Source: an uncultured Litoreibacter sp.
GTDB taxonomy: Bacteria; Pseudomonadota; Alphaproteobacteria; Rhodobacterales; Rhodobacteraceae
Direction of reading: 5' to 3'
Assembly: GCA_947492995.1 (NCBI GenBank)
Contig: CANLOU010000001.1
Span: 567,001 to 631,000, forward strand
Length of the DNA stretch: 64,000 nucleotides
The translations under genes were made by a program, and so were the position numbers. Shown here one piece after another: positions 1-64,000 of this stretch. Position 1 is the stretch's first letter; each line of letters starts with the position of its first letter. A model generated the notes under the pieces. It saw nothing but the letters and a program-made list of their open reading frames with translations. It did no database searches and was not told where the DNA came from.

Positions 1-1
1 C

Positions 2-271
2 TCGCTGGGCTACGTGCTGGTGGCACGCCCGCTGCAACAAAGGATCATGCCGAAACTTCATTGGGGCGTCACCGCCGTGGCATACGGCATCGGCCTATGG
101 ATCTTCGCCCTCTACGGTGTGGCCCATCTGATCGCCGGCAACAAACCGTTCCTTGGCTGGACCGGCATTACCTGGGTCGCGCTTTGGGGTCATATCCTCT
201 ACGGCGTCATGGTGGCCTTTGTGATCGAGAAGATGCCCCGCATCCAGCTGACCGCTCAGCAACCCGCCTAA
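2..271 (+). CDS. Small multi-pass membrane protein, 5' end cut by the window
   Basis: The frame is open from the window edge (codons begin at base 2) to a TAA at 269-271, so the true start lies outside. The visible 89 residues contain two hydrophobic stretches, around LHWGVTAVAYGIGLWIFALY and ITWVALWGHILYGVMVAFVI, followed by a short polar tail ending TAQQPA. This looks like the last two membrane helices of a small inner-membrane protein. I do not recognise the family. An internal GTG at 14 could act as a start but has no convincing ribosome-binding site. DUF1643 follows on the same strand after about 40 bases. Confidence 0.55.
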   Translation, partial: SLGYVLVARPLQQRIMPKLHWGVTAVAYGIGLWIFALYGVAHLIAGNKPFLGWTGITWVALWGHILYGVMVAFVIEKMPRIQLTAQQPA

Positions 272-310
272 ACCTTGCTCCCCAGATCATGGCCTGCCAC
301 AAGGCGGGCC

Positions 311-829
311 ATGATTACCCGCACCCATATCAAAGACGACGCCCCCAGCACGGCGACCTATTCCGACTGCGAACGCTACCGCTACGACCTGACACGTATC
401 TGGAACGACGCTGACCGCAAGATCGCTTTCGTGATGCTGAACCCCTCCACCGCAACCGAAGTACAAAACGACCCTACGGTGGAACGGTGCGAGCGCCGGG
501 CGCGGACATTAGGATACGGCGCGTTTCGAGTGTGCAACATCTTCGCATGGCGCGACACAGACCCCCGAAAAATGCGCAAAGCGAAGAACCCGATTGGCCC
601 CGCGAACGACCAAGCCATCCAAGACGCTTGTTTTTGGGCCGACACAGTTGTCGCCGCGTGGGGCACGCACGGAGAACATCTGTCGCGCGGGCCCGAGGTC
701 GAGCGCCTGATGCGCGCGACCGGCAAACCATTATTTCATCTAGGGCTAAGCAAATTGGGCCATCCAAAGCACCCGCTGTATATCAGCTATGCGACGTCCC
801 CACAGCTTTGGTCGGACACGCAGGATTAG
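311..829 (+). CDS. DUF1643 domain-containing protein
   Basis: A 172-residue cytoplasmic protein of unknown function. It carries the hallmarks of the DUF1643 family: an early YRYDLTRIW segment, then the strongly conserved FVMLNPSTA, the DPTVERCERRAR helix, a VCNIFAWRDT strand and a late LGLSKLGHPKHPLY motif. The length is usual for the family. The frame is open further upstream (to 275), but the ATG at 311 begins the family-like part (MITRTHIKDD), so I start there. DUF1643 proteins are widespread single-domain proteins without an established activity, and no function is inferred from the neighbours. Confidence 0.85.
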   Translation: MITRTHIKDDAPSTATYSDCERYRYDLTRIWNDADRKIAFVMLNPSTATEVQNDPTVERCERRARTLGYGAFRVCNIFAWRDTDPRKMRKAKNPIGPANDQAIQDACFWADTVVAAWGTHGEHLSRGPEVERLMRATGKPLFHLGLSKLGHPKHPLYISYATSPQLWSDTQD

Positions 830-879
830 GCTGCGCGCGCGTTCACGGTTACGCCGTAACAAGTAAAAACGAGCTTCCA

Positions 880-911
880 ATGCAGAAAGGCCAGCCTGAG
901 TGGCTGGCCTT
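880..911 (-). terminator. Rho-independent terminator of the RTX gene (minus strand)
   Basis: Perfect 10-bp stem: AAGGCCAGCC at 887-896 pairs with GGCTGGCCTT at 902-911, with a 5-base loop. Read on the minus strand the stem is followed by a short T-rich tail. It lies just downstream of the minus-strand RTX gene (stop at 935). It could also serve the plus-strand DUF1643 gene, but the T-rich side faces the minus direction. Confidence 0.6.
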
Positions 912-934
912 GAAAGGTTTTATATTATGGCAAA

Positions 935-2110
935 TTAGGCCGCTGGAACCGCTATTGGGTCCGGCAGCGCAAAGCCGAGTTCATCCACAAGGGCGATGTC
1001 CTCAGCCGCCAGATCCTGCGCACCTGTGACGCTGAGAACAACGGCACCATCCATCAGAATGTCCGCGCCAGTTCCATCTGCAAATGGCACAACGGTGACT
1101 TCAGGCGCGGGGCCTGCGCTTCCGTCATAATGCAGCTGGATTGCGTCCTCGGCAGGATCAAAATCGGTAACTTCGCCAGCCTCGCCAGCGCGAATGAACG
1201 TGCCGGACGCAAAGGTGTCAGCACCATCATTGCCGGTCGCGACGTCCTGCGAGCCGATATAGAGGAAGTCATTGCCCTGACCGCCAAACATCTGATCCGC
1301 GCCATCCAGGTCGGACCCTGCACCATCACCGACAGCGCCGAAATACCCGGTGAGAATGTCATCGCCAGCCCCCCCTACAAGGGTGTCCTCGCCCAGTCCC
1401 CCACCAACAAAATCGGCGCCCTCGTTGCCGCGGACGGTGTCGTTGCCGTCGTCGCCGAAGACGCCGTCGTCGCCGCGTCCGCCTTCGACCAGATCGTTGC
1501 CAGCACCGCCAAACACCGCGTCGTCGCCGGAGCCGCCGTTAACTGTATCGTCGCCGTCGCCACCATCGAGACCATCGCTGCCGTCACCGCCAAGAAGGTC
1601 GTCAATGCCGACCCCGCCCAACAGAGTGTCATCACCGAAATTGCCTTCCAGCTCGTCGTTGCCGTCGCCGCCCATGACGACATCGTCGCCGCTGCCGCCA
1701 ACCACACGGTCAGAGCCCGCGCCGCCATCCAGCTGGTCATCGCCGTCGCCGCCGCGCACCAGGTCATTGTCGTCGCCACCGTTCACGATGTCGTCGCCAA
1801 ATCCGCCATTCGCCTCGTCAGAGCCCGCGCCACCGTCAATCGTGTCGGCCCCGAGGCCGCCATTGATGACGTCGTCGCCAAGGCCCCCGTTGATCGCGTC
1901 GTCGCCACCAAGGCCGTTCAGCGCGTCATTGCCCGCAAAGCCATTAATCAATTCGGCGACCGAGGTGCCGTTCAGCGTGTCGTCACCCTCGGTTCCGTCG
2001 ATGTCATCGCCCGCGGCAGGACCGCTGCCGCCGCCGTTATCGTCGTCGTCAAAGAGGTTCACAATGAGCCCTATGCCCAGCAAAGTCGCGAGTGTGTAAA
2101 GAGCAATCAT
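935..2110 (-). CDS. RTX-repeat calcium-binding protein with N-terminal membrane segment
   Basis: A 391-residue protein. Residues 1-20 form a hydrophobic segment (MIALYTLATLLGIGLIVNLF), followed by an Asp/Gly linker, then 22 uninterrupted nine-residue GGxGxDxux repeats at about residues 57-254 that should fold into a Ca2+-loaded parallel beta-roll. The C-terminal part (about 255-391) has the VTDFDPAEDAIQLHY segment common in alphaproteobacterial RTX proteins. I chose the ATG at 2110 because an AGGGGA sits about 10 bases upstream and the hydrophobic segment starts immediately; the frame is open to 2296. RTX proteins usually leave through type I secretion using a C-terminal signal. The N-terminal segment suggests membrane anchoring or another route. 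No type I secretion genes are nearby. The molecular role is unknown. Confidence 0.85.
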   Translation of the reverse strand: MIALYTLATLLGIGLIVNLFDDDDNGGGSGPAAGDDIDGTEGDDTLNGTSVAELINGFAGNDALNGLGGDDAINGGLGDDVINGGLGADTIDGGAGSDEANGGFGDDIVNGGDDNDLVRGGDGDDQLDGGAGSDRVVGGSGDDVVMGGDGNDELEGNFGDDTLLGGVGIDDLLGGDGSDGLDGGDGDDTVNGGSGDDAVFGGAGNDLVEGGRGDDGVFGDDGNDTVRGNEGADFVGGGLGEDTLVGGAGDDILTGYFGAVGDGAGSDLDGADQMFGGQGNDFLYIGSQDVATGNDGADTFASGTFIRAGEAGEVTDFDPAEDAIQLHYDGSAGPAPEVTVVPFADGTGADILMDGAVVLSVTGAQDLAAEDIALVDELGFALPDPIAVPAA

Positions 2111-2463
2111 GATGACATATCCCCTGAAAAATAAACCTGTGTCGAGGTCACGGTATGTTAACCTCTGCACGCAGCGCCAGAAGAAAACGCAATCTTGCCC
2201 GGAATTCACCACAATCAGGTTGGGGCTGTTTCTCCATTGGAAACAATGACTTCCGTAAGTGCTATCTATGTCCTCCGCGCGCAGGAATCGTACCATCGGC
2301 AGATGCTAGTCCAGTGGTCAAAAGCGGTCAGAAACTTCTTTCCATTCAAAGAGATTCGCCCTATACGCCCCCATCCGCACCTCAAGTGACGGAGCCTCCA
2401 CGGGCCTTGCTGGACGACATCCCGGCCTGCGCCATAACCCTTAACCTTTTAAAGGAGACCCCG
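2111..2463. other. Intergenic region between divergent RTX gene and rpsO
   Basis: These 353 bases must hold the promoters of both divergent genes. On the minus side an AGGGGA lies close to the RTX start. On the plus side a strong AAAGGAGA lies just before rpsO. The frame is open on both strands across most of it, but nothing in those translations looks like a protein. I could not pick a convincing promoter by eye, although CTATAC near 2366 is a possible -10 for rpsO. No RNA gene is recognisable. Confidence 0.5.
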
Positions 2464-2733
2464 ATGTCGATTACGCCAGAAGAAAAAGCACGCTTGATGA
2501 AAGAGTTCGGCACCAAGGAAGGCGACACCGGTTCGCCAGAAGTCCAGGTTGCCATCCTGACATCGCGCATCACCACCCTGACAGAGCACTTCAAAACCCA
2601 CAAAAAAGACAACCACGGTCGTCGCGGGTTGCTGAAGATGGTGGCCCTTCGTCGTAAGCTTTTGGACTACACCAAAGCCAAAGACGAAGAGCGTTATCAG
2701 ACGCTTATCAAGAAGCTGGGCATTCGCCGTTAA
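2464..2733 (+). CDS. rpsO: 30S ribosomal protein S15
   Basis: An 89-residue protein, the exact family length. S15 binds 16S rRNA early in assembly of the small-subunit platform. The S15 signature is plain: [14 protein letters not shown], then [19 protein letters not shown] and the C-terminal [17 protein letters not shown]. The ATG is preceded by AAAGGAGA. A terminator follows at 2822. In most proteobacteria rpsO is directly followed by pnp; here the two are about 1.1 kb apart. Confidence 0.98.
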
Positions 2734-2821
2734 GACGGTCAAAACCCTGTTTTGACCGAGTGCGGTGTAGCGGAAAATTCGTAGAATTTTCGGCGGGCCG
2801 GCACCACCTATCAGTTTAAAG

Positions 2822-2857
2822 AAGGCCGCATCCTAATCAGGTTGCGGCCTTTTTCTT
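2822..2857 (+). terminator. Rho-independent terminator downstream of rpsO
   Basis: AAGGCCGCA at 2822-2830 pairs with TGCGGCCTT at 2843-2851, followed by a T-rich tail (TTTTTCTTT). It separates rpsO transcription from the inserted segment and pnp. Confidence 0.85.
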
Positions 2858-2866
2858 TGGGGGTGC

Positions 2867-2891
2867 GGTGCGTGAAATCACGCACCCTACG
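2867..2891. repeat. Stem-loop repeat, GGTGCGTGA type, copy 1
   Basis: A perfect 9-bp inverted repeat (GGTGCGTGA at 2867-2875, TCACGCACC at 2878-2886) followed by CTACG. A related structure with the same 3' extension (CACCCTACG) lies at 3159-3202. Short GTGGGTGA...TCACCCAC-type intergenic repeats of this kind are, from memory, frequent in Rhodobacteraceae; that has not been checked here. Confidence 0.55.
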
Positions 2892-2986
2892 TTAACCTTT
2901 GCGCGACGCGATTTACCCGGTCGCAACCTCTGTGGCAGTTAACCCCGCCTTCACCCCTTTCGCAGTGCCGCCGGTTTGGCGCGGAG

Positions 2987-3039
2987 TTTTGTACAAATTG
3001 GGGACACTCTTTGACGGGCAAAACCCAATTTGTACAAAA
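2987..3039. repeat. Palindromic TTTTGTACAAATTGGG element
   Basis: Two perfect inverted 16-base arms: TTTTGTACAAATTGGG at 2987-3002 and CCCAATTTGTACAAAA at 3024-3039, separated by 21 bases. Each arm contains the self-complementary TTGTACAA. A clearly related sequence occurs inside leuS at 58492-58542, so this is a dispersed element rather than a one-off operator. Transcribed from either strand it would form a long hairpin; there is no T-tract typical of a terminator directly after it. Confidence 0.75.
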
Positions 3040-3158
3040 GTTTTTCGGTTTCAATCAGGTTAACTGCGGCCCCACCAGAGCGGTTTTTGAGGCGGTTTGA
3101 GGGGTTAATCCTTTCTACATGGTTCGGGCGTGGCCGAACTATGCGGTGCGAGGTGTGA

Positions 3159-3202
3159 GGTGGGTGATCCATGCGCTTGCAGCGCAGAATCTCCCACCCT
3201 AC
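3159..3202. repeat. Stem-loop repeat, GGTGGGTGAT type, copy 2
   Basis: GGTGGGTGAT at 3159-3168 pairs with ATCTCCCACC at 3189-3198 with a single mismatch, and the inner part forms a second small stem (TGCGC...GCGCA). It ends in CACCCTACG like the copy at 2867. It immediately precedes the start of the small gene at 3212 and could affect its expression. Confidence 0.55.
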
Positions 3203-3211
3203 GGTATTGGG

Positions 3212-3631
3212 ATGCTCCATTATCAATTCGTTCCTGACGGTGAAAACGTCATCATCCCAAAGAGGCTTCGGACCTTCAGAGCGCTCGTCCTCATTGAAAG
3301 GCCCACCGAAAATGCGTTCCGGCAGGACGTCAGTCGCCTGCTTGTGGACGAAGGCTGTTTGTACATGATGGCATGGGGACAAGATTGCACCTTGTGGGAT
3401 GACAGTGTGGATTGGGCCGTTCTTGAGAAGTTTGACTATGACGTGCCAGACCAGAATTTCGTGATGACCACTTGGCATGACGAGGACACACTGGAAGAGG
3501 TTCTTCGCTATGCCAAAGTCGACGCCACACAGTCCTACACTGATGCTAAACTGGAAGACTTGCTGATCCTCGACTTCGGCACCGAGGCGAGAGGTGCCGC
3601 GATTGAGGCCCTTTACGAGGCGGTGGAATAG
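3212..3631 (+). CDS. Small protein resembling the DUF7684 family
   Basis: A 139-residue soluble protein. The central part (CLYMMAWGQDCTLWDDSVDW, then QNFVMTTWHDEDTLEEVLRYA) matches my memory of a small uncharacterised family now called DUF7684, with conserved AWG-x-DC and MTTWH motifs. The frame is open upstream to 3119, but that part overlaps a stem-loop repeat and has no family character, so I start at the ATG at 3212; the ribosome-binding site there is weak. A longer frame exists on the opposite strand but lacks protein character. Function is unknown. The gene sits alone between rpsO and pnp. Confidence 0.65.
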   Translation: MLHYQFVPDGENVIIPKRLRTFRALVLIERPTENAFRQDVSRLLVDEGCLYMMAWGQDCTLWDDSVDWAVLEKFDYDVPDQNFVMTTWHDEDTLEEVLRYAKVDATQSYTDAKLEDLLILDFGTEARGAAIEALYEAVE

Positions 3632-3761
3632 ATTTGCCCGGCGCCTTTGGCTTGATTCCGGGCTGGTCAGCGAACTGAACAGATTTGGCAGGGATAACAC
3701 ATAGGAATCCCCCACTTCCCAAACGCCCAAAACCCCTCTATAGACGCGTTATCTGAGACGT

Positions 3762-3849
3762 GGTGCCCCGATCCCGGCACCATACAAAGGACCAAGGGGT
3801 CGGCGGCAATGGGGCCGCCATTCAAAATGGGAGACGCGGGAAGGCCCGC
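3762..3849 (+). promoter_or_regulatory. Structured 5' leader of pnp
   Basis: Three consecutive potential hairpins lie just upstream of pnp: GGTGCC 3762-3767 with GGCACC 3776-3781, GGCGGC 3802-3807 with GCCGCC 3814-3819, and GCGGG 3836-3840 with CCCGC 3845-3849. In Escherichia coli pnp expression is controlled post-transcriptionally through a leader stem-loop cut by RNase III and then acted on by PNPase. The same logic is plausible here, but this is inference. Confidence 0.4.
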
Positions 3850-3875
3850 GAGTGCTCCCTGATAGGAAACGATAC

Positions 3876-6008
3876 ATGTTCAATGTGACTAAAAAATCCA
3901 TCGAGTGGGGTGAGGAAACTCTGACGCTCGAATCCGGCAAAGTTGCCCGTCAAGCCGACGGCTGCGTGATTGCCACCTACGGCGAGACCTCCGTTATGGC
4001 CGCCGTCACTTTTGCCAAGAAGCAAAAGCCCGGTCAGGACTTCTTCCCGCTGACCGTCCACTACAACGAGAAATACTACGCCGCCGGTAAAATCCCGGGT
4101 GGCTTCTTCAAGCGCGAGGCGCGCCCGACCGAGAAAGAGACGCTGACATCGCGTCTGATTGACCGGCCCATCCGCCCTCTGTTTGTGCCGGGCTTCAAGA
4201 ATGAAGTTCTGGTGATCTGTACCGTGCTGTCGCACGACCTGGTGAACGACCCTGACATGGTTGCAATGGTTGCCGCGTCGGCTGCGCTGACGATTTCGGG
4301 CGCGCCGTTCATGGGCCCGATTGCGGCCTGCCGCGTGGGCTTTGAGGATGGCGAATACATCCTGAACCCAGAGATGGACGACATGCACAACCTGCGCCAG
4401 AACCCTGAGCAGCGTCTGGACCTTGTTGTTGCGGGCACCAAAGACGCCGTGATGATGGTGGAATCGGAAGCCTACGAGCTGACCGAGGACGAGATGCTGG
4501 GCGCCGTGGAATTTGCGCATGAGCAAATCCAGCCGGCGATTGACCTGATTTTGGACTTTGCCGAGGACTGCGCGAAAGAGCCGTTCGACTTCACCCCGCC
4601 AGACTACAGCGACCTGTACAAGACCGTTGCGAAGGCGGGCGAGAAAGCCATGCGGGCCGCCTACGCGATCACCGACAAGCAGGAACGCACGGCGGCTGTG
4701 GCCGCTGCGAAAGAGACCGCGATTGCGAAGCTGACCGAAGAGCAGCTTGAGGACGAGAACCTTGGGTCGGCTTTGAAGAAGCTGGAAAGCACCGTGCTGC
4801 GCGGCGACGTGGTGAAGAACAAGAAGCGCATTGATGGGCGCAACCTCGACGAGATCCGCGACATTGTCAGCGAAGTTGGCTTGCTGCCACGGACCCACGG
4901 GTCCGCGCTGTTTACGCGGGGCGAGACACAAGGCCTGGTTGTGACCACCTTGGGCACCGGCGACGACGAGCAGATGATCGACTCGCTGCAGGGCATGTAT
5001 AAGTCGAACTTCCTGCTGCATTACAACTTCCCGCCCTATTCGGTTGGTGAAGTTGGGCGCTTCGGCCCTCCCGGCCGTCGTGAGATTGGTCACGGGAAAC
5101 TGGCATGGCGCGCGTTGCAGGCGGTTCTTCCGGCATCGACCGATTTCCCCTATACCATCCGTCTGGTGTCCGAGATCACTGAGTCCAACGGTTCGTCCTC
5201 CATGGCATCTGTCTGCGGCGGCTCGCTGTCGATGATGGACGCTGGTGTGCCTTTGAAAGCGCCGGTTGCCGGTGTGGCCATGGGTCTGATCCTCGAAGAC
5301 GATGGCTCCTATGCGGTTCTGTCGGACATTCTGGGCGACGAGGACCATCTGGGCGACATGGACTTCAAAGTGGCGGGGACCGAGAACGGGATCACGTCGC
5401 TGCAGATGGACATCAAGGTTGCAGGCATCACGCCTGAGATCATGAAAACCGCTCTGGCGCAGGCCAAAGAGGGCCGGATGCATATCCTTGGTGAGATGAA
5501 CAAGGCGCTCAGCTCCGCTGGTGACTTCTCTGTTCACGCGCCACGGATCGAGACCATGCAGGTGCCAACGGATAAAATCCGTGAGGTTATCGGCACGGGC
5601 GGCAAGGTTATCCGCGAGATCGTGGAAGTGTCCGGCGCCAAGGTCGACATCAACGACGACGGCATCATCAAGATCGCAAGCCCGAACGGCGAGGCCATCA
5701 AGAAGGCCTATGACATGATCCACTCGATCGTGGCTGAGCCTGAGGAGGGTATGGTTTACACCGGCACCGTCGTGAAGATCGTCGACTTCGGCGCCTTCGT
5801 GAACTTCTTCGGCAAACGCGACGGTCTGGTCCACGTGTCCCAGATTGAAAACCGCCGTTTGAACCATCCTTCCGACGTCCTGAAAGAGGGCCAGGAAGTG
5901 AAGGTCAAACTGCTGGGCTTCGACGACCGCGGCAAGGTGCGCCTGTCGATGAAGGTCGTCGATCAGGAAACTGGCGAAGAGATCAAAGAAGAGAAGAAAG
6001 AGGACTAA
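3876..6008 (+). CDS. pnp: Polyribonucleotide nucleotidyltransferase (PNPase)
   Basis: A 710-residue 3'-5' phosphorolytic exoribonuclease of RNA decay, cytoplasmic, working as a trimer and often within a degradosome. Two RNase PH-like cores are visible (first ending before about residue 300, second beginning near [16 protein letters not shown]), with the active-core [12 protein letters not shown] segment. A KH domain follows with [12 protein letters not shown] near residue 570, then a C-terminal S1 domain ([15 protein letters not shown]). Full length for the family. The ATG at 3876 follows AGGAAAC, and the structured leader at 3762-3849 suggests autoregulation. A terminator follows at 6034. 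Confidence 0.98.
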
Positions 6009-6033
6009 GTCCCTACCTCTTTGAAGAATTCAG

Positions 6034-6068
6034 AAAGCCCCGGTGGAAACGCCGGGGCTTTTTGTTTT
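6034..6068 (+). terminator. Rho-independent terminator of pnp
   Basis: AAAGCCCCGG at 6034-6043 pairs with CCGGGGCTTT at 6052-6061 around an 8-base loop, followed by TTTGTTTT. A textbook terminator directly after pnp. Confidence 0.92.
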
Positions 6069-6107
6069 AGGGTAATGCATAGCTTTAAATGCTCGGGACG
6101 CTTTTCA

Positions 6108-6596
6108 ATGAAGAACTTTATCACGTGCGCTGTTACCGCTTTCGTAGTGAGCACAAGCGGGGCAATTGCCCAATCTGCCAATACCTATGGCCATGAAGGC
6201 AATTGGTCCCTTTTCAAAGACGGGACCGGTAGCAAAAAGGCGTGTTGGATTGTGACGCAACGGTCAACCAAGGCGACAGTGAAAATGCTGTTCATGGTCA
6301 CGAAAATTGGCCGACAGGACTATGGCGTCACGCTGGTGGCACGATCCGCATATCCAAAGGAAACTCCCATTTTCTTGGAGATTCCGGGCCTGCGTAGTTT
6401 TGAGTTCACAAGACGAGGTCGGGACGCTTGGCCGAAGCATGCCAGTGATGACCCAAAGATCATTAAGGCGCTGGCTGAAGCGGACGCATCGTCAAAACCC
6501 GTAACGTTCAGCTTTGGGAATAAAGTCCTTTTAGATTATGACGTAGCTGGATTTCAGAAGGCGTTGAACCGCCTCAAAGAGACATGCGTGAGCTGA
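6108..6596 (+). CDS. Periplasmic IalB-like protein
   Basis: A 162-residue secreted protein. Residues 1-21 form a signal peptide (KNFITCAVTAFVVSTS..AIA, cleavage probably after AIA-Q). The mature part follows the alphaproteobacterial invasion-associated-locus-B pattern: an early GNWSLF followed by a CWIVTQ cysteine, a FEFTRRGRDAWP segment, a DDPKIIKALAEA helix, and a final GF...L..TC cysteine that would pair with the first. Family members are small periplasmic proteins of uncertain role; the name comes from Bartonella and does not imply virulence here. The ATG at 6108 begins the signal peptide. Confidence 0.6.
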   Translation: MKNFITCAVTAFVVSTSGAIAQSANTYGHEGNWSLFKDGTGSKKACWIVTQRSTKATVKMLFMVTKIGRQDYGVTLVARSAYPKETPIFLEIPGLRSFEFTRRGRDAWPKHASDDPKIIKALAEADASSKPVTFSFGNKVLLDYDVAGFQKALNRLKETCVS

Positions 6597-6741
6597 TGGT
6601 TGGCAGAGATTGTGCGTCTTCCCCAACTAATTTTGGGACATCGCACACCCGTGTTACAAAGGCTTTACCTTAGTGACATATTTCTGAGTCGCCTTTTTCC
6701 TAATTTCTAAATCAACGCATTTAACTTGGGAGAAAACCATC

Positions 6742-8622
6742 ATGAGAGATGAAACCTACGACCTGTCATGGGACGATTGGGATGAGCTGCAAAGCCCCCG
6801 TCCGGAAGGCACTGAATTTGATGACGTTGTTGAAACCGCGCTGAGCCGCCGGGGGTTCATGGGGGGCGTTTTGGCCTTTGGATCAGGCGCCGCCGTGATG
6901 GGGGCGGGCAGCTTGATGTCGACGACCTCGGCCGAGGCTGCGACCTCGCGCTTTGCGTTTACGCCGATTGACATTGCCACCGACGCGACCGTGCATGTGC
7001 CAGAAGGGTACAGCTGGAGCAGGCTGATTAGCTGGGGCGACCCGCTGTTCTCGGACGCGCCTGAATTTGACCATGCGACCGGGGGCGATGTGGCCTCCTC
7101 AGACCGGGTGTTTGGCGAAAACACCGACGGGATGGAGCTGTTCAATGTGGGTGGACGCCAAGTGATTGCGGTGAACCATGAATATGTGAACACCAAGATC
7201 AACCTGCCCAACAATGAGGATGGCAAGGTGGCCAGCGCCGATGACGTGCTGAAGCTGCAAAACCTGCATGCGGTGACCGTGATGGAAGTGACCGAGGGCG
7301 CGGACGGGTGGTCGGTCGTTATCGACAGCGACCTGAACCGGCGCATCACCGCCAACACCCCGATGACGATTGCGGGCCCTGCCGCCGGGCATGACCTGCT
7401 GAAGACCGAGGCCGACCCCGAGGGGACAACCGTTCTGGGCACCATGAACAATTGCGGGGCGGGCAAGACGCCTTGGGGGACCTACCTGACCTGCGAGGAG
7501 AACTTTAACGGCTATTTCGGGTCTACGGACGCCGCGTTTGAGTTGCCGGAGGATTACGCCCGCTACGGCGTCAGCGCCGAGGGGCGGTACAATTACGAGG
7601 GGTATGACCCGCGCTTTGACGTGTCCAAAAACCCCAACGAGCCGCGCCGCTTTGGCTATATCGTCGAGATCGACCCATCCGACCCGACATCGACCCCGAT
7701 CAAGCACACCGCCCTAGGCCGGTTCAAACACGAGAACGCGGCCGCCGTGGTGGCCGCTGACGGGCGGGTCGTGGTCTATATGGGCGACGATGAGCGTGGC
7801 GAGTTCATGTATAAATACGTCTCCAACGGGGTGTATACACCGGGGGGGGAGACGTCCTCGTTGCTGGATGACGGGGTGCTGTACGTGGCCAAGTTTGACC
7901 CCGACGGGTCGGGCAAATGGATCGTCCTGACGCCCACCACCACCGGCATGAGCGAAGCCGAGATCGCCATTTTCAGCCGCGTCGCCGGATCGAAGGTTGG
8001 GGCCACCACCATGGACCGCCCCGAATGGGTGGCCGTGAACCCTGTGGCGGTGGAGGGCTACTGCTGCCTGACCAACAACAAGAACCGAGGGCTGAAGACC
8101 AATGCGGGCGGGGACGAGACGCCTGCAGTCGGGCCCAACCCGCGCGAGGCCAACAAATACGGCCAGATCGTGCGGTGGAAACCTGCGGGCGACGACCACA
8201 CCGCGGATGATTTCGAGTGGGACCTTTATGTGATGGCGGGCAACCCCAACGTGCATAGCGACGCCAACGCGGGGTCGGCCAACATCAACGCGGGCAACCT
8301 GTTCAACTCGCCGGACGGGATGATGTTTGACAGCACCGGCCTGCTGTGGATCCAGACCGACGGGGACTACAAGAACGAGGGGGACTTCGCGGGCATGGGC
8401 AACAACCAGATGCTTGCGGGCGACCCGGTGACCGGCGTGATTGAACGGTTCATGACGGGGCCTTACGGCTCGGAGGTGACGGGGCTGACCTGGTCGTCGG
8501 ACAAGCGCACTATGTTTGTGGGCATCCAGCACCCCGCCGCCCCCTTCCCCGACGGTGAGGGCAAACTGGCGCGGTCCTCGATCATCGCCATCAAGCGAGA
8601 CGACAACGCGATGGTGGGCTAA
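6742..8622 (+). CDS. phoX: PhoX-family alkaline phosphatase, Tat-exported
   Basis: A 626-residue protein of the DUF839/PhoX family, which are Ca2+- and Fe3+-dependent phosphomonoesterases acting in the periplasm or outside the cell and common in marine bacteria. A long acidic N-region precedes a twin-arginine signal (SRRGFMGG with RR at residues 36-37) and a hydrophobic stretch ending in a SAEAA-type cleavage site. Family segments are visible: AVNHEYVN, NNCGAGKTPWGTYLTCEENF, KHENAAAV, YMGDDERGEFMYKY and FNSPDGMMFD. The ATG has GGGAGAA upstream. I could not find a clear Pho box in the 145 bases upstream. It may be paired with the exported hydrolase downstream. Confidence 0.93.
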   Translation: MRDETYDLSWDDWDELQSPRPEGTEFDDVVETALSRRGFMGGVLAFGSGAAVMGAGSLMSTTSAEAATSRFAFTPIDIATDATVHVPEGYSWSRLISWGDPLFSDAPEFDHATGGDVASSDRVFGENTDGMELFNVGGRQVIAVNHEYVNTKINLPNNEDGKVASADDVLKLQNLHAVTVMEVTEGADGWSVVIDSDLNRRITANTPMTIAGPAAGHDLLKTEADPEGTTVLGTMNNCGAGKTPWGTYLTCEENFNGYFGSTDAAFELPEDYARYGVSAEGRYNYEGYDPRFDVSKNPNEPRRFGYIVEIDPSDPTSTPIKHTALGRFKHENAAAVVAADGRVVVYMGDDERGEFMYKYVSNGVYTPGGETSSLLDDGVLYVAKFDPDGSGKWIVLTPTTTGMSEAEIAIFSRVAGSKVGATTMDRPEWVAVNPVAVEGYCCLTNNKNRGLKTNAGGDETPAVGPNPREANKYGQIVRWKPAGDDHTADDFEWDLYVMAGNPNVHSDANAGSANINAGNLFNSPDGMMFDSTGLLWIQTDGDYKNEGDFAGMGNNQMLAGDPVTGVIERFMTGPYGSEVTGLTWSSDKRTMFVGIQHPAAPFPDGEGKLARSSIIAIKRDDNAMVG

Positions 8623-8672
8623 CCGGCGCGCCCCCGCTTGGACCTGCGCTGCGCGTAAAGCGCGTCAATCTG

Positions 8673-8707
8673 AAAGCCCCGGTACGCCCCGTGCCGCCGG
8701 GGCTTTT
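8673..8707 (+). terminator. Rho-independent terminator of phoX
   Basis: AAAGCCCCGG at 8673-8682 pairs with CCGGGGCTTT at 8697-8706, followed by only a short T-run. It is nearly the same stem as the pnp terminator. Confidence 0.8.
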
Positions 8708-8880
8708 GCCATTGAACCGGGGCCACCGCGTGTGACGGGTGACGGGGCGGGTGCCACTGCTGCGCCTGTCCATGGCAGAGCGGATGACGGAAAAGTTGAT
8801 CGGCCAGCCCGCCAAATATGTGCCGCGACCGGCCAGAATCGGTCTAGGCTTCGAGACGCACCAACCGAGGAGCACCTTTG

Positions 8881-9768
8881 ATGCAACGCAAGAAAGCCTC
8901 TGACTTCGACCCCCGCCTGCTGGAGCTGTATGACGGCTACGTGCACGGCAAGATGACCAAGCGCCAGTTCATGGGCAACGCCACCAAATACGTGGCCGCC
9001 GGCGTGACCGCCGCCGCCGTTCTGGAAAGCCTGCAACCCAATTACGCGCTGGCCCAACAGGTGCCTGCCGACGACCCGTCGATTGAAACGATGGTGGCCG
9101 AATATGAAAGCCCCGAGGGGCACGGCACCATCAAGGGGCTGATGGCCAAACCGGCGGGTGCCACCGGCAAGCTGCCCGCCGTGCTGGTGATCCACGAGAA
9201 CCGGGGCCTGAACCCCTATATCGAGGACGTGGTGCGCCGCGCCGCCAAGGCGGGCTACCTGGCCTTTGGCCCTGACGGGTTGACCCCCTTGGGCGGCTAT
9301 CCGGGCAATGACGATGACGGGCGGGCGATGCAGCGCGAGCTGGACCGCGCCAAGCTGATGGAGGACTTCTTCGCCGCCTTCGAATATCTGGTCGGCCACG
9401 AGGGCAGCACCGGCAAGGTCGGGGCCGTTGGGTTCTGCTACGGCGGCGGCGTGTGCAACGCGCTGGCGGTGGCCTATCCGAACATGGGGGCGTCCGTGCC
9501 GTTTTACGGCCGCCAGGCCGCGGCCGAAGACGTGCCCTCCATCGAGGCGCCTTTGCTGATCCATTACGGCGGGCTGGACGACCGCATCAACGCGGGCTGG
9601 CCCGCCTATGAGGCCGCCCTGAAAGAGCATGGCAAAGACTACGAGGCCCATATCTACGAGGGCGCCAACCACGGCTTCCACAACGACACCACGCCCCGAT
9701 ATGACGAGGCCGCCGCCCAATTGGCATGGGACCGCACCCTTGCCCATTTTGCTAAACACTTGAGCTGA
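8881..9768 (+). CDS. Exported dienelactone-hydrolase-family protein (YghX-like)
   Basis: A 295-residue alpha/beta hydrolase of the dienelactone hydrolase family. The N-terminus has a Tat-like export signal, [17 protein letters not shown], with KR instead of the canonical RR, and a hydrophobic stretch ending ALAQQ. The catalytic elbow reads GFCYGGG, giving a cysteine nucleophile as in classical family members; the acid and base are in GGLDDRI and NHGFHND. The natural substrate is unknown. I start at the ATG at 8881, preceded by GAGGAG at a proper distance. The nearest relative by pattern is E. coli YghX. Confidence 0.88.
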
Positions 9769-9778
9769 TTGAGCTTTC

Positions 9779-9810
9779 CCGCAACGCCATAACCGACCGT
9801 GGCGTTGCGG
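9779..9810 (+). terminator. Strong hairpin after the hydrolase gene
   Basis: CCGCAACGCCA at 9779-9789 and TGGCGTTGCGG at 9800-9810 form an 11-bp perfect stem. There is no T-tract, so it may act as an mRNA 3'-end stabiliser or weak terminator. Confidence 0.5.
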
Positions 9811-9917
9811 TCACAGATCAAACTCTCACGATCCTGTTATTCCACCTTCCCGCGAATATCGTTAGAGTCCGGCATCATATGTCTGGGCCGAGTTTCCTCG
9901 GCAAAAAGGGGACCCTA

Positions 9918-10478
9918 ATGATTAACCGCCGTACACTTCTGGCCTCTGGCCTTGCCACCGCAGCACTGGGTGCCACCCCCGCGCTTGCGCAACGCAAAGC
10001 CTGGGTGATGCCAGAGCAGTTCAAACCACGTATCATCAACCTCGCCGGCGACCTGCCTGCCGGCGAAATCCATGTCGACCCACGCGCCTTCGCGCTGTAC
10101 TGGACCCTGGCCGAGGGCAAAGCCCTGCGCTACACCTGCGGCATTGGCCGCGCGGGCCTGTATGAAAGCGGCACCTTCCGCGTTGGCGCCAAGAAGGAAT
10201 GGCCAAGCTGGACGCCCACGCAGGACATGATTAAGCGCGACCCCAAATACAAGAAATGGGAAGACGGCCAGCCCGGCGGGCCGGACAACCCGCTTGGATC
10301 GCGCGCGCTGTACCTGTTTGCGCCGCGCGTCGGCGATACGTTCCTGCGCATCCACGGCACATCGGCGCCATGGACCATCAATTCGGCCGTGTCCAACGGC
10401 TGCGTGCGGCTGACCAACGCCCATATCGCGCATCTGTACCAGCAGGTGCCAAACGGCACGAAGGTTGTGTTGCACTAA
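9918..10478 (+). CDS. L,D-transpeptidase (YkuD domain), exported
   Basis: A 186-residue protein with a signal peptide whose N-region (NRRTLLASGLA) looks Tat-like and whose cleavage site is near ALAQ. The YkuD catalytic motif is complete: H146 in RIHGTSAP and the nucleophile C162 in SNGCVRL. L,D-transpeptidases make 3-3 peptidoglycan cross-links or attach proteins to peptidoglycan in the periplasm. The ATG at 9918 starts the signal. A terminator follows directly, so it is probably a single-gene unit. A second, non-exported YkuD protein occurs at 54121. Confidence 0.92.
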   Translation: MINRRTLLASGLATAALGATPALAQRKAWVMPEQFKPRIINLAGDLPAGEIHVDPRAFALYWTLAEGKALRYTCGIGRAGLYESGTFRVGAKKEWPSWTPTQDMIKRDPKYKKWEDGQPGGPDNPLGSRALYLFAPRVGDTFLRIHGTSAPWTINSAVSNGCVRLTNAHIAHLYQQVPNGTKVVLH

Positions 10479-10502
10479 GCGGTTCGAACGTTTTGCGGGA
10501 TT

Positions 10503-10529
10503 GGCCAGGGCATCTGCTCTGGCCTTTTT
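10503..10529 (+). terminator. Rho-independent terminator of the L,D-transpeptidase gene
   Basis: GGCCAG at 10503-10508 pairs with CTGGCC at 10519-10524, followed by TTTTT. It lies between convergent genes. Confidence 0.75.
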
Positions 10530-10533
10530 CGTT

Positions 10534-11346
10534 TCAGCCCCGGTGCAGCTTGCGGATCAGGAAAGCCATGCGGTCGATGACCCGGCGCACCTCGGGGATG
10601 TGGCGGTCGTCGTGATGGGTAACCAGCCATTGGTCATGGGTCAGCTCCTCAATGGGCTCTGTCACGCGGGTCAGAGTGTCTTGCGCGTCGCCCACAAAGG
10701 TGGGCAGCAGCGCCCGCGCCGCCCCCGACAGCGCAAGATCCAACGCGTTGCGCGGGGCGGTCACCTCCGCCTGCGCGGTGCCGCCATGTTCGGCCAGCCA
10801 CAGCGCGGACGGCGTCCTGCCAATCGCCCGCGCCCATGGGCGCGCGGCGCTGTCCCGCGCATAGCCCGCAAATTGAACCGCCCCGAGGCGTTGCCCTGCA
10901 AGCCCGGCCTGCTCAGGCCGATGGTTGCGCAGCCCGATCACCGTTTCACGGTGCCCGATGTCCAGAATATCCTCGGTCGAGATGAAGCGCAGCGTGGTGT
11001 TGGGGCTGTCGCACAGGATCGCTTCGATATGGGCGCATAGCCAATACGTCATCCAGGTCCCCGCCGAAACCTTCACCAGCCTGTGGCGGTCCTTTTGGTG
11101 CAGGGGTGCTATGTCGGCCTCAAGGGCACGGACCCGTTTCAACAACGCCTCCCCCTGCTCGGTCAGCTGGTAGCCACGGGCATGGCGGACGAACAGCTCA
11201 GATCCGGTGGCGGCTTCCAGCGCGATCATCCGGCGGCCCAAAGTGGGCGCGCTTTTGCCGGTCTCCCGGGCGGCCACGGACAAGCCCCCCGCCCGCGCCA
11301 CAGCCAGAAACAGCTGCAGGTCATCCCAGTTCATGCGTTCATTCAT
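10534..11346 (-). CDS. LysR-family transcriptional regulator
   Basis: A 270-residue protein. An N-terminal winged helix-turn-helix (about residues 5-64: DDLQLFLAVARAGGLSVAAR, then SAPTLGRRMIALEAATGSEL) is followed by a shorter than usual LysR substrate domain. It starts at the ATG at 11346 and diverges from the aldo-keto reductase gene at 11431 across an 84-base spacer, the classical arrangement for a LysR regulator controlling its neighbour and itself. The inducer cannot be predicted. The frame stays open far upstream, but that region is antisense to the reductase and not protein-like. Confidence 0.9.
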   Translation of the reverse strand: MNERMNWDDLQLFLAVARAGGLSVAARETGKSAPTLGRRMIALEAATGSELFVRHARGYQLTEQGEALLKRVRALEADIAPLHQKDRHRLVKVSAGTWMTYWLCAHIEAILCDSPNTTLRFISTEDILDIGHRETVIGLRNHRPEQAGLAGQRLGAVQFAGYARDSAARPWARAIGRTPSALWLAEHGGTAQAEVTAPRNALDLALSGAARALLPTFVGDAQDTLTRVTEPIEELTHDQWLVTHHDDRHIPEVRRVIDRMAFLIRKLHRG

Positions 11347-11430
11347 GAAAAGAGAATTACATAACGTTTCATTCCAATCAATTGGCGCCGCGCCCATCTT
11401 GCCCTTGTCGCTACAAAAGGGAGCCGCCTC

Positions 11431-12417
11431 ATGACCATTTTCACCACCGCCATCCCCCGCATCGGCATGGGCTGCTGGGCCATTGGCGGGCCGTTCTGGC
11501 TGGGCGGCAAGCCGCTGGGCTATTCCGGCTCCGACGACGCCACATCGACGCGCACCATCCACGCCGCATTGGACGCGGGCATCCGGCTGTTCGACACCGC
11601 CAATGTCTACGGCGCGGGCCATTCCGAACGGCTGCTGGGGGAGGCGCTGAAATCGCGGCCTTACGCGTTGATCTCCAGCAAGCTGGGCATGGGTTTTGAC
11701 GAGGGCACCAAGCAGGTCCTGCCCGACGACACCGACCCTGCCGGCATCGAGGCGCAGATCGACGCCAGCCTGCGGCGGCTGCAACGCGACCATATCGACG
11801 TGATGTTCCTGCATCTCAACGCGCTGCCAATCGAGGCGGCAGAGCCGATATTCGAGGCGCTGGGCCGCGCCCGCGCCAAGGGCAAAATCGGCGAGTTCGG
11901 CTGGAGCACCGACTTCCCCGACAACGCCAACGCCATGGCGGGGATGGACGGGTTCACCTGCCTGCAATCGGCGATGGACGTGGTCACCGACGCCCCGGGT
12001 TTGCGCAAGACCGCAGCCGCGCATGGGCTGACCACCCTGATCCGCTCGCCCCTTGCGATGGGGGTTTTGACGGGCAAGTTCGGGCCGGACAGCCGCCTCC
12101 CTGACACCGACATCCGGTCGGGCAATGACGACTGGAAAGGCTATTTCAAAGACGGCAAAGTGACGGCGGAGTACCAAACCAAAATCGACGCGCTGCGTGA
12201 CCTGTTGCAAACAGACGGGCGCAGCCTGGCGCAGGGGGCGCTATGCTGGTTGCTCGCCAAATCAGAGCTGAACATCCCCATCCCCGGCGCGAAGACGCCG
12301 GCGCAAATCCGCGAAAACGCGGGCGCCATGGGTCATGGCCCCCTGCCCGCCGCGGTGATGGCCGAGATCGAGGCCGTCATACCCCGAAAACCAGAAGGCC
12401 CACCGCGCAAACGGTGA
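11431..12417 (+). CDS. Aldo/keto reductase
   Basis: A 328-residue NADPH-dependent oxidoreductase with the TIM-barrel family pattern. The catalytic tetrad is intact: D55 and Y60 in FDTANVYG, K84 in SSKLG, and H128 in FLHLN. RSPLAMGVLTGK and the late IPGAKTPAQIREN cofactor segment are typical of the YajO/YghZ-like branch. The substrate is unknown, probably an aldehyde or ketone. The divergent LysR gene is the likely regulator. Confidence 0.93.
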   Translation: MTIFTTAIPRIGMGCWAIGGPFWLGGKPLGYSGSDDATSTRTIHAALDAGIRLFDTANVYGAGHSERLLGEALKSRPYALISSKLGMGFDEGTKQVLPDDTDPAGIEAQIDASLRRLQRDHIDVMFLHLNALPIEAAEPIFEALGRARAKGKIGEFGWSTDFPDNANAMAGMDGFTCLQSAMDVVTDAPGLRKTAAAHGLTTLIRSPLAMGVLTGKFGPDSRLPDTDIRSGNDDWKGYFKDGKVTAEYQTKIDALRDLLQTDGRSLAQGALCWLLAKSELNIPIPGAKTPAQIRENAGAMGHGPLPAAVMAEIEAVIPRKPEGPPRKR

Positions 12418-12531
12418 GCCCTTGGCTTCAGCTTCTTTCTGCTGAAAATATGCTAGGAAGTTTGCCCGTGCGGCTGAAGGACAACGTCCTTCAAAGAGCA
12501 CAGAAAAACAGGTGCGGCGCAGCCGCTCAAT

Positions 12532-13182
12532 TTAACCCGGCGCTTTGACGGTGCGCAGGTAGGGCAGCACGGTGGTCACGTCACCGAACTTGGCCTGCGC
12601 GTCCTCGGTGGACACGGCTGGCGGCACGATCACGTCCTGGCCGACCTCCCAGTTGGCGGGGGTGGCGACACCCTTGGCCGACATTTGCAGCCCGTCCAAT
12701 GCGCGGATGATCTCGGCGAAGTTGCGGCCAACGGTCATCGGGTAGGTCATCATCAGCTTGACCTGCTTGTCCGGCCCGATGATGAACACCGACCGCACGG
12801 TGGCGCTATCTGCGGGCGTGCGCCCGTCGGGCAGCACGTATTCGGCAGGCAGCATGTCGAACGCCTTGGCGACCTCAAGGCCGGTGTCGGCGACGATGGC
12901 AAACTCGGCCTTGGCCTCGGCCACCTTTTCGATGTCGGCTTTCCACTTCACGTGGTCCTCGACCCCGTCCACGGACACCCCCAGCACCTTGGTGCCGCGT
13001 TTGGCCCATTCGTCGGCCAACTGCGCAACCGCGCCGAATTCCGTCGTGCAGACCGGCGTAAAGTCTTTCGGGTGGCTGAAAATCACCGCCCAGCCGTCGC
13101 CCACCCAATCGTGCAGCGAGATGTCGCCCTTGTCGGTGGTCACCGTCAAATCGGGAATAGTGTCGTTAATGCGAAGCCCCAT
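12532..13182 (-). CDS. 1-Cys peroxiredoxin (Prx6 type)
   Basis: A 216-residue thiol peroxidase that reduces H2O2 and organic peroxides in the cytoplasm. The peroxidatic cysteine is C45 in DFTPVCTTEF. No other cysteine is present, which makes it a 1-Cys enzyme that needs an external reductant. The extended C-terminal dimerisation part (GVATPANWEVGQDVIVPP) is typical of the Prx6 branch. It diverges from the aldehyde dehydrogenase gene across 83 bases. A GC hairpin at 12514-12526 followed by a T-run on the minus strand may terminate it. Confidence 0.95.
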   Translation of the reverse strand: MGLRINDTIPDLTVTTDKGDISLHDWVGDGWAVIFSHPKDFTPVCTTEFGAVAQLADEWAKRGTKVLGVSVDGVEDHVKWKADIEKVAEAKAEFAIVADTGLEVAKAFDMLPAEYVLPDGRTPADSATVRSVFIIGPDKQVKLMMTYPMTVGRNFAEIIRALDGLQMSAKGVATPANWEVGQDVIVPPAVSTEDAQAKFGDVTTVLPYLRTVKAPG

Positions 13183-13265
13183 GGCGTTCCCTTTCTATTG
13201 AATCTAACTTGCGCCCAATATAGTCGCGATTGTCGACGATTGAACACCCTGCCTTGGAGGCCCCC

Positions 13266-14693
13266 ATGAAAAACGCAAAGAACTTCTACATCAATGGCGC
13301 ATGGGTCTCCCCCGCCAAAGCCAATGATCTGGACGTCATCAACCCCTCGACCGAAGAGGTCTGCGAGGTCATTTCGCTGGGCGGCCAGGCCGATACCGAC
13401 GCCGCCGTCGCCGCCGCACGCGCCGCGTTTGACGACTGGGCGCAGACCGACAAATCCGAGCGCATCGCGCTGCTGAAAACCCTGTCCGAGGTGTACAACG
13501 ACCGCGCCGAGGAAATGGCGCAAGCCATCAGCCTTGAAATGGGCGCGCCGCAAGACCTGGCCCGCGCGCAGCAGGTGGGCGCAGGCTCGTGGCATTTGGG
13601 CGGCTTCCTGAAAGCGATGGAGACGTTTGAGTTTGAACGCGACTTCACCGCGACCGAAAAAACCCTGCTTGAACCCATCGGCGTCTGCGCGTTGATTACG
13701 CCTTGGAACTGGCCAATGAACCAGATCGTTTTGAAGGCCGTGCCTGCCATGGCCGTGGGCTGCACGATGGTGCTGAAACCGTCCGAGATCTCGCCTTTGT
13801 CAGGCATCCTGTTTGCCGATTTCGTGCATGAGGCGGGCTTCCCCGCAGGCGTGTTCAACATGGTCAATGGCGACGGGCCGGGCGTCGGCTCGCAGCTGTC
13901 GGCGCATCCCGAGGTCGACATGGTGTCCTTCACCGGCTCGTCGCGTGCGGGCAAGCTGATCTCTGTTGCCGCCGCCGAGACGCTGAAACGCGTGTCGCTG
14001 GAGCTGGGCGGCAAAGGCGCCAACATCATCTTTGCCGACGCAGATGACAACGCCGTCAAATCCGGCGTGGTCCGCTGCTTCCGCAACACCGGCCAGTCCT
14101 GCAACGCGCCAACCCGCATGCTGGTTGAGCGCTCCCGCTATGACGAAGCCGTCGAACAGGCGACCGAGATGGCCAACGCCACCGTGGTTGGCCCCGCGTC
14201 CGAGGAAGGCAAACATATCGGCCCGCTGGTGTCCGAGATGCAGTTCGACAAGGTGCAGGGCCTGATCGAGCAGGGCATCAAGGAAGGCGCCAGGCTGATG
14301 GCTGGCGGCGTGGGCCGGCCCGAGAACCTGAACCGTGGCTATTACTGCCGCCCGACGGTCTTTGCCGATGTCACGCCAGATATGGAAATCTACAAGCAGG
14401 AAATCTTTGGCCCCGTGCTGTCGATCATGCCGTTCGACGACGAGGCGCATGCAATCGCGCTGGCCAATGACACGCCCTACGGGCTGACCAACTACATCCA
14501 GACCGCCGATGACGAAAAGCGCCGCCGCGTGGCGCGCCGCCTGCGGTCGGGCATGGTGGAAACCAACGGGTCGGGCTTCGCCCAAGGCTCGCCATTTGGC
14601 GGCTACAAGCAATCGGGCAACGGCCGCGAAGGCGGCATGTTCGGGTTGGAAGAGTTCTGCGAAGTGAAGGCCGTGTCCGGCTGGACCAGCTAG
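13266..14693 (+). CDS. Aldehyde dehydrogenase family protein
   Basis: A 475-residue NAD(P)-dependent aldehyde dehydrogenase. Visible landmarks are the TPWNWPMNQ cofactor loop, VSFTGSSRAGK, the general base E246 in LELGGKGAN and the nucleophile C279 in NTGQSCNAPTR. Near the C-terminus are EIFGPVLSI and the GGYKQSGNGRE loop. It begins at the ATG at 13266, which has GGAGG about 6 bases before it. The substrate is not predictable; betaine-aldehyde or semialdehyde types are possible. Confidence 0.95.
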   Translation: MKNAKNFYINGAWVSPAKANDLDVINPSTEEVCEVISLGGQADTDAAVAAARAAFDDWAQTDKSERIALLKTLSEVYNDRAEEMAQAISLEMGAPQDLARAQQVGAGSWHLGGFLKAMETFEFERDFTATEKTLLEPIGVCALITPWNWPMNQIVLKAVPAMAVGCTMVLKPSEISPLSGILFADFVHEAGFPAGVFNMVNGDGPGVGSQLSAHPEVDMVSFTGSSRAGKLISVAAAETLKRVSLELGGKGANIIFADADDNAVKSGVVRCFRNTGQSCNAPTRMLVERSRYDEAVEQATEMANATVVGPASEEGKHIGPLVSEMQFDKVQGLIEQGIKEGARLMAGGVGRPENLNRGYYCRPTVFADVTPDMEIYKQEIFGPVLSIMPFDDEAHAIALANDTPYGLTNYIQTADDEKRRRVARRLRSGMVETNGSGFAQGSPFGGYKQSGNGREGGMFGLEEFCEVKAVSGWTS

Positions 14694-14707
14694 GCCGCAC
14701 ATATCCA

Positions 14708-14740
14708 GCAGGTGGCCGTCTTGAAACGATGGCCACCTGC
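14708..14740 (+). terminator. Hairpin after the aldehyde dehydrogenase gene
   Basis: GCAGGTGGCC at 14708-14717 pairs perfectly with GGCCACCTGC at 14731-14740. No T-tract follows, so termination is uncertain; it separates this gene from the YqjD operon. Confidence 0.5.
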
Positions 14741-14775
14741 ACTATGTCTAATCCGGCACAAAAAAGGAGACGACA

Positions 14776-15072
14776 ATGGCAAAAGTTGAAGAGCTAGAAG
14801 CCCAGCTGCACCAAGCGCGCAAGGACATCGAAACGCTCGCCGCGATGGCCGGGTCTACCGCCAAAGAAGCCGCCGCCGACGCCGCCAATCTGGCCACCGA
14901 GCAATTGGGCCAGCTGTCGGATGACGCAAAGGAAGTCTATGCACGCGCCATGGAAGAAGGCCGCAAAGCCGGCCAAGCCGCCGAGCAGAAAGTCAAAGAC
15001 AACCCCTTGGCGGCCGTTGGCATCGCCTTCGGCGTGGGCATGCTTATTTCCACGCTTCTAAACCGCCGATAA
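14776..15072 (+). CDS. YqjD/ElaB-like (DUF883) membrane-anchored protein
   Basis: A 98-residue protein with an Ala/Glu-rich amphipathic helix (about residues 1-72) and a C-terminal membrane segment NPLAAVGIAFGVGMLISTLL followed by NRR. This matches the YqjD/ElaB family, whose E. coli members are inner-membrane proteins that bind ribosomes in stationary phase. First gene of a three-gene operon: its stop overlaps the next start (TAATG). Confidence 0.8.
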   Translation: MAKVEELEAQLHQARKDIETLAAMAGSTAKEAAADAANLATEQLGQLSDDAKEVYARAMEEGRKAGQAAEQKVKDNPLAAVGIAFGVGMLISTLLNRR

Positions 15073-15437
15073 TGCAACTTGGATTGATTGCGCAGCTCGC
15101 CGCCTCCCTTGCGAAGGATGAGGTACGCGAGGTCGCGCGCGTGGCGAAAACCAAGGCGATCCTGATCGGCGTGGCCACCGTGTTTGCGGTGATTGCGCTG
15201 GTCATGTGCATCTTCGGGGCGTATCTGCTGCTGAGCCAGGAAATCGGTGACATTTTGGCCGCCTTCGCGATTGCGGGGGGCTGCATTGGGCTGGCCATCG
15301 CATTTCTGCTGGCATCGCTGCTGGTCAAGAAACGCAAGACCCACACCCCCAAGCTGCCCGACGCGCAGCTGAGCAACGCAACGCCCTATCTGGCGCTGGC
15401 GGCGTTCGCCATTGGCTTTTTGAAGGGCCGCAAGTGA
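15072..15437 (+). CDS. YqjE-like / phage-holin-superfamily membrane protein
   Basis: A 121-residue protein with an N-terminal amphipathic helix, two strong membrane helices (AILIGVATVFAVIALVMCIF and ILAAFAIAGGCIGLAIAFLL) and a basic C-terminal segment ending in a third short hydrophobic stretch. This is the pattern of the YqjE/holin-X superfamily; despite the name these proteins are not known to lyse cells. It follows a YqjD-like gene as in E. coli, with a TAATG overlap, and runs into the next gene with a GTGA overlap. Confidence 0.75.
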   Translation: MQLGLIAQLAASLAKDEVREVARVAKTKAILIGVATVFAVIALVMCIFGAYLLLSQEIGDILAAFAIAGGCIGLAIAFLLASLLVKKRKTHTPKLPDAQLSNATPYLALAAFAIGFLKGRK

Positions 15438-16516
15438 CGTCCCAATCCCGGATCGCCGTAAACGGCCTTTTCATATTGGCCCTGCTTTACACGCTTGTTG
15501 TTGCGGGCGACTTTTTGATTCCGCTCGCGGCGGCAGTTATCGGGTTTCTGATTTTCAGCGCCCCGCGCCGCGCCTTGGAAAAGCGTGGCATCCCACCAGT
15601 TGCGTCCGCGCTGCTGGCGACCACCGTCATGGTCTTTGCCATCGCCTATGGCACCTCATGGCTGGCCGCCCCGGTTGTCGCCTTCATCAACCAAGTCCCC
15701 GAGGTCGTTGAAGAACTGCGCGCCCATATCGGCGGCACAAGCGGATTGGTGGCCGCCGCCGAGGGTGCCTATGAAGCGACGCAGGAGATCGTCGCCGCAG
15801 AAGGGGACACCACCATGGACGTTCGGGTGGTTGGCAACACCTCCGTCTCGGCCACCATATTGGGGTTTGCCCCGGACCTGCTGACCAAGGTCAGCTTTGG
15901 CCTGTGCCTGATGTTCTTCCTGATCTCGTCGGGGGACGGGTTCATCAGCAAGATCATCGAAAGCCTGCCGTCCTACGCCGACAAGCGCAAAGCCCTGCAC
16001 ACCACACGTCTGATCGAATCCCAGCTGGGGCACTACCTTGGCAGCATCACGCTTATAAACATGCTGATGGGGCTGCTGGTCGGCATCGCCATGTGGGCCT
16101 GGTCGGTCCCCAACGCAGCCGCCATCGGGCTGATGGCCATGCTGCTGAATTTCATCCCGTTCCTTGGGTCCCTGATCGGGGCGATTGTCGCCAGCCTGAT
16201 GATGTTTTCAGAGACCGGCACCCTGTGGCAGGCGGCCGGCGTCTTCGGAACCTACATGGCGCTGTCCGCCTTGGAGGGGAACTTCATCACCCCGCTGCTG
16301 CTTGGCCGCCGCCTGCGGCTGAACGCAACGTTCGTGTTTCTGGCCGTGGCCTTTTTCGCGTGGATCTGGTCGGTGATCGGCATGGTCATGGCCGTGCCCC
16401 TGCTGATAATTGTCAAAACCGTCTGTGACGAGATCGACAGCCTCAACGGTGTAGGGCGCTTTCTGGGCAACAGCACGCCAAATCACCTGCCCGACGAGAC
16501 TCTGCTAGGCAAATGA
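15434..16516 (+). CDS. AI-2E family transporter
   Basis: A 360-residue polytopic inner-membrane protein of the AI-2E (PerM-like) family: hydrophobic helices at the N-terminus, a soluble loop around residues 85-140, then five or more helices including LNFIPFLGSLIGAIVA and the conserved EGNFITPLLLGRRLRLN segment. Some family members export autoinducer-2 and others act in ion or stress homeostasis, so the cargo is not known. It starts with GTG overlapping the previous stop (GTGA). Its 3' end overlaps the convergent P450 gene by 12 bases. Confidence 0.88.
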   Translation: MTSQSRIAVNGLFILALLYTLVVAGDFLIPLAAAVIGFLIFSAPRRALEKRGIPPVASALLATTVMVFAIAYGTSWLAAPVVAFINQVPEVVEELRAHIGGTSGLVAAAEGAYEATQEIVAAEGDTTMDVRVVGNTSVSATILGFAPDLLTKVSFGLCLMFFLISSGDGFISKIIESLPSYADKRKALHTTRLIESQLGHYLGSITLINMLMGLLVGIAMWAWSVPNAAAIGLMAMLLNFIPFLGSLIGAIVASLMMFSETGTLWQAAGVFGTYMALSALEGNFITPLLLGRRLRLNATFVFLAVAFFAWIWSVIGMVMAVPLLIIVKTVCDEIDSLNGVGRFLGNSTPNHLPDETLLGK

Positions 16517-17683
16517 GCGCACCGGCACCTGCGCGAAGGCCGAGATCGTGCTGTTCTTCGCGGCGACGGGCGGGCCTGTCAGCTCAAAACCAGTGACCCT
16601 GTCAGCCAGCGCGTTGAACAGCGACGCCATCTCCATGCGGGCCAGATGCATGCCAAGGCAGGCATGGACCCCCTGCCCAAAGCCCACATGCCCGCGCACA
16701 TCCCGCGTGATGTCAAACCGGTCGGGGTCTTCGAACCGGGCGGGGTCGCGGTTGGCGGCCCCGTAGACCACCAAAACGCGAGTGCCTTTGTCCAGCGCCA
16801 CCCCGCCAATCTCAACGTCGTCCAGCAGATAGCGAGAGAACGCCCGGATGGGCGTGTTGAGCCGCACGATTTCCTCGATCGCGTTTTTCATCAGGCTGCG
16901 ATCTGCGCGCAGCCTGGCCCACTGGTCGGGGTTCTGCGCGAAGAGATAGATCGCGTAGCCAATGGCCGAGATCGTGGTGTCGAGGCTTGGCGCGATGTAA
17001 TCGCGCATCAGCGTACCGGCGCGTTTGGGATCAAACCCGGCCTCCAGCCCGCGCCGCGTCGCGCGGCTGGCCCACCCGTTTTCGGGAAGCGCCGCCATCA
17101 TGGCGGGGTCGTCCAGAAAGCCGCGCAGCTGGCCCATGCGGTCCAAGGCCTGCTGCTTGCGATTCCGTGGATCGCCCATCAATTCGAACGTGGCCGCGCC
17201 CCAGCTGAGCATATGTTCCTTGCCATGCGCCCCCAGCCCGACCAATTCGCGCACCACCGTCAGCGGCAGATGCGGGGCCAGCCAGCTGGCGGCATCAAAC
17301 GCGCCTTTGGCGGCGGCTTCATTGGCGAGGCTTTGCGCCTCCTCTTCGACCAGGTCCTTGACGCCCTGCAACGCTTTTGGGGTGAGCGGGCTAAACGTGA
17401 TCGCCCGCGTCACGTCATGCTGGGGCGGGTCGGAATTCAGGGTGCTGCCGCGCAGGAACCCGTTGATGTCCTCGTTGATCGACACCCCATGTGCAGAGCT
17501 GGCGACGCGGTGATTGCGCAGCGTGGCCGTGACCGCGTCAAAGCCGCAGATGGCGTGGATGTTGTTTTTGGGCAGCCAGACCACCGGTCCGGCACCCAGC
17601 ATTTGGTGATAGGCCGGAACCGTGTCAGCAATGGTCGCGTCCGCATAGAAATCCAGGTCGCAAATCGGCGCTTTGGCGGGCAT
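16505..17683 (-). CDS. Cytochrome P450
   Basis: A 392-residue soluble bacterial P450 monooxygenase. The heme-binding loop is FGQGVHACLG with the axial thiolate at C342. The ExxR motif is EIVR, and the I-helix oxygen-activating segment is PSLDTT, which keeps the Asp-Thr pair but has Ser in place of the usual Gly. No ferredoxin or reductase gene is adjacent, so it must use redox partners from elsewhere. The substrate is unknown. It overlaps the convergent transporter gene by 12 bases. Confidence 0.95.
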   Translation of the reverse strand: MPAKAPICDLDFYADATIADTVPAYHQMLGAGPVVWLPKNNIHAICGFDAVTATLRNHRVASSAHGVSINEDINGFLRGSTLNSDPPQHDVTRAITFSPLTPKALQGVKDLVEEEAQSLANEAAAKGAFDAASWLAPHLPLTVVRELVGLGAHGKEHMLSWGAATFELMGDPRNRKQQALDRMGQLRGFLDDPAMMAALPENGWASRATRRGLEAGFDPKRAGTLMRDYIAPSLDTTISAIGYAIYLFAQNPDQWARLRADRSLMKNAIEEIVRLNTPIRAFSRYLLDDVEIGGVALDKGTRVLVVYGAANRDPARFEDPDRFDITRDVRGHVGFGQGVHACLGMHLARMEMASLFNALADRVTGFELTGPPVAAKNSTISAFAQVPVRSFA

Positions 17684-17847
17684 AGGGTTTTGGTCCTTTG
17701 GGGATCTGCCCCAGCATCACCAATTTGGGGGCAAGAGCAATGACATCAACCTTGGCGGCCACAAGGGCCGTGACTAGATTCCGCTTGGCAGCGGCGCGCC
17801 GACACGTCACCTTGGGCTCAAGCATTTAACGCACAAGGATTTCCCAG

Positions 17848-18426
17848 ATGAATTATGAAGCGCAGGTGATCTTGCTCCGCCGTATCTCCGCCGGGATCAA
17901 GACCGAGAGCAACACCCTTCTGACCAAGGAATTGCCCAAGCCCGGGACCAACAGCTACCAGCAGCTGGCCAGCAAGATCGAAGGCTGGCACCGCTCGTTG
18001 ACCGGGCTGCAACGTGGGCTTGATGCCCAGCAGGGGCTGCTGAACAAAATGGAAGGCGGCATTCGCGGCGATTATTCGGCGCAGCAAAGCCACCACGACA
18101 AATCCGCCAACATCAAAGGCCTGCGCGACGCATGCGAGACCCTGCTGGAAGAGCTTATCGCGCTGCTCAACCGCCTCAACGGGCCAGAGCGTGACGGCAT
18201 CGCCATGGCCAACGCCCTGAAAGACGCGCTGAAAAACATCACCAAAGAGGGCGAGACGCTGGACGTGGTTCCGCAGGAGGCCGAACAGTTCCAGCAGGTC
18301 GTCGTCCGCGCCGCAGGCCCCGTAGAACAGCCGCAGGTCTACCGCCCCGGCATGGGGACGGGCATGATTACACTGGCGATTTTCTTGCTGGTGGCCGTCA
18401 AAAAGATGCTCGACAAGAACCGTTAG
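17848..18426 (+). CDS. Unknown tail-anchored helical protein
   Basis: A 192-residue protein that I do not recognise. It is mostly helix-forming and rich in Gln, Leu and charged residues. It has one strong hydrophobic stretch at the very C-terminus (about residues 170-184, MITLAIFLLVAV) followed by KKMLDKNR, so it should be anchored in the membrane by its tail with the bulk in the cytoplasm. A short Pro-rich linker (PVEQPQVYRPGMGTG) precedes the anchor. It starts at ATG 17848 after an AAGGA. Its 3' end overlaps the convergent LysR gene by four bases. Confidence 0.75.
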   Translation: MNYEAQVILLRRISAGIKTESNTLLTKELPKPGTNSYQQLASKIEGWHRSLTGLQRGLDAQQGLLNKMEGGIRGDYSAQQSHHDKSANIKGLRDACETLLEELIALLNRLNGPERDGIAMANALKDALKNITKEGETLDVVPQEAEQFQQVVVRAAGPVEQPQVYRPGMGTGMITLAIFLLVAVKKMLDKNR

Positions 18427-19304
18427 GCCAGACTTTCGGCCAGCAGGTCAAACACCAGCCGGATGCGTTTCGACGTGTGCAATTCGCGGTGGGCGACCAG
18501 CCAGACGGGGAACGGGATGGCAAGGTCTGGGAAGACCATCTCGACCTCCGGCACCAGATCGGCCGCCGCGCGGCTCATCGGGCCGATGCCCAGGCCCTGC
18601 CGTATCATCGCCCAGGCCGCCACCCCGTCGGCGGAGGCGTAGCGGATGTTCTTGCGGGTGATCGGCATGCCGTGCGCGTTCAGCAGCGCCACCATCCGGT
18701 CGTGATCGTCAAACCCCACGAAGTCGCAACGCGCAATGTCGTCCGCCGTTTTGGGCCAGCCGACGCGGTCCAGATAATCGCGGGTGGCATAGAGGTGCCC
18801 CGTCATCTCCCCCGCCAGTTTGGCGATCAGGTCGGGCTCGGTCGGGCGGGTGTGCCGGATGGCGATGTCGGCCTCCCGCCGCATCAGGTTCTGGATGGAG
18901 TTGCTGGACACCACCGTGACCTCGATCCCCGGCGCAATGTCGCGCAGCCGCTTGAGGATCGGCGGCAGGTGGTAGGCCGACATGATGTCGGTCGCGGTGA
19001 TCGCGACATGGCCGTCGATCTGGTCTGACTGCCCCGTTGCCGCCATCGAAAACCTGGCCGCCGCGTCGCCCATGGCCTGCACATGGGTCAGCACATCGCG
19101 CCCCGCCTCCGTCAGGATCAGGGACCGGCCCACGCGGTCAAAAAGCGCCACCCCAAGCGTGTCCTCAAGCGCCGCGACCTGCCGCCCGATGGTGGGCTGG
19201 GTCAAGCCAAGCGCACGGGAGGCGGCGGATAACGAGCCCTCCTGCGCGGTCGCCAGAAAGGCCCGCGCCTGGTTCCAGTCAAAGTTGATGGCCTGCCAAT
19301 TCAT
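18423..19304 (-). CDS. LysR-family transcriptional regulator
   Basis: A 293-residue regulator with a typical N-terminal helix-turn-helix (about residues 9-68: FLATAQEGSLSAASRALGLT, then TIGRQVAALEDTLGVALF) and a full-length substrate-binding domain. Full family length. It diverges from the methyltransferase gene at 19391 across 86 bases containing a dyad, which makes that gene its likely target. The effector is unknown. Confidence 0.93.
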   Translation of the reverse strand: MNWQAINFDWNQARAFLATAQEGSLSAASRALGLTQPTIGRQVAALEDTLGVALFDRVGRSLILTEAGRDVLTHVQAMGDAAARFSMAATGQSDQIDGHVAITATDIMSAYHLPPILKRLRDIAPGIEVTVVSSNSIQNLMRREADIAIRHTRPTEPDLIAKLAGEMTGHLYATRDYLDRVGWPKTADDIARCDFVGFDDHDRMVALLNAHGMPITRKNIRYASADGVAAWAMIRQGLGIGPMSRAAADLVPEVEMVFPDLAIPFPVWLVAHRELHTSKRIRLVFDLLAESLA

Positions 19305-19310
19305 GCATAT

Positions 19311-19336
19311 CCGTATAACAGATCGACGTATTTCGG
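19311..19336. promoter_or_regulatory. Possible LysR operator in the divergent spacer
   Basis: CCGTATA at 19311-19317 and TATTTCGG at 19329-19336 form an imperfect dyad separated by 11 bases, similar to the interrupted A/T-rich dyads bound by LysR proteins. It lies between the divergent LysR gene and the methyltransferase. The assignment rests on position and symmetry only. Confidence 0.3.
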
Positions 19337-19390
19337 CAATTCATAGCGTTTTTACGCATGAGTATGGTGGCGTCAGAAAGGACCCCCGCC

Positions 19391-20005
19391 ATGACCCAAG
19401 CCAGATTCTGGGACGGCATCGCCCCCAAATATGCCAAACAACCCATCAAAGACATGACCGCCTACGACCAAACGATGGACCGCGTGCGCGCGTATCTGAC
19501 GCCCGGCGACCACGTGGTGGAACTGGGCTGCGGCACCGGCGCGACCGCGCTTCTGCTGGCCCCGCACGCGGCCCATATCACCGGCACCGACATCTCGCCG
19601 GGCATGATCGCGCAGGCCAACGCGCGGCTGCAAGGCGGCGAAAACGTCCGCTTCCGCACCGGCGCGCCCGAGGACCTGTCGGACCTGCACGGCACCATGG
19701 ACATGGTCACCGCCTTCAACCTGATCCACTTGATCGAGAACACCGAGGCGCTGGTCGCCCAAGCCGCGAAGCTGCTGAAACCGGGCGGGCTGTTCATCAC
19801 CAAAACGCCGTGCCTGGCGCATTTCAACCGGGTACTGATGCTGGCGATCCCGGTGATGCAGTTCTTCGGCAAGGCGCCTTTTGTGAAGACCCTGTCGATC
19901 ACCGAGCTGGAAGCCGCCATCGCGCGGGATCATTTCGACATCATCGAGACCGGGTCCTACCCCGCCAAGCCGCCCAGCCGGTTCATCGTCGCCCGCAAGC
20001 GCTAG
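19391..20005 (+). CDS. Class I SAM-dependent methyltransferase
   Basis: A 204-residue protein with the S-adenosylmethionine-binding motif I VVELGCGTGATA (about residues 44-55), the acidic GTDISPGM loop and the DMVTAFNLIHLI motif. The overall pattern suggests a small-molecule methyltransferase. The ATG at 19391 has AAAGGA upstream; an in-frame ATG at 19358 is less likely. The last bases overlap the convergent RluA gene. The divergent LysR regulator may control it. Confidence 0.88.
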   Translation: MTQARFWDGIAPKYAKQPIKDMTAYDQTMDRVRAYLTPGDHVVELGCGTGATALLLAPHAAHITGTDISPGMIAQANARLQGGENVRFRTGAPEDLSDLHGTMDMVTAFNLIHLIENTEALVAQAAKLLKPGGLFITKTPCLAHFNRVLMLAIPVMQFFGKAPFVKTLSITELEAAIARDHFDIIETGSYPAKPPSRFIVARKR

Positions 20006-20646
20006 AACGGGGCCTTGGCCTTGAACTCCAACGCGCGGCCGCCCTCGGGGTGGCGTAGCTTCAGGCTTTCGGCGTGCAGCATCATGCGGGGGTAGTCCTG
20101 CGCGTTTTCGGAATAGAACGGGTCGCCCACAATCGGGTGGCCCAGCTGCTGCATATGCACCCGCAGCTGGTGCGACCGCCCCGTCTTGGGAAACAACCGC
20201 ATCCGCGTCTGGCCGTCCTTGACCGGCCCGCGCCGCCACTCAGTCAGGGCGGGTTTGCCGGTCTCGAAATTCACGTGCTGCAAGGGCCGGTTCGGCCAGT
20301 CCACGATCAGCGGCAGGTCGATGGTGCCGGACTTGTCGGCCACCGCGCCGTGCACCAGCGCGATGTAGGTTTTCTTCATGTGCCGCTTTTCAAACTGCAG
20401 CCCCAGATGGCGCTGCGCCGCCTTGGTCAGGGCGAAGACCATGACCCCCGACGTGTCACGGTCCAACCGGTGCACCAGCAGCGCGGTCGGGAACGCCGCC
20501 TGCACGCGGGAGATCAGGCAATCGGCCAGATGTTCGCCCTTGCCCGGAACCGACAACAGCCCATGCGGCTTGTTGACCAGCAGCAGCTCGGCATCCTCGT
20601 GCAGGACCTCCAGCGGGTCGGTGGGCGGGTTGTAGTCGCTGCTCAT
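20002..20646 (-). CDS. RluA-family pseudouridine synthase
   Basis: A 214-residue RNA pseudouridine synthase. The catalytic aspartate is D62 in HRLDRDTSG, followed by the family segments KTYIALVHG and TGRSHQLRVHMQQLGHPIVGD. It lacks an S4 domain, which is usual for the RluA/TruC branch that modifies rRNA or tRNA. The start codon overlaps the stop of the upstream rarD-like gene (ATGA), so the pair is translationally coupled. The frame is open upstream, antisense or out of frame to rarD, and is not protein there. Confidence 0.93.
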   Translation of the reverse strand: MSSDYNPPTDPLEVLHEDAELLLVNKPHGLLSVPGKGEHLADCLISRVQAAFPTALLVHRLDRDTSGVMVFALTKAAQRHLGLQFEKRHMKKTYIALVHGAVADKSGTIDLPLIVDWPNRPLQHVNFETGKPALTEWRRGPVKDGQTRMRLFPKTGRSHQLRVHMQQLGHPIVGDPFYSENAQDYPRMMLHAESLKLRHPEGGRALEFKAKAPF

Positions 20647-21527
20647 CCGCGCCCCCGCCACATGGACATGGAATACAGCACCAGCGCCGCCCAGATCATC
20701 GGGAAGGCGATGGCGCGGGCCTGGCCGAACGGCTCCCCGAACACGAAGACCGCCACCAGAAAGATCATCGTCGGCGCGATATATTGCATGATGGCGATGG
20801 TGGTCAGCCGCAGCCCCTTGGCGCCGTTGGCGTAGAGCATCAGCGGGATGGCGGTGACCACGCCGCAGCCCAACAACAGCCATGTATCGCTGCCAAAATG
20901 GCCCGCGCCGGTGCCGCCTAGATAGGCCCAGTACCCCAAGGCGGGAATGGCGAGGATCAGCACCTCCAGCAGGAAGCCCTGATTTGGGCCGATGGGCAGC
21001 GATTTCTTGAAGAAGGCGTAGAACCCCCATGTCACCGTCAGCCCAAGCGCCGCCAGTGGCAGCCGGCCCGCATCCAGCGTCAGCACCACCACCGCCGCAA
21101 AGGCCAGCGCCACCGCCGCCCATTGCATGGGTTTCAGCCGCTCGCCCAGCAACGCAAAGCCCAGAAAGACCGAGAAAATCGGGTTGATGTAATAGCCCAG
21201 CGCCGCCTCCAACGCGTTGCCGGATGTGATGGACCAGACGTAAATGCCCCAGTTGACCGACACCAGCCCCGCCGTCAGGCAGCCCATCGCCAACGTCCGC
21301 GGCGTCATAAGCGCGGTCTTGATGTCGCCGGTGCGGCTCAGAAGGATCAGCACCAGCCCCGCAATGGGGATTGACCAGATGACGCGATGCGCGACCACCT
21401 CCACCGCCGGAATATGGCTGACCAGCTTCATGTAAAGCGGCAGCACCCCCCAAAGCAGGTAGGCCGACAGCGCGAAGCCGAAGCCCGCCAATGTGTCGCC
21501 ATTTCCCTGTGATCCGCTTTGCCCCAT
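20643..21527 (-). CDS. rarD: RarD-type EamA-family transporter
   Basis: A 294-residue inner-membrane protein with about ten hydrophobic helices and the drug/metabolite transporter repeat. RarD-specific landmarks include AYLLWGVLPLYMKL, HRVIWSIP, the VNWGIYVWSI segment, LGYYINPIF and the second-half YIAPTMIFLVAVFVFGE. RarD is predicted to export small molecules; its substrate is not established. Coupled by ATGA to the RluA gene. Confidence 0.9.
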   Translation of the reverse strand: MGQSGSQGNGDTLAGFGFALSAYLLWGVLPLYMKLVSHIPAVEVVAHRVIWSIPIAGLVLILLSRTGDIKTALMTPRTLAMGCLTAGLVSVNWGIYVWSITSGNALEAALGYYINPIFSVFLGFALLGERLKPMQWAAVALAFAAVVVLTLDAGRLPLAALGLTVTWGFYAFFKKSLPIGPNQGFLLEVLILAIPALGYWAYLGGTGAGHFGSDTWLLLGCGVVTAIPLMLYANGAKGLRLTTIAIMQYIAPTMIFLVAVFVFGEPFGQARAIAFPMIWAALVLYSMSMWRGRG

Positions 21528-21568
21528 GCCAGCGTTTGACCACTACATCCGCAAAGACGCAAGCACAG

Positions 21569-21635
21569 CTTCATCTTGGCAAAAATACCTCGGGGTGCGG
21601 GGCAGAGCCCCGCGTGTCGACGAGGCGCAGCCTCG
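21569..21635. repeat. Intergenic repeat with two compact hairpins
   Basis: A motif CTTCATCTTGGCAAAAATAC (21569-21588), followed by CTCGGGG, then two perfect hairpins: GCGGGGC/GCCCCGC at 21597-21603 and 21607-21613, and CGAGGC/GCCTCG at 21621-21626 and 21630-21635. Read on the minus strand it lies right after the stop of the 21645 gene, with hairpins then a T-rich stretch, so it can end that operon. From memory the reverse form GGTATTTTTGCCAAGATGAA is a frequent dispersed intergenic sequence in Rhodobacteraceae. Confidence 0.6.
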
Positions 21636-21644
21636 GCGAAACCC

Positions 21645-24092
21645 CTAGACCTTCACCCGCTCCGAGGTCGGATCATAAAACGGCTTGGACGAAACCTCCG
21701 CCTTCACCATCCGGCCCGCGACATCGATCTCGTAGTCATCCGCCAGCACGTCCGCCAGTTTCTCGCCCGGGCATTGGATGTAGCCCATGCCCATCGCCGC
21801 CCCTTCCGCGTGGCCATAGGCGCCCGATGTCAGATAGCCCGCCAGCGCACCGTTCCGGAACACGGGTTCCGCGTGGTACAGCAGCGGCTCGGGGTCCTTC
21901 AGCTTGAATTGCAGCAGCCGCATTTGCAGCCCCTCGTCCTGCTTTTTCAGGATCGCGTCGCGGCCCATATAGTCCGCCTTGTCCTTCTTGACGGCGAAGC
22001 CGAGCCCGGCCTCCATCACGTGGTCCTCCGACGTGATGTCATGGCCGAAATGCCTGAAGCCCTTCTCCATCCGGCAGGTGTCCATCATGTGCATGCCGCA
22101 TAGCCGCATGCCGAAATCGAACCCGGCCTCCGCCAGCGTCTCGAACACATGGCCCGCCATGTCGGAGGAGACGTAGACCTCCCAGCCTAGCTCCCCCACA
22201 TAGGTCACGCGGTGGACGCGGGCCAGCCCCATGCCGATCTCGATCTGTTGGGCGGTGCCGAACGGGTTGGCGTCGTTGGTGAAGTCGTTCGGGCTGACCG
22301 CCTGCAACAGTTCCCGCGACCGGGGCCCCATGACCGCCAGCACACCTTCGGCGGCCGTGGTGTCGGTGATGACCACGTCGAAATCCTTCGCCCGCGCCAC
22401 GCGTTCCATCCATGTCTGGTCCGCCAGCCGCGTCGCCGCCGGGGTCACCACCAGATAGTCAAACTCGGACATGCGGGTGACGGTCACATCCGCCTCGATC
22501 CCCGCTTTCGAATTCAGAAACTGGGTGTAGACGATCTTGCCGGTGTCGACGGAATAGTTGCCGCCGCCCACGTAATTCATGAACGCCTCCGCGTCGCGCC
22601 CTGCGACCCGGATTTTGCCGAAAGACGACATGTCATACATGCCCACATTCTGGCGCACCGCCATGTGTTCCTCGCGCACGTTGTCGAAGAAGTTCTGGCG
22701 CTGCCAGCTGTACTGATACTCCGCCTCCTGGTTCTCGCGGGCAAACCAGTTGGCGCGTTCCCAGCCCGCCAGCTCGCCCATCACCGCGCCACGCTCCATC
22801 AGGTGGTGATGAAACGGGGTGCGCCGCACCCCGCGCGCGGTTTTCTTTTGCAGGTAGGGAAAGTGGTCGGCATAGAGCAGCCCCAGCGTTTCCTTGGAGC
22901 GCTCGAACAGATAGGTCTTGTTGCCCTGAAACGGCTGCATCCGGCTGATATCCACGTCGCCCAGATCGAACGGCTTCTCGCCCGCGTCCATCCATTGCGC
23001 CAAGGCCTGACCGGCCCCGCCCGCAGATTGGATACCGATGGAATTGAAGCCCGCCGCAACCCAGAAATTGTCCAATTCAGGGGCTAACCCAAGGTGATAC
23101 GCGTCGTCCGGCGTGAAGCTTTCCGGCCCGTTGAAGAACGTGTGGATGCCAGCCTCGGCCAGCATCGGCATGCGTTCCACGGCGGCCTCAAGGATCGGCT
23201 CGAAATGGTCGAAATCCTCGGGCAGTTGGTCGAATTCGAAATCCTTGGGAATGTCCAATGTCCACGGTTTTGACACCGGCTCAAACGCGCCCAGCAGCAT
23301 TTTGCCCGCGTCTTCCTTGTAATAGGCGCACTCATCAGGCACCCGCAGCACCGGCATTTGGGTCAGGCCGGGCACGCTTTCGGTGACGATGTAGAAATGC
23401 TCGCAGGAATGCAGCGGCACGTTGACGCCCGCCATCTTGCCCACGCCGTGGCCCCACATGCCGCCGCAGTTGACGACATGGTCGCAGGCAATCTCGCCCA
23501 CCTCGCCGTCCTTGTCTTCCCATGTCACGCCGGTGACGCGGCGGCCTTCCTTCCGGATGGCGGTGACCAGATAGCCTTCCTTCACCAGCGCACCGTTCTG
23601 GCGCGCGCCCTTGGCCAGAGCCTGCGCGATGTTGGCCGGATCGCCCTGCCCGTCCAGCGGCAGGTAGACCCCGCCCACCACGCCGTCGATGTTGAGATGC
23701 TCGTAGCGTTTCTTCACCTCGTCGGGGGAGATCGGCTCCGCCTCCACCCCGAAGCTGCGCGCCATCGCGGCTTGGCGGCTGATCTCTTCCTGCCGCTCCT
23801 CGGTCAGGGCGACGGTGATCGACCCGCACCGCTTGAAGCCGGTTTCAACGCCGGTTTCCGTCGCCAGATCGCCGTAAAGCTCCTGGCTATACTTCGCCAG
23901 CTTCGTCATGTTCTTGGTGGCGCGCAGCTGCGCGATGAGGCCTGCGGCGTGCCATGTGGTGCCCGATGTCAGCTGCTTGCGTTCCAGCAAGACGATGTCT
24001 TTCCAGCCCTGCTTGGCCAGATGGTAGGCGACCGAGCACCCAATAACCCCACCGCCAATGATGACGACGCGCACTTTCGTGGGAAGGCTCAT
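21645..24092 (-). CDS. FAD-dependent oxidoreductase/GcvT fusion, dimethylglycine or sarcosine dehydrogenase-like (copy 2)
   Basis: An 815-residue protein. The N-terminal half is a DAO-type flavoprotein with VVIIGGGVIGCSVAYHLA and TTWHAAG, where H48 corresponds to the histidine that binds FAD covalently in dimethylglycine dehydrogenase. The C-terminal half is a GcvT-like tetrahydrofolate-binding domain (SSFGKIRVAGRDAEAFMNYV, then LGWEVYVSSDMAG). Such fusions oxidise N-methyl groups of dimethylglycine, sarcosine or related amines and pass the one-carbon unit to tetrahydrofolate. It starts at 24092 by ATGA overlap with the PNPOx-like gene and is the last gene of the operon. The exact substrate is not resolved. 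Confidence 0.9.
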   Translation of the reverse strand: MSLPTKVRVVIIGGGVIGCSVAYHLAKQGWKDIVLLERKQLTSGTTWHAAGLIAQLRATKNMTKLAKYSQELYGDLATETGVETGFKRCGSITVALTEERQEEISRQAAMARSFGVEAEPISPDEVKKRYEHLNIDGVVGGVYLPLDGQGDPANIAQALAKGARQNGALVKEGYLVTAIRKEGRRVTGVTWEDKDGEVGEIACDHVVNCGGMWGHGVGKMAGVNVPLHSCEHFYIVTESVPGLTQMPVLRVPDECAYYKEDAGKMLLGAFEPVSKPWTLDIPKDFEFDQLPEDFDHFEPILEAAVERMPMLAEAGIHTFFNGPESFTPDDAYHLGLAPELDNFWVAAGFNSIGIQSAGGAGQALAQWMDAGEKPFDLGDVDISRMQPFQGNKTYLFERSKETLGLLYADHFPYLQKKTARGVRRTPFHHHLMERGAVMGELAGWERANWFARENQEAEYQYSWQRQNFFDNVREEHMAVRQNVGMYDMSSFGKIRVAGRDAEAFMNYVGGGNYSVDTGKIVYTQFLNSKAGIEADVTVTRMSEFDYLVVTPAATRLADQTWMERVARAKDFDVVITDTTAAEGVLAVMGPRSRELLQAVSPNDFTNDANPFGTAQQIEIGMGLARVHRVTYVGELGWEVYVSSDMAGHVFETLAEAGFDFGMRLCGMHMMDTCRMEKGFRHFGHDITSEDHVMEAGLGFAVKKDKADYMGRDAILKKQDEGLQMRLLQFKLKDPEPLLYHAEPVFRNGALAGYLTSGAYGHAEGAAMGMGYIQCPGEKLADVLADDYEIDVAGRMVKAEVSSKPFYDPTSERVKV

Positions 24093-24544
24093 GGGTACAT
24101 CTCCGAGAATTTGACCTTCCAAAGGGCGATCATCTCGTCCTCCGTCGCGCCAGTGTCATAGGGGGGCGTCGTCAGCGGCTTCACCTCTGAGACGTCAATT
24201 TTTACGATCAGGTTCATGCGGTCACACAGCGCCCCCCACAGGTCCTGAAACTGTGGGTAAAGCGCGTCGAATTCCGCCGTGTCGCGGCGCACCATTTTGG
24301 CCTGCCCGCGCAGCCGCGCACCCTTGCGGGTGAAGGCGTCGACGAAATTGATTTCGCATTCGGGATTGTGGGTCAGGTTGGTGACCGTCTGCGGCGACCG
24401 GATTTCGCCGAAGGCGATGGTCGTGTCATTGACCACCAGAAACGTGCCCTTGGGCGACACCGCAGGCCGCCCGCCGGGGGTGACGGTCGCGATATGGCCC
24501 AGACGCCACCGCGTGATGAGGTCCTGCACCGACGGCGGGATCAT
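24089..24544 (-). CDS. Pyridoxamine-5'-phosphate-oxidase-like flavoprotein
   Basis: A 151-residue split-barrel protein of the PNPOx-like superfamily, which binds FMN or a related cofactor. The pattern LGHIATVTPGGRPAVSPKGTFLV followed by TIAFGEIRSPQTVTNL and ARLRGQAKMV is typical of small members that are not true PdxH enzymes. Its start and stop both overlap neighbouring genes by ATGA, so it is locked into the operon. It may handle a flavin or act on a pathway intermediate; the reaction is unknown. The key motif stays below 20 residues in each segment and the family call is based on these alone. Confidence 0.8.
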   Translation of the reverse strand: MIPPSVQDLITRWRLGHIATVTPGGRPAVSPKGTFLVVNDTTIAFGEIRSPQTVTNLTHNPECEINFVDAFTRKGARLRGQAKMVRRDTAEFDALYPQFQDLWGALCDRMNLIVKIDVSEVKPLTTPPYDTGATEDEMIALWKVKFSEMYP

Positions 24545-25413
24545 GCCCCGAACCTCCGGCTCAGTTCCGCGATATGGGCAGGCCCAACCTCGCAGCATCC
24601 GCCCACAATCTGCGCCCCCGCATCGACCCAGCGCTGCGCGTGGTCGGCATAGGCGTCGGGGCCAAGGTCACTCCGCGCCGTCAGCACATCCACCGTCGCG
24701 CCAATGTGGTCAAAGCTGTCGGCAATTGACGTGAACCCGTTGGCGTAGGCCCCGATCAACGGGCCGCAGCCCGCGATGATCGGGATCGCTTTGCTGACCG
24801 CTTCAGGCTTGGAGCAGTTGACCAGCAACGCCTCCGGCTGGAACTCGGCGATCAGCGGCAGCAGGTCGCTCAACGGCTCGCCGGACCGCAGCTTGCTGCC
24901 GTCATTGTCGTCAACAGAGACTGCCACCCAAACGGGCTTGCCCGTGGTGCCGGCCCCCATCAACCCGCCCCGCGCCTGATCGACGGAGGACATGGTCTCC
25001 AGCAGATGCATATCGACATAGGGCAGCTGGTAGGCGCACAGCTCGGCATAGACCTCCGCCGCCTCCGCGGCGGGCGGGGCCTTGTCGGGCTGGTAGGAAA
25101 AGCCCAACGGCCCCAGACCGCCCGCCACCAGCCCCGCGCCATGGGCGTCGCGGGCGTCGCAGGCCAGTTGGCAGGACAGCTCCGTCAGCTCTTGCAGCTG
25201 ATGCTCCAGCCCGCGGGTGGCCAGCCGGTCGGGCAGCACGTTGTACCCGTTGGTCGTGGCAATCTGCGCCCCGGCGGCAAAGAAGTCGTCATGCACCGCC
25301 CGCACCAGGTCGGGCCGGTCAATCATCACCCGCGCCGACCACAGGCCGGTGGCCTTGCCGACCCGCGCAATCAGCTCCTGGCCCATGCCGCCGTCAAGAA
25401 TGGTCACACTCAT
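24541..25413 (-). CDS. Homocysteine S-methyltransferase-family protein
   Basis: A 290-residue TIM-barrel protein of the betaine-homocysteine/homocysteine S-methyltransferase family. It keeps the N-terminal LDGGMGQEL motif and all three zinc-binding cysteines: C200 in LVNCSKP and C273/C274 in GGCCEVG. Such enzymes transfer a methyl group from a betaine, S-methylmethionine or similar donor to homocysteine to give methionine. Between two dehydrogenases for N-methylated amines, glycine betaine is an attractive donor, since the product dimethylglycine would feed the flanking enzymes, but this is inference. The ATG at 25413 is the first Met before the family motif. Confidence 0.88.
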   Translation of the reverse strand: MSVTILDGGMGQELIARVGKATGLWSARVMIDRPDLVRAVHDDFFAAGAQIATTNGYNVLPDRLATRGLEHQLQELTELSCQLACDARDAHGAGLVAGGLGPLGFSYQPDKAPPAAEAAEVYAELCAYQLPYVDMHLLETMSSVDQARGGLMGAGTTGKPVWVAVSVDDNDGSKLRSGEPLSDLLPLIAEFQPEALLVNCSKPEAVSKAIPIIAGCGPLIGAYANGFTSIADSFDHIGATVDVLTARSDLGPDAYADHAQRWVDAGAQIVGGCCEVGPAHIAELSRRFGA

Positions 25414-25425
25414 GCGCGCACCCAA

Positions 25426-25490
25426 GCGCCGCGCAGCGGCGCCCCCGTAGGTGACATGCGCAGCATGGAGGGGAGGCGGGAGGGCCCGCC
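25426..25490. repeat. Two GC hairpins inside the operon spacer
   Basis: GCGCCGC at 25426-25432 pairs with GCGGCGC at 25436-25442, and GGCGGG at 25475-25480 pairs with CCCGCC at 25485-25490. They lie in the only sizeable gap (100 bases) of the minus-strand operon. With no T-tract they more likely stabilise or process the mRNA than terminate it. Confidence 0.45.
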
Positions 25491-25513
25491 CTCGGTCAAA
25501 TGCGAAACCCCGG

Positions 25514-27967
25514 TCATGCGCGGATACGCTTGTTTTCGGGGTCCCACAACGGCGCGTCTGCTTGCACCACGGCGGCGTGTTTCTTGCCGTAGATTTCCAC
25601 CTGCAGCTCGGTGCCCGGCGTCGCGGCCTTGGTCTTCACCACGCCCAGCGCCACCGATTTGTTGATCCGGTGGCCCCAGTCGCCCGAGGTGGTCTCCCCC
25701 ACGATCTCGTCGCCCATCCACACCGGCGACATGTAGGGCGCGTCCGCGTCGCCTGCCTCCACGATCAGCGTGACAAAGCCCTTCGCAGGGCCTTGCTGCA
25801 TCTCGCTGGCCAGCGCCGCTTTGCCCGGGAAGTCCTGCTCCTTGTTCAGGCGCAGGAAGCGGTCCAGCCCGCCTTCCAGAAGCGTGTAGTCGGTCGACAA
25901 GTCGCCCTTCCACGTCCGGTACCCTTTCTCGATCCGCATCGAGTTCAGCGCATACATCCCAAACGGCGCGGCACCCGCCGCACGGAGGGCATCATACGCA
26001 ACCGAGCTGTCTTCGAACGAGGTATGCACCTCCCAACCCAGCTCCCCTGCAAACGAGATGCGGAACAGCTTGGCGGGTTTGCCCGCCACGGTGGCGTCCT
26101 GAATGGTCAGCCAGCCGCTTTCAAGGTCCGCGCCTTCGCAGACGCCCGCCAGCATCTCGCGCGACTTCGGGCCGGTCAGCAGAAGGGTGGACCACTCCGT
26201 CGTGATGTCCGTCAGCGTCAAGGAGCCGTCGGCAGGCAGGCGGTTTTGCAGGTATTCAAAGTCATGCCACTGCGCCACGGCGGCGGTCATGATCCAGAAA
26301 TCATCCTCGCCCCAGCGAATGATGGTGACCTCGGTGACAATGCGGCCACGCGTATCGGTGAAATACCCAAGGTTCATCCGGCCCGCTTTTGGCAAGGCCC
26401 CCGCAATCTGGGTGCGCAGCCATTCGGCGGCCCCGTCACCCGACAGCGTGTAGCGAGAGAAGCCCGGCATATCCAAGACCCCGGCGGAGTTGGTGCAGGC
26501 CTCAACCTCGCGCTTGATCCCCGCTTCCCAAGGGCCGGTGCGCGCCCATGTCTGCGTCGCCTCCTCGGACGTGTCTTCGCCCTCCTGCGCGAACCAGTTG
26601 GCGCGTTCCCAGCCATTGTAGGCGCCCATCTGCGCACCGGAGGCCAGCAGCGTTGCGTGGTTTGCTGACAGCTTCTTGTCGCGACCGGCAGGCCATTCGT
26701 GATGCGGGAAATGCATCGCGTATTCGTGGCCATAGGTCTCCAACGCCTTGGCGTGGCAATAGTCGTGATCGGCGTAGTCGGTGTAGCGGCGCGGGTCGAC
26801 GGACCACATGTCCATCTCCGTCTCGCCATGCATGATCCATTCCGACAAGACCTTGCCGGCCCCGCCGCCTTGGGCAATGCCGAAGGTGAAGGAGTGGCCT
26901 TCAAATGCGTTCTTCACGCCGGGCATCGGGCCGATCATCGGCAACCCGTCAGGCGCGTAAGGAATGGGGCCGTTGATGTTGCGCTCCACCCCGCCTTCGC
27001 CCAGCAGCGGCAGACGCGCCATCGCGTCTTCGATGTAGAACTCAAGCCGTTCCAGATCGTCCGGGTACAGCTGGAAGGAGAAATCTTCCGGCATCGGGTC
27101 CTCAGGCGTCACCCAATGTGCCTTGCAGTTGCGCTCATACGGCCCAAGGTTCAGGCCGGATTTGTCCTGCCGTAGGTAGTAGCTGATGTCGGGGTCGCGG
27201 ATCATCGGCATCTTGTGCCCCTGCTCCTTGGTCCACGCTTCCAGCTCAGGCAGCTGGTCCGTCAGGAAATACTGGTGCGACATCACCACCATCGGCACGG
27301 TGCGCCCGCCGAACGGCTTGAACAACTCGCCCACGCGCTGCGCGTAGTAACCCGCGCAGTTCACCACGATCTCGGCGCGGATCTCGCCTTTGTCGGTTTT
27401 CACGATCCACTCGTCGCCGTCGCGGTCCAGCCCGGTCACGGGGCAGAACCGCTCAATCCGGCCGCCCTTGTCGCGCGCGCCTTTGGCCAAGGCCTGCGTC
27501 AGCTGCGCGGGGTCGATGTCCCCGTCAAGGCTATCCCAAAGCCCGCCCATCAGGTCATGCGTTTCCATAAATGGGTTGTGGGCGCGCAGCTCCTCGTTGG
27601 TGCATACGTCCATCTCAAGCCCTTGGTGGCGGGCCTGCGACGCGATCTTTTCGAACTCCTGCATCCGCTCTTTGCTATGCGCCAGCCGGATGGAACCTGT
27701 GACGTGGTAGTTCATCGGGTAGTCCACGTCGTCGGCCAGCGTGCGGTACATCTCCAGCCCGAAGCGCTGCATGTTCATCACCGCCCAGTTCGGCGCGAAG
27801 TTGGGGCAGTTGCCCGCCGCGTGCCATGTCGACCCAGCGGTCAGCTCGTTCTTCTCCAACAGCACGCAGTCTTTCCAGCCCGCCTTCGCCAGATGGTACA
27901 GGGTCGAGGTGCCGACGACCCCGCCGCCGATGATGACCACGCGGGCCGTTGTTGGAAAATCAGACAT
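25514..27967 (-). CDS. FAD-dependent oxidoreductase/GcvT fusion, dimethylglycine or sarcosine dehydrogenase-like (copy 1)
   Basis: An 817-residue paralogue of the 21645 protein with the same layout. The N-terminal FAD domain has VVIIGGGVVGTSTLYHLA and STWHAAGN with H49 at the covalent-FAD position; copy 1 continues GNCPNF where copy 2 has GLIAQL, so their active sites differ. A GcvT tetrahydrofolate-binding half follows (PGFSRYTLSGDGAAEWLR, LGWEVHTSFEDSSVA, IEKGYRTWKGDL). It starts 11 bases after the GFA gene. Two divergent copies in one operon suggest successive demethylation steps (dimethylglycine, then sarcosine) or two substrates. Confidence 0.92.
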   Translation of the reverse strand: MSDFPTTARVVIIGGGVVGTSTLYHLAKAGWKDCVLLEKNELTAGSTWHAAGNCPNFAPNWAVMNMQRFGLEMYRTLADDVDYPMNYHVTGSIRLAHSKERMQEFEKIASQARHQGLEMDVCTNEELRAHNPFMETHDLMGGLWDSLDGDIDPAQLTQALAKGARDKGGRIERFCPVTGLDRDGDEWIVKTDKGEIRAEIVVNCAGYYAQRVGELFKPFGGRTVPMVVMSHQYFLTDQLPELEAWTKEQGHKMPMIRDPDISYYLRQDKSGLNLGPYERNCKAHWVTPEDPMPEDFSFQLYPDDLERLEFYIEDAMARLPLLGEGGVERNINGPIPYAPDGLPMIGPMPGVKNAFEGHSFTFGIAQGGGAGKVLSEWIMHGETEMDMWSVDPRRYTDYADHDYCHAKALETYGHEYAMHFPHHEWPAGRDKKLSANHATLLASGAQMGAYNGWERANWFAQEGEDTSEEATQTWARTGPWEAGIKREVEACTNSAGVLDMPGFSRYTLSGDGAAEWLRTQIAGALPKAGRMNLGYFTDTRGRIVTEVTIIRWGEDDFWIMTAAVAQWHDFEYLQNRLPADGSLTLTDITTEWSTLLLTGPKSREMLAGVCEGADLESGWLTIQDATVAGKPAKLFRISFAGELGWEVHTSFEDSSVAYDALRAAGAAPFGMYALNSMRIEKGYRTWKGDLSTDYTLLEGGLDRFLRLNKEQDFPGKAALASEMQQGPAKGFVTLIVEAGDADAPYMSPVWMGDEIVGETTSGDWGHRINKSVALGVVKTKAATPGTELQVEIYGKKHAAVVQADAPLWDPENKRIRA

Positions 27968-27978
27968 GAACGTCTCCC

Positions 27979-28350
27979 TTATTGTTCGTGCTGCGGAAGC
28001 GTGTCCGCGATTTCGTAATAGTCGCCCTTGTCGGCGACGAAGATGTGTTTCTCGATTTTTAGGCCGGTCGGCCCGTCAATGGCCCCCAGCGAAAAGCTCA
28101 TGGATGTCTCGTTGTTATGCTTCCAGAACAGGTTGCAGCCGCAGCCCGCGCAAAATCCGCGCTTGGCGCTGTCAGAGGACGCGTACCATGTGACCTCGCC
28201 GCTGATCTTGATATCCGCTTGCTCCACCACGGCCGACGCCCAGATATTGCCCGACTGCTTGCGGCATTGCCCGCAATGGCAGTTCGACACGCTCCACGTT
28301 TTGCCGGTGACCTCGAACGCGCAGGCCCCGCAATTGCATGACCCTTTCAT
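27979..28350 (-). CDS. GFA-family protein (glutathione-dependent formaldehyde-activating type)
   Basis: A 123-residue zinc protein. All expected cysteines are visible: C5, C7 and C10 in SCNCGAC, C24, C26 and C29 in NCHCGQC, and C67, C70 and C72 in FCAGCGC. The best-known family member, Gfa, was described as promoting S-hydroxymethylglutathione formation from formaldehyde and glutathione, although that activity is debated. Next to dehydrogenases that can release formaldehyde, a formaldehyde-handling role fits well. Its start overlaps the LysE stop (TGATG). Confidence 0.88.
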   Translation of the reverse strand: MKGSCNCGACAFEVTGKTWSVSNCHCGQCRKQSGNIWASAVVEQADIKISGEVTWYASSDSAKRGFCAGCGCNLFWKHNNETSMSFSLGAIDGPTGLKIEKHIFVADKGDYYEIADTLPQHEQ

Positions 28351-28970
28351 CACGCCCTCCCCGGTGTGGACGCGCTGCCCAGCGCGACGCCGTAAATGAC
28401 AAAGCAGGCCGCCATAACGCGGCGCACCCAGACATTCAGGATCGCGCTCATGGCGGACCGTCCGATGCCCGCCCCGATGGCGGTGTAGGTCAGGTAGCTG
28501 GCGGCGGTGATGGTCAGCGCCGTCGGCATGATGACCCACATCTGCGACCAGACGGGGATGTCGGGCTGCACAAACTGCGTGAAGGCCGCGAAATAGCCTG
28601 TGACGGATTTGACGTTGATCGTCGCGATCAGGAAGGCCTTGCCGTAGATCGACGTGGCCGACACCGCGCGCGGGGCGACGGGCTTGGCCGCGTTCAGCCA
28701 ACCGCGCGCGCCCAGATAGATCAGGACTGCCGCGCCGATCAGCTTGCCGTAGAAGAACGCGTCGGGAAAGGACGCCAGCAGCGCCGTCACGCCTGCGGCT
28801 GACAGGAACAGAAACAGCGTGGCTTGGGTCAGGATGCCCAGCACGCCCCAAAGCGAGCGCTTGAACCCATGCGTCATGCCGTTGGTCACGCAGTTCACCG
28901 CGTTTGGCCCCGGCGTGGTGACGAAGACCACCCAGAACAGAGCGAATATGATCCAACCCTCGGCGCTCAT
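28350..28970 (-). CDS. LysE-family exporter
   Basis: A 206-residue inner-membrane protein with five to six hydrophobic helices and the LysE/RhtB signature near the N-terminus (VFVTTPGPNAV, about residues 15-25) followed by GFKRSLWGVLGI. These proteins export amino acids or related small solutes. In this operon the cargo could be an amino acid or amine linked to the demethylation pathway. It begins one base after the regulator stop and is coupled to the GFA gene by TGATG. Confidence 0.88.
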   Translation of the reverse strand: MSAEGWIIFALFWVVFVTTPGPNAVNCVTNGMTHGFKRSLWGVLGILTQATLFLFLSAAGVTALLASFPDAFFYGKLIGAAVLIYLGARGWLNAAKPVAPRAVSATSIYGKAFLIATINVKSVTGYFAAFTQFVQPDIPVWSQMWVIMPTALTITAASYLTYTAIGAGIGRSAMSAILNVWVRRVMAACFVIYGVALGSASTPGRA

Positions 28971-28971
28971 C

Positions 28972-29544
28972 TCAATACACCGGCGGGGAGATGACCCAAA
29001 TCAGGGTCGCGGGCCCCGAATACGGGTTGCTCCATTTATAGGGCTCGCCGCGCAGCCGAAAGCTGTCGCCGGTGCCAAGGCTGTGGGTGGTCCCGTTGAT
29101 CCAGATGTCCAGCTTGCCCGACACCACATAGGCCACCTCTTGCGTGTCGCGCCGCACTTCGTGCTCGATGCTGGACCCAGCCTCGAACGTGGAATGCAAC
29201 ACCTCGAAATCATCCGTCAGGTCGGGGGACAGCAATTCCTCGATCAGCCCGTCTTCGCGCGACCCGATGGGCCGGCGGGAGGCGGCGCGCACGATATAAC
29301 CCTGCTCTTCAAACACCGCCGCGTCTTGGCGAAACAGGCTCGACACCGACACATCCAGCGCCTTGGCGATGGAGCGCAGGTCGGTGACGCTGGGGTCGGA
29401 TTTGCCGCGCTCCACCTGGCTCAACCACCCGACGGAGCGGCCCAGCATGTCCGACAGATCGACCAGCGTCAGCCCGCGCGCTTTACGCAGCGCACGAAGG
29501 TCGGCACCAAGCGATTGAGGCTGAGACGGGTCGGAATGCAGCAT
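28972..29544 (-). CDS. XRE-cupin transcriptional regulator
   Basis: A 190-residue regulator. The N-terminal helix-turn-helix (about residues 10-65: LRALRKARGLTLVDLSDMLG, then GWLSQVERGKSDPSVTDLRS) is followed by a C-terminal cupin sensor domain (about residues 110-190, EHEVRRDTQEVAYVVSGKL and SFRLRGEPYKWSNPYSG). I start at the ATG at 29544 (an in-frame ATG at 29556 is possible). It is the first gene of the one-carbon operon, and a perfect inverted repeat lies 26-54 bases upstream, so it probably autoregulates the operon in response to a small ligand bound by the cupin. Confidence 0.9.
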   Translation of the reverse strand: MLHSDPSQPQSLGADLRALRKARGLTLVDLSDMLGRSVGWLSQVERGKSDPSVTDLRSIAKALDVSVSSLFRQDAAVFEEQGYIVRAASRRPIGSREDGLIEELLSPDLTDDFEVLHSTFEAGSSIEHEVRRDTQEVAYVVSGKLDIWINGTTHSLGTGDSFRLRGEPYKWSNPYSGPATLIWVISPPVY

Positions 29545-29569
29545 AACACCAAGCAAGAGAATGAGGGGG

Positions 29570-29598
29570 TCGTGAAATTTTATGGCCTTTTTTCACGA
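29570..29598. promoter_or_regulatory. Inverted-repeat operator candidate upstream of the XRE-cupin gene
   Basis: TCGTGAAA at 29570-29577 and TTTCACGA at 29591-29598 are perfect inverted 8-base arms separated by 13 bases. The centre lies about 40 bases upstream of the regulator start, where an autoregulated promoter would be. Symmetry, position and the dimeric nature of XRE proteins support an operator; no binding data exist here. Confidence 0.55.
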
Positions 29599-29734
29599 AA
29601 CAGGAAACCTACGAGTCGTGCAAGAAAATTCGTCGCCGTAGAGCCGCGAAGCCGCCCCTGATGCAAACGTGATTTGAGGCGTTACCAGATTGGCCCGATG
29701 CTGCCGGGCAGTCATAGTGTTGTAGGTCTCTCCC

Positions 29735-31084
29735 ATGCTCCCACTCCTGCGTTCTGTCCTTGCCGCCTCCCTGCTGGCCTTGTCCTTCATCGGCGCGGCG
29801 CAGGCCCAGTCATTGCCCGACCACGTTATCCAGGCCTATGGCGAACCCCCCGCCATCCCCCAAGGCCCCCTGTCCGAGGACCTGCGCAACGCCGTGCGCA
29901 CCGTGTTCGAGGTCAGCGTCGCTCAGGCAAATTGGGCGCGCGACCAGGACGCGGGCCTCTACGAAATCGTCGAGGCGGGCGACCCGCGCCTCGTCTGGCT
30001 CATCGCCGACATGATGCGCTTCACCTGGCGGCAGGAATTCGACGACGCGCTGGCCGACGCCGGGGCCAAGCTTTTGGGCATCGAATACACATCCATCCAG
30101 CGCTGGCACGAGCTGACCGACCACCTGATCGCGTGGGACATCCCTGAATACCCCGGATACCTGGACACCAAGAAGGTCATCTTCACCCGCTTCCTGCCCG
30201 ATCTGGACCGCATCTTTGTGGAGGGCGACATCGACTGGCGGCACGTGTCATGGGGCGGGGTGCTGATCGACAACCGCGCCTACGACACCACGGACGAGAC
30301 CTGCAACTGCATCCCCGCCGCCGACAACCCCGAGGTCGCCACCGCGGCAGACACCACGTGGCTCAAGGACGACGACATCGTCTTTGGCATCACCATTAAC
30401 GGCGAATCCCGCGCCTACCCCCGCCGCATCATGGAGGTGCGCGAGATGGTCAACGACACGCTGGGCGGGCGCGATCTGGGCATCCCCTATTGCACGCTGT
30501 GCGGCGCCGCGCAGGCCTATTTCACCGACGGCTTGGCGCAGCGGCCCATCTTGCGGACGTCGGGCCTGCTGATCCGGTCCAACAAGGTCATGTATGACCT
30601 CAACACCTACTCCGTCTTCGACACTTTCCTCGGCACCGCCGTCACCGGGCCCTTGGCCGAACAGGGCGTGCAGCTGGAACAGGCCTCTGTGGTGACCACC
30701 GACTGGGGCACGTGGAAGCGGCAACACCCCGACACCACCGTCTTGCTGGAGCGCTACGCCCTTGGCCGCGACCCCGATTTCCGCAGCGGCCGCGACGCCC
30801 GTGGGCCGATCTTCCCCGTGGGCGACGTCGACCCGCGGCTGCCCGTCCATGAGGACGTCATCGGCGTCACCACCGCGTCGGGTAAACCCGTGGCCTTCCA
30901 ACGCAGCACCGCGCTGCTCGCCCTCCGCGAAGGCGCCGAGATCCGTTATGAAAACGTCCGGCTGGAGCTATCTGCAGGCGGCATCAAGGCGGTTGGCACA
31001 GACGACGCCGACCTCGGCAGCCACGAGGCCTTCTGGTTCGCATGGTCGCAATTTCATCCGGAAACGGAGCTGTGGGTGGAGTGA
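29735..31084 (+). CDS. DUF3179 domain-containing exported protein
   Basis: A 449-residue protein with a signal peptide (about residues 1-24, ending AAQAQ). The DUF3179 domain covers roughly residues 190-440 and shows GESRAYPRRIM, IPYCTLCGAAQAYF with two cysteines, TSGLLIRSNKVMYD and late GKPVAFQR segments. The family is widespread in bacteria and archaea and its function is unknown; predicted location is the periplasm. It diverges from the XRE-cupin operon, but no functional link is shown. Confidence 0.85.
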   Translation: MLPLLRSVLAASLLALSFIGAAQAQSLPDHVIQAYGEPPAIPQGPLSEDLRNAVRTVFEVSVAQANWARDQDAGLYEIVEAGDPRLVWLIADMMRFTWRQEFDDALADAGAKLLGIEYTSIQRWHELTDHLIAWDIPEYPGYLDTKKVIFTRFLPDLDRIFVEGDIDWRHVSWGGVLIDNRAYDTTDETCNCIPAADNPEVATAADTTWLKDDDIVFGITINGESRAYPRRIMEVREMVNDTLGGRDLGIPYCTLCGAAQAYFTDGLAQRPILRTSGLLIRSNKVMYDLNTYSVFDTFLGTAVTGPLAEQGVQLEQASVVTTDWGTWKRQHPDTTVLLERYALGRDPDFRSGRDARGPIFPVGDVDPRLPVHEDVIGVTTASGKPVAFQRSTALLALREGAEIRYENVRLELSAGGIKAVGTDDADLGSHEAFWFAWSQFHPETELWVE

Positions 31085-31111
31085 GACTGCCTGACTTACT
31101 ATCATAAAAAA

Positions 31112-32095
31112 TCAATCAGTATTTATACAGACCGCACTTATTTTTCCCGGGAATTCAAACTCACTGATCGCTGTTACTACGTCTTGCAAAGAAACAACGA
31201 CATACTCCATTAGCAAAATGAACTCATTCTCCAAGAGCTGTTTTTCAGTAATAATACTCATAGGCGTGGCATGAAGTAGGCGACTTGTAAGACGATAGAG
31301 AAAGTCATACTGATCTGCCATGTTGACGCGATCTGCTTCGCCTCTCCAATTCCATCGACCTAGATATTTTTTCGCAAGGTCTTCGTTTTTTAATTCGTTC
31401 TTGAACGCGTCGATATGACCCTCAACCAAGTCCAGATTCTGCTGAAGCATCGGTAAGTTTTTTGTCCTCAACAAATGGGCTTGGTACCCATACCCATTAA
31501 AGGTTGCCGCAGCAGCACCAAGTGCAAATGTCCGGCGGGCCCGTCTATCCAATTCTTCTTTTCGACTTCTGATTTCAATACTGATACCGGAGATTTTTGC
31601 TTCACTGAATTCCTCGCTGTCTCCAGACTTCTTGAGAATATCATCTATTATCTTACTATCCTCTTTATCAAACTTCTCGAACATTTCTGCTTCCGCAGTG
31701 AGTTTTTCGATCAAACCGCTCACGTCGTCTCGTTGGTTCTTGAGAAATTGGCCATAAAAAAATAATCCCCAAGAATGGTCCACCAAGAATAGCCTGAGCC
31801 AAACTAGATTCTCGAAGAGGTATCTGGCTAACGCCAATGCATCCATTGAAGATGGGCTTTGAATTTCTCTAAACAAGGAACTAATCTTCTCGATAGAACC
31901 TATCTGCGCTCTCAATACCCAGTGTATGCTACCATTCGGGGAAGCCCCTTCTGACCTAGACTTAATTTCAAGAAACTTCTGTGTTCCTTGGACCTTCGAC
32001 AACGTGCATGGAAGCTGATTATCAATAATAGCACGAACTTCTTCCATTAAGGTCTCAAGGGACGATGCCATAACTACATCTGATTCCGAATTCAT
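31112..32095 (-). CDS. AT-rich orphan gene, DUF5677-like (possibly HEPN-like)
   Basis: A 327-residue, mostly helical soluble protein with a strikingly different base composition from its neighbours: 20 of 60 bases are G or C at 31201-31260 versus 40 of 60 at 30001-30060 (counted by hand). Codons such as ATA, TTA, AGA and AAA are common. The segment ARYLFENLVWLRLFL plus a late YRLTSRLLHATP resembles the DUF5677-type pattern (Arg/Glu helix, then Tyr..Ser...His); some related families are HEPN-like, but I cannot establish this. The ATG at 32095 follows GGTGGG; an upstream TTG is less likely. It appears to be a recently acquired single gene. Function unknown. Confidence 0.7.
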   Translation of the reverse strand: MNSESDVVMASSLETLMEEVRAIIDNQLPCTLSKVQGTQKFLEIKSRSEGASPNGSIHWVLRAQIGSIEKISSLFREIQSPSSMDALALARYLFENLVWLRLFLVDHSWGLFFYGQFLKNQRDDVSGLIEKLTAEAEMFEKFDKEDSKIIDDILKKSGDSEEFSEAKISGISIEIRSRKEELDRRARRTFALGAAAATFNGYGYQAHLLRTKNLPMLQQNLDLVEGHIDAFKNELKNEDLAKKYLGRWNWRGEADRVNMADQYDFLYRLTSRLLHATPMSIITEKQLLENEFILLMEYVVVSLQDVVTAISEFEFPGKISAVCINTD

Positions 32096-32179
32096 TTGGC
32101 CCACCAAATAAAAATTTAGATTTCAAGTTCCTTTTTATAGCTAGCAAGGAGTCGAATTGGTGAAAACAGAAAAGCCCCC

Positions 32180-33184
32180 TCACCCATCCCCAAAATGCTC
32201 CACCTGTCCCTTGCCTGCGTCCCGCAAATTTTGCGCGGTGGTGGCGAGGTGGTCGGCGAAGCCCTGGAACTGGTCGGCCATTTGCCCTGTGTCGTCGCTG
32301 AAGGCGAAGCCCTGCAGTTGTGCCTCTAGCCGTTCGCGGGCCATCCAGGCCATGTGGCGGGCATATTCGCTGGCCGCGACATGGGCGGGGTCTACCAAAG
32401 CCAGTTGGTCAAACCGCGAAAAATCGGGAAAGGATATGTCGCGCGGCACGTAGCCGTTGACCATCGTGATCCGCTCGCCCTGCGCGCGCAGCCCCTTGGC
32501 ACGGTGGACCACCATGTTGCCCTGCTGCAAAACCGCATAGCCCGGCCCGGGCATATCGGGCGCCACGATCTTGGCGGGGTCCAGCGGCTTGCCCGCCTTC
32601 GTCAGCTCCGCCACCTCGTGCTTGGTGCCACGGTAATATTCGAACTCCCCACCCTCGACGGAGTTTGGGTCGGTGACAAACATCACGAAGTCGATGCGCA
32701 GCGTGTCGACATGCCATTTGTCGACATTCTCGCCGACCTCCAGCGGGTTGTAATTCAGGTGCCCCATCTGATGCGGGATTGTGTGCGGCAGCAGCGGGAT
32801 ACCCGCGATCTTTGACATGGCCGCCGTCACCTCGGGGCACATGCACAGGTCGCGCAGGAATTTTGACTGATACGTCCCACCCCGCACATTGCGCGCGATG
32901 CGGGCGTTGCTTGTGGTGTATTTCTCCAACTGGCGGGTCACATCCAACAGGCAGGCTGCGCCCTCGTCACTGAGAACGCGGAAGATCGACGTCACCCCGA
33001 AGGGCGTCGGGCAGCTGGCAATGTCGTCGTCGCCATAGCCAAGGTCCTTCAGCGACAGCACCGTGTCGGGGTATTCGATTTGCAAATGCCTGCCCGCGTC
33101 AAAAACCGGCTCGTTCTCCAGTGGCGGAAAGCCGTCGGGAGTGACGGTCGGAAAGTCCAACGGGGTGGCGAGATATCCGGTCAT
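32180..33184 (-). CDS. Putative 2-oxoglutarate/Fe(II)-dependent oxygenase
   Basis: A 334-residue soluble protein. A WHVDTLRIDFVMF segment gives a possible HxD iron site (H158, D160), and QGNMVVHRAKGL with H227 supplies the distal histidine, followed by ERITMVNGYV with R238, which fits the 2-oxoglutarate-binding arginine. Between them, GGEFEYYRGTKHEV resembles the conserved Gly/Glu strand of double-stranded beta-helix oxygenases. The order H-x-D ... H ... R and the spacings match this superfamily. Substrate unknown. Neighbours give no clue. It is confident as a gene, moderate as to family. Confidence 0.7.
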   Translation of the reverse strand: MTGYLATPLDFPTVTPDGFPPLENEPVFDAGRHLQIEYPDTVLSLKDLGYGDDDIASCPTPFGVTSIFRVLSDEGAACLLDVTRQLEKYTTSNARIARNVRGGTYQSKFLRDLCMCPEVTAAMSKIAGIPLLPHTIPHQMGHLNYNPLEVGENVDKWHVDTLRIDFVMFVTDPNSVEGGEFEYYRGTKHEVAELTKAGKPLDPAKIVAPDMPGPGYAVLQQGNMVVHRAKGLRAQGERITMVNGYVPRDISFPDFSRFDQLALVDPAHVAASEYARHMAWMARERLEAQLQGFAFSDDTGQMADQFQGFADHLATTAQNLRDAGKGQVEHFGDG

Positions 33185-33336
33185 TGCGGGCTCCTGAAAC
33201 CATGTGATTTACCGGCACGCTATGCGATTTTTCGTCCCGAGAACAGCTTGGCTCCGACACCGCACTATCGCTTCCAAGAGGCGGGTAAATGAGTGGTTAA
33301 CAAAAATTGTAGAAGTGTTTTAGGTCAATGCCTTAC

Positions 33337-33356
33337 AAAAAACGACGCGTGCGTCG
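33337..33356 (-). terminator. Rho-independent terminator of the thiolase/fRMsr operon
   Basis: CGACG at 33343-33347 and CGTCG at 33352-33356 enclose a small loop; read on the minus strand the stem is followed by a run of six T (A-tract at 33337-33342). It lies just after the stop of the 33363 gene. Confidence 0.65.
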
Positions 33357-33362
33357 CGGCTG

Positions 33363-33815
33363 CTAAACCTGCCCGAAAACCGACCCCAGCATCGCCGCCA
33401 TCTGATCCGCATCACCCTGAGTGAAGGCATCCGGCCGGTCGCTATCAATATCGAAGACGGCGATCAGTTTGCCCGCCCCGTCCCGGACCGGCAAGACCAG
33501 TTCCGAGCGCGTCGAGGAGGCGCACGCGATATGCCCCGGGAAGCCATCGACATCGGCCACCAGCTGGGTCTGCCCCGTCGTGGCCGCCGCCCCGCACACG
33601 CCCTTTGAAAATGGGATCACCAGGCATCCATGCCCGCCCTGATACGGCCCGATCTTCAACAGCTCCGGCCCCACCACCCGGTAGAAGCCGGTCCAGTCAA
33701 ACCGGTCATCGGAGTGGTGAACCTCACACGCCACAGTGGCCATCAAAGCCACCACGTCCGTCTCCCCCTCCGTCAGGCTGGCAATGACCTGCCCAAGTTC
33801 TTTGTAGTCCAGCAT
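33363..33815 (-). CDS. msrC: Free methionine-(R)-sulfoxide reductase (GAF domain, fRMsr)
   Basis: A 150-residue single GAF-domain enzyme that reduces free L-methionine-(R)-S-oxide in the cytoplasm. All three functional cysteines are present: C64 in HGCLVIP, C74 in GVCGAA and C98 in HIACAS, with the same 10- and 24-residue spacings as the E. coli enzyme (C84, C94, C118). DWTGFYRV and the FPGHIAC segment are also family-typical. The start overlaps the thiolase stop (TGATG), so the two are translationally coupled. The frame is open upstream but that part is inside the thiolase gene. Confidence 0.92.
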   Translation of the reverse strand: MLDYKELGQVIASLTEGETDVVALMATVACEVHHSDDRFDWTGFYRVVGPELLKIGPYQGGHGCLVIPFSKGVCGAAATTGQTQLVADVDGFPGHIACASSTRSELVLPVRDGAGKLIAVFDIDSDRPDAFTQGDADQMAAMLGSVFGQV

Positions 33816-34987
33816 CAGACCAGCTCTATCGCGATGGCCGTGCCCTCGCCGCCGCCGATGCAAATCGCCGCGACCCCGCGCTTCAACCCACGGGTTTCCA
33901 GCGCGTTGAGCAGCGTCACCATGATCCGTGCGCCCGACGCCCCAATGGGATGCCCCAGCGCGCAGGCCCCGCCGTTCACGTTCACCTTGTCATGGGGCAG
34001 ACCCATCTCTTGCATGAAGGCCATCGGCACCACCGCGAAGGCCTCGTTGACCTCCCACAGGTCGACGTCGTCCTTGGTCCAGCCGATGCGGTCCAAAAGC
34101 TTCTGCGCGGCCGGCACCGGGGCCGTGGTGAACCAGCCGGGGTGCTGGGCGTGGCTGGCGTGCCCCATGATCTTGGCGCGCATTGTCAGGCCCTGCTGCA
34201 CCACCGCCTCCTCTGACGCCAGAACCAACGCCGCCGCCCCGTCCGAGATCGAGGACGAATTCGCCGCCGTGACGGTGCCCCCGTCGCGGAAGGCCGGTTT
34301 CAGCTGAGGGATTTTCTCAGGCCGCGCCTTAGACGGCTGTTCGTCTTTCAGAACCTCGATGTCGCCACGGCGGGAGGCCAAAGACACGCTGGAAATTTCA
34401 GTGTCAAAGGCACCTGATTTCTCTGCCTCCAACGCGCGGCTGAGCGACGCCAAGGCGTAGTCGTCCTGCGCCTCGCGCGTGAACTGAAATTTCTCGGCGC
34501 AGTCCTCGGCGAAGGTCCCCATCAGGCGGCCTTTGTCATAGGCGTCCTCCAACCCATCAAGAAACATCGAGTCCTGCACATTCTGATGCCCAATCCGCGC
34601 CCCACCGCGCATTTTTGGCAAAAGATAGGGCGCGTTTGTCATGCTCTCCATGCCGCCCGCGATCATCGTATCGGCGTGGCCCAACGCGATTTGGTCGAAC
34701 GCCATCATCGCGGCCTTCATGCCTGATCCGCACATCTTGTTGAGCGTGGTGGCGGGGACGTCCTCGCCCAGGCCTGCGGCGAACCCCGCTTGCCGTGCGG
34801 GCGCCTGGCCTTGCCCTGCTGGCAGCACACAGCCCATCAGAACCTCATCGACGGTAACGGCGCCAGCGCCCTTCAGGGCCGCCTTGATGGCCGCGCCACC
34901 AAGGGTTGCTGCATCAGTCGAAGCGAAATCACCCTGAAACCCGCCCATCGGAGTGCGGCTTGCGCCAGCGATAACAACCGTCTTCAT
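33815..34987 (-). CDS. Acetyl-CoA C-acetyltransferase (thiolase)
   Basis: A 390-residue thiolase that condenses or cleaves acyl-CoA, most likely biosynthetic acetoacetyl-CoA thiolase or a degradative relative. Active-site residues are present: C86 in NKMCGSG, H346 in ALGHPIGASG and C376 in ICIGGGEG. Full family length. The neighbour fRMsr gene is coupled to it by TGATG. No partner such as acetoacetyl-CoA reductase is adjacent, so the pathway is not fixed by context. Confidence 0.95.
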   Translation of the reverse strand: MKTVVIAGASRTPMGGFQGDFASTDAATLGGAAIKAALKGAGAVTVDEVLMGCVLPAGQGQAPARQAGFAAGLGEDVPATTLNKMCGSGMKAAMMAFDQIALGHADTMIAGGMESMTNAPYLLPKMRGGARIGHQNVQDSMFLDGLEDAYDKGRLMGTFAEDCAEKFQFTREAQDDYALASLSRALEAEKSGAFDTEISSVSLASRRGDIEVLKDEQPSKARPEKIPQLKPAFRDGGTVTAANSSSISDGAAALVLASEEAVVQQGLTMRAKIMGHASHAQHPGWFTTAPVPAAQKLLDRIGWTKDDVDLWEVNEAFAVVPMAFMQEMGLPHDKVNVNGGACALGHPIGASGARIMVTLLNALETRGLKRGVAAICIGGGEGTAIAIELV

Positions 34988-35080
34988 GATCTTGTTTCCC
35001 TAAAATTCTCTGTAACATGAATACCGAATGGTAATCTTTAGAGTCTAGAGCAGTTCGGACATCCAGCCGGAGGCATGCTC

Positions 35081-35425
35081 ATGAACCTGCAAAGTAGAAC
35101 GGAAGACGGGATCTTGGTTCTGACCCCAGACACCACCCGCATAGACGCGTCGAGCGCGGTTTACCTTAAAGATCAGTTCCGCGCCTCAACCGAGGGCGTC
35201 TCAGGACGGATTGTCATGGACCTTGGCGACGTCAACTTTGTAGACAGCAGCGGTTTGGGTGCGATTGTGTCAGCGCTGAAAGTGTTGAAAGACCGTAAGC
35301 TGGAACTGGCAGGGCTGACCCCGGTTGTGGCCAAGGTCTTCAAACTAACCTGCATGGATCAGGTCTTTATCATCCACAATGACATCGACAGCGCACTTTT
35401 GGCCAAGGACGCCGATGCAGCATGA
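35081..35425 (+). CDS. STAS-domain anti-sigma-factor antagonist-like protein
   Basis: A 114-residue STAS-domain protein of the SpoIIAA/RsbV type. The conserved phospho-acceptor loop is VNFVDSSGLGAI with Ser residues 56-57, and the protein ends with an acidic tail. In partner-switching systems the unphosphorylated form binds an anti-sigma kinase. The start at 35081 has GGAGG seven bases before it; an ATG two codons upstream is possible. The adjacent gene encodes the matching HATPase protein, overlapping by 11 bases. Confidence 0.88.
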   Translation: MNLQSRTEDGILVLTPDTTRIDASSAVYLKDQFRASTEGVSGRIVMDLGDVNFVDSSGLGAIVSALKVLKDRKLELAGLTPVVAKVFKLTCMDQVFIIHNDIDSALLAKDADAA

Positions 35426-35885
35426 GCAAAACATAACGAATGATCTTATTTCAGGATCGAACAAAATGGACCCGCAAATCTACCAATGCAGGGCGGGGAT
35501 AGATTGTTTTGGAGCAACGATCGAAGGGATTGTTGCCCAGATAGCCGATAGCGGGCGCTATTCTGCGCAGACCAGCGAAAATGCTCATGTGGTGCTGGCG
35601 GAGGTGCTGAACAACATTTTTGAACACAGTTATGGCGGGGAAACCGGCGGGCATATTCAACTGTCGCTTTTTCTTGAGGATGATGGGATTTACATAGAAA
35701 CCCTTGATTTTGGACTACCGATGCCGGGGCTTGCCATACCAAGCCCTACCCTGCCCGACCCAGGTATCCGCACGGAAGACCTGCCCGAGGGAGGGTTCGG
35801 TTGGTACCTGATTCATACGCTTGCCCCTTCCCCGCAATACCTGCGGCGGGGGAATACAAACATTTTGCGATTTACGGTGAAGTAG
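35415..35885 (+). CDS. HATPase-type anti-sigma kinase-like (RsbW-like) protein
   Basis: A 156-residue protein with the GHKL ATPase fold of serine-protein kinases such as RsbW/SpoIIAB. The N-box-like LAEVLNNIFEHSYGG (Glu and Asn for Mg-ATP), DFGLPMP and the late GGFGWYLIHTLA are visible. It would phosphorylate and bind the STAS partner encoded just upstream. I chose ATG 35415, overlapping the STAS gene; an ATG at 35466 is an alternative. No sigma factor or phosphatase gene is nearby. Confidence 0.82.
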   Translation: MQHEQNITNDLISGSNKMDPQIYQCRAGIDCFGATIEGIVAQIADSGRYSAQTSENAHVVLAEVLNNIFEHSYGGETGGHIQLSLFLEDDGIYIETLDFGLPMPGLAIPSPTLPDPGIRTEDLPEGGFGWYLIHTLAPSPQYLRRGNTNILRFTVK

Positions 35886-36184
35886 GTGTTTCCGCGCCGG
35901 TTTGACCGCGATTCACAGGTATTGTTTCCACCTTGAGAACAGTCAAAATCATTGTTTTCCTTTTTGTCCGCAAAGCCATGTTTCCGCCACAATCCCGACC
36001 CACCGCAGTCCGAATCCAAAGACAAACAGGGACGGTAGCTGCATAGCTTCCCTCGGCGCTGCGTTAATCAGCCCCCACCCAGATGCGTGGCGTCGAGGAA
36101 CCTAACCAAGCTGCGACCTCCCCTAGACTTTCCAGATATGCATCTTATCCTCCGCCGTTCAACCACGCTGCTATGGGGCTTTTG

Positions 36185-37765
36185 ATGCGCGATTTTCACC
36201 TACCGGGTCGTTCAACCGTTTTTGCGGAAAACGGCATGTGCGCCACGTCCCATCCGCTGGCCGCGAAGGTTGCTGTGCAGATGCTGGAGGCCGGCGGCAA
36301 CGCCGTGGATGCCGCGGTCTCTGCGGCCGTGCTGCTTGGCATTTGCGAACCACAGATGACCGGCATTGGCGGGGACTGTTTTGTATTGGTGAAACCCGCA
36401 GGCAGCGAAGATGTCATCGCACTGAATGGCTCGGGCCGCGCGCCTGCTGGGCTGGACGCCGCCAATCTGCGCGCCCAAGGTCACACGACAATGCCAACCT
36501 ATGACGCCAACGCCGTAACCGTGCCCGGCGCGATGGACGCGTTCTGCCGCCTTGCCAAGGACCATGGCAAACTGGGGCTGAAAACCATTCTGGCCCCCGC
36601 CATTTATTATGCCGAAGCCGGGGTGCCCGTTGGGCCGCGCACCAGCTTTGACTGGAAAGAGGCCGAGGCAACGCCCACAGGAGCAGCGGCAGAACATTAC
36701 CTGCTGAATGGCAAGGCACCGACGCCGGGCCAAATCTTCCGCGCACCCAAAAAGGCAGAGGTCTTGCGACAGGTTGCCGAACACGGGCGCGACGCTTTTT
36801 ACGAAGGCGAGATTGCCGAGGACATGGTTGCGGCGCTCCAAGCCGCCGGCGGAACCCACACGCTTGACGACTTTGCGGCCACCGCCTGCGACTACACCGA
36901 TCCGATTTCGGGCACCTACAAAGAGATGGAGCTGGTTGAGCATCCACCTAACGGGCAAGGCGCCACAGCAATCCTGATGAACAACATTCTGGCCGAGTTT
37001 GACATCGCGTCGCTTGACCCGATGGGCAGCCAGCGCGCCCATATCGAGGCCGAGGCCGCCAAATTGGCCTATGACGCCCGCAACCGCTTCCTGTCCGACC
37101 CCGATCATATGAGCCGCTTGGACCACATGCTGTCGGCAGAGACCGCCAAGGCGCTGGCCGCTTTGATTGATCCGGCCAAGGCTATGGCCTCGCCCGCCGC
37201 CGTGTCGGAGCAAGTCCACAAAGAAACGATTTACCTAACAGTCGTTGACAAGGACCGTATGGCGGTGTCGCTGATTTATTCGATCTTCCACAGCTTCGGG
37301 TCGGGTATCGCGTCGGACAAATTTGGTATCCTGTTCCAAAACCGCGGCGCAGGGTTCTCGTTAGAAGAGGGTCATGCCAACGAGGCAAAGGGCGGCAAGC
37401 GCCCAATGCACACGATCATTCCGGGCATGCTGAAAAAGTCAGGCAAGGTCATCATGCCGTTTGGCGTCATGGGCGGCGCGTATCAACCCAATGGGCATTC
37501 GCGGTTCCTAAGCAACATCGTTGATTTCGGGATGCATCCGCAGCAATCCATAGACGCCGCGCGCAGCTTTTCGGACGCGGGCGACATGAAGGTGGAGCGT
37601 GGATATAGCGACGCCGTGCGCCAAGAACTGTCGGATATGGGCCACAGTGTCATCATCCCCGACACCCCGATTGGTGGGGCGCAGGCGATTTTGATTGATG
37701 AGGAAAACGGCGTCCTGCACGGCGCATCTGACCCGCGCAAAGATGGGTGTGCCCTAGGGTATTAA
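36185..37765 (+). CDS. Gamma-glutamyltransferase family protein
   Basis: A 526-residue Ntn-hydrolase of the gamma-glutamyltranspeptidase family, normally autoprocessed into two chains. The N-terminal ATSHPLAAKVAVQMLEAGGNA, TGIGGDCFVL, and later NGQGATAI and MGGAYQPNGHSRFL segments are typical. The predicted nucleophile is the Thr in KETIYLTVVD, where the E. coli pattern is TTHYSVVD, so the residues around it differ. The ATG at 36185 lacks an obvious signal peptide, and the upstream open frame is not family-like. Substrate could be gamma-glutamyl compounds or related amides. The call is solid; substrate is not. Confidence 0.9.
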   Translation: MRDFHLPGRSTVFAENGMCATSHPLAAKVAVQMLEAGGNAVDAAVSAAVLLGICEPQMTGIGGDCFVLVKPAGSEDVIALNGSGRAPAGLDAANLRAQGHTTMPTYDANAVTVPGAMDAFCRLAKDHGKLGLKTILAPAIYYAEAGVPVGPRTSFDWKEAEATPTGAAAEHYLLNGKAPTPGQIFRAPKKAEVLRQVAEHGRDAFYEGEIAEDMVAALQAAGGTHTLDDFAATACDYTDPISGTYKEMELVEHPPNGQGATAILMNNILAEFDIASLDPMGSQRAHIEAEAAKLAYDARNRFLSDPDHMSRLDHMLSAETAKALAALIDPAKAMASPAAVSEQVHKETIYLTVVDKDRMAVSLIYSIFHSFGSGIASDKFGILFQNRGAGFSLEEGHANEAKGGKRPMHTIIPGMLKKSGKVIMPFGVMGGAYQPNGHSRFLSNIVDFGMHPQQSIDAARSFSDAGDMKVERGYSDAVRQELSDMGHSVIIPDTPIGGAQAILIDEENGVLHGASDPRKDGCALGY

Positions 37766-37775
37766 GCGCGAGATA

Positions 37776-38105
37776 TTAGTTGAAGTCGAACTGCAAAGGG
37801 TAGCGACCGCGCCCGTCGTATTTTCCAAACATCGCGCTGAGGTCCGGATGGTCGACAGGCTCGCCAGTCATGTCGCGTTCCAAGTTTTGCTCGGACACGT
37901 AAGCCACGTAGTAGCTTTCGTCATTTTCGGCCAGCAAATGATAGAACGGCTGATCCTTGCGGGGGCGCGAGGCCTCCGGGATGTTGTCGTACCATTCCTC
38001 GGTGTTCGAAAACTCAGGGTCCACGTCAAAAATCACACCACGAAACGGGTGCTTCTTGTGCCGGACAATCTGTCCCAATGTGTATTTGGCGTGTTGTTTA
38101 AGCAT
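37776..38105 (-). CDS. hspQ: Heat shock protein HspQ
   Basis: A 109-residue HspQ-like protein, the usual size. The YTLGQIVRHKKHPFRGVIFDVDPEF start, PFYHLLAENDESYYVAYVSEQNL middle and LSAMFGKYDGRGRYPLQFD end are characteristic. HspQ binds hemimethylated oriC DNA in one report and modulates Lon protease specificity in others. It lies convergent to the gamma-glutamyltransferase gene with an 11-base spacer. Confidence 0.93.
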   Translation of the reverse strand: MLKQHAKYTLGQIVRHKKHPFRGVIFDVDPEFSNTEEWYDNIPEASRPRKDQPFYHLLAENDESYYVAYVSEQNLERDMTGEPVDHPDLSAMFGKYDGRGRYPLQFDFN

Positions 38106-38191
38106 TACATTTGCAACCCCTTATTGGCGTAGATAGACCCTGAGAGGGGCACTTGTCCATAAAATCAGCCTCAAATTGATGGAAACAGTCT

Positions 38192-39073
38192 GTGAACCTG
38201 CTCCTTACAGTGCTCGAAATTGTGGCACCGGTCTTCATTCTGGCCAGCATTGGCTACGCATGGGTGAAACTTGGCTTTGACTACCGAATCGAGTTTGTAA
38301 CCCGCCTGGCCATGACCTTGTCGGTGCCCTGCCTTATCTTTGTGGCCCTGATGAAAACCACCATTGCGCCGGATGCGTTGGCGACGGTGTTTTTCGCAAC
38401 TATCGCGGCCTACGGGTTGGTCACTATTGGATGCTACATCCTGGTAAAATTGGGTCGCCTGGAAACACGCACCTACCTGGCACCGCTGATATTCGGGAAC
38501 ACCGGCAATCTTGGCCTGCCCTTGGCCCTGTTTGCGTTCGGGGAACAAGGCCTTGGATACGCGGTCGTTATCTTTGCGATGATGGGGATCTATTCCTTTA
38601 CCTACGGCGTCTGGCTGGTCTCGGGCGGTGGGTCGCTCAAGAAGGTCGTCCAAGAACCGCTGGTGGGGGCCACATTGCTGGGCGCGTTGTTCCTGTGGCA
38701 GGGCTGGGAGACGCCAACCTTTCTGACCAATACCATCGAATTGATCGGCCAGATGGCAATCCCACTGATGCTGATTACCCTAGGCGTCGCCGTGGCGCGC
38801 CTGTCACCGGGCAGCGTGTCCCGTGCCATCTGGCTGTCCCTTGCCAAAGTCGTTTTGTGCATTACCGCCGCCTGGCTTGCAGGCAGCTATTTTCAGCTGC
38901 CTCGGGTTGCCTTGGCAGTGCTGATCTTGCAGGTCGCGACCCCCGTGGCGGTGACGTCTTACCTGCTGGCCGAGAAATATGACGCGGATTCAGACCCGGT
39001 TGCGGGGCTGGTGGTGGTCTCGACCCTGATGTCTGTCGGCTTTATCCCGCTAACACTCGCATTTTTGATCTGA
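38192..39073 (+). CDS. AEC (auxin efflux carrier) family transporter
   Basis: A 293-residue inner-membrane protein with about ten hydrophobic helices and the AEC pattern: an early PVFILASIGYAWVKLG, a central NTGNLGLPLALFAFGEQGL motif and a late QVATPVAVTSYLLAEKY. AEC proteins move organic acids or other small anions. It starts with GTG at 38192, and the divergent HspQ gene lies just upstream. Confidence 0.9.
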   Translation: MNLLLTVLEIVAPVFILASIGYAWVKLGFDYRIEFVTRLAMTLSVPCLIFVALMKTTIAPDALATVFFATIAAYGLVTIGCYILVKLGRLETRTYLAPLIFGNTGNLGLPLALFAFGEQGLGYAVVIFAMMGIYSFTYGVWLVSGGGSLKKVVQEPLVGATLLGALFLWQGWETPTFLTNTIELIGQMAIPLMLITLGVAVARLSPGSVSRAIWLSLAKVVLCITAAWLAGSYFQLPRVALAVLILQVATPVAVTSYLLAEKYDADSDPVAGLVVVSTLMSVGFIPLTLAFLI

Positions 39074-39150
39074 CTGCGACCAGCAGACGCTAGGCGAAAG
39101 CATCATTTTAGCGTAAGGTCTCGTCAAAGACCCGAAAAGGGTATGAGCAG

Positions 39151-39753
39151 ATGATGAGCAGGTATATGACCCGACCTTTCCGCGCTATGGCGCTCCTTTT
39201 GTTTTTGGCGGCTTGCGGGTCGTCTGAGAGCGGCAAAGCGCCGCGCGATCTCGACAACGCGTGTTCCATCGTGTCGCAAAACCCCAACTGGCTGCGCGAG
39301 ATGAAACGCGTGGAACGCAAATGGGGTGTGCCAGTGCATGTGCAGATGGCCACCATCTATCAAGAGAGCAAGTTCATCTCGGACGCGCGACCACCGTTTC
39401 GCTACGCGATTGGGATCATCCCGATTGGGCGTCAGTCCTCGGCCCTGGGATTCAGCCAAGCCTTGGACGGGACGTGGAAAGAATACCAAGAGGACCAGAA
39501 CGCGCGGCGCGCCAAACGCGAACGCTTCGGCGACGCGGTAGATTTCATGGGCTGGTATATGGATGGCAGCGAACGGCGCGTGGGCATCTCTAAATTTGAC
39601 ACCCGCAACCAATACCTAGCCTACCACGAAGGCCGCACCGGATATGCGCGTGGGTCTTACAACCGGAAAGCGTGGCTGGTCCGCATCGCGGGCGAGGTGG
39701 CCGCGCGCGGCGAAACGTACCGCGCACAGCTGATTGGTTGCCGTAAAATCTAG
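39151..39753 (+). CDS. Lipoprotein with transglycosylase-SLT-like domain
   Basis: A 200-residue lipoprotein. The signal peptide ends in the lipobox LAAC with C22 as the lipidated cysteine. The mature part resembles soluble lytic transglycosylases: a putative catalytic E72 in IYQESKF, followed by GFSQALDGTWKEYQ and AYHEGRTGYARGSY, which correspond to the SLT sequence blocks. Such enzymes cleave peptidoglycan glycan strands in the periplasm. Alternative starts at 39154 and 39166 exist; the signal peptide is compatible with all. Confidence 0.85.
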   Translation: MMSRYMTRPFRAMALLLFLAACGSSESGKAPRDLDNACSIVSQNPNWLREMKRVERKWGVPVHVQMATIYQESKFISDARPPFRYAIGIIPIGRQSSALGFSQALDGTWKEYQEDQNARRAKRERFGDAVDFMGWYMDGSERRVGISKFDTRNQYLAYHEGRTGYARGSYNRKAWLVRIAGEVAARGETYRAQLIGCRKI

Positions 39754-39756
39754 GGC

Positions 39757-40359
39757 TTAGTTGCCAAGGCCACGCGCGTTAATTTCGACAGGGATGTTGA
39801 ACTTGCGCGACGGGATCGCGTTGACCTTTTTCAGGTCACCCAGAATGACCGTGGTCTGCTGGCCGGCATCATTGGTGATGACCCATTGGCGCAGCTGCAC
39901 CGGGTTGCCAGTGAATTTCAGCTGGATGTCGCCGTATTCAGGGTGCTCGGGGTCTTGAACCTTCACCACCGTGGCATTGCCGTCTTCCTTGTGGCCGACG
40001 ATCATCTTGGAGCGGTTGAAGTCGATATTCTTCGCCAAGATCAGGTTCAGCGGCGTGCGCTTCAACGGAAACTGCTCCGGCGGGACGTTGGACTTAGGAT
40101 CAAAGATGGCCACCTGCGACCCGCCCGCAATGACGAGGCTGTTGTCGGGTGGGTTGTATTCAAACCGCGCCCGGCCGGGGCGTTTGATGTAGATCGTGCC
40201 TGTGGTGATCGAGCCATCATCGTTGACCTGCGTGAACGGGCTTTGCGCAGTGGTGATCTTGTTGATGTAACCCGCCAACGCGTTCAGAGGGATCTTTTCA
40301 GCCCAAGCAGGCGCTGCCAAAGCGAGCGACATCAGGGGCACGAGGAACATGTGTTTCAT
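39757..40359 (-). CDS. lolA: Outer-membrane lipoprotein carrier protein LolA
   Basis: A 200-residue periplasmic chaperone that carries lipoproteins from LolCDE to the outer membrane. A signal peptide (about residues 1-20, ending APAWA) is followed by the LolA pattern: GTIYIKRPGRARFEYNPP, DPKSNVPPEQFPLKRTPL and QLRQWVITNDAG. I start at the ATG at 40359, where AGGGG is optimally spaced; an ATG at 40365 is two codons upstream. It lies downstream of ftsK as is common in this lineage. Confidence 0.93.
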   Translation of the reverse strand: MKHMFLVPLMSLALAAPAWAEKIPLNALAGYINKITTAQSPFTQVNDDGSITTGTIYIKRPGRARFEYNPPDNSLVIAGGSQVAIFDPKSNVPPEQFPLKRTPLNLILAKNIDFNRSKMIVGHKEDGNATVVKVQDPEHPEYGDIQLKFTGNPVQLRQWVITNDAGQQTTVILGDLKKVNAIPSRKFNIPVEINARGLGN

Positions 40360-40442
40360 CTTCATAACCCCTAGATAAGACGAAAAGGCGCAGGATTTAA
40401 CCCAGCGCCTCTTCACAAGTCTGAAACATCGCTGAAACCAGC

Positions 40443-43244
40443 CTAGTTTTGCTCAGGAACCAGAATTTCCCTTTTACCAACATGGTTTGCGGGGGACACA
40501 AGGCCCTGATCTTCCATCTGTTCGACCAGTCTGGCGGCCTTATTGTAACCAATGGCCAGCTTACGCTGGATGTAGGAGGTGGAACATTTCCTATCCTTGA
40601 TGACCACCTGAACAGCGGTGTCATACAGCGCATCCTCTCCATCTGTGTTGCCGCCAAGGCCAAGCACCATGTCGATATCGCTGGATTTCTCGTCATCCGG
40701 CCCTTCGACAACGCCCGACATATAGGTCGGCGGCCCGAAGGATTTCAGGTGGTTGACGATCTCCTCGACCTCTTCGTCTGATACAAACGGCCCGTGCACA
40801 CGGGTGATTTTTGATCCACCAGCCATGTAGAGCATGTCGCCCATGCCAAGCAGCTGCTCGGCCCCCATTTCACCAAGGATGGTGCGGCTGTCGATTTTGG
40901 ACGTGACCTGGAACGAAATCCGCGTTGGGAAGTTGGCCTTGATCGTGCCGGTGATGACGTCCACCGACGGGCGTTGCGTTGCCATAATCAGGTGGATACC
41001 CGAGGCCCGCGCCATTTGCGCGAGGCGCTGGATGCAGGCTTCGATTTCCTTGCCAGCGACCATCATCAGGTCGGCCATCTCGTCCACGATCACCACGATA
41101 TAGGGCATCGCTTCGGGCTGGAATTCTTCGGTCTCGAACATGGGCTCGCCGGTTTCATCATCGAAGCCGGTTTGCACGGTGCGGGAGAACATTTCGCCTT
41201 TGGCGAGGGCCTCCTTCACGCGGCCATTGTAGCCGTCAATGTTGCGCACACCCATTTTGGACATCTTGCGGTAGCGTTCTTCCATCTCGCCCACGGTCCA
41301 TTTCAGAGCCACGACCGCCTTTTTCGGGTCGGTCACAACGGGGGACAGAAGGTGCGGGATGCCATCATAGACGCTGAGTTCCAGCATCTTCGGGTCGATC
41401 ATAATAAGGCGGCATTCCTCAGGTGTCAGCTTGTAGAGCAGCGACAGGATCATGGTGTTGATCGCCACGGACTTACCGGACCCGGTGGTCCCCGCGATCA
41501 GCAGGTGAGGCATCTTGGCGAGGTTGGCCACGATGCTTTCGCCACCGATATCCTTGCCCAAAGCCAGCGGCAATTTCTGCGCACCGTCGCCAAAGTCGCG
41601 GGAGGCGAGGATTTCGCGCAGGACGACCATTTCGCGTTTCTCGTTCGGCAGTTCGATACCGATCACGGTGCGGCCCGGGACGGTGGACACACGCGCGCTG
41701 AGCGCGGACATGGACCGCGCAATGTCGTCGGACAGGCCGATGACGCGGGAGGCTTTCAAACCGGGCGCGGGCTCCAATTCATACATGGTGACGACGGGGC
41801 CGGGACGGACAGAGACGATCTCACCTTTGACGCCGTAATCGTCGAGCACCGCTTCCAGCATACGCGCGTTTTCTTCGAGCGACTCGTCGCTGAGCACGTG
41901 GCGTTCAACCGTTTCGGGGCTGGACAGCAGGTTCAGCGGCGGCAGCTCGAAATCGGCGGTGTTGTCGTCGAATTTCAGCGCAGGTTGTGCTTCGGCCTTG
42001 GCGCGGGTGGAAGGCGCAGGGGTCTTGCGCACGGGTTGCTGCACCACCGCTTTCGGCGTGGGCGTGTAGACCTGCGGCTCGGGGGCGACGTAGTCGTCTT
42101 CCATCAACATATCCGCGACAGGTTCCTGCGGCGTTGGCGTGATGTGCAACGGGTCGGGGCCGCGGGTCAGCTGCGGCTCGGCGCGGGCGTGGGTGTCTGC
42201 CTCAAGCGTCGGCACGCGGCGGGCGCGGTTCTTGATGACGTCGCTGATGCGGGACTTGATGCGGTCCTCCGGCTCAAGCGTGACGTCGTAAGTTTCGGCT
42301 TCGTCCAGCTCAGGCGCGGGCGGCTCGGTCACACGTTTGACCAGCGCAGGCATACGGGCCAGCAGGCCGGTTTTGGGCTGTGGTTCCTCGATCTCGATCT
42401 GCGGCTGGGGGGCCGCGTCGGGCGTGACGATAACGGGCGCGGCACGTTGCAAAGACGGGCCAGGGATCGGCTGGTTTTCCTGGTATTCGGCATAGGCGGC
42501 TTGTTCAGCGGCGGCAGTCAGGCGGGCTTCTTTGCGATCCAGACGCGCGGCGTTGGCCTTTTGCGCGGTTGCCACGGCACCACGGGCAGCCCCTTTCGAC
42601 ACAGAGCCAAAGAGCTTGGCGATGGCCGCATAGGTCAGGATCACCCCGACAAACACAAAACGCGCGACGGTACGGATTTCTTCCTTGTCGAAGCCCAGAA
42701 CGAAGAGCGACAGGACCAGAAGCGCAATGAAAACAAGGAACGCCATGACCTTGAGGCCAAAGATTGCATTGATCGGCAGCACGCCGAGGATTGCCCCAAG
42801 AACGGTATCACCAAACAGCCCACCAAGGCCGAAAGAGTGCGTCCATTCGGTGACCGGCACATGGGTTGAGGCGTAGACGGAGGCCAAGGCGACAGCCAGG
42901 GGCGCAAACAGCAAGCGGCCCACAGCGCGGTGTTCGCCACGATGCAGGATGAAGCGCAGGCCCCAGATGACGGTGACGAAGGGGATGGCCCATGCGCCGA
43001 AGCCGACAATGACAAACAGCGGCGAGGCGAGGGACGCGCCGAAGCGGCCAAGCCAGTTTTTGGCGGGCTCGTCGGTAGCGGACAGCCAGCTTGGGTCTTC
43101 GGGGACGTAAGACACCAGCATCAGCGTCACCAGCACACCGAACGCCAGCAGCGCGAGGCCGAAAAGCTCCTTGCCGCGTTGTTCGATTGCCGCCTGCATG
43201 TCGCTGTCCAAAAACGGATCGCGTTGCCTTGCCTGATACGCCAT
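40443..43244 (-). CDS. ftsK: DNA translocase FtsK
   Basis: A 933-residue septal DNA pump that clears chromosome dimers and activates XerCD recombination at cell division. It has four N-terminal membrane helices (roughly residues 25-195), a Pro/acidic linker (about 250-430), and a RecA-type motor with Walker A in [14 protein letters not shown] near residue 580 and Walker B in [13 protein letters not shown]. The C-terminal gamma winged-helix domain ends [12 protein letters not shown] and reads KOPS sequences. Full length for the family. Confidence 0.97.
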
Positions 43245-43260
43245 AATTTTGTCCCTCGCC

Positions 43261-44442
43261 TTAACCGTAGATGCAGTTCTTCAGGGCCTGAAGCCCCGGC
43301 TGCAATTCGTTCATGGGGGCCACAAGGGCCGCCCTTATGTATTTGTCTCCGGGGTTGCCCCCTGCTGCATCGCGGCCCAGATACGCGCCGGGCAGAACCT
43401 TGACGCCTTTCTCAAGCCACAGCTTTTTCGTGGCGTCCTCGCCATTGTTGACGGGCAACCACAGGAAGAACCCGGCCTCGGGGGCCTCGAACCCTTGCAC
43501 GCCTTTGAACAGCTCGTCCGCGTAGTCGAGCTTTTCGCGATAGAGCGCGCGGTTGGCTTCGACGTGATCTTCGTCCGCCCAGATCTTTTCGGCGACGCGT
43601 TGCAGCGGCAGCGCCAAGGGCGCGCCTGCGTAGTTGCGCAATTCTTTCATGCGCTTGATGTTTTCGGGGCCGGAGGCGGCGAAGCCGGACCGCAGACCCG
43701 CAAGGTTCGACCGCTTCGACAGCGAGTTGAACAGCATCACCCGGTCGGGGTCCGCGCCGACTTGGGCGGCGATGGTCAGGGCACCAGTGGGTTGGGCGTC
43801 GCGGTAAATCTCCGAATAGCATTCGTCGGCGAAAATGGTGAAATCATATTCCTCCGCCAGCGCGATCAGGTCGGCCCAATAATCGCGGGTGGCGACCGCC
43901 CCTTGCGGGTTGGAGGGTGAGCAGATGTAGCACACGGCGGTGCGGTTCAGAATGTCTTTGGGCAGCGCGCGATAATCCGGCAAGAAACCAGTTTCGCGGG
44001 TTGCTGGCACGTAAACCGGTTCCGCACCGACGGCCAAGGCCGCCACGGCATAGACCTGATAGAAGGGGTTTGGCGTCAGGATGACGGGGGTGGTTTTGTT
44101 CTTTTGCTCCTCGCAGATCGCGAGGGAGGCGTTGAACAAGCCTTCGCGCGTACCGTTGAGCGGGAAAATCTGGGTGTCGGCGGGATAGTCGACGCCGTAA
44201 CGGCGCTTGACCCAATCAGAGATCGCGGCCCGCAGCTCAGCTGTGCCATCATTGGGCGGGTACGGCCCGAAGCCACCCATGTTCTGCGCGATGATATCGC
44301 CGATCCAATGCGGCGCGGGATGCAGGGGGGAACCGATGGTCATATCCACAGGCCCACCGCCCGGCTCAAGGCCAGCAAGCAACGTCCGAAGACGCGGAAA
44401 CGCGTATGGGGGCAGGTTCGAAAACCGCTCTGGATAGGTCAT
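43261..44442 (-). CDS. PLP-dependent aminotransferase, class I/II (DapC-like)
   Basis: A 393-residue aminotransferase of fold type I. The PLP-binding lysine is in [29 protein letters not shown] and [12 protein letters not shown] loops and a late [11 protein letters not shown] are typical. In this lineage the protein next to ftsK is usually annotated as a succinyldiaminopimelate or similar aminotransferase in lysine and cell-wall biosynthesis, but substrate cannot be read from the sequence. It sits 16 bases before ftsK on the same strand. Confidence 0.88.
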
Positions 44443-44579
44443 TGGACCAACTATACTGCCTCAAGTTACGGGATCATGTCGCCCCGTTTCCTTAGAAAGT
44501 AGCCACCAAAACGCCCTTGGTCCAGCAAAACAAAGCCAGATTTGGCAATCGGCGCAATGAGTTGTGTCTTTTTGGCCCT

Positions 44580-45911
44580 TTAGGTCAGCGCGGCCTCTGC
44601 AGCGGCTCCGATGCGCAACAGGCGTTCTTCACTATAGGGCGCGCTGAGGAACATGATCCCGGTGGACGGCACGCCCGTGGGCAGGGTCAGCCCCGCAAGG
44701 CCGAAAAGGTTGCCGATGCGAGTGTTTCTGAGGGCCAGCAGGTTTTCAGTGACGTAATAGTCGCTGTCGGTCATCAGCCGTTCAAGGTTGGGCGGCAGGA
44801 TGGGCGAGGTCGGCAGGATCACCGCGCCAAAGGGGGCGGTTTGTTCGAGATATGTCGCGGTCAGCGCGTTCAGTTTGTCCCACGCCGCAAGGAAGTCCTT
44901 GGCCAGCGTGTCTTTGCCCGACCGGAAGCGGTTGAGGATTTCGGGGAACATGGCGTCTGGGTTGGCCTCGATCTCGGTCTGCCAAGTGGCGTAGGCCTCG
45001 GTCGCGAACAGGATGCCAGACAGCGCAAGTGCTTCGTTTACTTGCGGAATTTCGATCTCTGTGATGGTGGCGCCTGCGGCTTGCAGCTTGTTTTTGGCAG
45101 CCTCAAAACCGGCTTTGGGCTCTGGGCGGATATCGTCAAAAGCGGCCGTTTTCAGCACCGCCAGGGTCACGCCTTCGAGTGACGCGCCTTTCAGGTCCGC
45201 GGGTTTGCCCCCCTCTAAAGCCGCCAACAACTGCGCAGCGTCCTCGACAGAACGGCAAAGCGGGCCGACCGTGTCGAACCGCGCGCAAAGCGAGACGGAG
45301 CCTTTGACGGATACCCGCCCGATGGTGGTCTTCAGGCCCACCAGATCGTTCCACGCCGACGGGATGCGGACCGAACCGCCGGTGTCGGACCCGATGGTGC
45401 CTGCGGCTAAGTTGAACGCAACAGACGCACCGGAACCCGACGACGACCCACCCGGCACCGCGTCGTGGTCATTGACGCAAGGGGGCGTCGCGGTGATCGG
45501 ATTCAGACCTAGGCCAGAAAACGCCAATTCGGACATGTGGGTTTTGCCGATGCAGACCAGACCGGCGGCAGTTGCGTTTTTCAGGACCTCGGCGTCCTCG
45601 GTCGGGATGCGGTCTTTTAGAAGTGCGGACCCTGCTTCGGTGGCTGTGCCCGCCGTGTCGAACAGGTCCTTCCACGAAATCGGGATCCCGTCCAGCAGGC
45701 TGCGGCGCAGCCCCAGCTTGGCGCGTTTGCTGGCGGCTTCGGCCTCGGCAATTGCGCGGGTTTCGGTGAAGCGGGCGTAGATGCGGGGGGAGAACGCATG
45801 CGCCTTTGCGGCGTCGAGATAGGCGCGGGTCAGATCAACGGGGTCGATGTCGCCCTTTCCGATGGCGCGGCCAAGGTCGCTTGCGGTCATTGTCAGCCAT
45901 GCGTCGGACAT
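44580..45911 (-). CDS. Amidase (amidase-signature family)
   Basis: A 443-residue hydrolase with the Ser-cisSer-Lys triad: K81 in SWKDLFD, cis-Ser S156 in GGSSSGS and nucleophile S180 in SDTGGSVRIP; the 24-residue spacing between the serines is canonical. It could be an amidase of small substrates or a relative of GatA. The ATG at 45911 begins the family-like region; the frame is open upstream but overlaps the divergent ubiH-type gene start. Confidence 0.92.
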   Translation of the reverse strand: MSDAWLTMTASDLGRAIGKGDIDPVDLTRAYLDAAKAHAFSPRIYARFTETRAIAEAEAASKRAKLGLRRSLLDGIPISWKDLFDTAGTATEAGSALLKDRIPTEDAEVLKNATAAGLVCIGKTHMSELAFSGLGLNPITATPPCVNDHDAVPGGSSSGSGASVAFNLAAGTIGSDTGGSVRIPSAWNDLVGLKTTIGRVSVKGSVSLCARFDTVGPLCRSVEDAAQLLAALEGGKPADLKGASLEGVTLAVLKTAAFDDIRPEPKAGFEAAKNKLQAAGATITEIEIPQVNEALALSGILFATEAYATWQTEIEANPDAMFPEILNRFRSGKDTLAKDFLAAWDKLNALTATYLEQTAPFGAVILPTSPILPPNLERLMTDSDYYVTENLLALRNTRIGNLFGLAGLTLPTGVPSTGIMFLSAPYSEERLLRIGAAAEAALT

Positions 45912-45996
45912 TTCGATTTTCCTATCTGCGGTTTTGCGAACGGTAGCGGCAGGACAACGCATGGACAATCCCGCCTTGGCGCTCATATTGCAGGGC

Positions 45997-47220
45997 ATGA
46001 GCATTCAAAATGACATCACCATTGTGGGCGGCGGCCTGAACGGGTCCGCGCTGGCTCTTGCGTTGGCGTCGGGCGGGTTCAGCGTGACGCTGATCGACAG
46101 CCTGGCCGTGGGCACGCGGGAACTGGCGGAATTTGACGGCCGGTCCTACGCGCTGGCATTGGCGTCGAAACGGCTGCTGAGCGCGATTGGCGTCTGGGAC
46201 GCGGTCAAGGCTGACACGCAGCCGATGCTGGAAATCAAGGTGACCGACGGGCGGGCGGGCGAAGGTCCCTCGCCTTTCTGGATGCATTTTGACCATGCCG
46301 AGATTGAGGAAGGCCCGATGGGCTTTATGGTCGAGGACCGGCATTTGCGCCGCGCGTTTCTGGACGCCATTGATGCGTCTGACCTGATTACCCATCTGGC
46401 CCCTGCGACAGTGACCGAGCAGCGGGTGATTGGTCCCTGGGCGGAGGTTGTGGCCGATGGCCAGACCGTGCGGTCGCGGCTGATTGTGGGCTGCGACGGG
46501 CGGTCCAGCGGTGTGGCGGAACGCGCCGGGATCAAACGCAGCTTCAAAGATTACGAGCAGACCGCCCTAGTGGCAGCCATTGGCCATGCGGAACCGCATG
46601 GCGGCGTGGCGCATCAGTTTTTCATGCCTGCGGGGCCGCTGGCGATTTTGCCGCTGACGGGCAACCGCAGCGCGATTGTGTGGGCGGAGGACCGTGCGCG
46701 GGCCGACGAGCTGAGCGCGATGGACAACGACGGGTTTATCGACGCGCTGCGGCCTGCGTTTGGAGATTTCCTGGGCGATATTCATTTGGCGGGGGCGCGG
46801 TTTTCGTACCCGTTGAACCTGACCGAAACCGACAGCCTTATCGCGGACCGCGTGGCCTTGGTCGGGGACGCGGCACACGGCGTCCACCCGATCGCGGGGC
46901 AAGGGCTGAACCAAGGTTTGCGCGACATCGCCGCCTTGGCGGAGGTGGTGGCAGATGCTTTGCGGCGCGGCGAGGACATCGGCGCGCCGGATGTCTTGGA
47001 ACGTTACGCAGGCTGGCGGCGGTTTGATGCGTCCATGCTGGCGCGGGCGACGGACACGTTCAACGCGCTGTTCTCAAACGACAACCAAGCGGTGCGGTTG
47101 GTGCGGGATTTGGGGTTGGGGATCGTGAATGCCTCGCCCGCGTTGCGGCGCGGGTTTATTCGGGAGGCCGCTGGGCTCACCGGCGACCTGCCGCGTTTAC
47201 TGCAGGGGCAAAGCCTTTAG
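45997..47220 (+). CDS. UbiH/UbiF-family FAD-dependent hydroxylase
   Basis: A 407-residue flavin monooxygenase of ubiquinone ring hydroxylation. The N-terminal FAD motif is [17 protein letters not shown]; the second motif is [21 protein letters not shown], typical of the UbiH/Coq6 clade. Acts in the membrane-associated Q-synthesis complex. Start at 45997 gives the usual family N-terminus; an in-frame ATG at 45961 has a slightly better ribosome-binding site. The stop overlaps the convergent Trm112-like gene. Confidence 0.92.
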
Positions 47221-47396
47221 TCGATCTGACGGGCCTCATCTATCAACATGATCGGGATGCCGTCGCGGATCGGGAAGGCAACCTTGCCGGCTTTCGACAC
47301 AAGCTCCTGCTTTTCGGCGTCATAGCTGAGCGGGCCTTGAGAGACGGGACACACCAGCCCGTCCAACATGCGGCGGTCAAAATCGGTGTTGGTCAT
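47217..47396 (-). CDS. Trm112 family protein (YcaR-like)
   Basis: A 59-residue gene on the minus strand that is easily missed because of its size. Translation gives [20 protein letters not shown] at the start, then [20 protein letters not shown] and ends [19 protein letters not shown]. The [11 protein letters not shown] and [11 protein letters not shown] segments are diagnostic for the UPF0434/Trm112 family, although only one of the expected paired cysteines is present. Its start overlaps the stop of the LonN gene (ATGA) and it overlaps the ubiH-type stop by two bases. Trm112-like proteins act as small zinc-ribbon partners. Confidence 0.88.
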
Positions 47397-48034
47397 TGCA
47401 ACAGTTCCTCCGAGTTGCCGCCCCTGAGGGCGAATTCGATCAGGGTGACCAGCGTTTCGCGCCGGGTGCTGAGCGATGGGGCCTCCAAAAGCGCCTGTTT
47501 CTCTTCGGGATCAAACGGGCAGAGCATCGACAGCGAGTTGATAAGCAGCTCGTCTTCGGCGTCTTTCAGGCTATCCCAATCGGTTTGTAGGTCTTGGTCT
47601 GCGAAGAAGCGGCTGAGCAGGTCCATGAATTTATCACGGTCGAAGCCCGCGTCTTTCTCAACGAAGCCAAGGTCGCGTTCGAACCCGTTCCAGCGGACTT
47701 TGGCTTTGCGGTAGGGGCTGAAACCGGTGATTTCTTCCTGCACGCGGAACCGCGAGATCCCGGCGAGCGTTATCATGTACCGCCCGTCTTCGGTTTCGGA
47801 AAACTGCGTGATGCGACCGGCGCAACCAATAGCGTGCAGCTGCGATTTGCCACCCGGCCCGTCATGGGGTTGGACCATGCCAATCAGACGCGACTGCGTC
47901 TTGAGCGTGTCTTCGAACATCTGCAGGTAGCGCGGCTCAAAAAGGTGCAAGGGCAGCCGCGAACGTGGCAGCAGCAGGGCTCCCGGAAGCGGGAAGACGG
48001 GGATCGTGTCTGGGAGGTCTGATGCTGAAAACAT
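47393..48034 (-). CDS. LON-substrate-binding-domain protein
   Basis: A 213-residue protein consisting of a Lon N-terminal (PUA-like) domain without an ATPase or protease part. [20 protein letters not shown] and [12 protein letters not shown] are the signature segments, followed by [13 protein letters not shown] and the [10 protein letters not shown] strand. Stand-alone members are common in alphaproteobacteria; function unknown. Translationally coupled to the Trm112-like gene and next to cnoX, a gene order typical of Rhodobacteraceae. Confidence 0.9.
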
Positions 48035-48060
48035 GACCTACACCTAGCCCGTGGTTGGGA

Positions 48061-48975
48061 TCAGGCAAATATCATTGATGACAATTTGCGGCGACCCGTC
48101 AGGGCGATGGGATCATCGGCCTTGAGCGCGTCGAACACGGTAAAGAGCTGCGTGCGGGCGGCCCCGTCGTTCCATTCGCGGTCGCGGCGGAACAATTCCA
48201 GCAGATGATCCACCGCCCCTTGCGCATCGCCTGCGGCATGCATGGCGACGGCCAGATCAAAGCGGGCTTGATGGTCATTCTCGTCTTTGTCTACGGCGGC
48301 TTGCAACTCGGCCAATGGGCCGGCGCTTTCGGCTTGCTTGGTAAGGTCCAACTGCGCCTTTGCGGTTTCATATTCGGGGGTCGCCTTAATGTCGTCGGAG
48401 GCGTTTTCGATCAGAGTTTCGGCCTGCTCCACCTCGCCCAGCGCCAGATGCGCGCGGACCAGTCCGGACAAGGCTGCCGCACTGGCGGGGTCTTCTTCCA
48501 TGATGGCCGCAAAGGTTTGCGCGGCGTCCGAGGCCTCCCCTTCGTCGAGCATGGCTTCAGCCGCTTCCAGCGCATCGGCCAAGCCGCCATCAACCTCGCC
48601 GCCGGAAAGAGCCACTAGCTTGTCGATGAAGCCTTTGATCTCGGAGTTTGGCAGCGCGCCTTGAAACGCGTCCACGGGCTTGCCTTGGTAGAAGGCGTAG
48701 ACGGTCGGGATCGACTGGATTTGCAGCTGGCCCGCGATGCCCTGGTTCTGGTCCACGTCCAGCTTGACCATTTTGACGGCGCCCTTGGCTTCCGTCACCG
48801 CCTTTTCCAGCGCGGGGCCGAGCGTTTTGCAAGGGCCGCACCACGGGGCCCAGAAGTCGACAATAACGGGCACCTCTTGCGAGGCTTCGATGACGTCGGC
48901 CATGAAGGTCGCCTCGGACCCGTCTTTGATTAGGTCGCCTGCGGGGGCGGCGGTTCCAGCGTTCAGTTCCAGCAT
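48061..48975 (-). CDS. cnoX: CnoX/YbbN-type thioredoxin with TPR tail
   Basis: A 304-residue protein: a thioredoxin domain (about residues 20-130) with active site WCGPCK (C46, C49), followed by an Ala/Glu-rich helical TPR-like region (about 140-304). In E. coli the homologue CnoX (YbbN) is a chaperedoxin that protects proteins under bleach stress and passes them to GroEL; that one lacks the redox-active pair, whereas this protein keeps CGPC and can be redox-active. Confidence 0.9.
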   Translation of the reverse strand: MLELNAGTAAPAGDLIKDGSEATFMADVIEASQEVPVIVDFWAPWCGPCKTLGPALEKAVTEAKGAVKMVKLDVDQNQGIAGQLQIQSIPTVYAFYQGKPVDAFQGALPNSEIKGFIDKLVALSGGEVDGGLADALEAAEAMLDEGEASDAAQTFAAIMEEDPASAAALSGLVRAHLALGEVEQAETLIENASDDIKATPEYETAKAQLDLTKQAESAGPLAELQAAVDKDENDHQARFDLAVAMHAAGDAQGAVDHLLELFRRDREWNDGAARTQLFTVFDALKADDPIALTGRRKLSSMIFA

Positions 48976-49024
48976 ATCGGCCTCGGTTCTATCCAGTGTT
49001 GCGCCCTATATGTGGGCGCGGGGG

Positions 49025-49813
49025 TCAAAGATCAAATGTCGCAAAAACCGGCGCATGATCGGACGGCTTTTCCCAACCGCGCGCATCGCGGTAAACGCGG
49101 CTGCCATGCGCGGCGTTGGAGATGTCGGGCGTGGCCCAGACGTGGTCCAAACGGCGGCCCTTGTCGGCGGCGTTCCAGTCTTTGGCGCGGTAGGACCACC
49201 ATGAATAAAGCAGCCCGTCAGGGATGTCTTGGCGGGTGATGTCGACCCATTTTCCGGCCTCCATCACGTCATGGAAATGCTCGACCTCGATGGGCGTGTG
49301 GCTGACCACCTTGAGCAGTTGCTTGTGGGACCAGACGTCATCTTCGCGCGGGGCAATGTTCAGGTCACCGACGACGATAGACTTCTTCGGCGCGTCGGCG
49401 CGGTAGGCGTCGCGCATGTCGGTGAGGTAGTCGAGCTTATTGCCGAATTTTTCATTCACCTCGCGGTCAGCGACATCACCGCCAGCAGGGACGTAGTGGT
49501 TGTGGATGGTCACCCCGTTTTCCAACTTGCCCGCGATGTGGCGGGCATGGCCAAGCTGCGCGTAGTCTTCGGCACCGGCCTCAACCATTGGGATTTTCGA
49601 AAGGATAGCGACGCCGTTATAGCCCTTCTGCCCGCGGGCAACCATGTGGGTATAACCGAGCGCCGCGAATCCTTCGGTCGGGATTTTGTCGACGGGGCTT
49701 TTGCATTCCTGCAGGCACAGCACGTCGGGGGCTTGCTCTTCCAGCAGCTTCAGCACGATGGGTTCGCGCAGGCGGACCGAGTTGATGTTCCAAGTGCATA
49801 GGGTGAAGGACAT
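49025..49813 (-). CDS. xth: Exodeoxyribonuclease III
   Basis: A 262-residue AP endonuclease/3'-5' exonuclease of base-excision repair. Landmarks are TLCTWNINSVRLR, VLCLQECK with the metal-binding Glu, the NHYVPAGG loop, VVGDLNIAP with its active-site Asp/Asn, and SDHAPVFATF at the C-terminus. The ATG at 49813 starts the family-conserved region. It diverges from the MFS transporter gene. Confidence 0.95.
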   Translation of the reverse strand: MSFTLCTWNINSVRLREPIVLKLLEEQAPDVLCLQECKSPVDKIPTEGFAALGYTHMVARGQKGYNGVAILSKIPMVEAGAEDYAQLGHARHIAGKLENGVTIHNHYVPAGGDVADREVNEKFGNKLDYLTDMRDAYRADAPKKSIVVGDLNIAPREDDVWSHKQLLKVVSHTPIEVEHFHDVMEAGKWVDITRQDIPDGLLYSWWSYRAKDWNAADKGRRLDHVWATPDISNAAHGSRVYRDARGWEKPSDHAPVFATFDL

Positions 49814-49888
49814 GGGGGCAGCTCCAGTTTGACTTTGGCGCACGTTAGTCCGACGCTGACCCGATCACCAGAGCAACGGGGCGTGTGC

Positions 49889-51136
49889 ATGTCGCTTATC
49901 GCAAGAAACCGGAACTACCGGCTGCTGTTTTCGGCCGCCGCCGTGTCAAACCTTGGCGACGGGATCGCGATGCTGGCGTTTCCGTGGCTGGCGACGCTTA
50001 TCACACGTGATGCCACGTTGATTGCTTTGGTGGCGGCGGCGACGCGGTTGCCATGGTTGCTGTTCTCATTGCCTGCGGGGGTCATAACCGACCAGTTCGA
50101 TCGCCGCCGATTGATGGTACAAGCCGACACGTTGCGCCTGCTTTTGACTGTGGGGGTGGTGGCGTTGGTGCTGTCCGCGCCCGCGTTGCCCTTGGCGGAC
50201 ACGTCCGAGCATGTTTTGCCATTGATCGCCGGCCTATGCGCCGCCGCGTTCCTGCTGGGCAGCGCCGAGGTGGTCAGGGACAACGCGGCGCAAACGGCGA
50301 TGCCGTCAATTGTGGAGAAATCCGAGCTGGAGCAGGCCAACGGCCAGCTGTGGAGTATCGAGCAGATTATGGGCCAGTTCATCGGGCCACCGCTTGCGGG
50401 CGTGTTGATCGCGCTGGCGGTGCCGGTGCCGTTTGTGGTGAACGCGGCGATGTTCGGCATTGCGGCGTGGTTCATGTGGCAGGTGGTGCTGGCCCCGCGC
50501 CCGCCGATTGAATTGCCAAAAGGGTTCTGGAAGCAAATGCGCGAGGGCATCGACTGGATTAGGGGCCACGCGTTGATTTTGCGGCTGGCGGTGATGCTGG
50601 GCGTGGTGAATTTCGCGACGATGATGTCGGCGACGATCCTGGTGCTGATCTCGCAGGAGGTGTACGGGCTGACCGCCTATGGCCACGGGTTCTTGCTGAC
50701 GGCGGGGGCGGCAGGTGGCGTGTTGGGCGGGATGATTGGGCCGCGGATCGCCAAGGCGTTGGGCAGGCAGTGGACGGTCCTGCTGACGCTGTTCATCTTC
50801 CCCCTGCCCTTTGCCATTTTGGCGTGGACGTCGAACCCCTACATCGCGGGCTTCGCATTGTTCTTGGAGATGTTCACAGGCATGACATGGAACGTCGTCA
50901 CAGTGTCCCTGCGCCAACGGCTGATCCCCGACGGGTTGCTGGGGCGCGTCAATTCGATCTACCGCTTCTTTGGCTGGGGCACGATCCCGCTGGGCGCGGT
51001 TGTGGCAGGCGCCTTGGTGTCGAGCCTGGAGGGCGAGATGCTACGCGAAAGCGCCTTGCGCGCGCCCTACATTGTGGGCTGCGTTATCACTGTTTGCTTG
51101 GCGGTCTACGGGGCGGCGCGGCTAAAACTGCCCTAG
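49889..51136 (+). CDS. MFS transporter
   Basis: A 415-residue inner-membrane transporter of the major facilitator superfamily with about twelve hydrophobic helices. The family loop between helices 2 and 3 reads GVITDQFDRRRLM, and VVRDNAAQTAMPSIV and LGRVNSIYRFFGWGTIPLG are typical of the MFS_3 (enterobactin-exporter-like) branch. Cargo is unknown. It starts at ATG 49889; upstream open frame is not conserved-looking. The 3' end overlaps the convergent hydrolase gene by 15 bases. Confidence 0.9.
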   Translation: MSLIARNRNYRLLFSAAAVSNLGDGIAMLAFPWLATLITRDATLIALVAAATRLPWLLFSLPAGVITDQFDRRRLMVQADTLRLLLTVGVVALVLSAPALPLADTSEHVLPLIAGLCAAAFLLGSAEVVRDNAAQTAMPSIVEKSELEQANGQLWSIEQIMGQFIGPPLAGVLIALAVPVPFVVNAAMFGIAAWFMWQVVLAPRPPIELPKGFWKQMREGIDWIRGHALILRLAVMLGVVNFATMMSATILVLISQEVYGLTAYGHGFLLTAGAAGGVLGGMIGPRIAKALGRQWTVLLTLFIFPLPFAILAWTSNPYIAGFALFLEMFTGMTWNVVTVSLRQRLIPDGLLGRVNSIYRFFGWGTIPLGAVVAGALVSSLEGEMLRESALRAPYIVGCVITVCLAVYGAARLKLP

Positions 51137-52084
51137 GGTTTCGATCAGTGCTTTTTGGAAGGCGGCAGGGCCTTCGATCTGTGGAATATGGCCGAGGCCC
51201 GGCAAGATAGTGAGGGTGGACCCTTCGATCAGCGCGTTCAGCTCGCGGCCTTGGTCTGGTAGCGTGGCGGTGTCTTCCGCTCCCCAGATGATGCCGACGG
51301 GAAGCGTCAAGTTGGCGTAGCTTTCGGGACGGGTGCTTAGCGCGTTTTTTGGCGGGACCAGCAGGGTCGGCAGCCACGCGGCCAGTTCTTCAGTGGTGCC
51401 ATCCAAGGCGAAGGGACGTTTGAGCAGCGCCATGTATTCCTCGGTGGCCGCTTCTTTGCGGTGTAAAAACATTTGCACCAACGGCTTCAAAAGGAACGGG
51501 TTGGTGATGGTGGCCGCCACCGCCGCCTCCCGCAACAAAGTAGGGCGCAGCGGGATCGGCAAGGATTTCGCGTCTTCATGTGAACCGACGCCGATGGCAC
51601 CATCCACGATAATGTAGCCCGCGAATTTGTCTTGGGCGAGCATCACGGCTTCGGTCCCGGGGCCCGCGCCAAAGGAATGGGCGACCAGCACCGGCTTGAT
51701 GCGCAGCGCGTCGACAAGTGCGTTGATGCGGGCGGCTTGGGTAGCGCGGCTGTAGTCGCCTTTCGGGTCACGTTCGGAATAGCCCATCGGCGACAGATCA
51801 AAGGCGATGGCACGGTAACCCGCATTGGCCAAAGCGTCGCTTGTTTCAAACCAGAAGCGCGACCAACCGACGGAGCCATGGACCAAAAGAACCGGTGTGC
51901 CGTCGCGCGGACCGGTTTCTTCGACATAGACCTCGCCGAGGGTGGTCTGCACCGCGTAGCCTTCATCGGGCATGTGGATGTCGCGGGTTTCGACCTCCCG
52001 CCACATCGCGGCGGCACGAAAGCCTGCGGCGACGATCACCAGGAGGACAATCAGCCAGACTAAGAAACGAATAACCCTGCGCAT
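51122..52084 (-). CDS. Membrane-anchored alpha/beta hydrolase
   Basis: A 320-residue protein. An N-terminal hydrophobic segment (about residues 5-26, FLVWLIVLLVIVAAGF) anchors or exports it. The alpha/beta hydrolase core has the oxyanion segment LLVHGSVGWSRFW, nucleophile elbow VAHSFGAG, an acid in WGAEDTATLP and the catalytic His in LGHIPQIEGP. Substrate is unknown. It overlaps the convergent MFS gene by 15 bases. Confidence 0.9.
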   Translation of the reverse strand: MRRVIRFLVWLIVLLVIVAAGFRAAAMWREVETRDIHMPDEGYAVQTTLGEVYVEETGPRDGTPVLLVHGSVGWSRFWFETSDALANAGYRAIAFDLSPMGYSERDPKGDYSRATQAARINALVDALRIKPVLVAHSFGAGPGTEAVMLAQDKFAGYIIVDGAIGVGSHEDAKSLPIPLRPTLLREAAVAATITNPFLLKPLVQMFLHRKEAATEEYMALLKRPFALDGTTEELAAWLPTLLVPPKNALSTRPESYANLTLPVGIIWGAEDTATLPDQGRELNALIEGSTLTILPGLGHIPQIEGPAAFQKALIETLGQF

Positions 52085-52123
52085 ACCCTGACACTACACG
52101 CCTGCTGCGGGTGACCTGTCCAC

Positions 52124-52153
52124 AAAAAAAACGCCCGGGCGCGAAGCCCGGGC
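52124..52153 (-). terminator. Rho-independent terminator of the cenR-like gene
   Basis: GCCCGGGC at 52133-52140 and GCCCGGGC at 52146-52153 pair around a 5-base loop. On the minus strand the stem is followed by a run of eight T (A-tract at 52124-52131). It lies downstream of the regulator gene ending at 52209. Confidence 0.9.
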
Positions 52154-52208
52154 AGTCCAACAGGGAGGTGCCACATCATAACCCCGATGTGACCAGGGGA
52201 TTTGCTCT

Positions 52209-52895
52209 CTACACGTTCAACCTATAGCCACCAGATTCGGTCACAAGAAGGCGCGCATTGGACGGTTCTGGTTCTATTTTTTGGCGAAGACGGTAAATAT
52301 GTGTCTCCAATGTGTGCGTAGTGACGCCCGCATTGTAGCCCCAAACCTCGTGCAGTAGCACATCTCGTGCGACCACACCCTCAGTGGAGCGGTACAGGAA
52401 TTTGAGGATATTGGTCTCTTTCTCGGTAAGACGGACCTTCTTGTCATCCTCTGTGATGAGCATCTTCATCGCAGGCTTGAACGTATATGGCCCAAGCTGG
52501 AACACCGCATCTTCGGATTGTTCATGCTGGCGCAGCTGCGCGCGGATGCGGGCTAGAAGGACAGGGAATTTGAACGGCTTGGGCACGTAATCATTCGCGC
52601 CCGCGTCCAGACCCAGAATGGTGTCTGCGTCACTGTCATGGCCTGTCAGCATCAGGATTGGGCATTTGACGCCTTGCTTGCGCATCAGGCGGCACAGCTC
52701 ACGCCCATCAGTATCGGGCAGGCCGACGTCCAGAACGACAAGGTCGTAGATCGCTTCTTTGGCTTTCTCCATTGCGCTTGTGCCGTTCTCAGCCTCAAAC
52801 ACATCGAAGTCCTCGGTCATAACCAATTGTTCTGACAGCGCTTCGCGCAGGTCATCGTCATCATCGACCAACAGGATTTTCTTCAAGATTGCCAT
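52209..52895 (-). CDS. cenR: OmpR-family response regulator (CenR-like)
   Basis: A 228-residue two-component regulator: receiver domain with acidic pocket DDDDD, phospho-acceptor D56 in VVLDVGLP and K106 in VPKPFKF, then an OmpR-type winged helix (about 130-226) with TEKETNILKFLYRS and THTLETHIYRLRQKIEP. The sequence resembles alphaproteobacterial CenR, an essential regulator of cell envelope genes in Caulobacter and Rhodobacter. The family call is firm; the cenR label rests on remembered sequence similarity. It has no adjacent histidine kinase and its own terminator. Confidence 0.9.
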   Translation of the reverse strand: MAILKKILLVDDDDDLREALSEQLVMTEDFDVFEAENGTSAMEKAKEAIYDLVVLDVGLPDTDGRELCRLMRKQGVKCPILMLTGHDSDADTILGLDAGANDYVPKPFKFPVLLARIRAQLRQHEQSEDAVFQLGPYTFKPAMKMLITEDDKKVRLTEKETNILKFLYRSTEGVVARDVLLHEVWGYNAGVTTHTLETHIYRLRQKIEPEPSNARLLVTESGGYRLNV

Positions 52896-53056
52896 GCTAC
52901 GTTCCTTTGTCTGTTATAATGAAGATGTCGTGTACGATGCGGATGAACAACTCACGCGCCTGTTATTCACGGCGTCGTGTCGATTAAACGGTAAATGTTT
53001 CAAATTCCGTCAGTTCGGCGTATTGATCGGGTCAGAATGTTACAAATATCCGTCAT

Positions 53057-54124
53057 ATGAGCCTGTTACCCAACATAACCGAGCTGGTTGCCCGCGGCCG
53101 ATCCGACCTACGGATGGGCGTGCCAATCGTCGTTGGAGACGCTTTGGTTTTTGCGGCCGAGACCCTTAACGCGGATCGATTGGCCGCGCTGCGGCTGTCA
53201 GGCAGCGGACTGGTTTTGGCGTTGACCGCATGGCGGGCGGAGACGTTGAAAGCCCGCGCCTATGACGGCGACGTCGCGCGGGTGGTTGTCCCCGAGGACG
53301 CGCCTCTGAGCTGGATCCATTCTGTTATCGACCCGTCCGATGACCTGAACGCACCGATGAAAGGCCCCCTCAAGACAATGCGCAACGGCAACGCGGATGT
53401 AGAACGCGCCGCGCTTGAATTGGTAAAATCGGCACGGTTGATTCCCGCAGTTGTGTCGTTACCGGTTGGCCAGCTCGCAACGGACGGCTTGACCCGGTTG
53501 GGGCTGGCCGCTTTGCGCGACGAGCTGAAAGCGGCGAAGCCGTTGGCACCTGTTGTCAGTGCTCGGCTGCCGCTGGTCGTCAACGAGGCTGGGCGGCTTC
53601 ATGTGTTCCGGCCAGGCGATGGCGGGGAGGAGCATTACGCCGTCGAGATTGGCCGGCCGTCGCGGGCTGAACCGGTGCTGACGCGGCTGCATTCAGCCTG
53701 CTTTACCGGCGACGTGCTTGGGTCGTTAAAATGCGATTGCGGCCCACAGTTGCGCGGGGCTTTGGCGCAGATGGGTGCTGAGGGTGAGGGCGTTTTGCTG
53801 TATCTCAGCCAGGAGGGGCGCGGGATCGGCTTGGCCAACAAGATGCGCGCCTATTTTTTGCAGGATCAGGGATTTGACACGGTCGAGGCGAACCACCGCC
53901 TAGGTTTCGAAGATGACGAGCGGGACTTCCGCGTCGGAGCAGAGATTCTACGGTCGATGGGCTTCACACAAATCAAGCTGATGACCAACAACCCGCGCAA
54001 GGTCGAAAAGCTTTCTGCCTGCGGGTTAGACGTGGTCGAACGCGTGCCGCTTAAGGAAGGCAAAGGTAAGTTCAACGCTGACTACCTCGCCACGAAGGCC
54101 GCCAAATCCGGGCATCTTCTGTGA
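53057..54124 (+). CDS. ribA: GTP cyclohydrolase II (riboflavin synthesis)
   Basis: A 355-residue protein. The C-terminal 170 residues or so are GTP cyclohydrolase II, with zinc-binding C215, C226 and C228 (HSACFTGD and KCDCGPQL), the SQEGRGIGL loop and NNPRKVEKL. The N-terminal part corresponds to the DHBP-synthase-like domain of RibBA but lacks its clear catalytic motifs, the arrangement seen in alphaproteobacterial single-function RibA. Makes the first committed riboflavin intermediate in the cytoplasm. Its stop overlaps the next start (GTGA). Confidence 0.93.
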   Translation: MSLLPNITELVARGRSDLRMGVPIVVGDALVFAAETLNADRLAALRLSGSGLVLALTAWRAETLKARAYDGDVARVVVPEDAPLSWIHSVIDPSDDLNAPMKGPLKTMRNGNADVERAALELVKSARLIPAVVSLPVGQLATDGLTRLGLAALRDELKAAKPLAPVVSARLPLVVNEAGRLHVFRPGDGGEEHYAVEIGRPSRAEPVLTRLHSACFTGDVLGSLKCDCGPQLRGALAQMGAEGEGVLLYLSQEGRGIGLANKMRAYFLQDQGFDTVEANHRLGFEDDERDFRVGAEILRSMGFTQIKLMTNNPRKVEKLSACGLDVVERVPLKEGKGKFNADYLATKAAKSGHLL

Positions 54125-54618
54125 AGCCCACCGATATGGTCGTGACCCGCTGGGGCTGCCGCTTCATGGGGCACAACTTTCCGTGCAGCGTCGGCAAAGG
54201 TGGCATCAGCGCGACGAAGCGTGAGGGCGACGGCGCTACCCCTGTTGGCACGCACTCCATTGTGGGGCTGCTTTACCGGCCTGACCGTTTGGCGAAACCT
54301 GCGGATTGGGCCGTTCCAATTGGTCCGCGGGATCTGTGGTCGGATGACGGCAGTCACGAGGAATACAATATGATGGTGCGTGCGCCCTACCCGCACAGCC
54401 ATGAACGGCTGTCACGGGCTGACCCGCTCTATGATCTGGTGATCCTGACGAATTGGAATTGGCCTTACGCCGTCAAAGGTCGCGGGTCCGCGATCTTCAT
54501 TCATGCCTGGCGCAAACCTAGGCATTACACCGAGGGGTGCGTGGCGTTCCGGCCCGATCATCTGCACTGGATCACCCGCCGCGTCCGACATGGCACCAAG
54601 CTTATTGTTCAGCCGTAA
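54121..54618 (+). CDS. L,D-transpeptidase-family (YkuD) protein without signal peptide
   Basis: A 165-residue YkuD-domain protein with H128 in FIHAWRKP and nucleophile C140 in TEGCVAF. GDGATPVGTHSIVGLLYRPD and WDDGS-like segments match the family. There is no signal peptide, unlike the protein at 9918, so the place of action is unclear. It begins at GTG 54121 overlapping the ribA stop (GTGA), so it is coupled to riboflavin synthesis in translation. The end overlaps the convergent YggS gene by ten bases. The domain call is firm and the role unknown. Confidence 0.85.
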   Translation: MKPTDMVVTRWGCRFMGHNFPCSVGKGGISATKREGDGATPVGTHSIVGLLYRPDRLAKPADWAVPIGPRDLWSDDGSHEEYNMMVRAPYPHSHERLSRADPLYDLVILTNWNWPYAVKGRGSAIFIHAWRKPRHYTEGCVAFRPDHLHWITRRVRHGTKLIVQP

Positions 54619-55262
54619 TCACGCTCACCAAAAATGGCGGAGCCGACGCGGACATGGGTTGCGCCTTGCGCAACCGCGCGCTCAAAATCACCGCTCATCC
54701 CCATGCTCAGGCCTTCTAGCCCATTGCGCTTTGCGATCTTGGCCAACAATGCGAAATGCAATGACGGCTCTTCCTCCGCAGGCGGGATGCACATCAAGCC
54801 AATCACCGGCAAGCTCAGGTCTCGGCATTCCGCGATGAAAGCATCGGCCTCCTCAGGGTGGACGCCGGCCTTTTGGTCTTCTTTGCCGGTGTTGACTTGG
54901 ATGAACAGATCCGGGCAGCGGCCCAGTTCGGTTGCCAGTGTCGCCAACTTACGCGCCAGTTTGATCCGATCAAGGCTGTGGATGACGTCGAACAGCTCCA
55001 TCGCTTGTTTGGTCTTGTTGGTCTGCAGAGGGCCAAGCAGATGAAGCTCTATCCCGTCGAAACGAGATCTGAAGTCCGGCCACTTGCTGGCCGCCTCCTG
55101 GACCTTGTTTTCCCCAAAGACGCGATGCCCTTGCTTTAGCACTGCCTCTACACGGTCATTAGGCTGTACTTTTGACACCGCTATCAGATGCGTGCTGCCT
55201 TCGCTGCGACCAGTTCGAACTTCTTCCGCATTGATCCGGGCAATGATGTCTTCAAGTGGCAT
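54609..55262 (-). CDS. YggS-family PLP-binding protein (PLPBP)
   Basis: A 217-residue pyridoxal-phosphate homeostasis protein with alanine-racemase-like fold and no known catalysis. The PLP lysine is K31 in LIAVSKVQ; other landmarks are FGENKVQEAASKW, LHLLGPLQTNKTK and SMGMSGDFERAV with GATHVRVGSAIFG. The ATG at 55262 begins the family region. It ends overlapping the convergent YkuD gene. Confidence 0.95.
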   Translation of the reverse strand: MPLEDIIARINAEEVRTGRSEGSTHLIAVSKVQPNDRVEAVLKQGHRVFGENKVQEAASKWPDFRSRFDGIELHLLGPLQTNKTKQAMELFDVIHSLDRIKLARKLATLATELGRCPDLFIQVNTGKEDQKAGVHPEEADAFIAECRDLSLPVIGLMCIPPAEEEPSLHFALLAKIAKRNGLEGLSMGMSGDFERAVAQGATHVRVGSAIFGERDYG

Positions 55263-55308
55263 GGCGCTATCCTTTGAGTTGCACACTTTGCTCACCACAT
55301 CGTCGCCC

Positions 55309-55339
55309 AAAAGAAAAGAGCGGACCCTTAGGCCCGCTC
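55309..55339 (-). terminator. Rho-independent terminator of the porin gene
   Basis: GAGCGG at 55318-55323 pairs with CCGCTC at 55334-55339. On the minus strand the stem is followed by TTTTCTTTT. It lies right after the porin stop. Confidence 0.85.
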
Positions 55340-55365
55340 TCTCAATTCTTTGGTAGTGGTTGAGC

Positions 55366-56307
55366 TTAGAAGCTCAGGCCAAGACCCAGCGATGCACGGT
55401 GTGGATCGAATGCTGCGCCGTCTACGTCGTCTCTGCTGTAACCAGCGTGGACAACTGCGCCGCCGCCAAGGTCATATGCAACTGAGATACCGTAACCAGC
55501 AGAGGTCGGGTTCGGGCCTGTGTCGGCTTCGAAACGACCGTAGTTGAAGTGCATGGACAATGCGCCAGTTGTGTAGCCAACGCCGATGCCCAAGTGGTCG
55601 CCATCTGTACCAGCAACGTCGCCGTCAAATGTCGAGTATACGATGCCAGCGGACAGACCGTTCGCGAAGGTTGCGTCAACCGAAACACCAATTGTGTCGC
55701 CGAGAAGGTCCGCGTCTTGGTAACCCAAGCCGAGGTTCACAGTCGTACCGGACAGGTCCAGTGCGTACTTGAAACCAATCGCGTAACCTGGCGAGATGCC
55801 GGAAATGCCGTTGTCGTCGTCGATGGACACAGCAACGCCGAAGTCACCAACAGAGTAGTCCCAACGCAGGATCTGGCCGTCATATGCGCCATCTAGGTAG
55901 GAACCCAGATAACCAGCGTGGGATGTTTCGTCATCCGCGATCGAGCCAGGGTTGCCGACGTTGCCAGCTTCTGTCAGAGCCCAGTCCATAGCGCCGTCAG
56001 TGTCACCCATGGTGATTGTGCCGAAGCCGCCGGAGATGAAGATGGTTGCGCCACCGTCGTCCGCATTGTTGTTCACAGCAGCTTGTGCGCCGCCTTCGTC
56101 CAGGTCAACCGACGCGCCGAAAGTCAGGCCGTTGTCAGTTTCACCAGTCATTGTGAATGTCACGTCGATGTCAGTGAAGAACTGAACGTCGCCGCCTGTG
56201 GACGAGCCAAAGATACCCATTTCGGCGCGGCCTGTCAGATCAACGTCTGCTGCGGCAGCACCAGTAACAGCTACGAGTGCTGTTGATGCGATAAGTAGTT
56301 TTTTCAT
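55366..56307 (-). CDS. Outer-membrane porin
   Basis: A 313-residue beta-barrel porin of the Rhodobacter type. A signal peptide (about residues 1-19, KKLLIASTALVAVTGAAAA) is followed by DVDLTGRAEMGIFG, many alternating short strands separated by Gly/Asp-rich loops, and a terminal phenylalanine in LGLGLSF, the usual signal for the BAM machinery. It forms general diffusion channels in the outer membrane. A strong terminator follows, and a 411-base spacer lies upstream. Codons are biased toward those of highly expressed genes (for example GGT/GGC and GCA/GCC). Confidence 0.93.
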   Translation of the reverse strand: MKKLLIASTALVAVTGAAAADVDLTGRAEMGIFGSSTGGDVQFFTDIDVTFTMTGETDNGLTFGASVDLDEGGAQAAVNNNADDGGATIFISGGFGTITMGDTDGAMDWALTEAGNVGNPGSIADDETSHAGYLGSYLDGAYDGQILRWDYSVGDFGVAVSIDDDNGISGISPGYAIGFKYALDLSGTTVNLGLGYQDADLLGDTIGVSVDATFANGLSAGIVYSTFDGDVAGTDGDHLGIGVGYTTGALSMHFNYGRFEADTGPNPTSAGYGISVAYDLGGGAVVHAGYSRDDVDGAAFDPHRASLGLGLSF

Positions 56308-56718
56308 TTTTCATGCCTCTATGTTGGCTGATTCCGCGCAGAGTGCGCTCAAGTACTCAGTCTGTTTACTTCCTTCTAATTACCTTGCAAAGACCGCACC
56401 CAATTTATGCCATGGTTAAGGCACATTTTTGCAACGCTGTATCGTAACGGCATATTGCTGCCATGCAGGTAGGCCGGTCCTTGTTTATAGGGCTGGGGTA
56501 TATTGGTAGCTGACAACCGACTGGGCCGAACTGGTAAGCCTAAACCGCGGCGGTCACAGCATCGCCACGATGAGGCGGCGGATCATCCACACCAGTCACA
56601 GCTTGAAGGGTCCCAGCAATACATGCAGGCCTTGACGGAGCGCATTTATTATTTCTTGTGACCCGCCCTCAGCTTGGGTAATACGGTAAAAAGCCTTCTA
56701 TCAAGGGGTCGGGCCAGA
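56308..56718. other. Long intergenic region upstream of the porin and DUF3576 genes
   Basis: 411 bases with no convincing ORF. It must hold the promoter and untranslated leader of the highly expressed porin (minus strand; an AGAGG lies just before its ATG) and of the DUF3576 gene. The stretch near 56320-56470 is AT-rich compared with its surroundings. No tRNA or known RNA family is recognisable, but a porin-regulating small RNA would be easy to hide here. Confidence 0.5.
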
Positions 56719-57264
56719 ATGTCAGTCGTTAAAACAGGTAAATTTGCAGCAATTGGCCTTGTGGTCCTTGCGCTTGCCGCGTGTGGAAACAGCAATTTCA
56801 GCCGCGGGAGCGGTATCGGAAGCGTGGGCCTTGGAAATAACGAGCGTCGCGAAAACAACCCCGATGGTTTTTCGCGTGACTTCGACAGCGCCGCGCGCGC
56901 GAACGCCGTCAAGAAGGGCGACTCTGTCTTTGACTTGTTCCGAAACAATGACGACCCTAACGTCACGCTGCGGGTCAACAAATACCTTTGGAATGCTTCG
57001 CTGGATGTCTTGAACTTCATGCCAGTGCAACGCGCCGATCCATTTACCGGCACCATTTCAACAGGTTATGGTCGCCCACAAGGATCAGGCCGGGCCTATC
57101 GTGCAACGATCTACATCACCGACCCGGCGCTTGATGCGCGGTCTTTGCGCGTCGCGTTGCAGGGCTCCGGTGGGGCGGCTGTCAGCACTGAAACGGTCCG
57201 TGCCATCGAGGATGCGATCTTGACCCGCGCCCGTCAGCTACGGATTCGCGACACCAAGCTGTAG
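56719..57264 (+). CDS. DUF3576 lipoprotein
   Basis: A 181-residue lipoprotein with signal peptide and lipobox LAAC (C22). The body (SVFDLFRNNDDPNVTLRVNKYLWNASLDVLNFMP and RAYRATIYITDPA, in pieces) matches the alphaproteobacterial DUF3576 family, found upstream of leuS in Rhodobacteraceae. Its role is unknown, presumably at the outer membrane. The ATG at 56719 starts the signal peptide. A terminator separates it from leuS. Confidence 0.85.
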   Translation: MSVVKTGKFAAIGLVVLALAACGNSNFSRGSGIGSVGLGNNERRENNPDGFSRDFDSAARANAVKKGDSVFDLFRNNDDPNVTLRVNKYLWNASLDVLNFMPVQRADPFTGTISTGYGRPQGSGRAYRATIYITDPALDARSLRVALQGSGGAAVSTETVRAIEDAILTRARQLRIRDTKL

Positions 57265-57294
57265 ACCCCGCGACCATCTTTACCTAAACAAAGC

Positions 57295-57320
57295 GCCGGG
57301 CCTCATCGCCCGGCCTTTTT
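57295..57320 (+). terminator. Rho-independent terminator between DUF3576 gene and leuS
   Basis: GCCGGGC at 57295-57301 pairs with GCCCGGC at 57308-57314, followed by CTTTTTC. Confidence 0.85.
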
Positions 57321-57339
57321 CGTTCCCAAGGAAGCACTC

Positions 57340-59886
57340 ATGTCCCGCTACAACGCCCGCACCGTCGAACCCAAATGGCAGGCCGCCTGGAATGAGGCCG
57401 AGGCCTTTCTGGCCAAGCGCGATGACACCAAGCCGAAATACTACGTGCTGGAGATGTTCCCCTACCCGTCTGGCCGCATCCATATCGGGCATGTGCGCAA
57501 CTACACGATGGGCGATGTGATCGCGCGGTACAAATCCTCATGCGGTTTTTCTGTATTACATCCAATGGGTTGGGACGCCTTCGGCATGCCTGCGGAAAAC
57601 GCTGCGATGGCCATTGGCGGCCATCCCAAGGAATGGACCTACGGCAACATCGCCGCGATGCGCGACCAGATGAAGCCGTTGGGTTTGTCGATCGACTGGA
57701 CCCGGGAATTCGCGACCTGCGACCCCGAATATTACGGCCAACAGCAGGCGCTGTTTTTGGACATGCTGGATGCTGATCTGGTCTACCGCAAGAACGCTAT
57801 GGTCAACTGGGATCCGGTCGATATGACCGTTTTGGCCAACGAGCAGGTGATTGATGGTAAGGGCTGGCGCTCGGATGCTCCGGTGGAGCGGCGAGAGCTA
57901 ACCCAATGGTTTTTCAACATTTCTTCGATGGCAGATGACCTGCTGGACGCGATTGACGGCCTGGACAATTGGCCCGCCAAGGTGAAGCTGATGCAATCCA
58001 ACTGGATTGGGCGGTCGCGCGGGCTGCAGTTTGCGTTTGAACGCACCGATGGTGGTGAGGCGATTGAGGTCTACACAACGCGCCCAGATACGTTGATGGG
58101 GGCGTCTTTTGTAGGCATCTCCCCAGACCATCCGCTGGCCAAGAAGTTGGAGGCATCTGACCCGAAAGCCGCTGAATTCATTGCAGAATGTCGCAAAGGC
58201 GGCACCACGGCGGAGGCGTTGGAGACGGCTGAAAAGCTGGGCTACAACACCGGCCTGACGGTCAAGCACCCGCTTGATCCAAGCTGGGAATTGCCCGTCT
58301 GGGTCGCCAACTTCATCTTGATGGATTACGGCACCGGCGCGATCTTTGCGTGCCCCGCACATGACCAGCGCGACCTTGATTTCTGCCGCAAATATGACCT
58401 GCCGGTGATTTCCACCTTCGAGCCGAAGAACAATGAAGGTTTCGTTAAACCGGAGACCAGCGGCGAGGCATATGTGCCGCCGAAGGACGAAATTGTACAA
58501 TTTGTACATTTTCTGGAGGGCCTAAACCCCATTTGTACAGGAATTGAAGCCGTCGATCACGCCATCGCCAAGGCCGAAGCTGAGGGTTGGGGGACGGGTC
58601 AGACCAAGTTCCGGCTTCGCGATTGGGGACTGTCACGGCAGCGCTATTGGGGTTGCCCGATCCCGGTCGTGCATTGCGCCGACTGCGGCGTGGTGCCGGA
58701 GAAGAAAGAGAACCTGCCGGTGGAACTGCCCGACGATGTGTCCTTCGACATTCCGGGCAATCCGCTGGATCGGCATCCGACATGGCGCGACACCGAATGC
58801 CCGTCTTGCGGCAAGCCTGCGAAACGCGAGACCGACACGATGGACACGTTTGTGGATTCGTCCTGGTATTTTGCGCGGTTCACGGCTCCTCGGGCGGAAA
58901 CGCCGACCGATATTGATGACGCCGCCTATTGGATGAATGTCGATCAATATATCGGCGGCATTGAGCACGCGATTTTGCATCTGCTTTATTCGCGCTTCTT
59001 TGCGCGGGCAATGAATGTGACGGGGCATCTGCCGCAAGGCACCGCCGAGCCGTTTGACGCGTTGTTCACCCAAGGCATGGTGACGCATGCGATTTACCAG
59101 ACGCGGGACGAAAACGACCGACCCATCTATCATCTGCCGGAAGATGTGGACGAGGCGAACGCCACGCTGCGCGAAACCGGCGAGGCGGTGGAGGTGATCC
59201 CGTCTGCCAAAATGTCGAAATCCAAAAAGAATGTGGTCGATCCAGTCGACATCATTGACCAATACGGCGCTGATACGGCGCGGTGGTTTGTGTTGTCGGA
59301 TTCGCCGCCCGAGCGGGACGTGGAATGGACGGCCTCCGGGGCGGAGGCCGCTTGGAAATTCCTTGGCCGCGTGTGGAGGTTGGCCGAAGATCTTGGCGAC
59401 GGCGACGACACAGACGAGGCGTTGGAGCGCGAAACCGCCAAGGCGATCCACGAGGTCACCGTCGGCATCGAGACATTTGGCTTTAACAAGTCGGTCGCCA
59501 AGCTTTACGAATTCGCCAACGCGATCCAGAAATCGAAAGCGGGTCCGGGGGCGAAACGCAAAGCGGTGAAAACTATCGCGCAGCTTATGTCGCCGATGAC
59601 CCCGCATCTGTCAGAAGAGATTTGGCAGCACTTGGGTGGCGAAGGCCTGATTGCGAAAGCGCCATGGCCGGAGGCGGATGAAAGCCTGCTGAAGGAAGAC
59701 ACCGTCACCTTGCCGATCCAGATCAACGGCAAACGCCGTGCGGAAATTCAAGTGGCCGCCGACCTGCCCAAGGAAGAGGTTGAAAAGCTGGCGCTGGCAA
59801 ACGAAGCTGTCATCAGGGCGCTCGATGGTGGGCAGCCCAAGAAGCTGATCGTGGTTCCGGGGCGCATCATCAATGTTGTTATCTGA
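57340..59886 (+). CDS. leuS: Leucine--tRNA ligase
   Basis: An 848-residue class I aminoacyl-tRNA synthetase charging tRNA-Leu. HIGH signature is HIGH at residues 48-51 and KMSKS at 624-628 (AKMSKSKKN). The editing domain lies about residues 225-415, and [16 protein letters not shown] follows it. Residues 384-402 are encoded by a copy of the palindromic TTTGTACA element (see repeat at 58492), with codons unusual for this genome. The 3' end overlaps the lptE start by 14 bases, and holA follows, an arrangement common in alphaproteobacteria. Confidence 0.97.
58492..58542. repeat. Copy of the palindromic TTTGTACA element inside leuS
   Basis: The stretch contains TGTACA at 58494, 58503 and 58534. 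Its outer copies lie 40 bases apart, close to the 41-base distance between the two TGTACA of the rpsO-pnp element. Left end TTGTACAA-T-TTG and right part GGGC-CT-AAACCCCATTTGTACA match the intergenic element (TTGTACAAATTG and GGGCAAAACCCAATTTGTACA). It is translated in frame and uses GTA, GTA, CTA, TGT, ACA, GGA codons within 19 codons, which are otherwise scarce nearby. Confidence 0.65.
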
Positions 59887-60355
59887 CAGACGCATCTTTT
59901 TGCTGGGCCTTGCGGCGCTGGCGGGCTGCGGGTTTGAGCCGGTTTATGGCACGAACGGCGCGGCCTCTGGCCTGCGCGGGTCGGTGCTGGTGGATGAACC
60001 GACGGACCGCAATTCTTTTCAGCTGACCGAACAGCTTGAGCTGCGGTTGGGACGCGCGACCGCGCCGCAATACGGGCTGAAGGTTGTTCTGAATGTGGAC
60101 GAGGAAGGCCTGGCGATTTCTGGGTCCAACGACATCACGCGGTTCAACATCATTGGCAGCGCCGACTTCGTGCTGCGCGATTTGGCGACAGGGCAAGCGG
60201 TGCTTACGGACAAGGTCAACACCTTCACCGCCTATTCCGCGTCGTCGCAGCCCGTGGCCACCTTGGCCGCCGAACGCGACGCCACACGTCGGCTAATGAC
60301 TGCCTTGGCCGATAAGATCGTGTCGCAGTTGCTGCTGCAATCGGGCAGCCTTTAG
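59873..60355 (+). CDS. lptE: LPS assembly lipoprotein LptE
   Basis: A 160-residue outer-membrane lipoprotein that plugs the LptD barrel for lipopolysaccharide insertion. The signal peptide ends in lipobox LAGC (C19), followed by the family GFEPVYG segment. The body shows typical weak conservation ([20 protein letters not shown], in parts). It starts at an ATG overlapping leuS by 14 bases, so the three genes leuS-lptE-holA are co-transcribed. Confidence 0.88.
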
Positions 60356-60357
60356 AG

Positions 60358-61380
60358 ATGAAGCTGAACGCCCGCGACGCGCGCGGCTTCTTTTCCAAAC
60401 CTGACCCGACCCGCGCCGGGATTTTGATCTACGGACCTGATGCGATGCGAATCGCGATGCGCCGGCAAGACGTGATTGCCGCCCTTGTCGGCCCGCAAGG
60501 CGAGGAAGAGATGCGCCTGACCCGCATCCCCGCCGCCGAGCTGCGCAAGGACAAGGCCATGTTGATGGACGCGATGACCGCGCAGGGGTTCTTCCCCGGG
60601 CAACGGGTGGCGTTTGTGGAGGACGCCAATGACACGGTGTTCCCCTCGATCGAAGCGGCGGTGAAGGAATGGCGGGCGGGCGACGCATTCATTGTAATCA
60701 CAGCCGGTCAGCTGAAGCCGACGTCGAAAATCCGCAAGCTGTTTGAGGGGCATAACAACGCCTATGCGGCGGCGATTTATGCCGACCCGCCGGGGCGGGA
60801 CGAGATTGAAGAGACGTTGAAGAAGGCCGGTATGGGCGAGATTTCAAGCGACGCGATGTCGGACCTGCTGGACCTGGGCCGTATGCTGGACCCCGGCGAT
60901 TTTCGTCAGACCGTCGAGAAGCTGAGCCTGTACAAGCATGGCGACAACACGCCTGTGACGCCTGAAGACGTCGACAATTGCGCGCCGCTGACATCGGAGG
61001 CGGGGATTGACGAGGCGTTGGACATTGTGGCCGAGGGGCGGTTTGGCGAAATAGGGCCGATCCTGTCTAAGCTGACGGGTCAGGGCGTGCAGCCGGTCAG
61101 GCTCTGTATTGGTGCAAATCAGCATTTTCGCAAGCTCTACGCGGCGGCGTCCGACCCGGGCGGGCCCGAGGCCGGACTGAACCGTGGGTTCCCCAAAGTG
61201 CCTTACGTCCGCAAGGACAAGATGCTGCGGCAAGCGCGCGGTTGGGGGCCTTTCAAGCTGGAACAGGCTCTGAAATTGCTGACAGATACCGATTTGCAGC
61301 TGCGATCCTCGCAGCCGGTGCCGCAGATGGCGCTGGTGGAACGCGCCATGATCCGGCTGGCCATGATGGCCCGCACCTAA
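60358..61380 (+). CDS. holA: DNA polymerase III subunit delta
   Basis: A 340-residue clamp-loader subunit. It has the alphaproteobacterial HolA pattern: an N-terminal ILIYGPDAMRIAMRRQDVI, DAFIVITAGQLKPTSKIRKLFE strand and helix, FRQTVEKLSLYKHGD central helices, and a C-terminal collar domain ending ALVERAMIRLAMM. It loads the beta sliding clamp during replication. It begins three bases after the lptE stop. Confidence 0.9.
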   Translation: MKLNARDARGFFSKPDPTRAGILIYGPDAMRIAMRRQDVIAALVGPQGEEEMRLTRIPAAELRKDKAMLMDAMTAQGFFPGQRVAFVEDANDTVFPSIEAAVKEWRAGDAFIVITAGQLKPTSKIRKLFEGHNNAYAAAIYADPPGRDEIEETLKKAGMGEISSDAMSDLLDLGRMLDPGDFRQTVEKLSLYKHGDNTPVTPEDVDNCAPLTSEAGIDEALDIVAEGRFGEIGPILSKLTGQGVQPVRLCIGANQHFRKLYAAASDPGGPEAGLNRGFPKVPYVRKDKMLRQARGWGPFKLEQALKLLTDTDLQLRSSQPVPQMALVERAMIRLAMMART

Positions 61381-61393
61381 CAGGAGACCGCCC

Positions 61394-61981
61394 ATGTACC
61401 GAGTGATCGGAAACGTCGCCAGCCGCACCTTTCGGGTGTTGTGGATGCTGGAGGAAATCGGCGAGGCTTATGAGCATGTGAACGCCGGGCCACGCAGCGA
61501 CGAGGTGTACGCGTTCAACCCGTTGGGAAAAATCCCGGTGCTGGTGGATGGCGAAGACCCGATCACGGATTCGACGGCAATCATCACCTATCTTGCCGAC
61601 AAGCATGGCAAACTGACCGCGCCCGCCGGGACGGTGGACCGCGCCCGGCAGGACGCGATGACCAACCGCATATTGGACGAGTTCGACGCCAACCTGTGGT
61701 CGGCGGCCCGCAACAGCTTTGTCCTGCCGGAGGACAAACGCGTTCCTGAGGTGAAACAGACCCTGAAATGGGAATTTGCCCGGTCCGAGGCCGCGCTGGT
61801 GCGCGACATGGCAGGGCCGTTTGTGATGGGGGATGACATCACCATCCCCGACATCTTGCTGACCCATTGCCTGGGCTGGGCGATCACCGCGAAATTCGGG
61901 ATCAGCACGCCGGAATTGTCGGCCTATCTGGACCGCATGAAGGCGCGGGACGCGTATCGCAACGGACGCTCGGGCGCCTAA
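61394..61981 (+). CDS. Glutathione S-transferase
   Basis: A 195-residue GST: an N-terminal thioredoxin-like domain (about residues 1-76) with SRTFRVLWMLEEIG, NPLGKIPVLVDG and DSTAIITYLADKHG for glutathione binding, then an alpha-helical C-terminal domain. The substrate is unknown. It overlaps the end of the convergent flavoprotein gene by four bases. Confidence 0.93.
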   Translation: MYRVIGNVASRTFRVLWMLEEIGEAYEHVNAGPRSDEVYAFNPLGKIPVLVDGEDPITDSTAIITYLADKHGKLTAPAGTVDRARQDAMTNRILDEFDANLWSAARNSFVLPEDKRVPEVKQTLKWEFARSEAALVRDMAGPFVMGDDITIPDILLTHCLGWAITAKFGISTPELSAYLDRMKARDAYRNGRSGA

Positions 61982-63159
61982 GCTCTGGCTGCGAAATTGG
62001 CGGCGGCGGCTCCGGCCCATGCGCCGGTCGCAAGGCAAGCGGTGATTAGGTAGCCGCCCGTTGGGGCGTCCCAATCAAGCATCTCACCCGCGACGAAAAC
62101 GCCTTTTTTCGATCTGAGCATCAGGTTGCCATCCACAGCGCTTTGGGGAATGCCACCGACGGTCGAGATGGCCTCGTCTAGGGGGCGCAAAGTGTAGGGC
62201 TTGATCGTAAGGGCCTTAACCCGCTCCGCGAGGGCGGTTGGGTCGCTTGGCAAAGGCCGCGCGAATTCGTTCAGCAAACCGATCTTGGCGGGATCGAGCT
62301 TGAGGGCCTTGCGCAGAAAGGTGCCTGCGCTCATTTTGCCGCGTGGTTTGGCAAGGCGTGCCGCAACCGCGGCCACTGACATATCAGGCAACAGATCCAA
62401 GGTCAGCGCGGCGCCATCACGCAGCGCTGAGGTGACCAAATAGATGCCCCCGCCTTCGATGCCGGTCGCGGACAGCACGATCTCCCCCCGGCTTTTCTGA
62501 TCCCCGGCCTGCAACGCGATGTTTTTGACCGGTGCGCCCAGATTGCGTGCCATGTGGTCCGACCAATCAATGGAGAGACCCACGTTGGACGGGGCGAATG
62601 GCTGTGTCTCGATGCCTGCGTCTGACAGGGTCTGCGCCCAGTGCCCATCAGACCCTAACCTGGCCCAACTGCCGCCCCCCATCGCCAGAACGACAACGTC
62701 AGCGTCCATCTGCTTGGCGCCTTCCGGCGTCTCAAAGGACAGGGCATCGCCGTCCCAGCCGGTCCAGCGCCATCTGACATGCCGCGTGACCTGCAGATCG
62801 TCCAGCCGCCGCAACCACGCCCGCAACAGGGGAGATGCCTTCATGGCTTTGGGGAACACGCGGCCGGTGGAGCCGGTGAAAATTTCCTGTTCAAGGTCTT
62901 CGGCCCAGGCCATGACCTCCGCCACGCCGAAGCGGTCAATCATTGGGGCCAGCCACCCCGCGCTGTCGCGGTAGGCGGCCAGAAAATCCGCATCCTTTTC
63001 GTTTTTCGTCAGGTTTAGACCCGATTTTCCCGCCATGAGGAACTTGCGCGCGACTGAGGGTTTTTGGTCAACTACGATCACTGACAGGCCCGCTTTTGCC
63101 ATCACCTCTGCCGCCATGAGGCCCGCAGGACCCGCGCCGATCACCAACCCGCTAAGCAT
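61978..63159 (-). CDS. HI0933-type flavoprotein, TIGR03862 family
   Basis: A 393-residue FAD/NAD(P)-binding oxidoreductase. FAD motif VIGAGPAGLMAAEVMA at the N-terminus is followed by KFLMAGKSGLNLT, the HI0933-like core, and a C-terminal GEMLDWDAPTGGYLITACLA motif. The reaction is unknown. The start ATG at 63159 overlaps the end of the enoyl-CoA hydratase-like gene by eight bases, so the two are co-expressed. Confidence 0.9.
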   Translation of the reverse strand: MLSGLVIGAGPAGLMAAEVMAKAGLSVIVVDQKPSVARKFLMAGKSGLNLTKNEKDADFLAAYRDSAGWLAPMIDRFGVAEVMAWAEDLEQEIFTGSTGRVFPKAMKASPLLRAWLRRLDDLQVTRHVRWRWTGWDGDALSFETPEGAKQMDADVVVLAMGGGSWARLGSDGHWAQTLSDAGIETQPFAPSNVGLSIDWSDHMARNLGAPVKNIALQAGDQKSRGEIVLSATGIEGGGIYLVTSALRDGAALTLDLLPDMSVAAVAARLAKPRGKMSAGTFLRKALKLDPAKIGLLNEFARPLPSDPTALAERVKALTIKPYTLRPLDEAISTVGGIPQSAVDGNLMLRSKKGVFVAGEMLDWDAPTGGYLITACLATGAWAGAAAANFAARA

Positions 63160-63760
63160 CAATCATCGCTTTGATAGAGGCCACATGTGCCGCGTTGGCA
63201 CCGATGCAATCCGCCGCAAGGTCATGCGCCGTCTGCATCAGATCATCAGGTTCGACAATGCGGTCAATCAGACCCCATTCCTGCGCCTCGGGCGCAGATA
63301 CTTTCATCCCTGCCATCAAAATCATCTTGGCCCGTGAGGGTCCCACCAACTGCTTCAAACGCGGCGGGTCGCTTGGTTGCGGCAGAAAGCCCAGACGCAT
63401 CACCGGGTAAAACACCTTTGCTTGCGGCACCGCGATACGCAGGTCACACGCCAATGCCATGCCACATGCACCACCTGCCAATGTCCCGTTCAAGGCCGCT
63501 ATGCTGAGACCCTGATAGCCGGCAATCGCGGATGAAAGCCGTTCCCAAACCGGATCAACTGCAAGCCCTGCCTTGGCGGCGTCGAGGTCTGCGCCGGCGC
63601 TGAACACCTTACCCCGACCGGTGAGGATCAGCGCTTTGCCGTCAAACCCAGCCACCGCATCAGCAAGCGTTTCCAACATCTCGCCCGTCAACGAATTTGC
63701 CTTGTCAGGCCGGTTTATCGTCAGAGTCAGCACGTCCGCACTTTGGTCGATTTGGATCAT
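63152..63760 (-). CDS. Enoyl-CoA hydratase/isomerase family protein
   Basis: A 202-residue crotonase-fold protein. The oxyanion-hole segments FSAGADLD and AGGACGMALACDLRIA are present, but the length is short for the family (usually about 260), because the C-terminal helices end early. It could be a hydratase, isomerase or degraded paralogue. It starts at ATG 63760 with AAGGAAAC upstream. It overlaps the HI0933-type gene by eight bases. Confidence 0.82.
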   Translation of the reverse strand: MIQIDQSADVLTLTINRPDKANSLTGEMLETLADAVAGFDGKALILTGRGKVFSAGADLDAAKAGLAVDPVWERLSSAIAGYQGLSIAALNGTLAGGACGMALACDLRIAVPQAKVFYPVMRLGFLPQPSDPPRLKQLVGPSRAKMILMAGMKVSAPEAQEWGLIDRIVEPDDLMQTAHDLAADCIGANAAHVASIKAMIDA

Positions 63761-63865
63761 TTTGTTTCCTTCGAAAACCGCTGCGTCAGCCATACACAGG
63801 GACACCCCACTTGCGCCACCCCGCGCATCGCACTACCTCAACCACAACATAGTTTAGGAGGCCCC

Positions 63866-64000
63866 ATGGCCCAGTCCCTTTCCGATCTTGCGCAATCGCT
63901 TTTGACCGCTGCCAAAGCCGCAGGTGCGGAGGCCGCAGACGTGTTGGCCGTAGATGGCAGGTCGGTTTCGATCGACGTGCTGGGGGGCAAGCTGGAACAC
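63866..64000 (+). CDS. pmbA: TldD/PmbA-family protein, 3' end cut by the window
   Basis: The 45 visible residues, MAQSLSDLAQSLLTAAKAAG followed by AEAADVLAVDGRSVSIDVLGG, match the N-terminus of PmbA/TldD-family proteins, which with TldD form a zinc metalloprotease that processes microcin B17 and related peptides. It starts at an ATG with GGAGG six bases upstream. It diverges from the enoyl-CoA hydratase-like gene. Which of the two subunits it is cannot be fully settled from so short a piece, but PmbA is favoured. Confidence 0.75.
   Translation, partial: MAQSLSDLAQSLLTAAKAAGAEAADVLAVDGRSVSIDVLGGKLEH

Follow-up and report, generated by a model that had tools for sequence, protein, structure and literature searches.

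The palindromic elements of Rickettsia are 105-146 bp long, and conserved protein genes also contain in-frame copies of them (PMC2229807). REP elements are short palindromes of 20-40 bp, some of which lie inside genes (PMC3733652). The CtrA box of Alphaproteobacteria is given as TTAA-N7-TTAAC (PMC4046655). Searches of the open PMC literature, by titles and the beginnings of abstracts, showed nothing on the Litoreibacter palindrome family described here, and the string TTGTACAAATTGG is absent from it. The nucleoid proteins SlmA, Noc, and MatP have dispersed palindromic sites. Short heterologous DNA segments reportedly substitute for genomic DNA by short-patch double illegitimate recombination, the subject of a 2016 study by Harms and colleagues; the phrase for short-patch recombination is absent from the open PMC literature.

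Here, we analysed a stretch of 64,000 nucleotides (the window; G000:C1:567001-631000) from an uncultured Litoreibacter sp. whose genome, G000, comprises 3.84 Mb in 13 contigs. A segment of its leuS gene belongs to a dispersed palindrome family. The preliminary description of this locus drew on the Rickettsia precedent, which holds for in-frame copies in conserved genes but not for element length or mode of insertion, leaving a loose parallel only. We regard the finding as real and unusual: the repeat and its in-frame copy are genuine, and the mode is overwriting.

A palindrome family with a divergent copy in leuS

The leuS gene (leucine--tRNA ligase; 57340-59886, forward strand) is an intact ORF of 848 aa, whose product matches solved LeuS chains in phmmer with a best E-value of 3e-241. 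A divergent 47-bp family copy lies in frame at 58493-58539 on the forward strand, covering codons 385-400 (16 residues). Its doubled left arm, TTGTACAATTTGTACA (58493-58508, forward strand), contains two GTAC located 40 and 31 bp from the GTAC of the right arm, CCCCATTTGTACA (58527-58539, forward strand), which resembles the right arm of the family; the left-arm TGGG is replaced by TGTAC. A canonical intergenic copy is located at 2987-3039 on the forward strand, with arms TTTTGTACAAATTGGGG and AACCCAATTTGTACAAAA flanking a variable centre. The letters of both copies, and outer TGTACA spacings of 40 bases in leuS and 41 in the intergenic copy, agree with the preliminary description. TGTACA occurs nine times in the 64-kb window, three of them inside the 47-bp leuS segment. 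The codons had been called scarce in this gene, and the counts bear this out: GTA is used twice in codons 385-402 (18 codons) and twice in the remaining 830, CTA, TGT, and GGA once each here and once each in the rest of leuS, and ACA once here and four times elsewhere. Third-position GC in these codons is 0.28, compared with 0.72 in the rest of leuS, and is equally low at 3 of 830 sliding 18-codon positions.

The pattern TTGTACA-N20..50-TTGTACA gave 32 forward and 31 reverse matches in G000, and its reversed control gave 3 and 2. Thirty-two copies align nearly gap-free, with a left arm TTTTGTACAAATTGGGG, a variable centre, and a right arm AACCCAnTTTGTACAAAA; the arm consensus is about TTTTGTACAAnnTGGGG, the second arm being inverted and the GTAC centres usually 41 bp apart. 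A covariance model built from 32 copies with leuS excluded (R1) finds 36 places in G000, of which 33 score at least 51.9 bits and two lie in the window. The proposal that the leuS segment is repeat-derived is upheld, and further copies are many. The intergenic window copy scores 73.5 bits (E = 1.2e-14), and the leuS copy has the lowest score of all 36 (23.1 bits; genome-wide E = 0.115), so that taken alone it is marginal by R1. Separately, one 38-bp copy (L024 1496-1545; G000:C1:1268270-1268319) has a left arm that is apparently inverted in place.

Two relatives, G016 and G018, have the sequence TTGTACAATTTGTACAAAATTTrGAGGGCCTAAACCCATTTTGTACA at these leuS codons, where r is G or A, and both versions resemble the family more than the window copy does. 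A second model (R2; 31 copies, leuS excluded) scores the leuS place at 28.6 bits in G018 (E = 0.00014), 27.5 bits in G016 (E = 0.00026), and 16.6 bits in G000 (E = 0.14); the remaining 15 of 18 leuS loci gave no match at E<=1. With a two-half matrix built from the 74 copies not inside genes, the G000 leuS copy reaches 18.1, a value with a per-position tail of about 1e-5, and none of the 17 leuS sites lacking the element exceeds -66.8. If the family is defined by two inverted GTAC arms with a TGGG inner part, about 41 bp apart, the leuS copies of G018 and G016 belong to it by their R2 E-values, and the window copy is marginal. The combination of the GTAC spacing pair (31,40) with a doubled left arm was found, among the 85 loci examined, only in leuS (L018) and in L125 of G018, which lies directly before a reading frame that we take, from its sequence motifs, to be PurM-like.

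The family comprises a few dozen dispersed copies in some marine Litoreibacter. Across genome_contigs (84,980 species), a search from which records very near the window's own were possibly left out, the strict pattern found 34 stretches, 33 in Litoreibacter and one in a MAG contig labelled Roseovarius. The latter (L303) is a single canonical copy outside the named genus, for which a binning error is possible. Under stricter filters, 9 of 101 genomes had a match at E<=0.01, namely 8 of the 21 of the genus and G073 of another family, which has two model matches (best E = 1.5e-5). The other 13 genus genomes, two of them less than 90% complete, had no match under these filters; the sites are thus not needed throughout the genus. 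R2 places number 9 in G006, 12 in G020, and 1 in G017. Besides leuS, G016 has at least 18 places and G018 at least 31, these being the ones examined among the matches listed.

The leuS gene itself appears to have an uneven history. Identity between G000 and G016/G018 is 0.79-0.88 in 250-bp windows from 57340 to 59090, and in two 250-bp windows from 58090 G000 is only 0.50-0.65 identical to G005, G006, G013, and G020; outside leuS no such contrast was seen. A four-gene tree groups G000 with G020 and G006, weakly (support 50-69 at the relevant nodes). Over 57340-59340, most markedly at 58090-58590, leuS looks like a recombination mosaic. The LeuS editing domain has two allelic types across the genus, and the element-bearing segment may therefore have been transferred between lineages.

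The element overwrites codons in four conserved genes

The element is present in 3 of 30 aligned LeuS (G000, G016, and G018; the LeuS of G019 was left out). Within the segment the carriers have one codon more than the 27 others, with the V, GL, and TG positions in register, and the 27 proteins without the repeat also lack these residues and codons. The segment had been described as inserted in frame. It does sit in frame within the intact ORF, but it is not inserted: it stands in for ordinary LeuS sequence with a net gain of one codon within the element, and the codon-for-codon alignment supports the reservation made at the time that replacement was possible. In the carriers, four extra codons relative to most relatives lie just upstream, outside the element; the same upstream length occurs in the non-carrier G045, and G022 is longer still. 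Residues 361-380, upstream of the element, are 0.25-0.45 identical to the 27 non-carriers. Since residues just upstream are also unusual in carriers, the replaced leuS sequence is defined only approximately.

Three further genes carry copies in frame; from sequence motifs we take them to encode an M3 peptidase (Dcp-like), TilS, and MccB. In the M3 peptidase, the element is found in G000 and G006 only, and the match covers 600 bp for 200 aa in all 21 genomes, which means no length change. In TilS, it is found in 2 of 21 loci (G018 and G016), whose local length equals that of 9 of 18 comparable relatives, eight being one codon longer and one four longer (the truncated G019 locus was left out). 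In MccB, 5 of 19 loci have hits (G000, G018, G020, G005, and G016) and G017 has a weak one (E = 0.095). The MccB span over the query is 690 bp in the five carriers, 681 bp in G017, and 660-678 bp in the 13 no-hit loci, carriers being 4-10 codons longer, and degraded or altered forms are seen in G017 and in G016, where the arms are altered. The codon change at replaced sites is thus 0 in Dcp, 0 in TilS (against half of the relatives), +1 in LeuS, and +4 to +10 in MccB. In-frame overwriting has occurred in four conserved genes, three of which are locally unchanged or little changed in length. For LeuS, Dcp, and TilS the alignments rule out simple insertion. Six loci in these four genes are clearly interior; the other 11 of 17 gene-overlapping loci are at gene edges. 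At L074, whose gene extends beyond the locus edge, no ORF was found.

The same pattern could have arisen in place, if selection for a binding site at a given chromosomal location had turned native codons stepwise into arms, which would leave length hardly changed and residues kept. We consider this origin unlikely but deserving of serious weight. It accords with the change of 0 or 1 codon in three of the four genes, with the native residues retained within the element (DLxGLP in Dcp, LxxLG..GL in TilS), and with the ranking of the carried peptides among 82 copies for in-frame fit to the native protein, first for Dcp and first and second for the TilS carriers. In TilS other copies fit nearly as well (6.00 against 6.11), by a native profile of nine relatives of equal local length from which eight (+1 codon), one (+4), and one truncated sequence were dropped. 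Stepwise conversion is, however, difficult to reconcile with the matrix scores, which are 18 to 76 at seven carrier sites and -42.5 or lower at 54 non-carrier sites (19 Dcp, 18 TilS, and 17 LeuS; MccB left out), without overlap and without any intermediate among the non-carriers. The native sites have no special resemblance to the element, each value being the best of some 50-70 positions; homology-guided landing was rejected on the same values. Moreover, the Dcp centre too resembles the element family, and the genome-specific shared extensions and centres described below point to copying.

Copies share genome-specific extensions and centres

Flanks matching a G018 element locus were found for 15 of 18 G016 loci (among the matches listed) and 12 of 36 G000 loci, with L008 ambiguous. 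In the orthologous pairs (n = 14 and 12), arms are 94-96% identical, centres 56-68%, and flanks 40-73% (ungapped); the arm value is inflated in part by ascertainment, because the finding model needs the arms. Centre identity is 0.69 between G016-G018 orthologues, 0.60-0.62 within G016 and within G018, and 0.54 between non-orthologues of different species. In G000 it is 0.476 within the genome versus 0.495 across species, indicating no centre homogenisation there; homogenisation of the family is partial. The extension TGTACGGAG directly precedes the left arm in 8 of 36 G000 loci, 0 of 31 G018 loci, and 0 of 18 G016 loci, and the centre GGGGCAAAACTTTT occurs in 7 of 18 G016, 0 of 31 G018, and 1 of 36 G000 loci (G016 and G018 counts among the matches listed).

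A mobile palindromic element of the MITE or Rickettsia type, inserted in frame and later trimmed by deletions to near-original length, would account for dispersed inverted repeats, for their presence or absence between species, and for in-frame coding copies. Also in its favour, the arms are free of stops in all six frames and MccB carriers are 4-10 codons longer. Even so, we find this explanation improbable. In three of the four coding cases the difference is 0 or +1 codon relative to at least half of the relatives. Shared outer 4-6-mers occur in 5 of 82 copies versus 3-9 in ten re-paired controls, giving no signal of target-site duplication, although old duplications could have decayed. RAYT (PF01797) was found in none of 13 genus genomes (G000-G012, including the carriers G000, G005, and G006; G013-G020, with the carriers G016-G020, were outside the search), and 5 of 14 control genomes were positive; identity with REP/RAYT was rejected on this result. 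The strict pattern had no match in viral contigs, on which ground a phage origin was also rejected.

Arms are conserved at a nearly fixed spacing

The arms are conserved at a near-fixed distance: a GTAC spacing of 41 alone is found in 76 of 85 loci, and the rest have 40, 42, 31, pairs of values, or none. Stem columns 15-16 vary without covariation, the covariation score of 0.036 being equal to the shuffle mean and reached by 279 of 500 shuffles. If the element acted in RNA at the 3' ends of genes, either terminating transcription in both directions or stabilising mRNA as a hairpin, good folding and convergent neighbours would be in keeping. The intergenic window copy indeed folds well (z = -5.7), and 18 of the 85 loci are in convergent and 4 in divergent contexts, as called by a simple purpose-made caller (of the rest, 41 lie between codirectional genes, 17 coincide at least partly with a called gene, and 5 are incomplete). 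We nevertheless judge an RNA-level element decidedly improbable, given the absence of covariation, the nearly fixed loop length, the copies interior to four genes, the weak leuS folds, and several copies directly upstream of start codons. Folding both transcripts, a check suggested in the preliminary description, gave a strong structure for the intergenic copy only, with z = -1.8 for leuS of G000 and z = -2.7 for leuS of G018; since the two transcripts fold differently, what is conserved is not an RNA hairpin common to both. A search of four loci for known RNA families returned one sub-threshold snoRNA-family match (26.5 bits versus a gathering score of 50; E = 0.27), 594 bases from the element in L018. 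The weakest alternative, that a variable LeuS loop resembles the repeat by chance, might be read from the E-value of 0.115 for the window copy alone and from residues 361-380, outside the element, which are divergent too, but is very improbable and regarded as refuted by the better R2 matches at the same codons of G016 and G018 against none in 15 other loci, with the (31,40) spacing common to L125 and the extreme codon use also opposing it.

A second arm class, TGGGACAnTTTGGG (TGGGACA), occurs in 49- and 39-bp forms. Among 12 genomes searched, it was found at nine places in G016, four in G006, and one in G019; G000, G015, G017, and G020 had one match each without the TTTGGG part, and the other five had none. 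The reversed control gave one match each in G002, G012, and G013. A synteny-based search of G016 for eight G018 sites located five (L117, L120, L125, L130, and L133). Inspected by eye, each of these five contains an element-like palindrome, in several cases with GGGAC or hybrid arms; the two species carry their own versions at shared positions. G016 counterparts of L131, L132, and L144 were not located. Second-class and hybrid GTAC/GGGAC elements of G016 share chromosomal positions with G018 copies. The G016 sites L183 and L195 have no element at the corresponding G018 position, and L193 was not located.

Chromosomal placement and a CtrA-like box

Evidence for even chromosomal spacing is weak (P = 0.059 in G000 and 0.027 in G018, which are not independent), and a regular run of ten copies in contig C1 (CV 0.18) was chosen after inspection. 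Avoidance of the origin was rejected as unconvincing: if gidB is taken as an origin proxy, G000, G020, and G006 show a large stretch free of elements around it, whereas G018 has a copy no more than 28 kb away. Orientation relative to the replication strand showed no consistent pattern by eye. In G018, 13 of 30 copies (L117-L147) have a TTAA-N7-TTAA box, one mismatch being allowed, at exactly 20 bp beyond the right GTAC, and at this offset it also occurs in 6 of 17 G016 copies, both counts being among the matches listed, and in 1 of 31 G000 copies; its background frequency is 7.6e-5 per position. The box is absent from the six interior coding loci.

Discussion

The observation that a palindrome-family segment lies in leuS is confirmed, and the interpretation first given to it is partly supported. 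The reading we favour, to which we give about even credence, is that the elements are paired protein-binding DNA sites spread by short-patch copying and that the leuS segment is a diverged member. Most likely, a protein acting as a dimer or tetramer would recognise the arms as DNA, their helical phase being fixed; this protein and its function are inferred, as is the patch-copy mechanism. The family would spread, and become partly homogenised, by the copying of patches of about 50 bp between existing copies in a manner resembling gene conversion. Rarely, a patch might be copied over unrelated sequence, replacing host DNA of about equal length. In-frame patches in leuS, the M3 oligopeptidase gene, tilS, and mccB may survive because the encoded peptide keeps the needed residues, in line with the top-ranking fit of the Dcp and TilS carrier peptides to the native proteins. 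A more specific proposal, which we hold to be doubtful, is a genus-restricted system that writes paired protein-binding sites by replacement of about 50 bp and has, in one species, been rewriting the set to a new arm specificity (GTAC to GGGAC). Of the inferences drawn, protein sites and patch copying have the best support, and both are unproven.

In leuS, the M3 peptidase gene, tilS, and mccB, a DNA-level element and a protein function occupy the same bases, forming a comparative set in which relatives without the element serve as controls. The entry of a repeat into a gene at almost unchanged length thereby becomes testable. The family also points to a putative protein that would bind DNA at a few dozen paired sites in one marine bacterial group and may be linked to CtrA.

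The few dozen dispersed palindromes resemble the sites of SlmA, Noc, and MatP, which are protein sites there and putatively so here, but they have no clear origin bias. A possible link to CtrA boxes is the TTAA-N7-TTAA at a fixed offset in some of the listed G018 and G016 copies; it is nearly absent from G000 and absent from the interior coding loci. With REP elements they share short palindromes that in some cases lie within genes, but they differ in low copy number, in a two-arm build of fixed spacing, and in the lack of RAYT in the 13 genus genomes searched, which include three carriers. Short-patch double illegitimate recombination, going by the title of the study, is similar in that short segments substitute for genomic DNA. 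Like the Rickettsia palindromic elements, the family consists of dispersed palindromes with in-frame copies in conserved genes, four of them here, whereas its core is 38-49 bp and its arm spacing nearly fixed. The Rickettsia elements are described as insertions; those of Litoreibacter overwrite, and in three of four genes the length is unchanged or nearly so.
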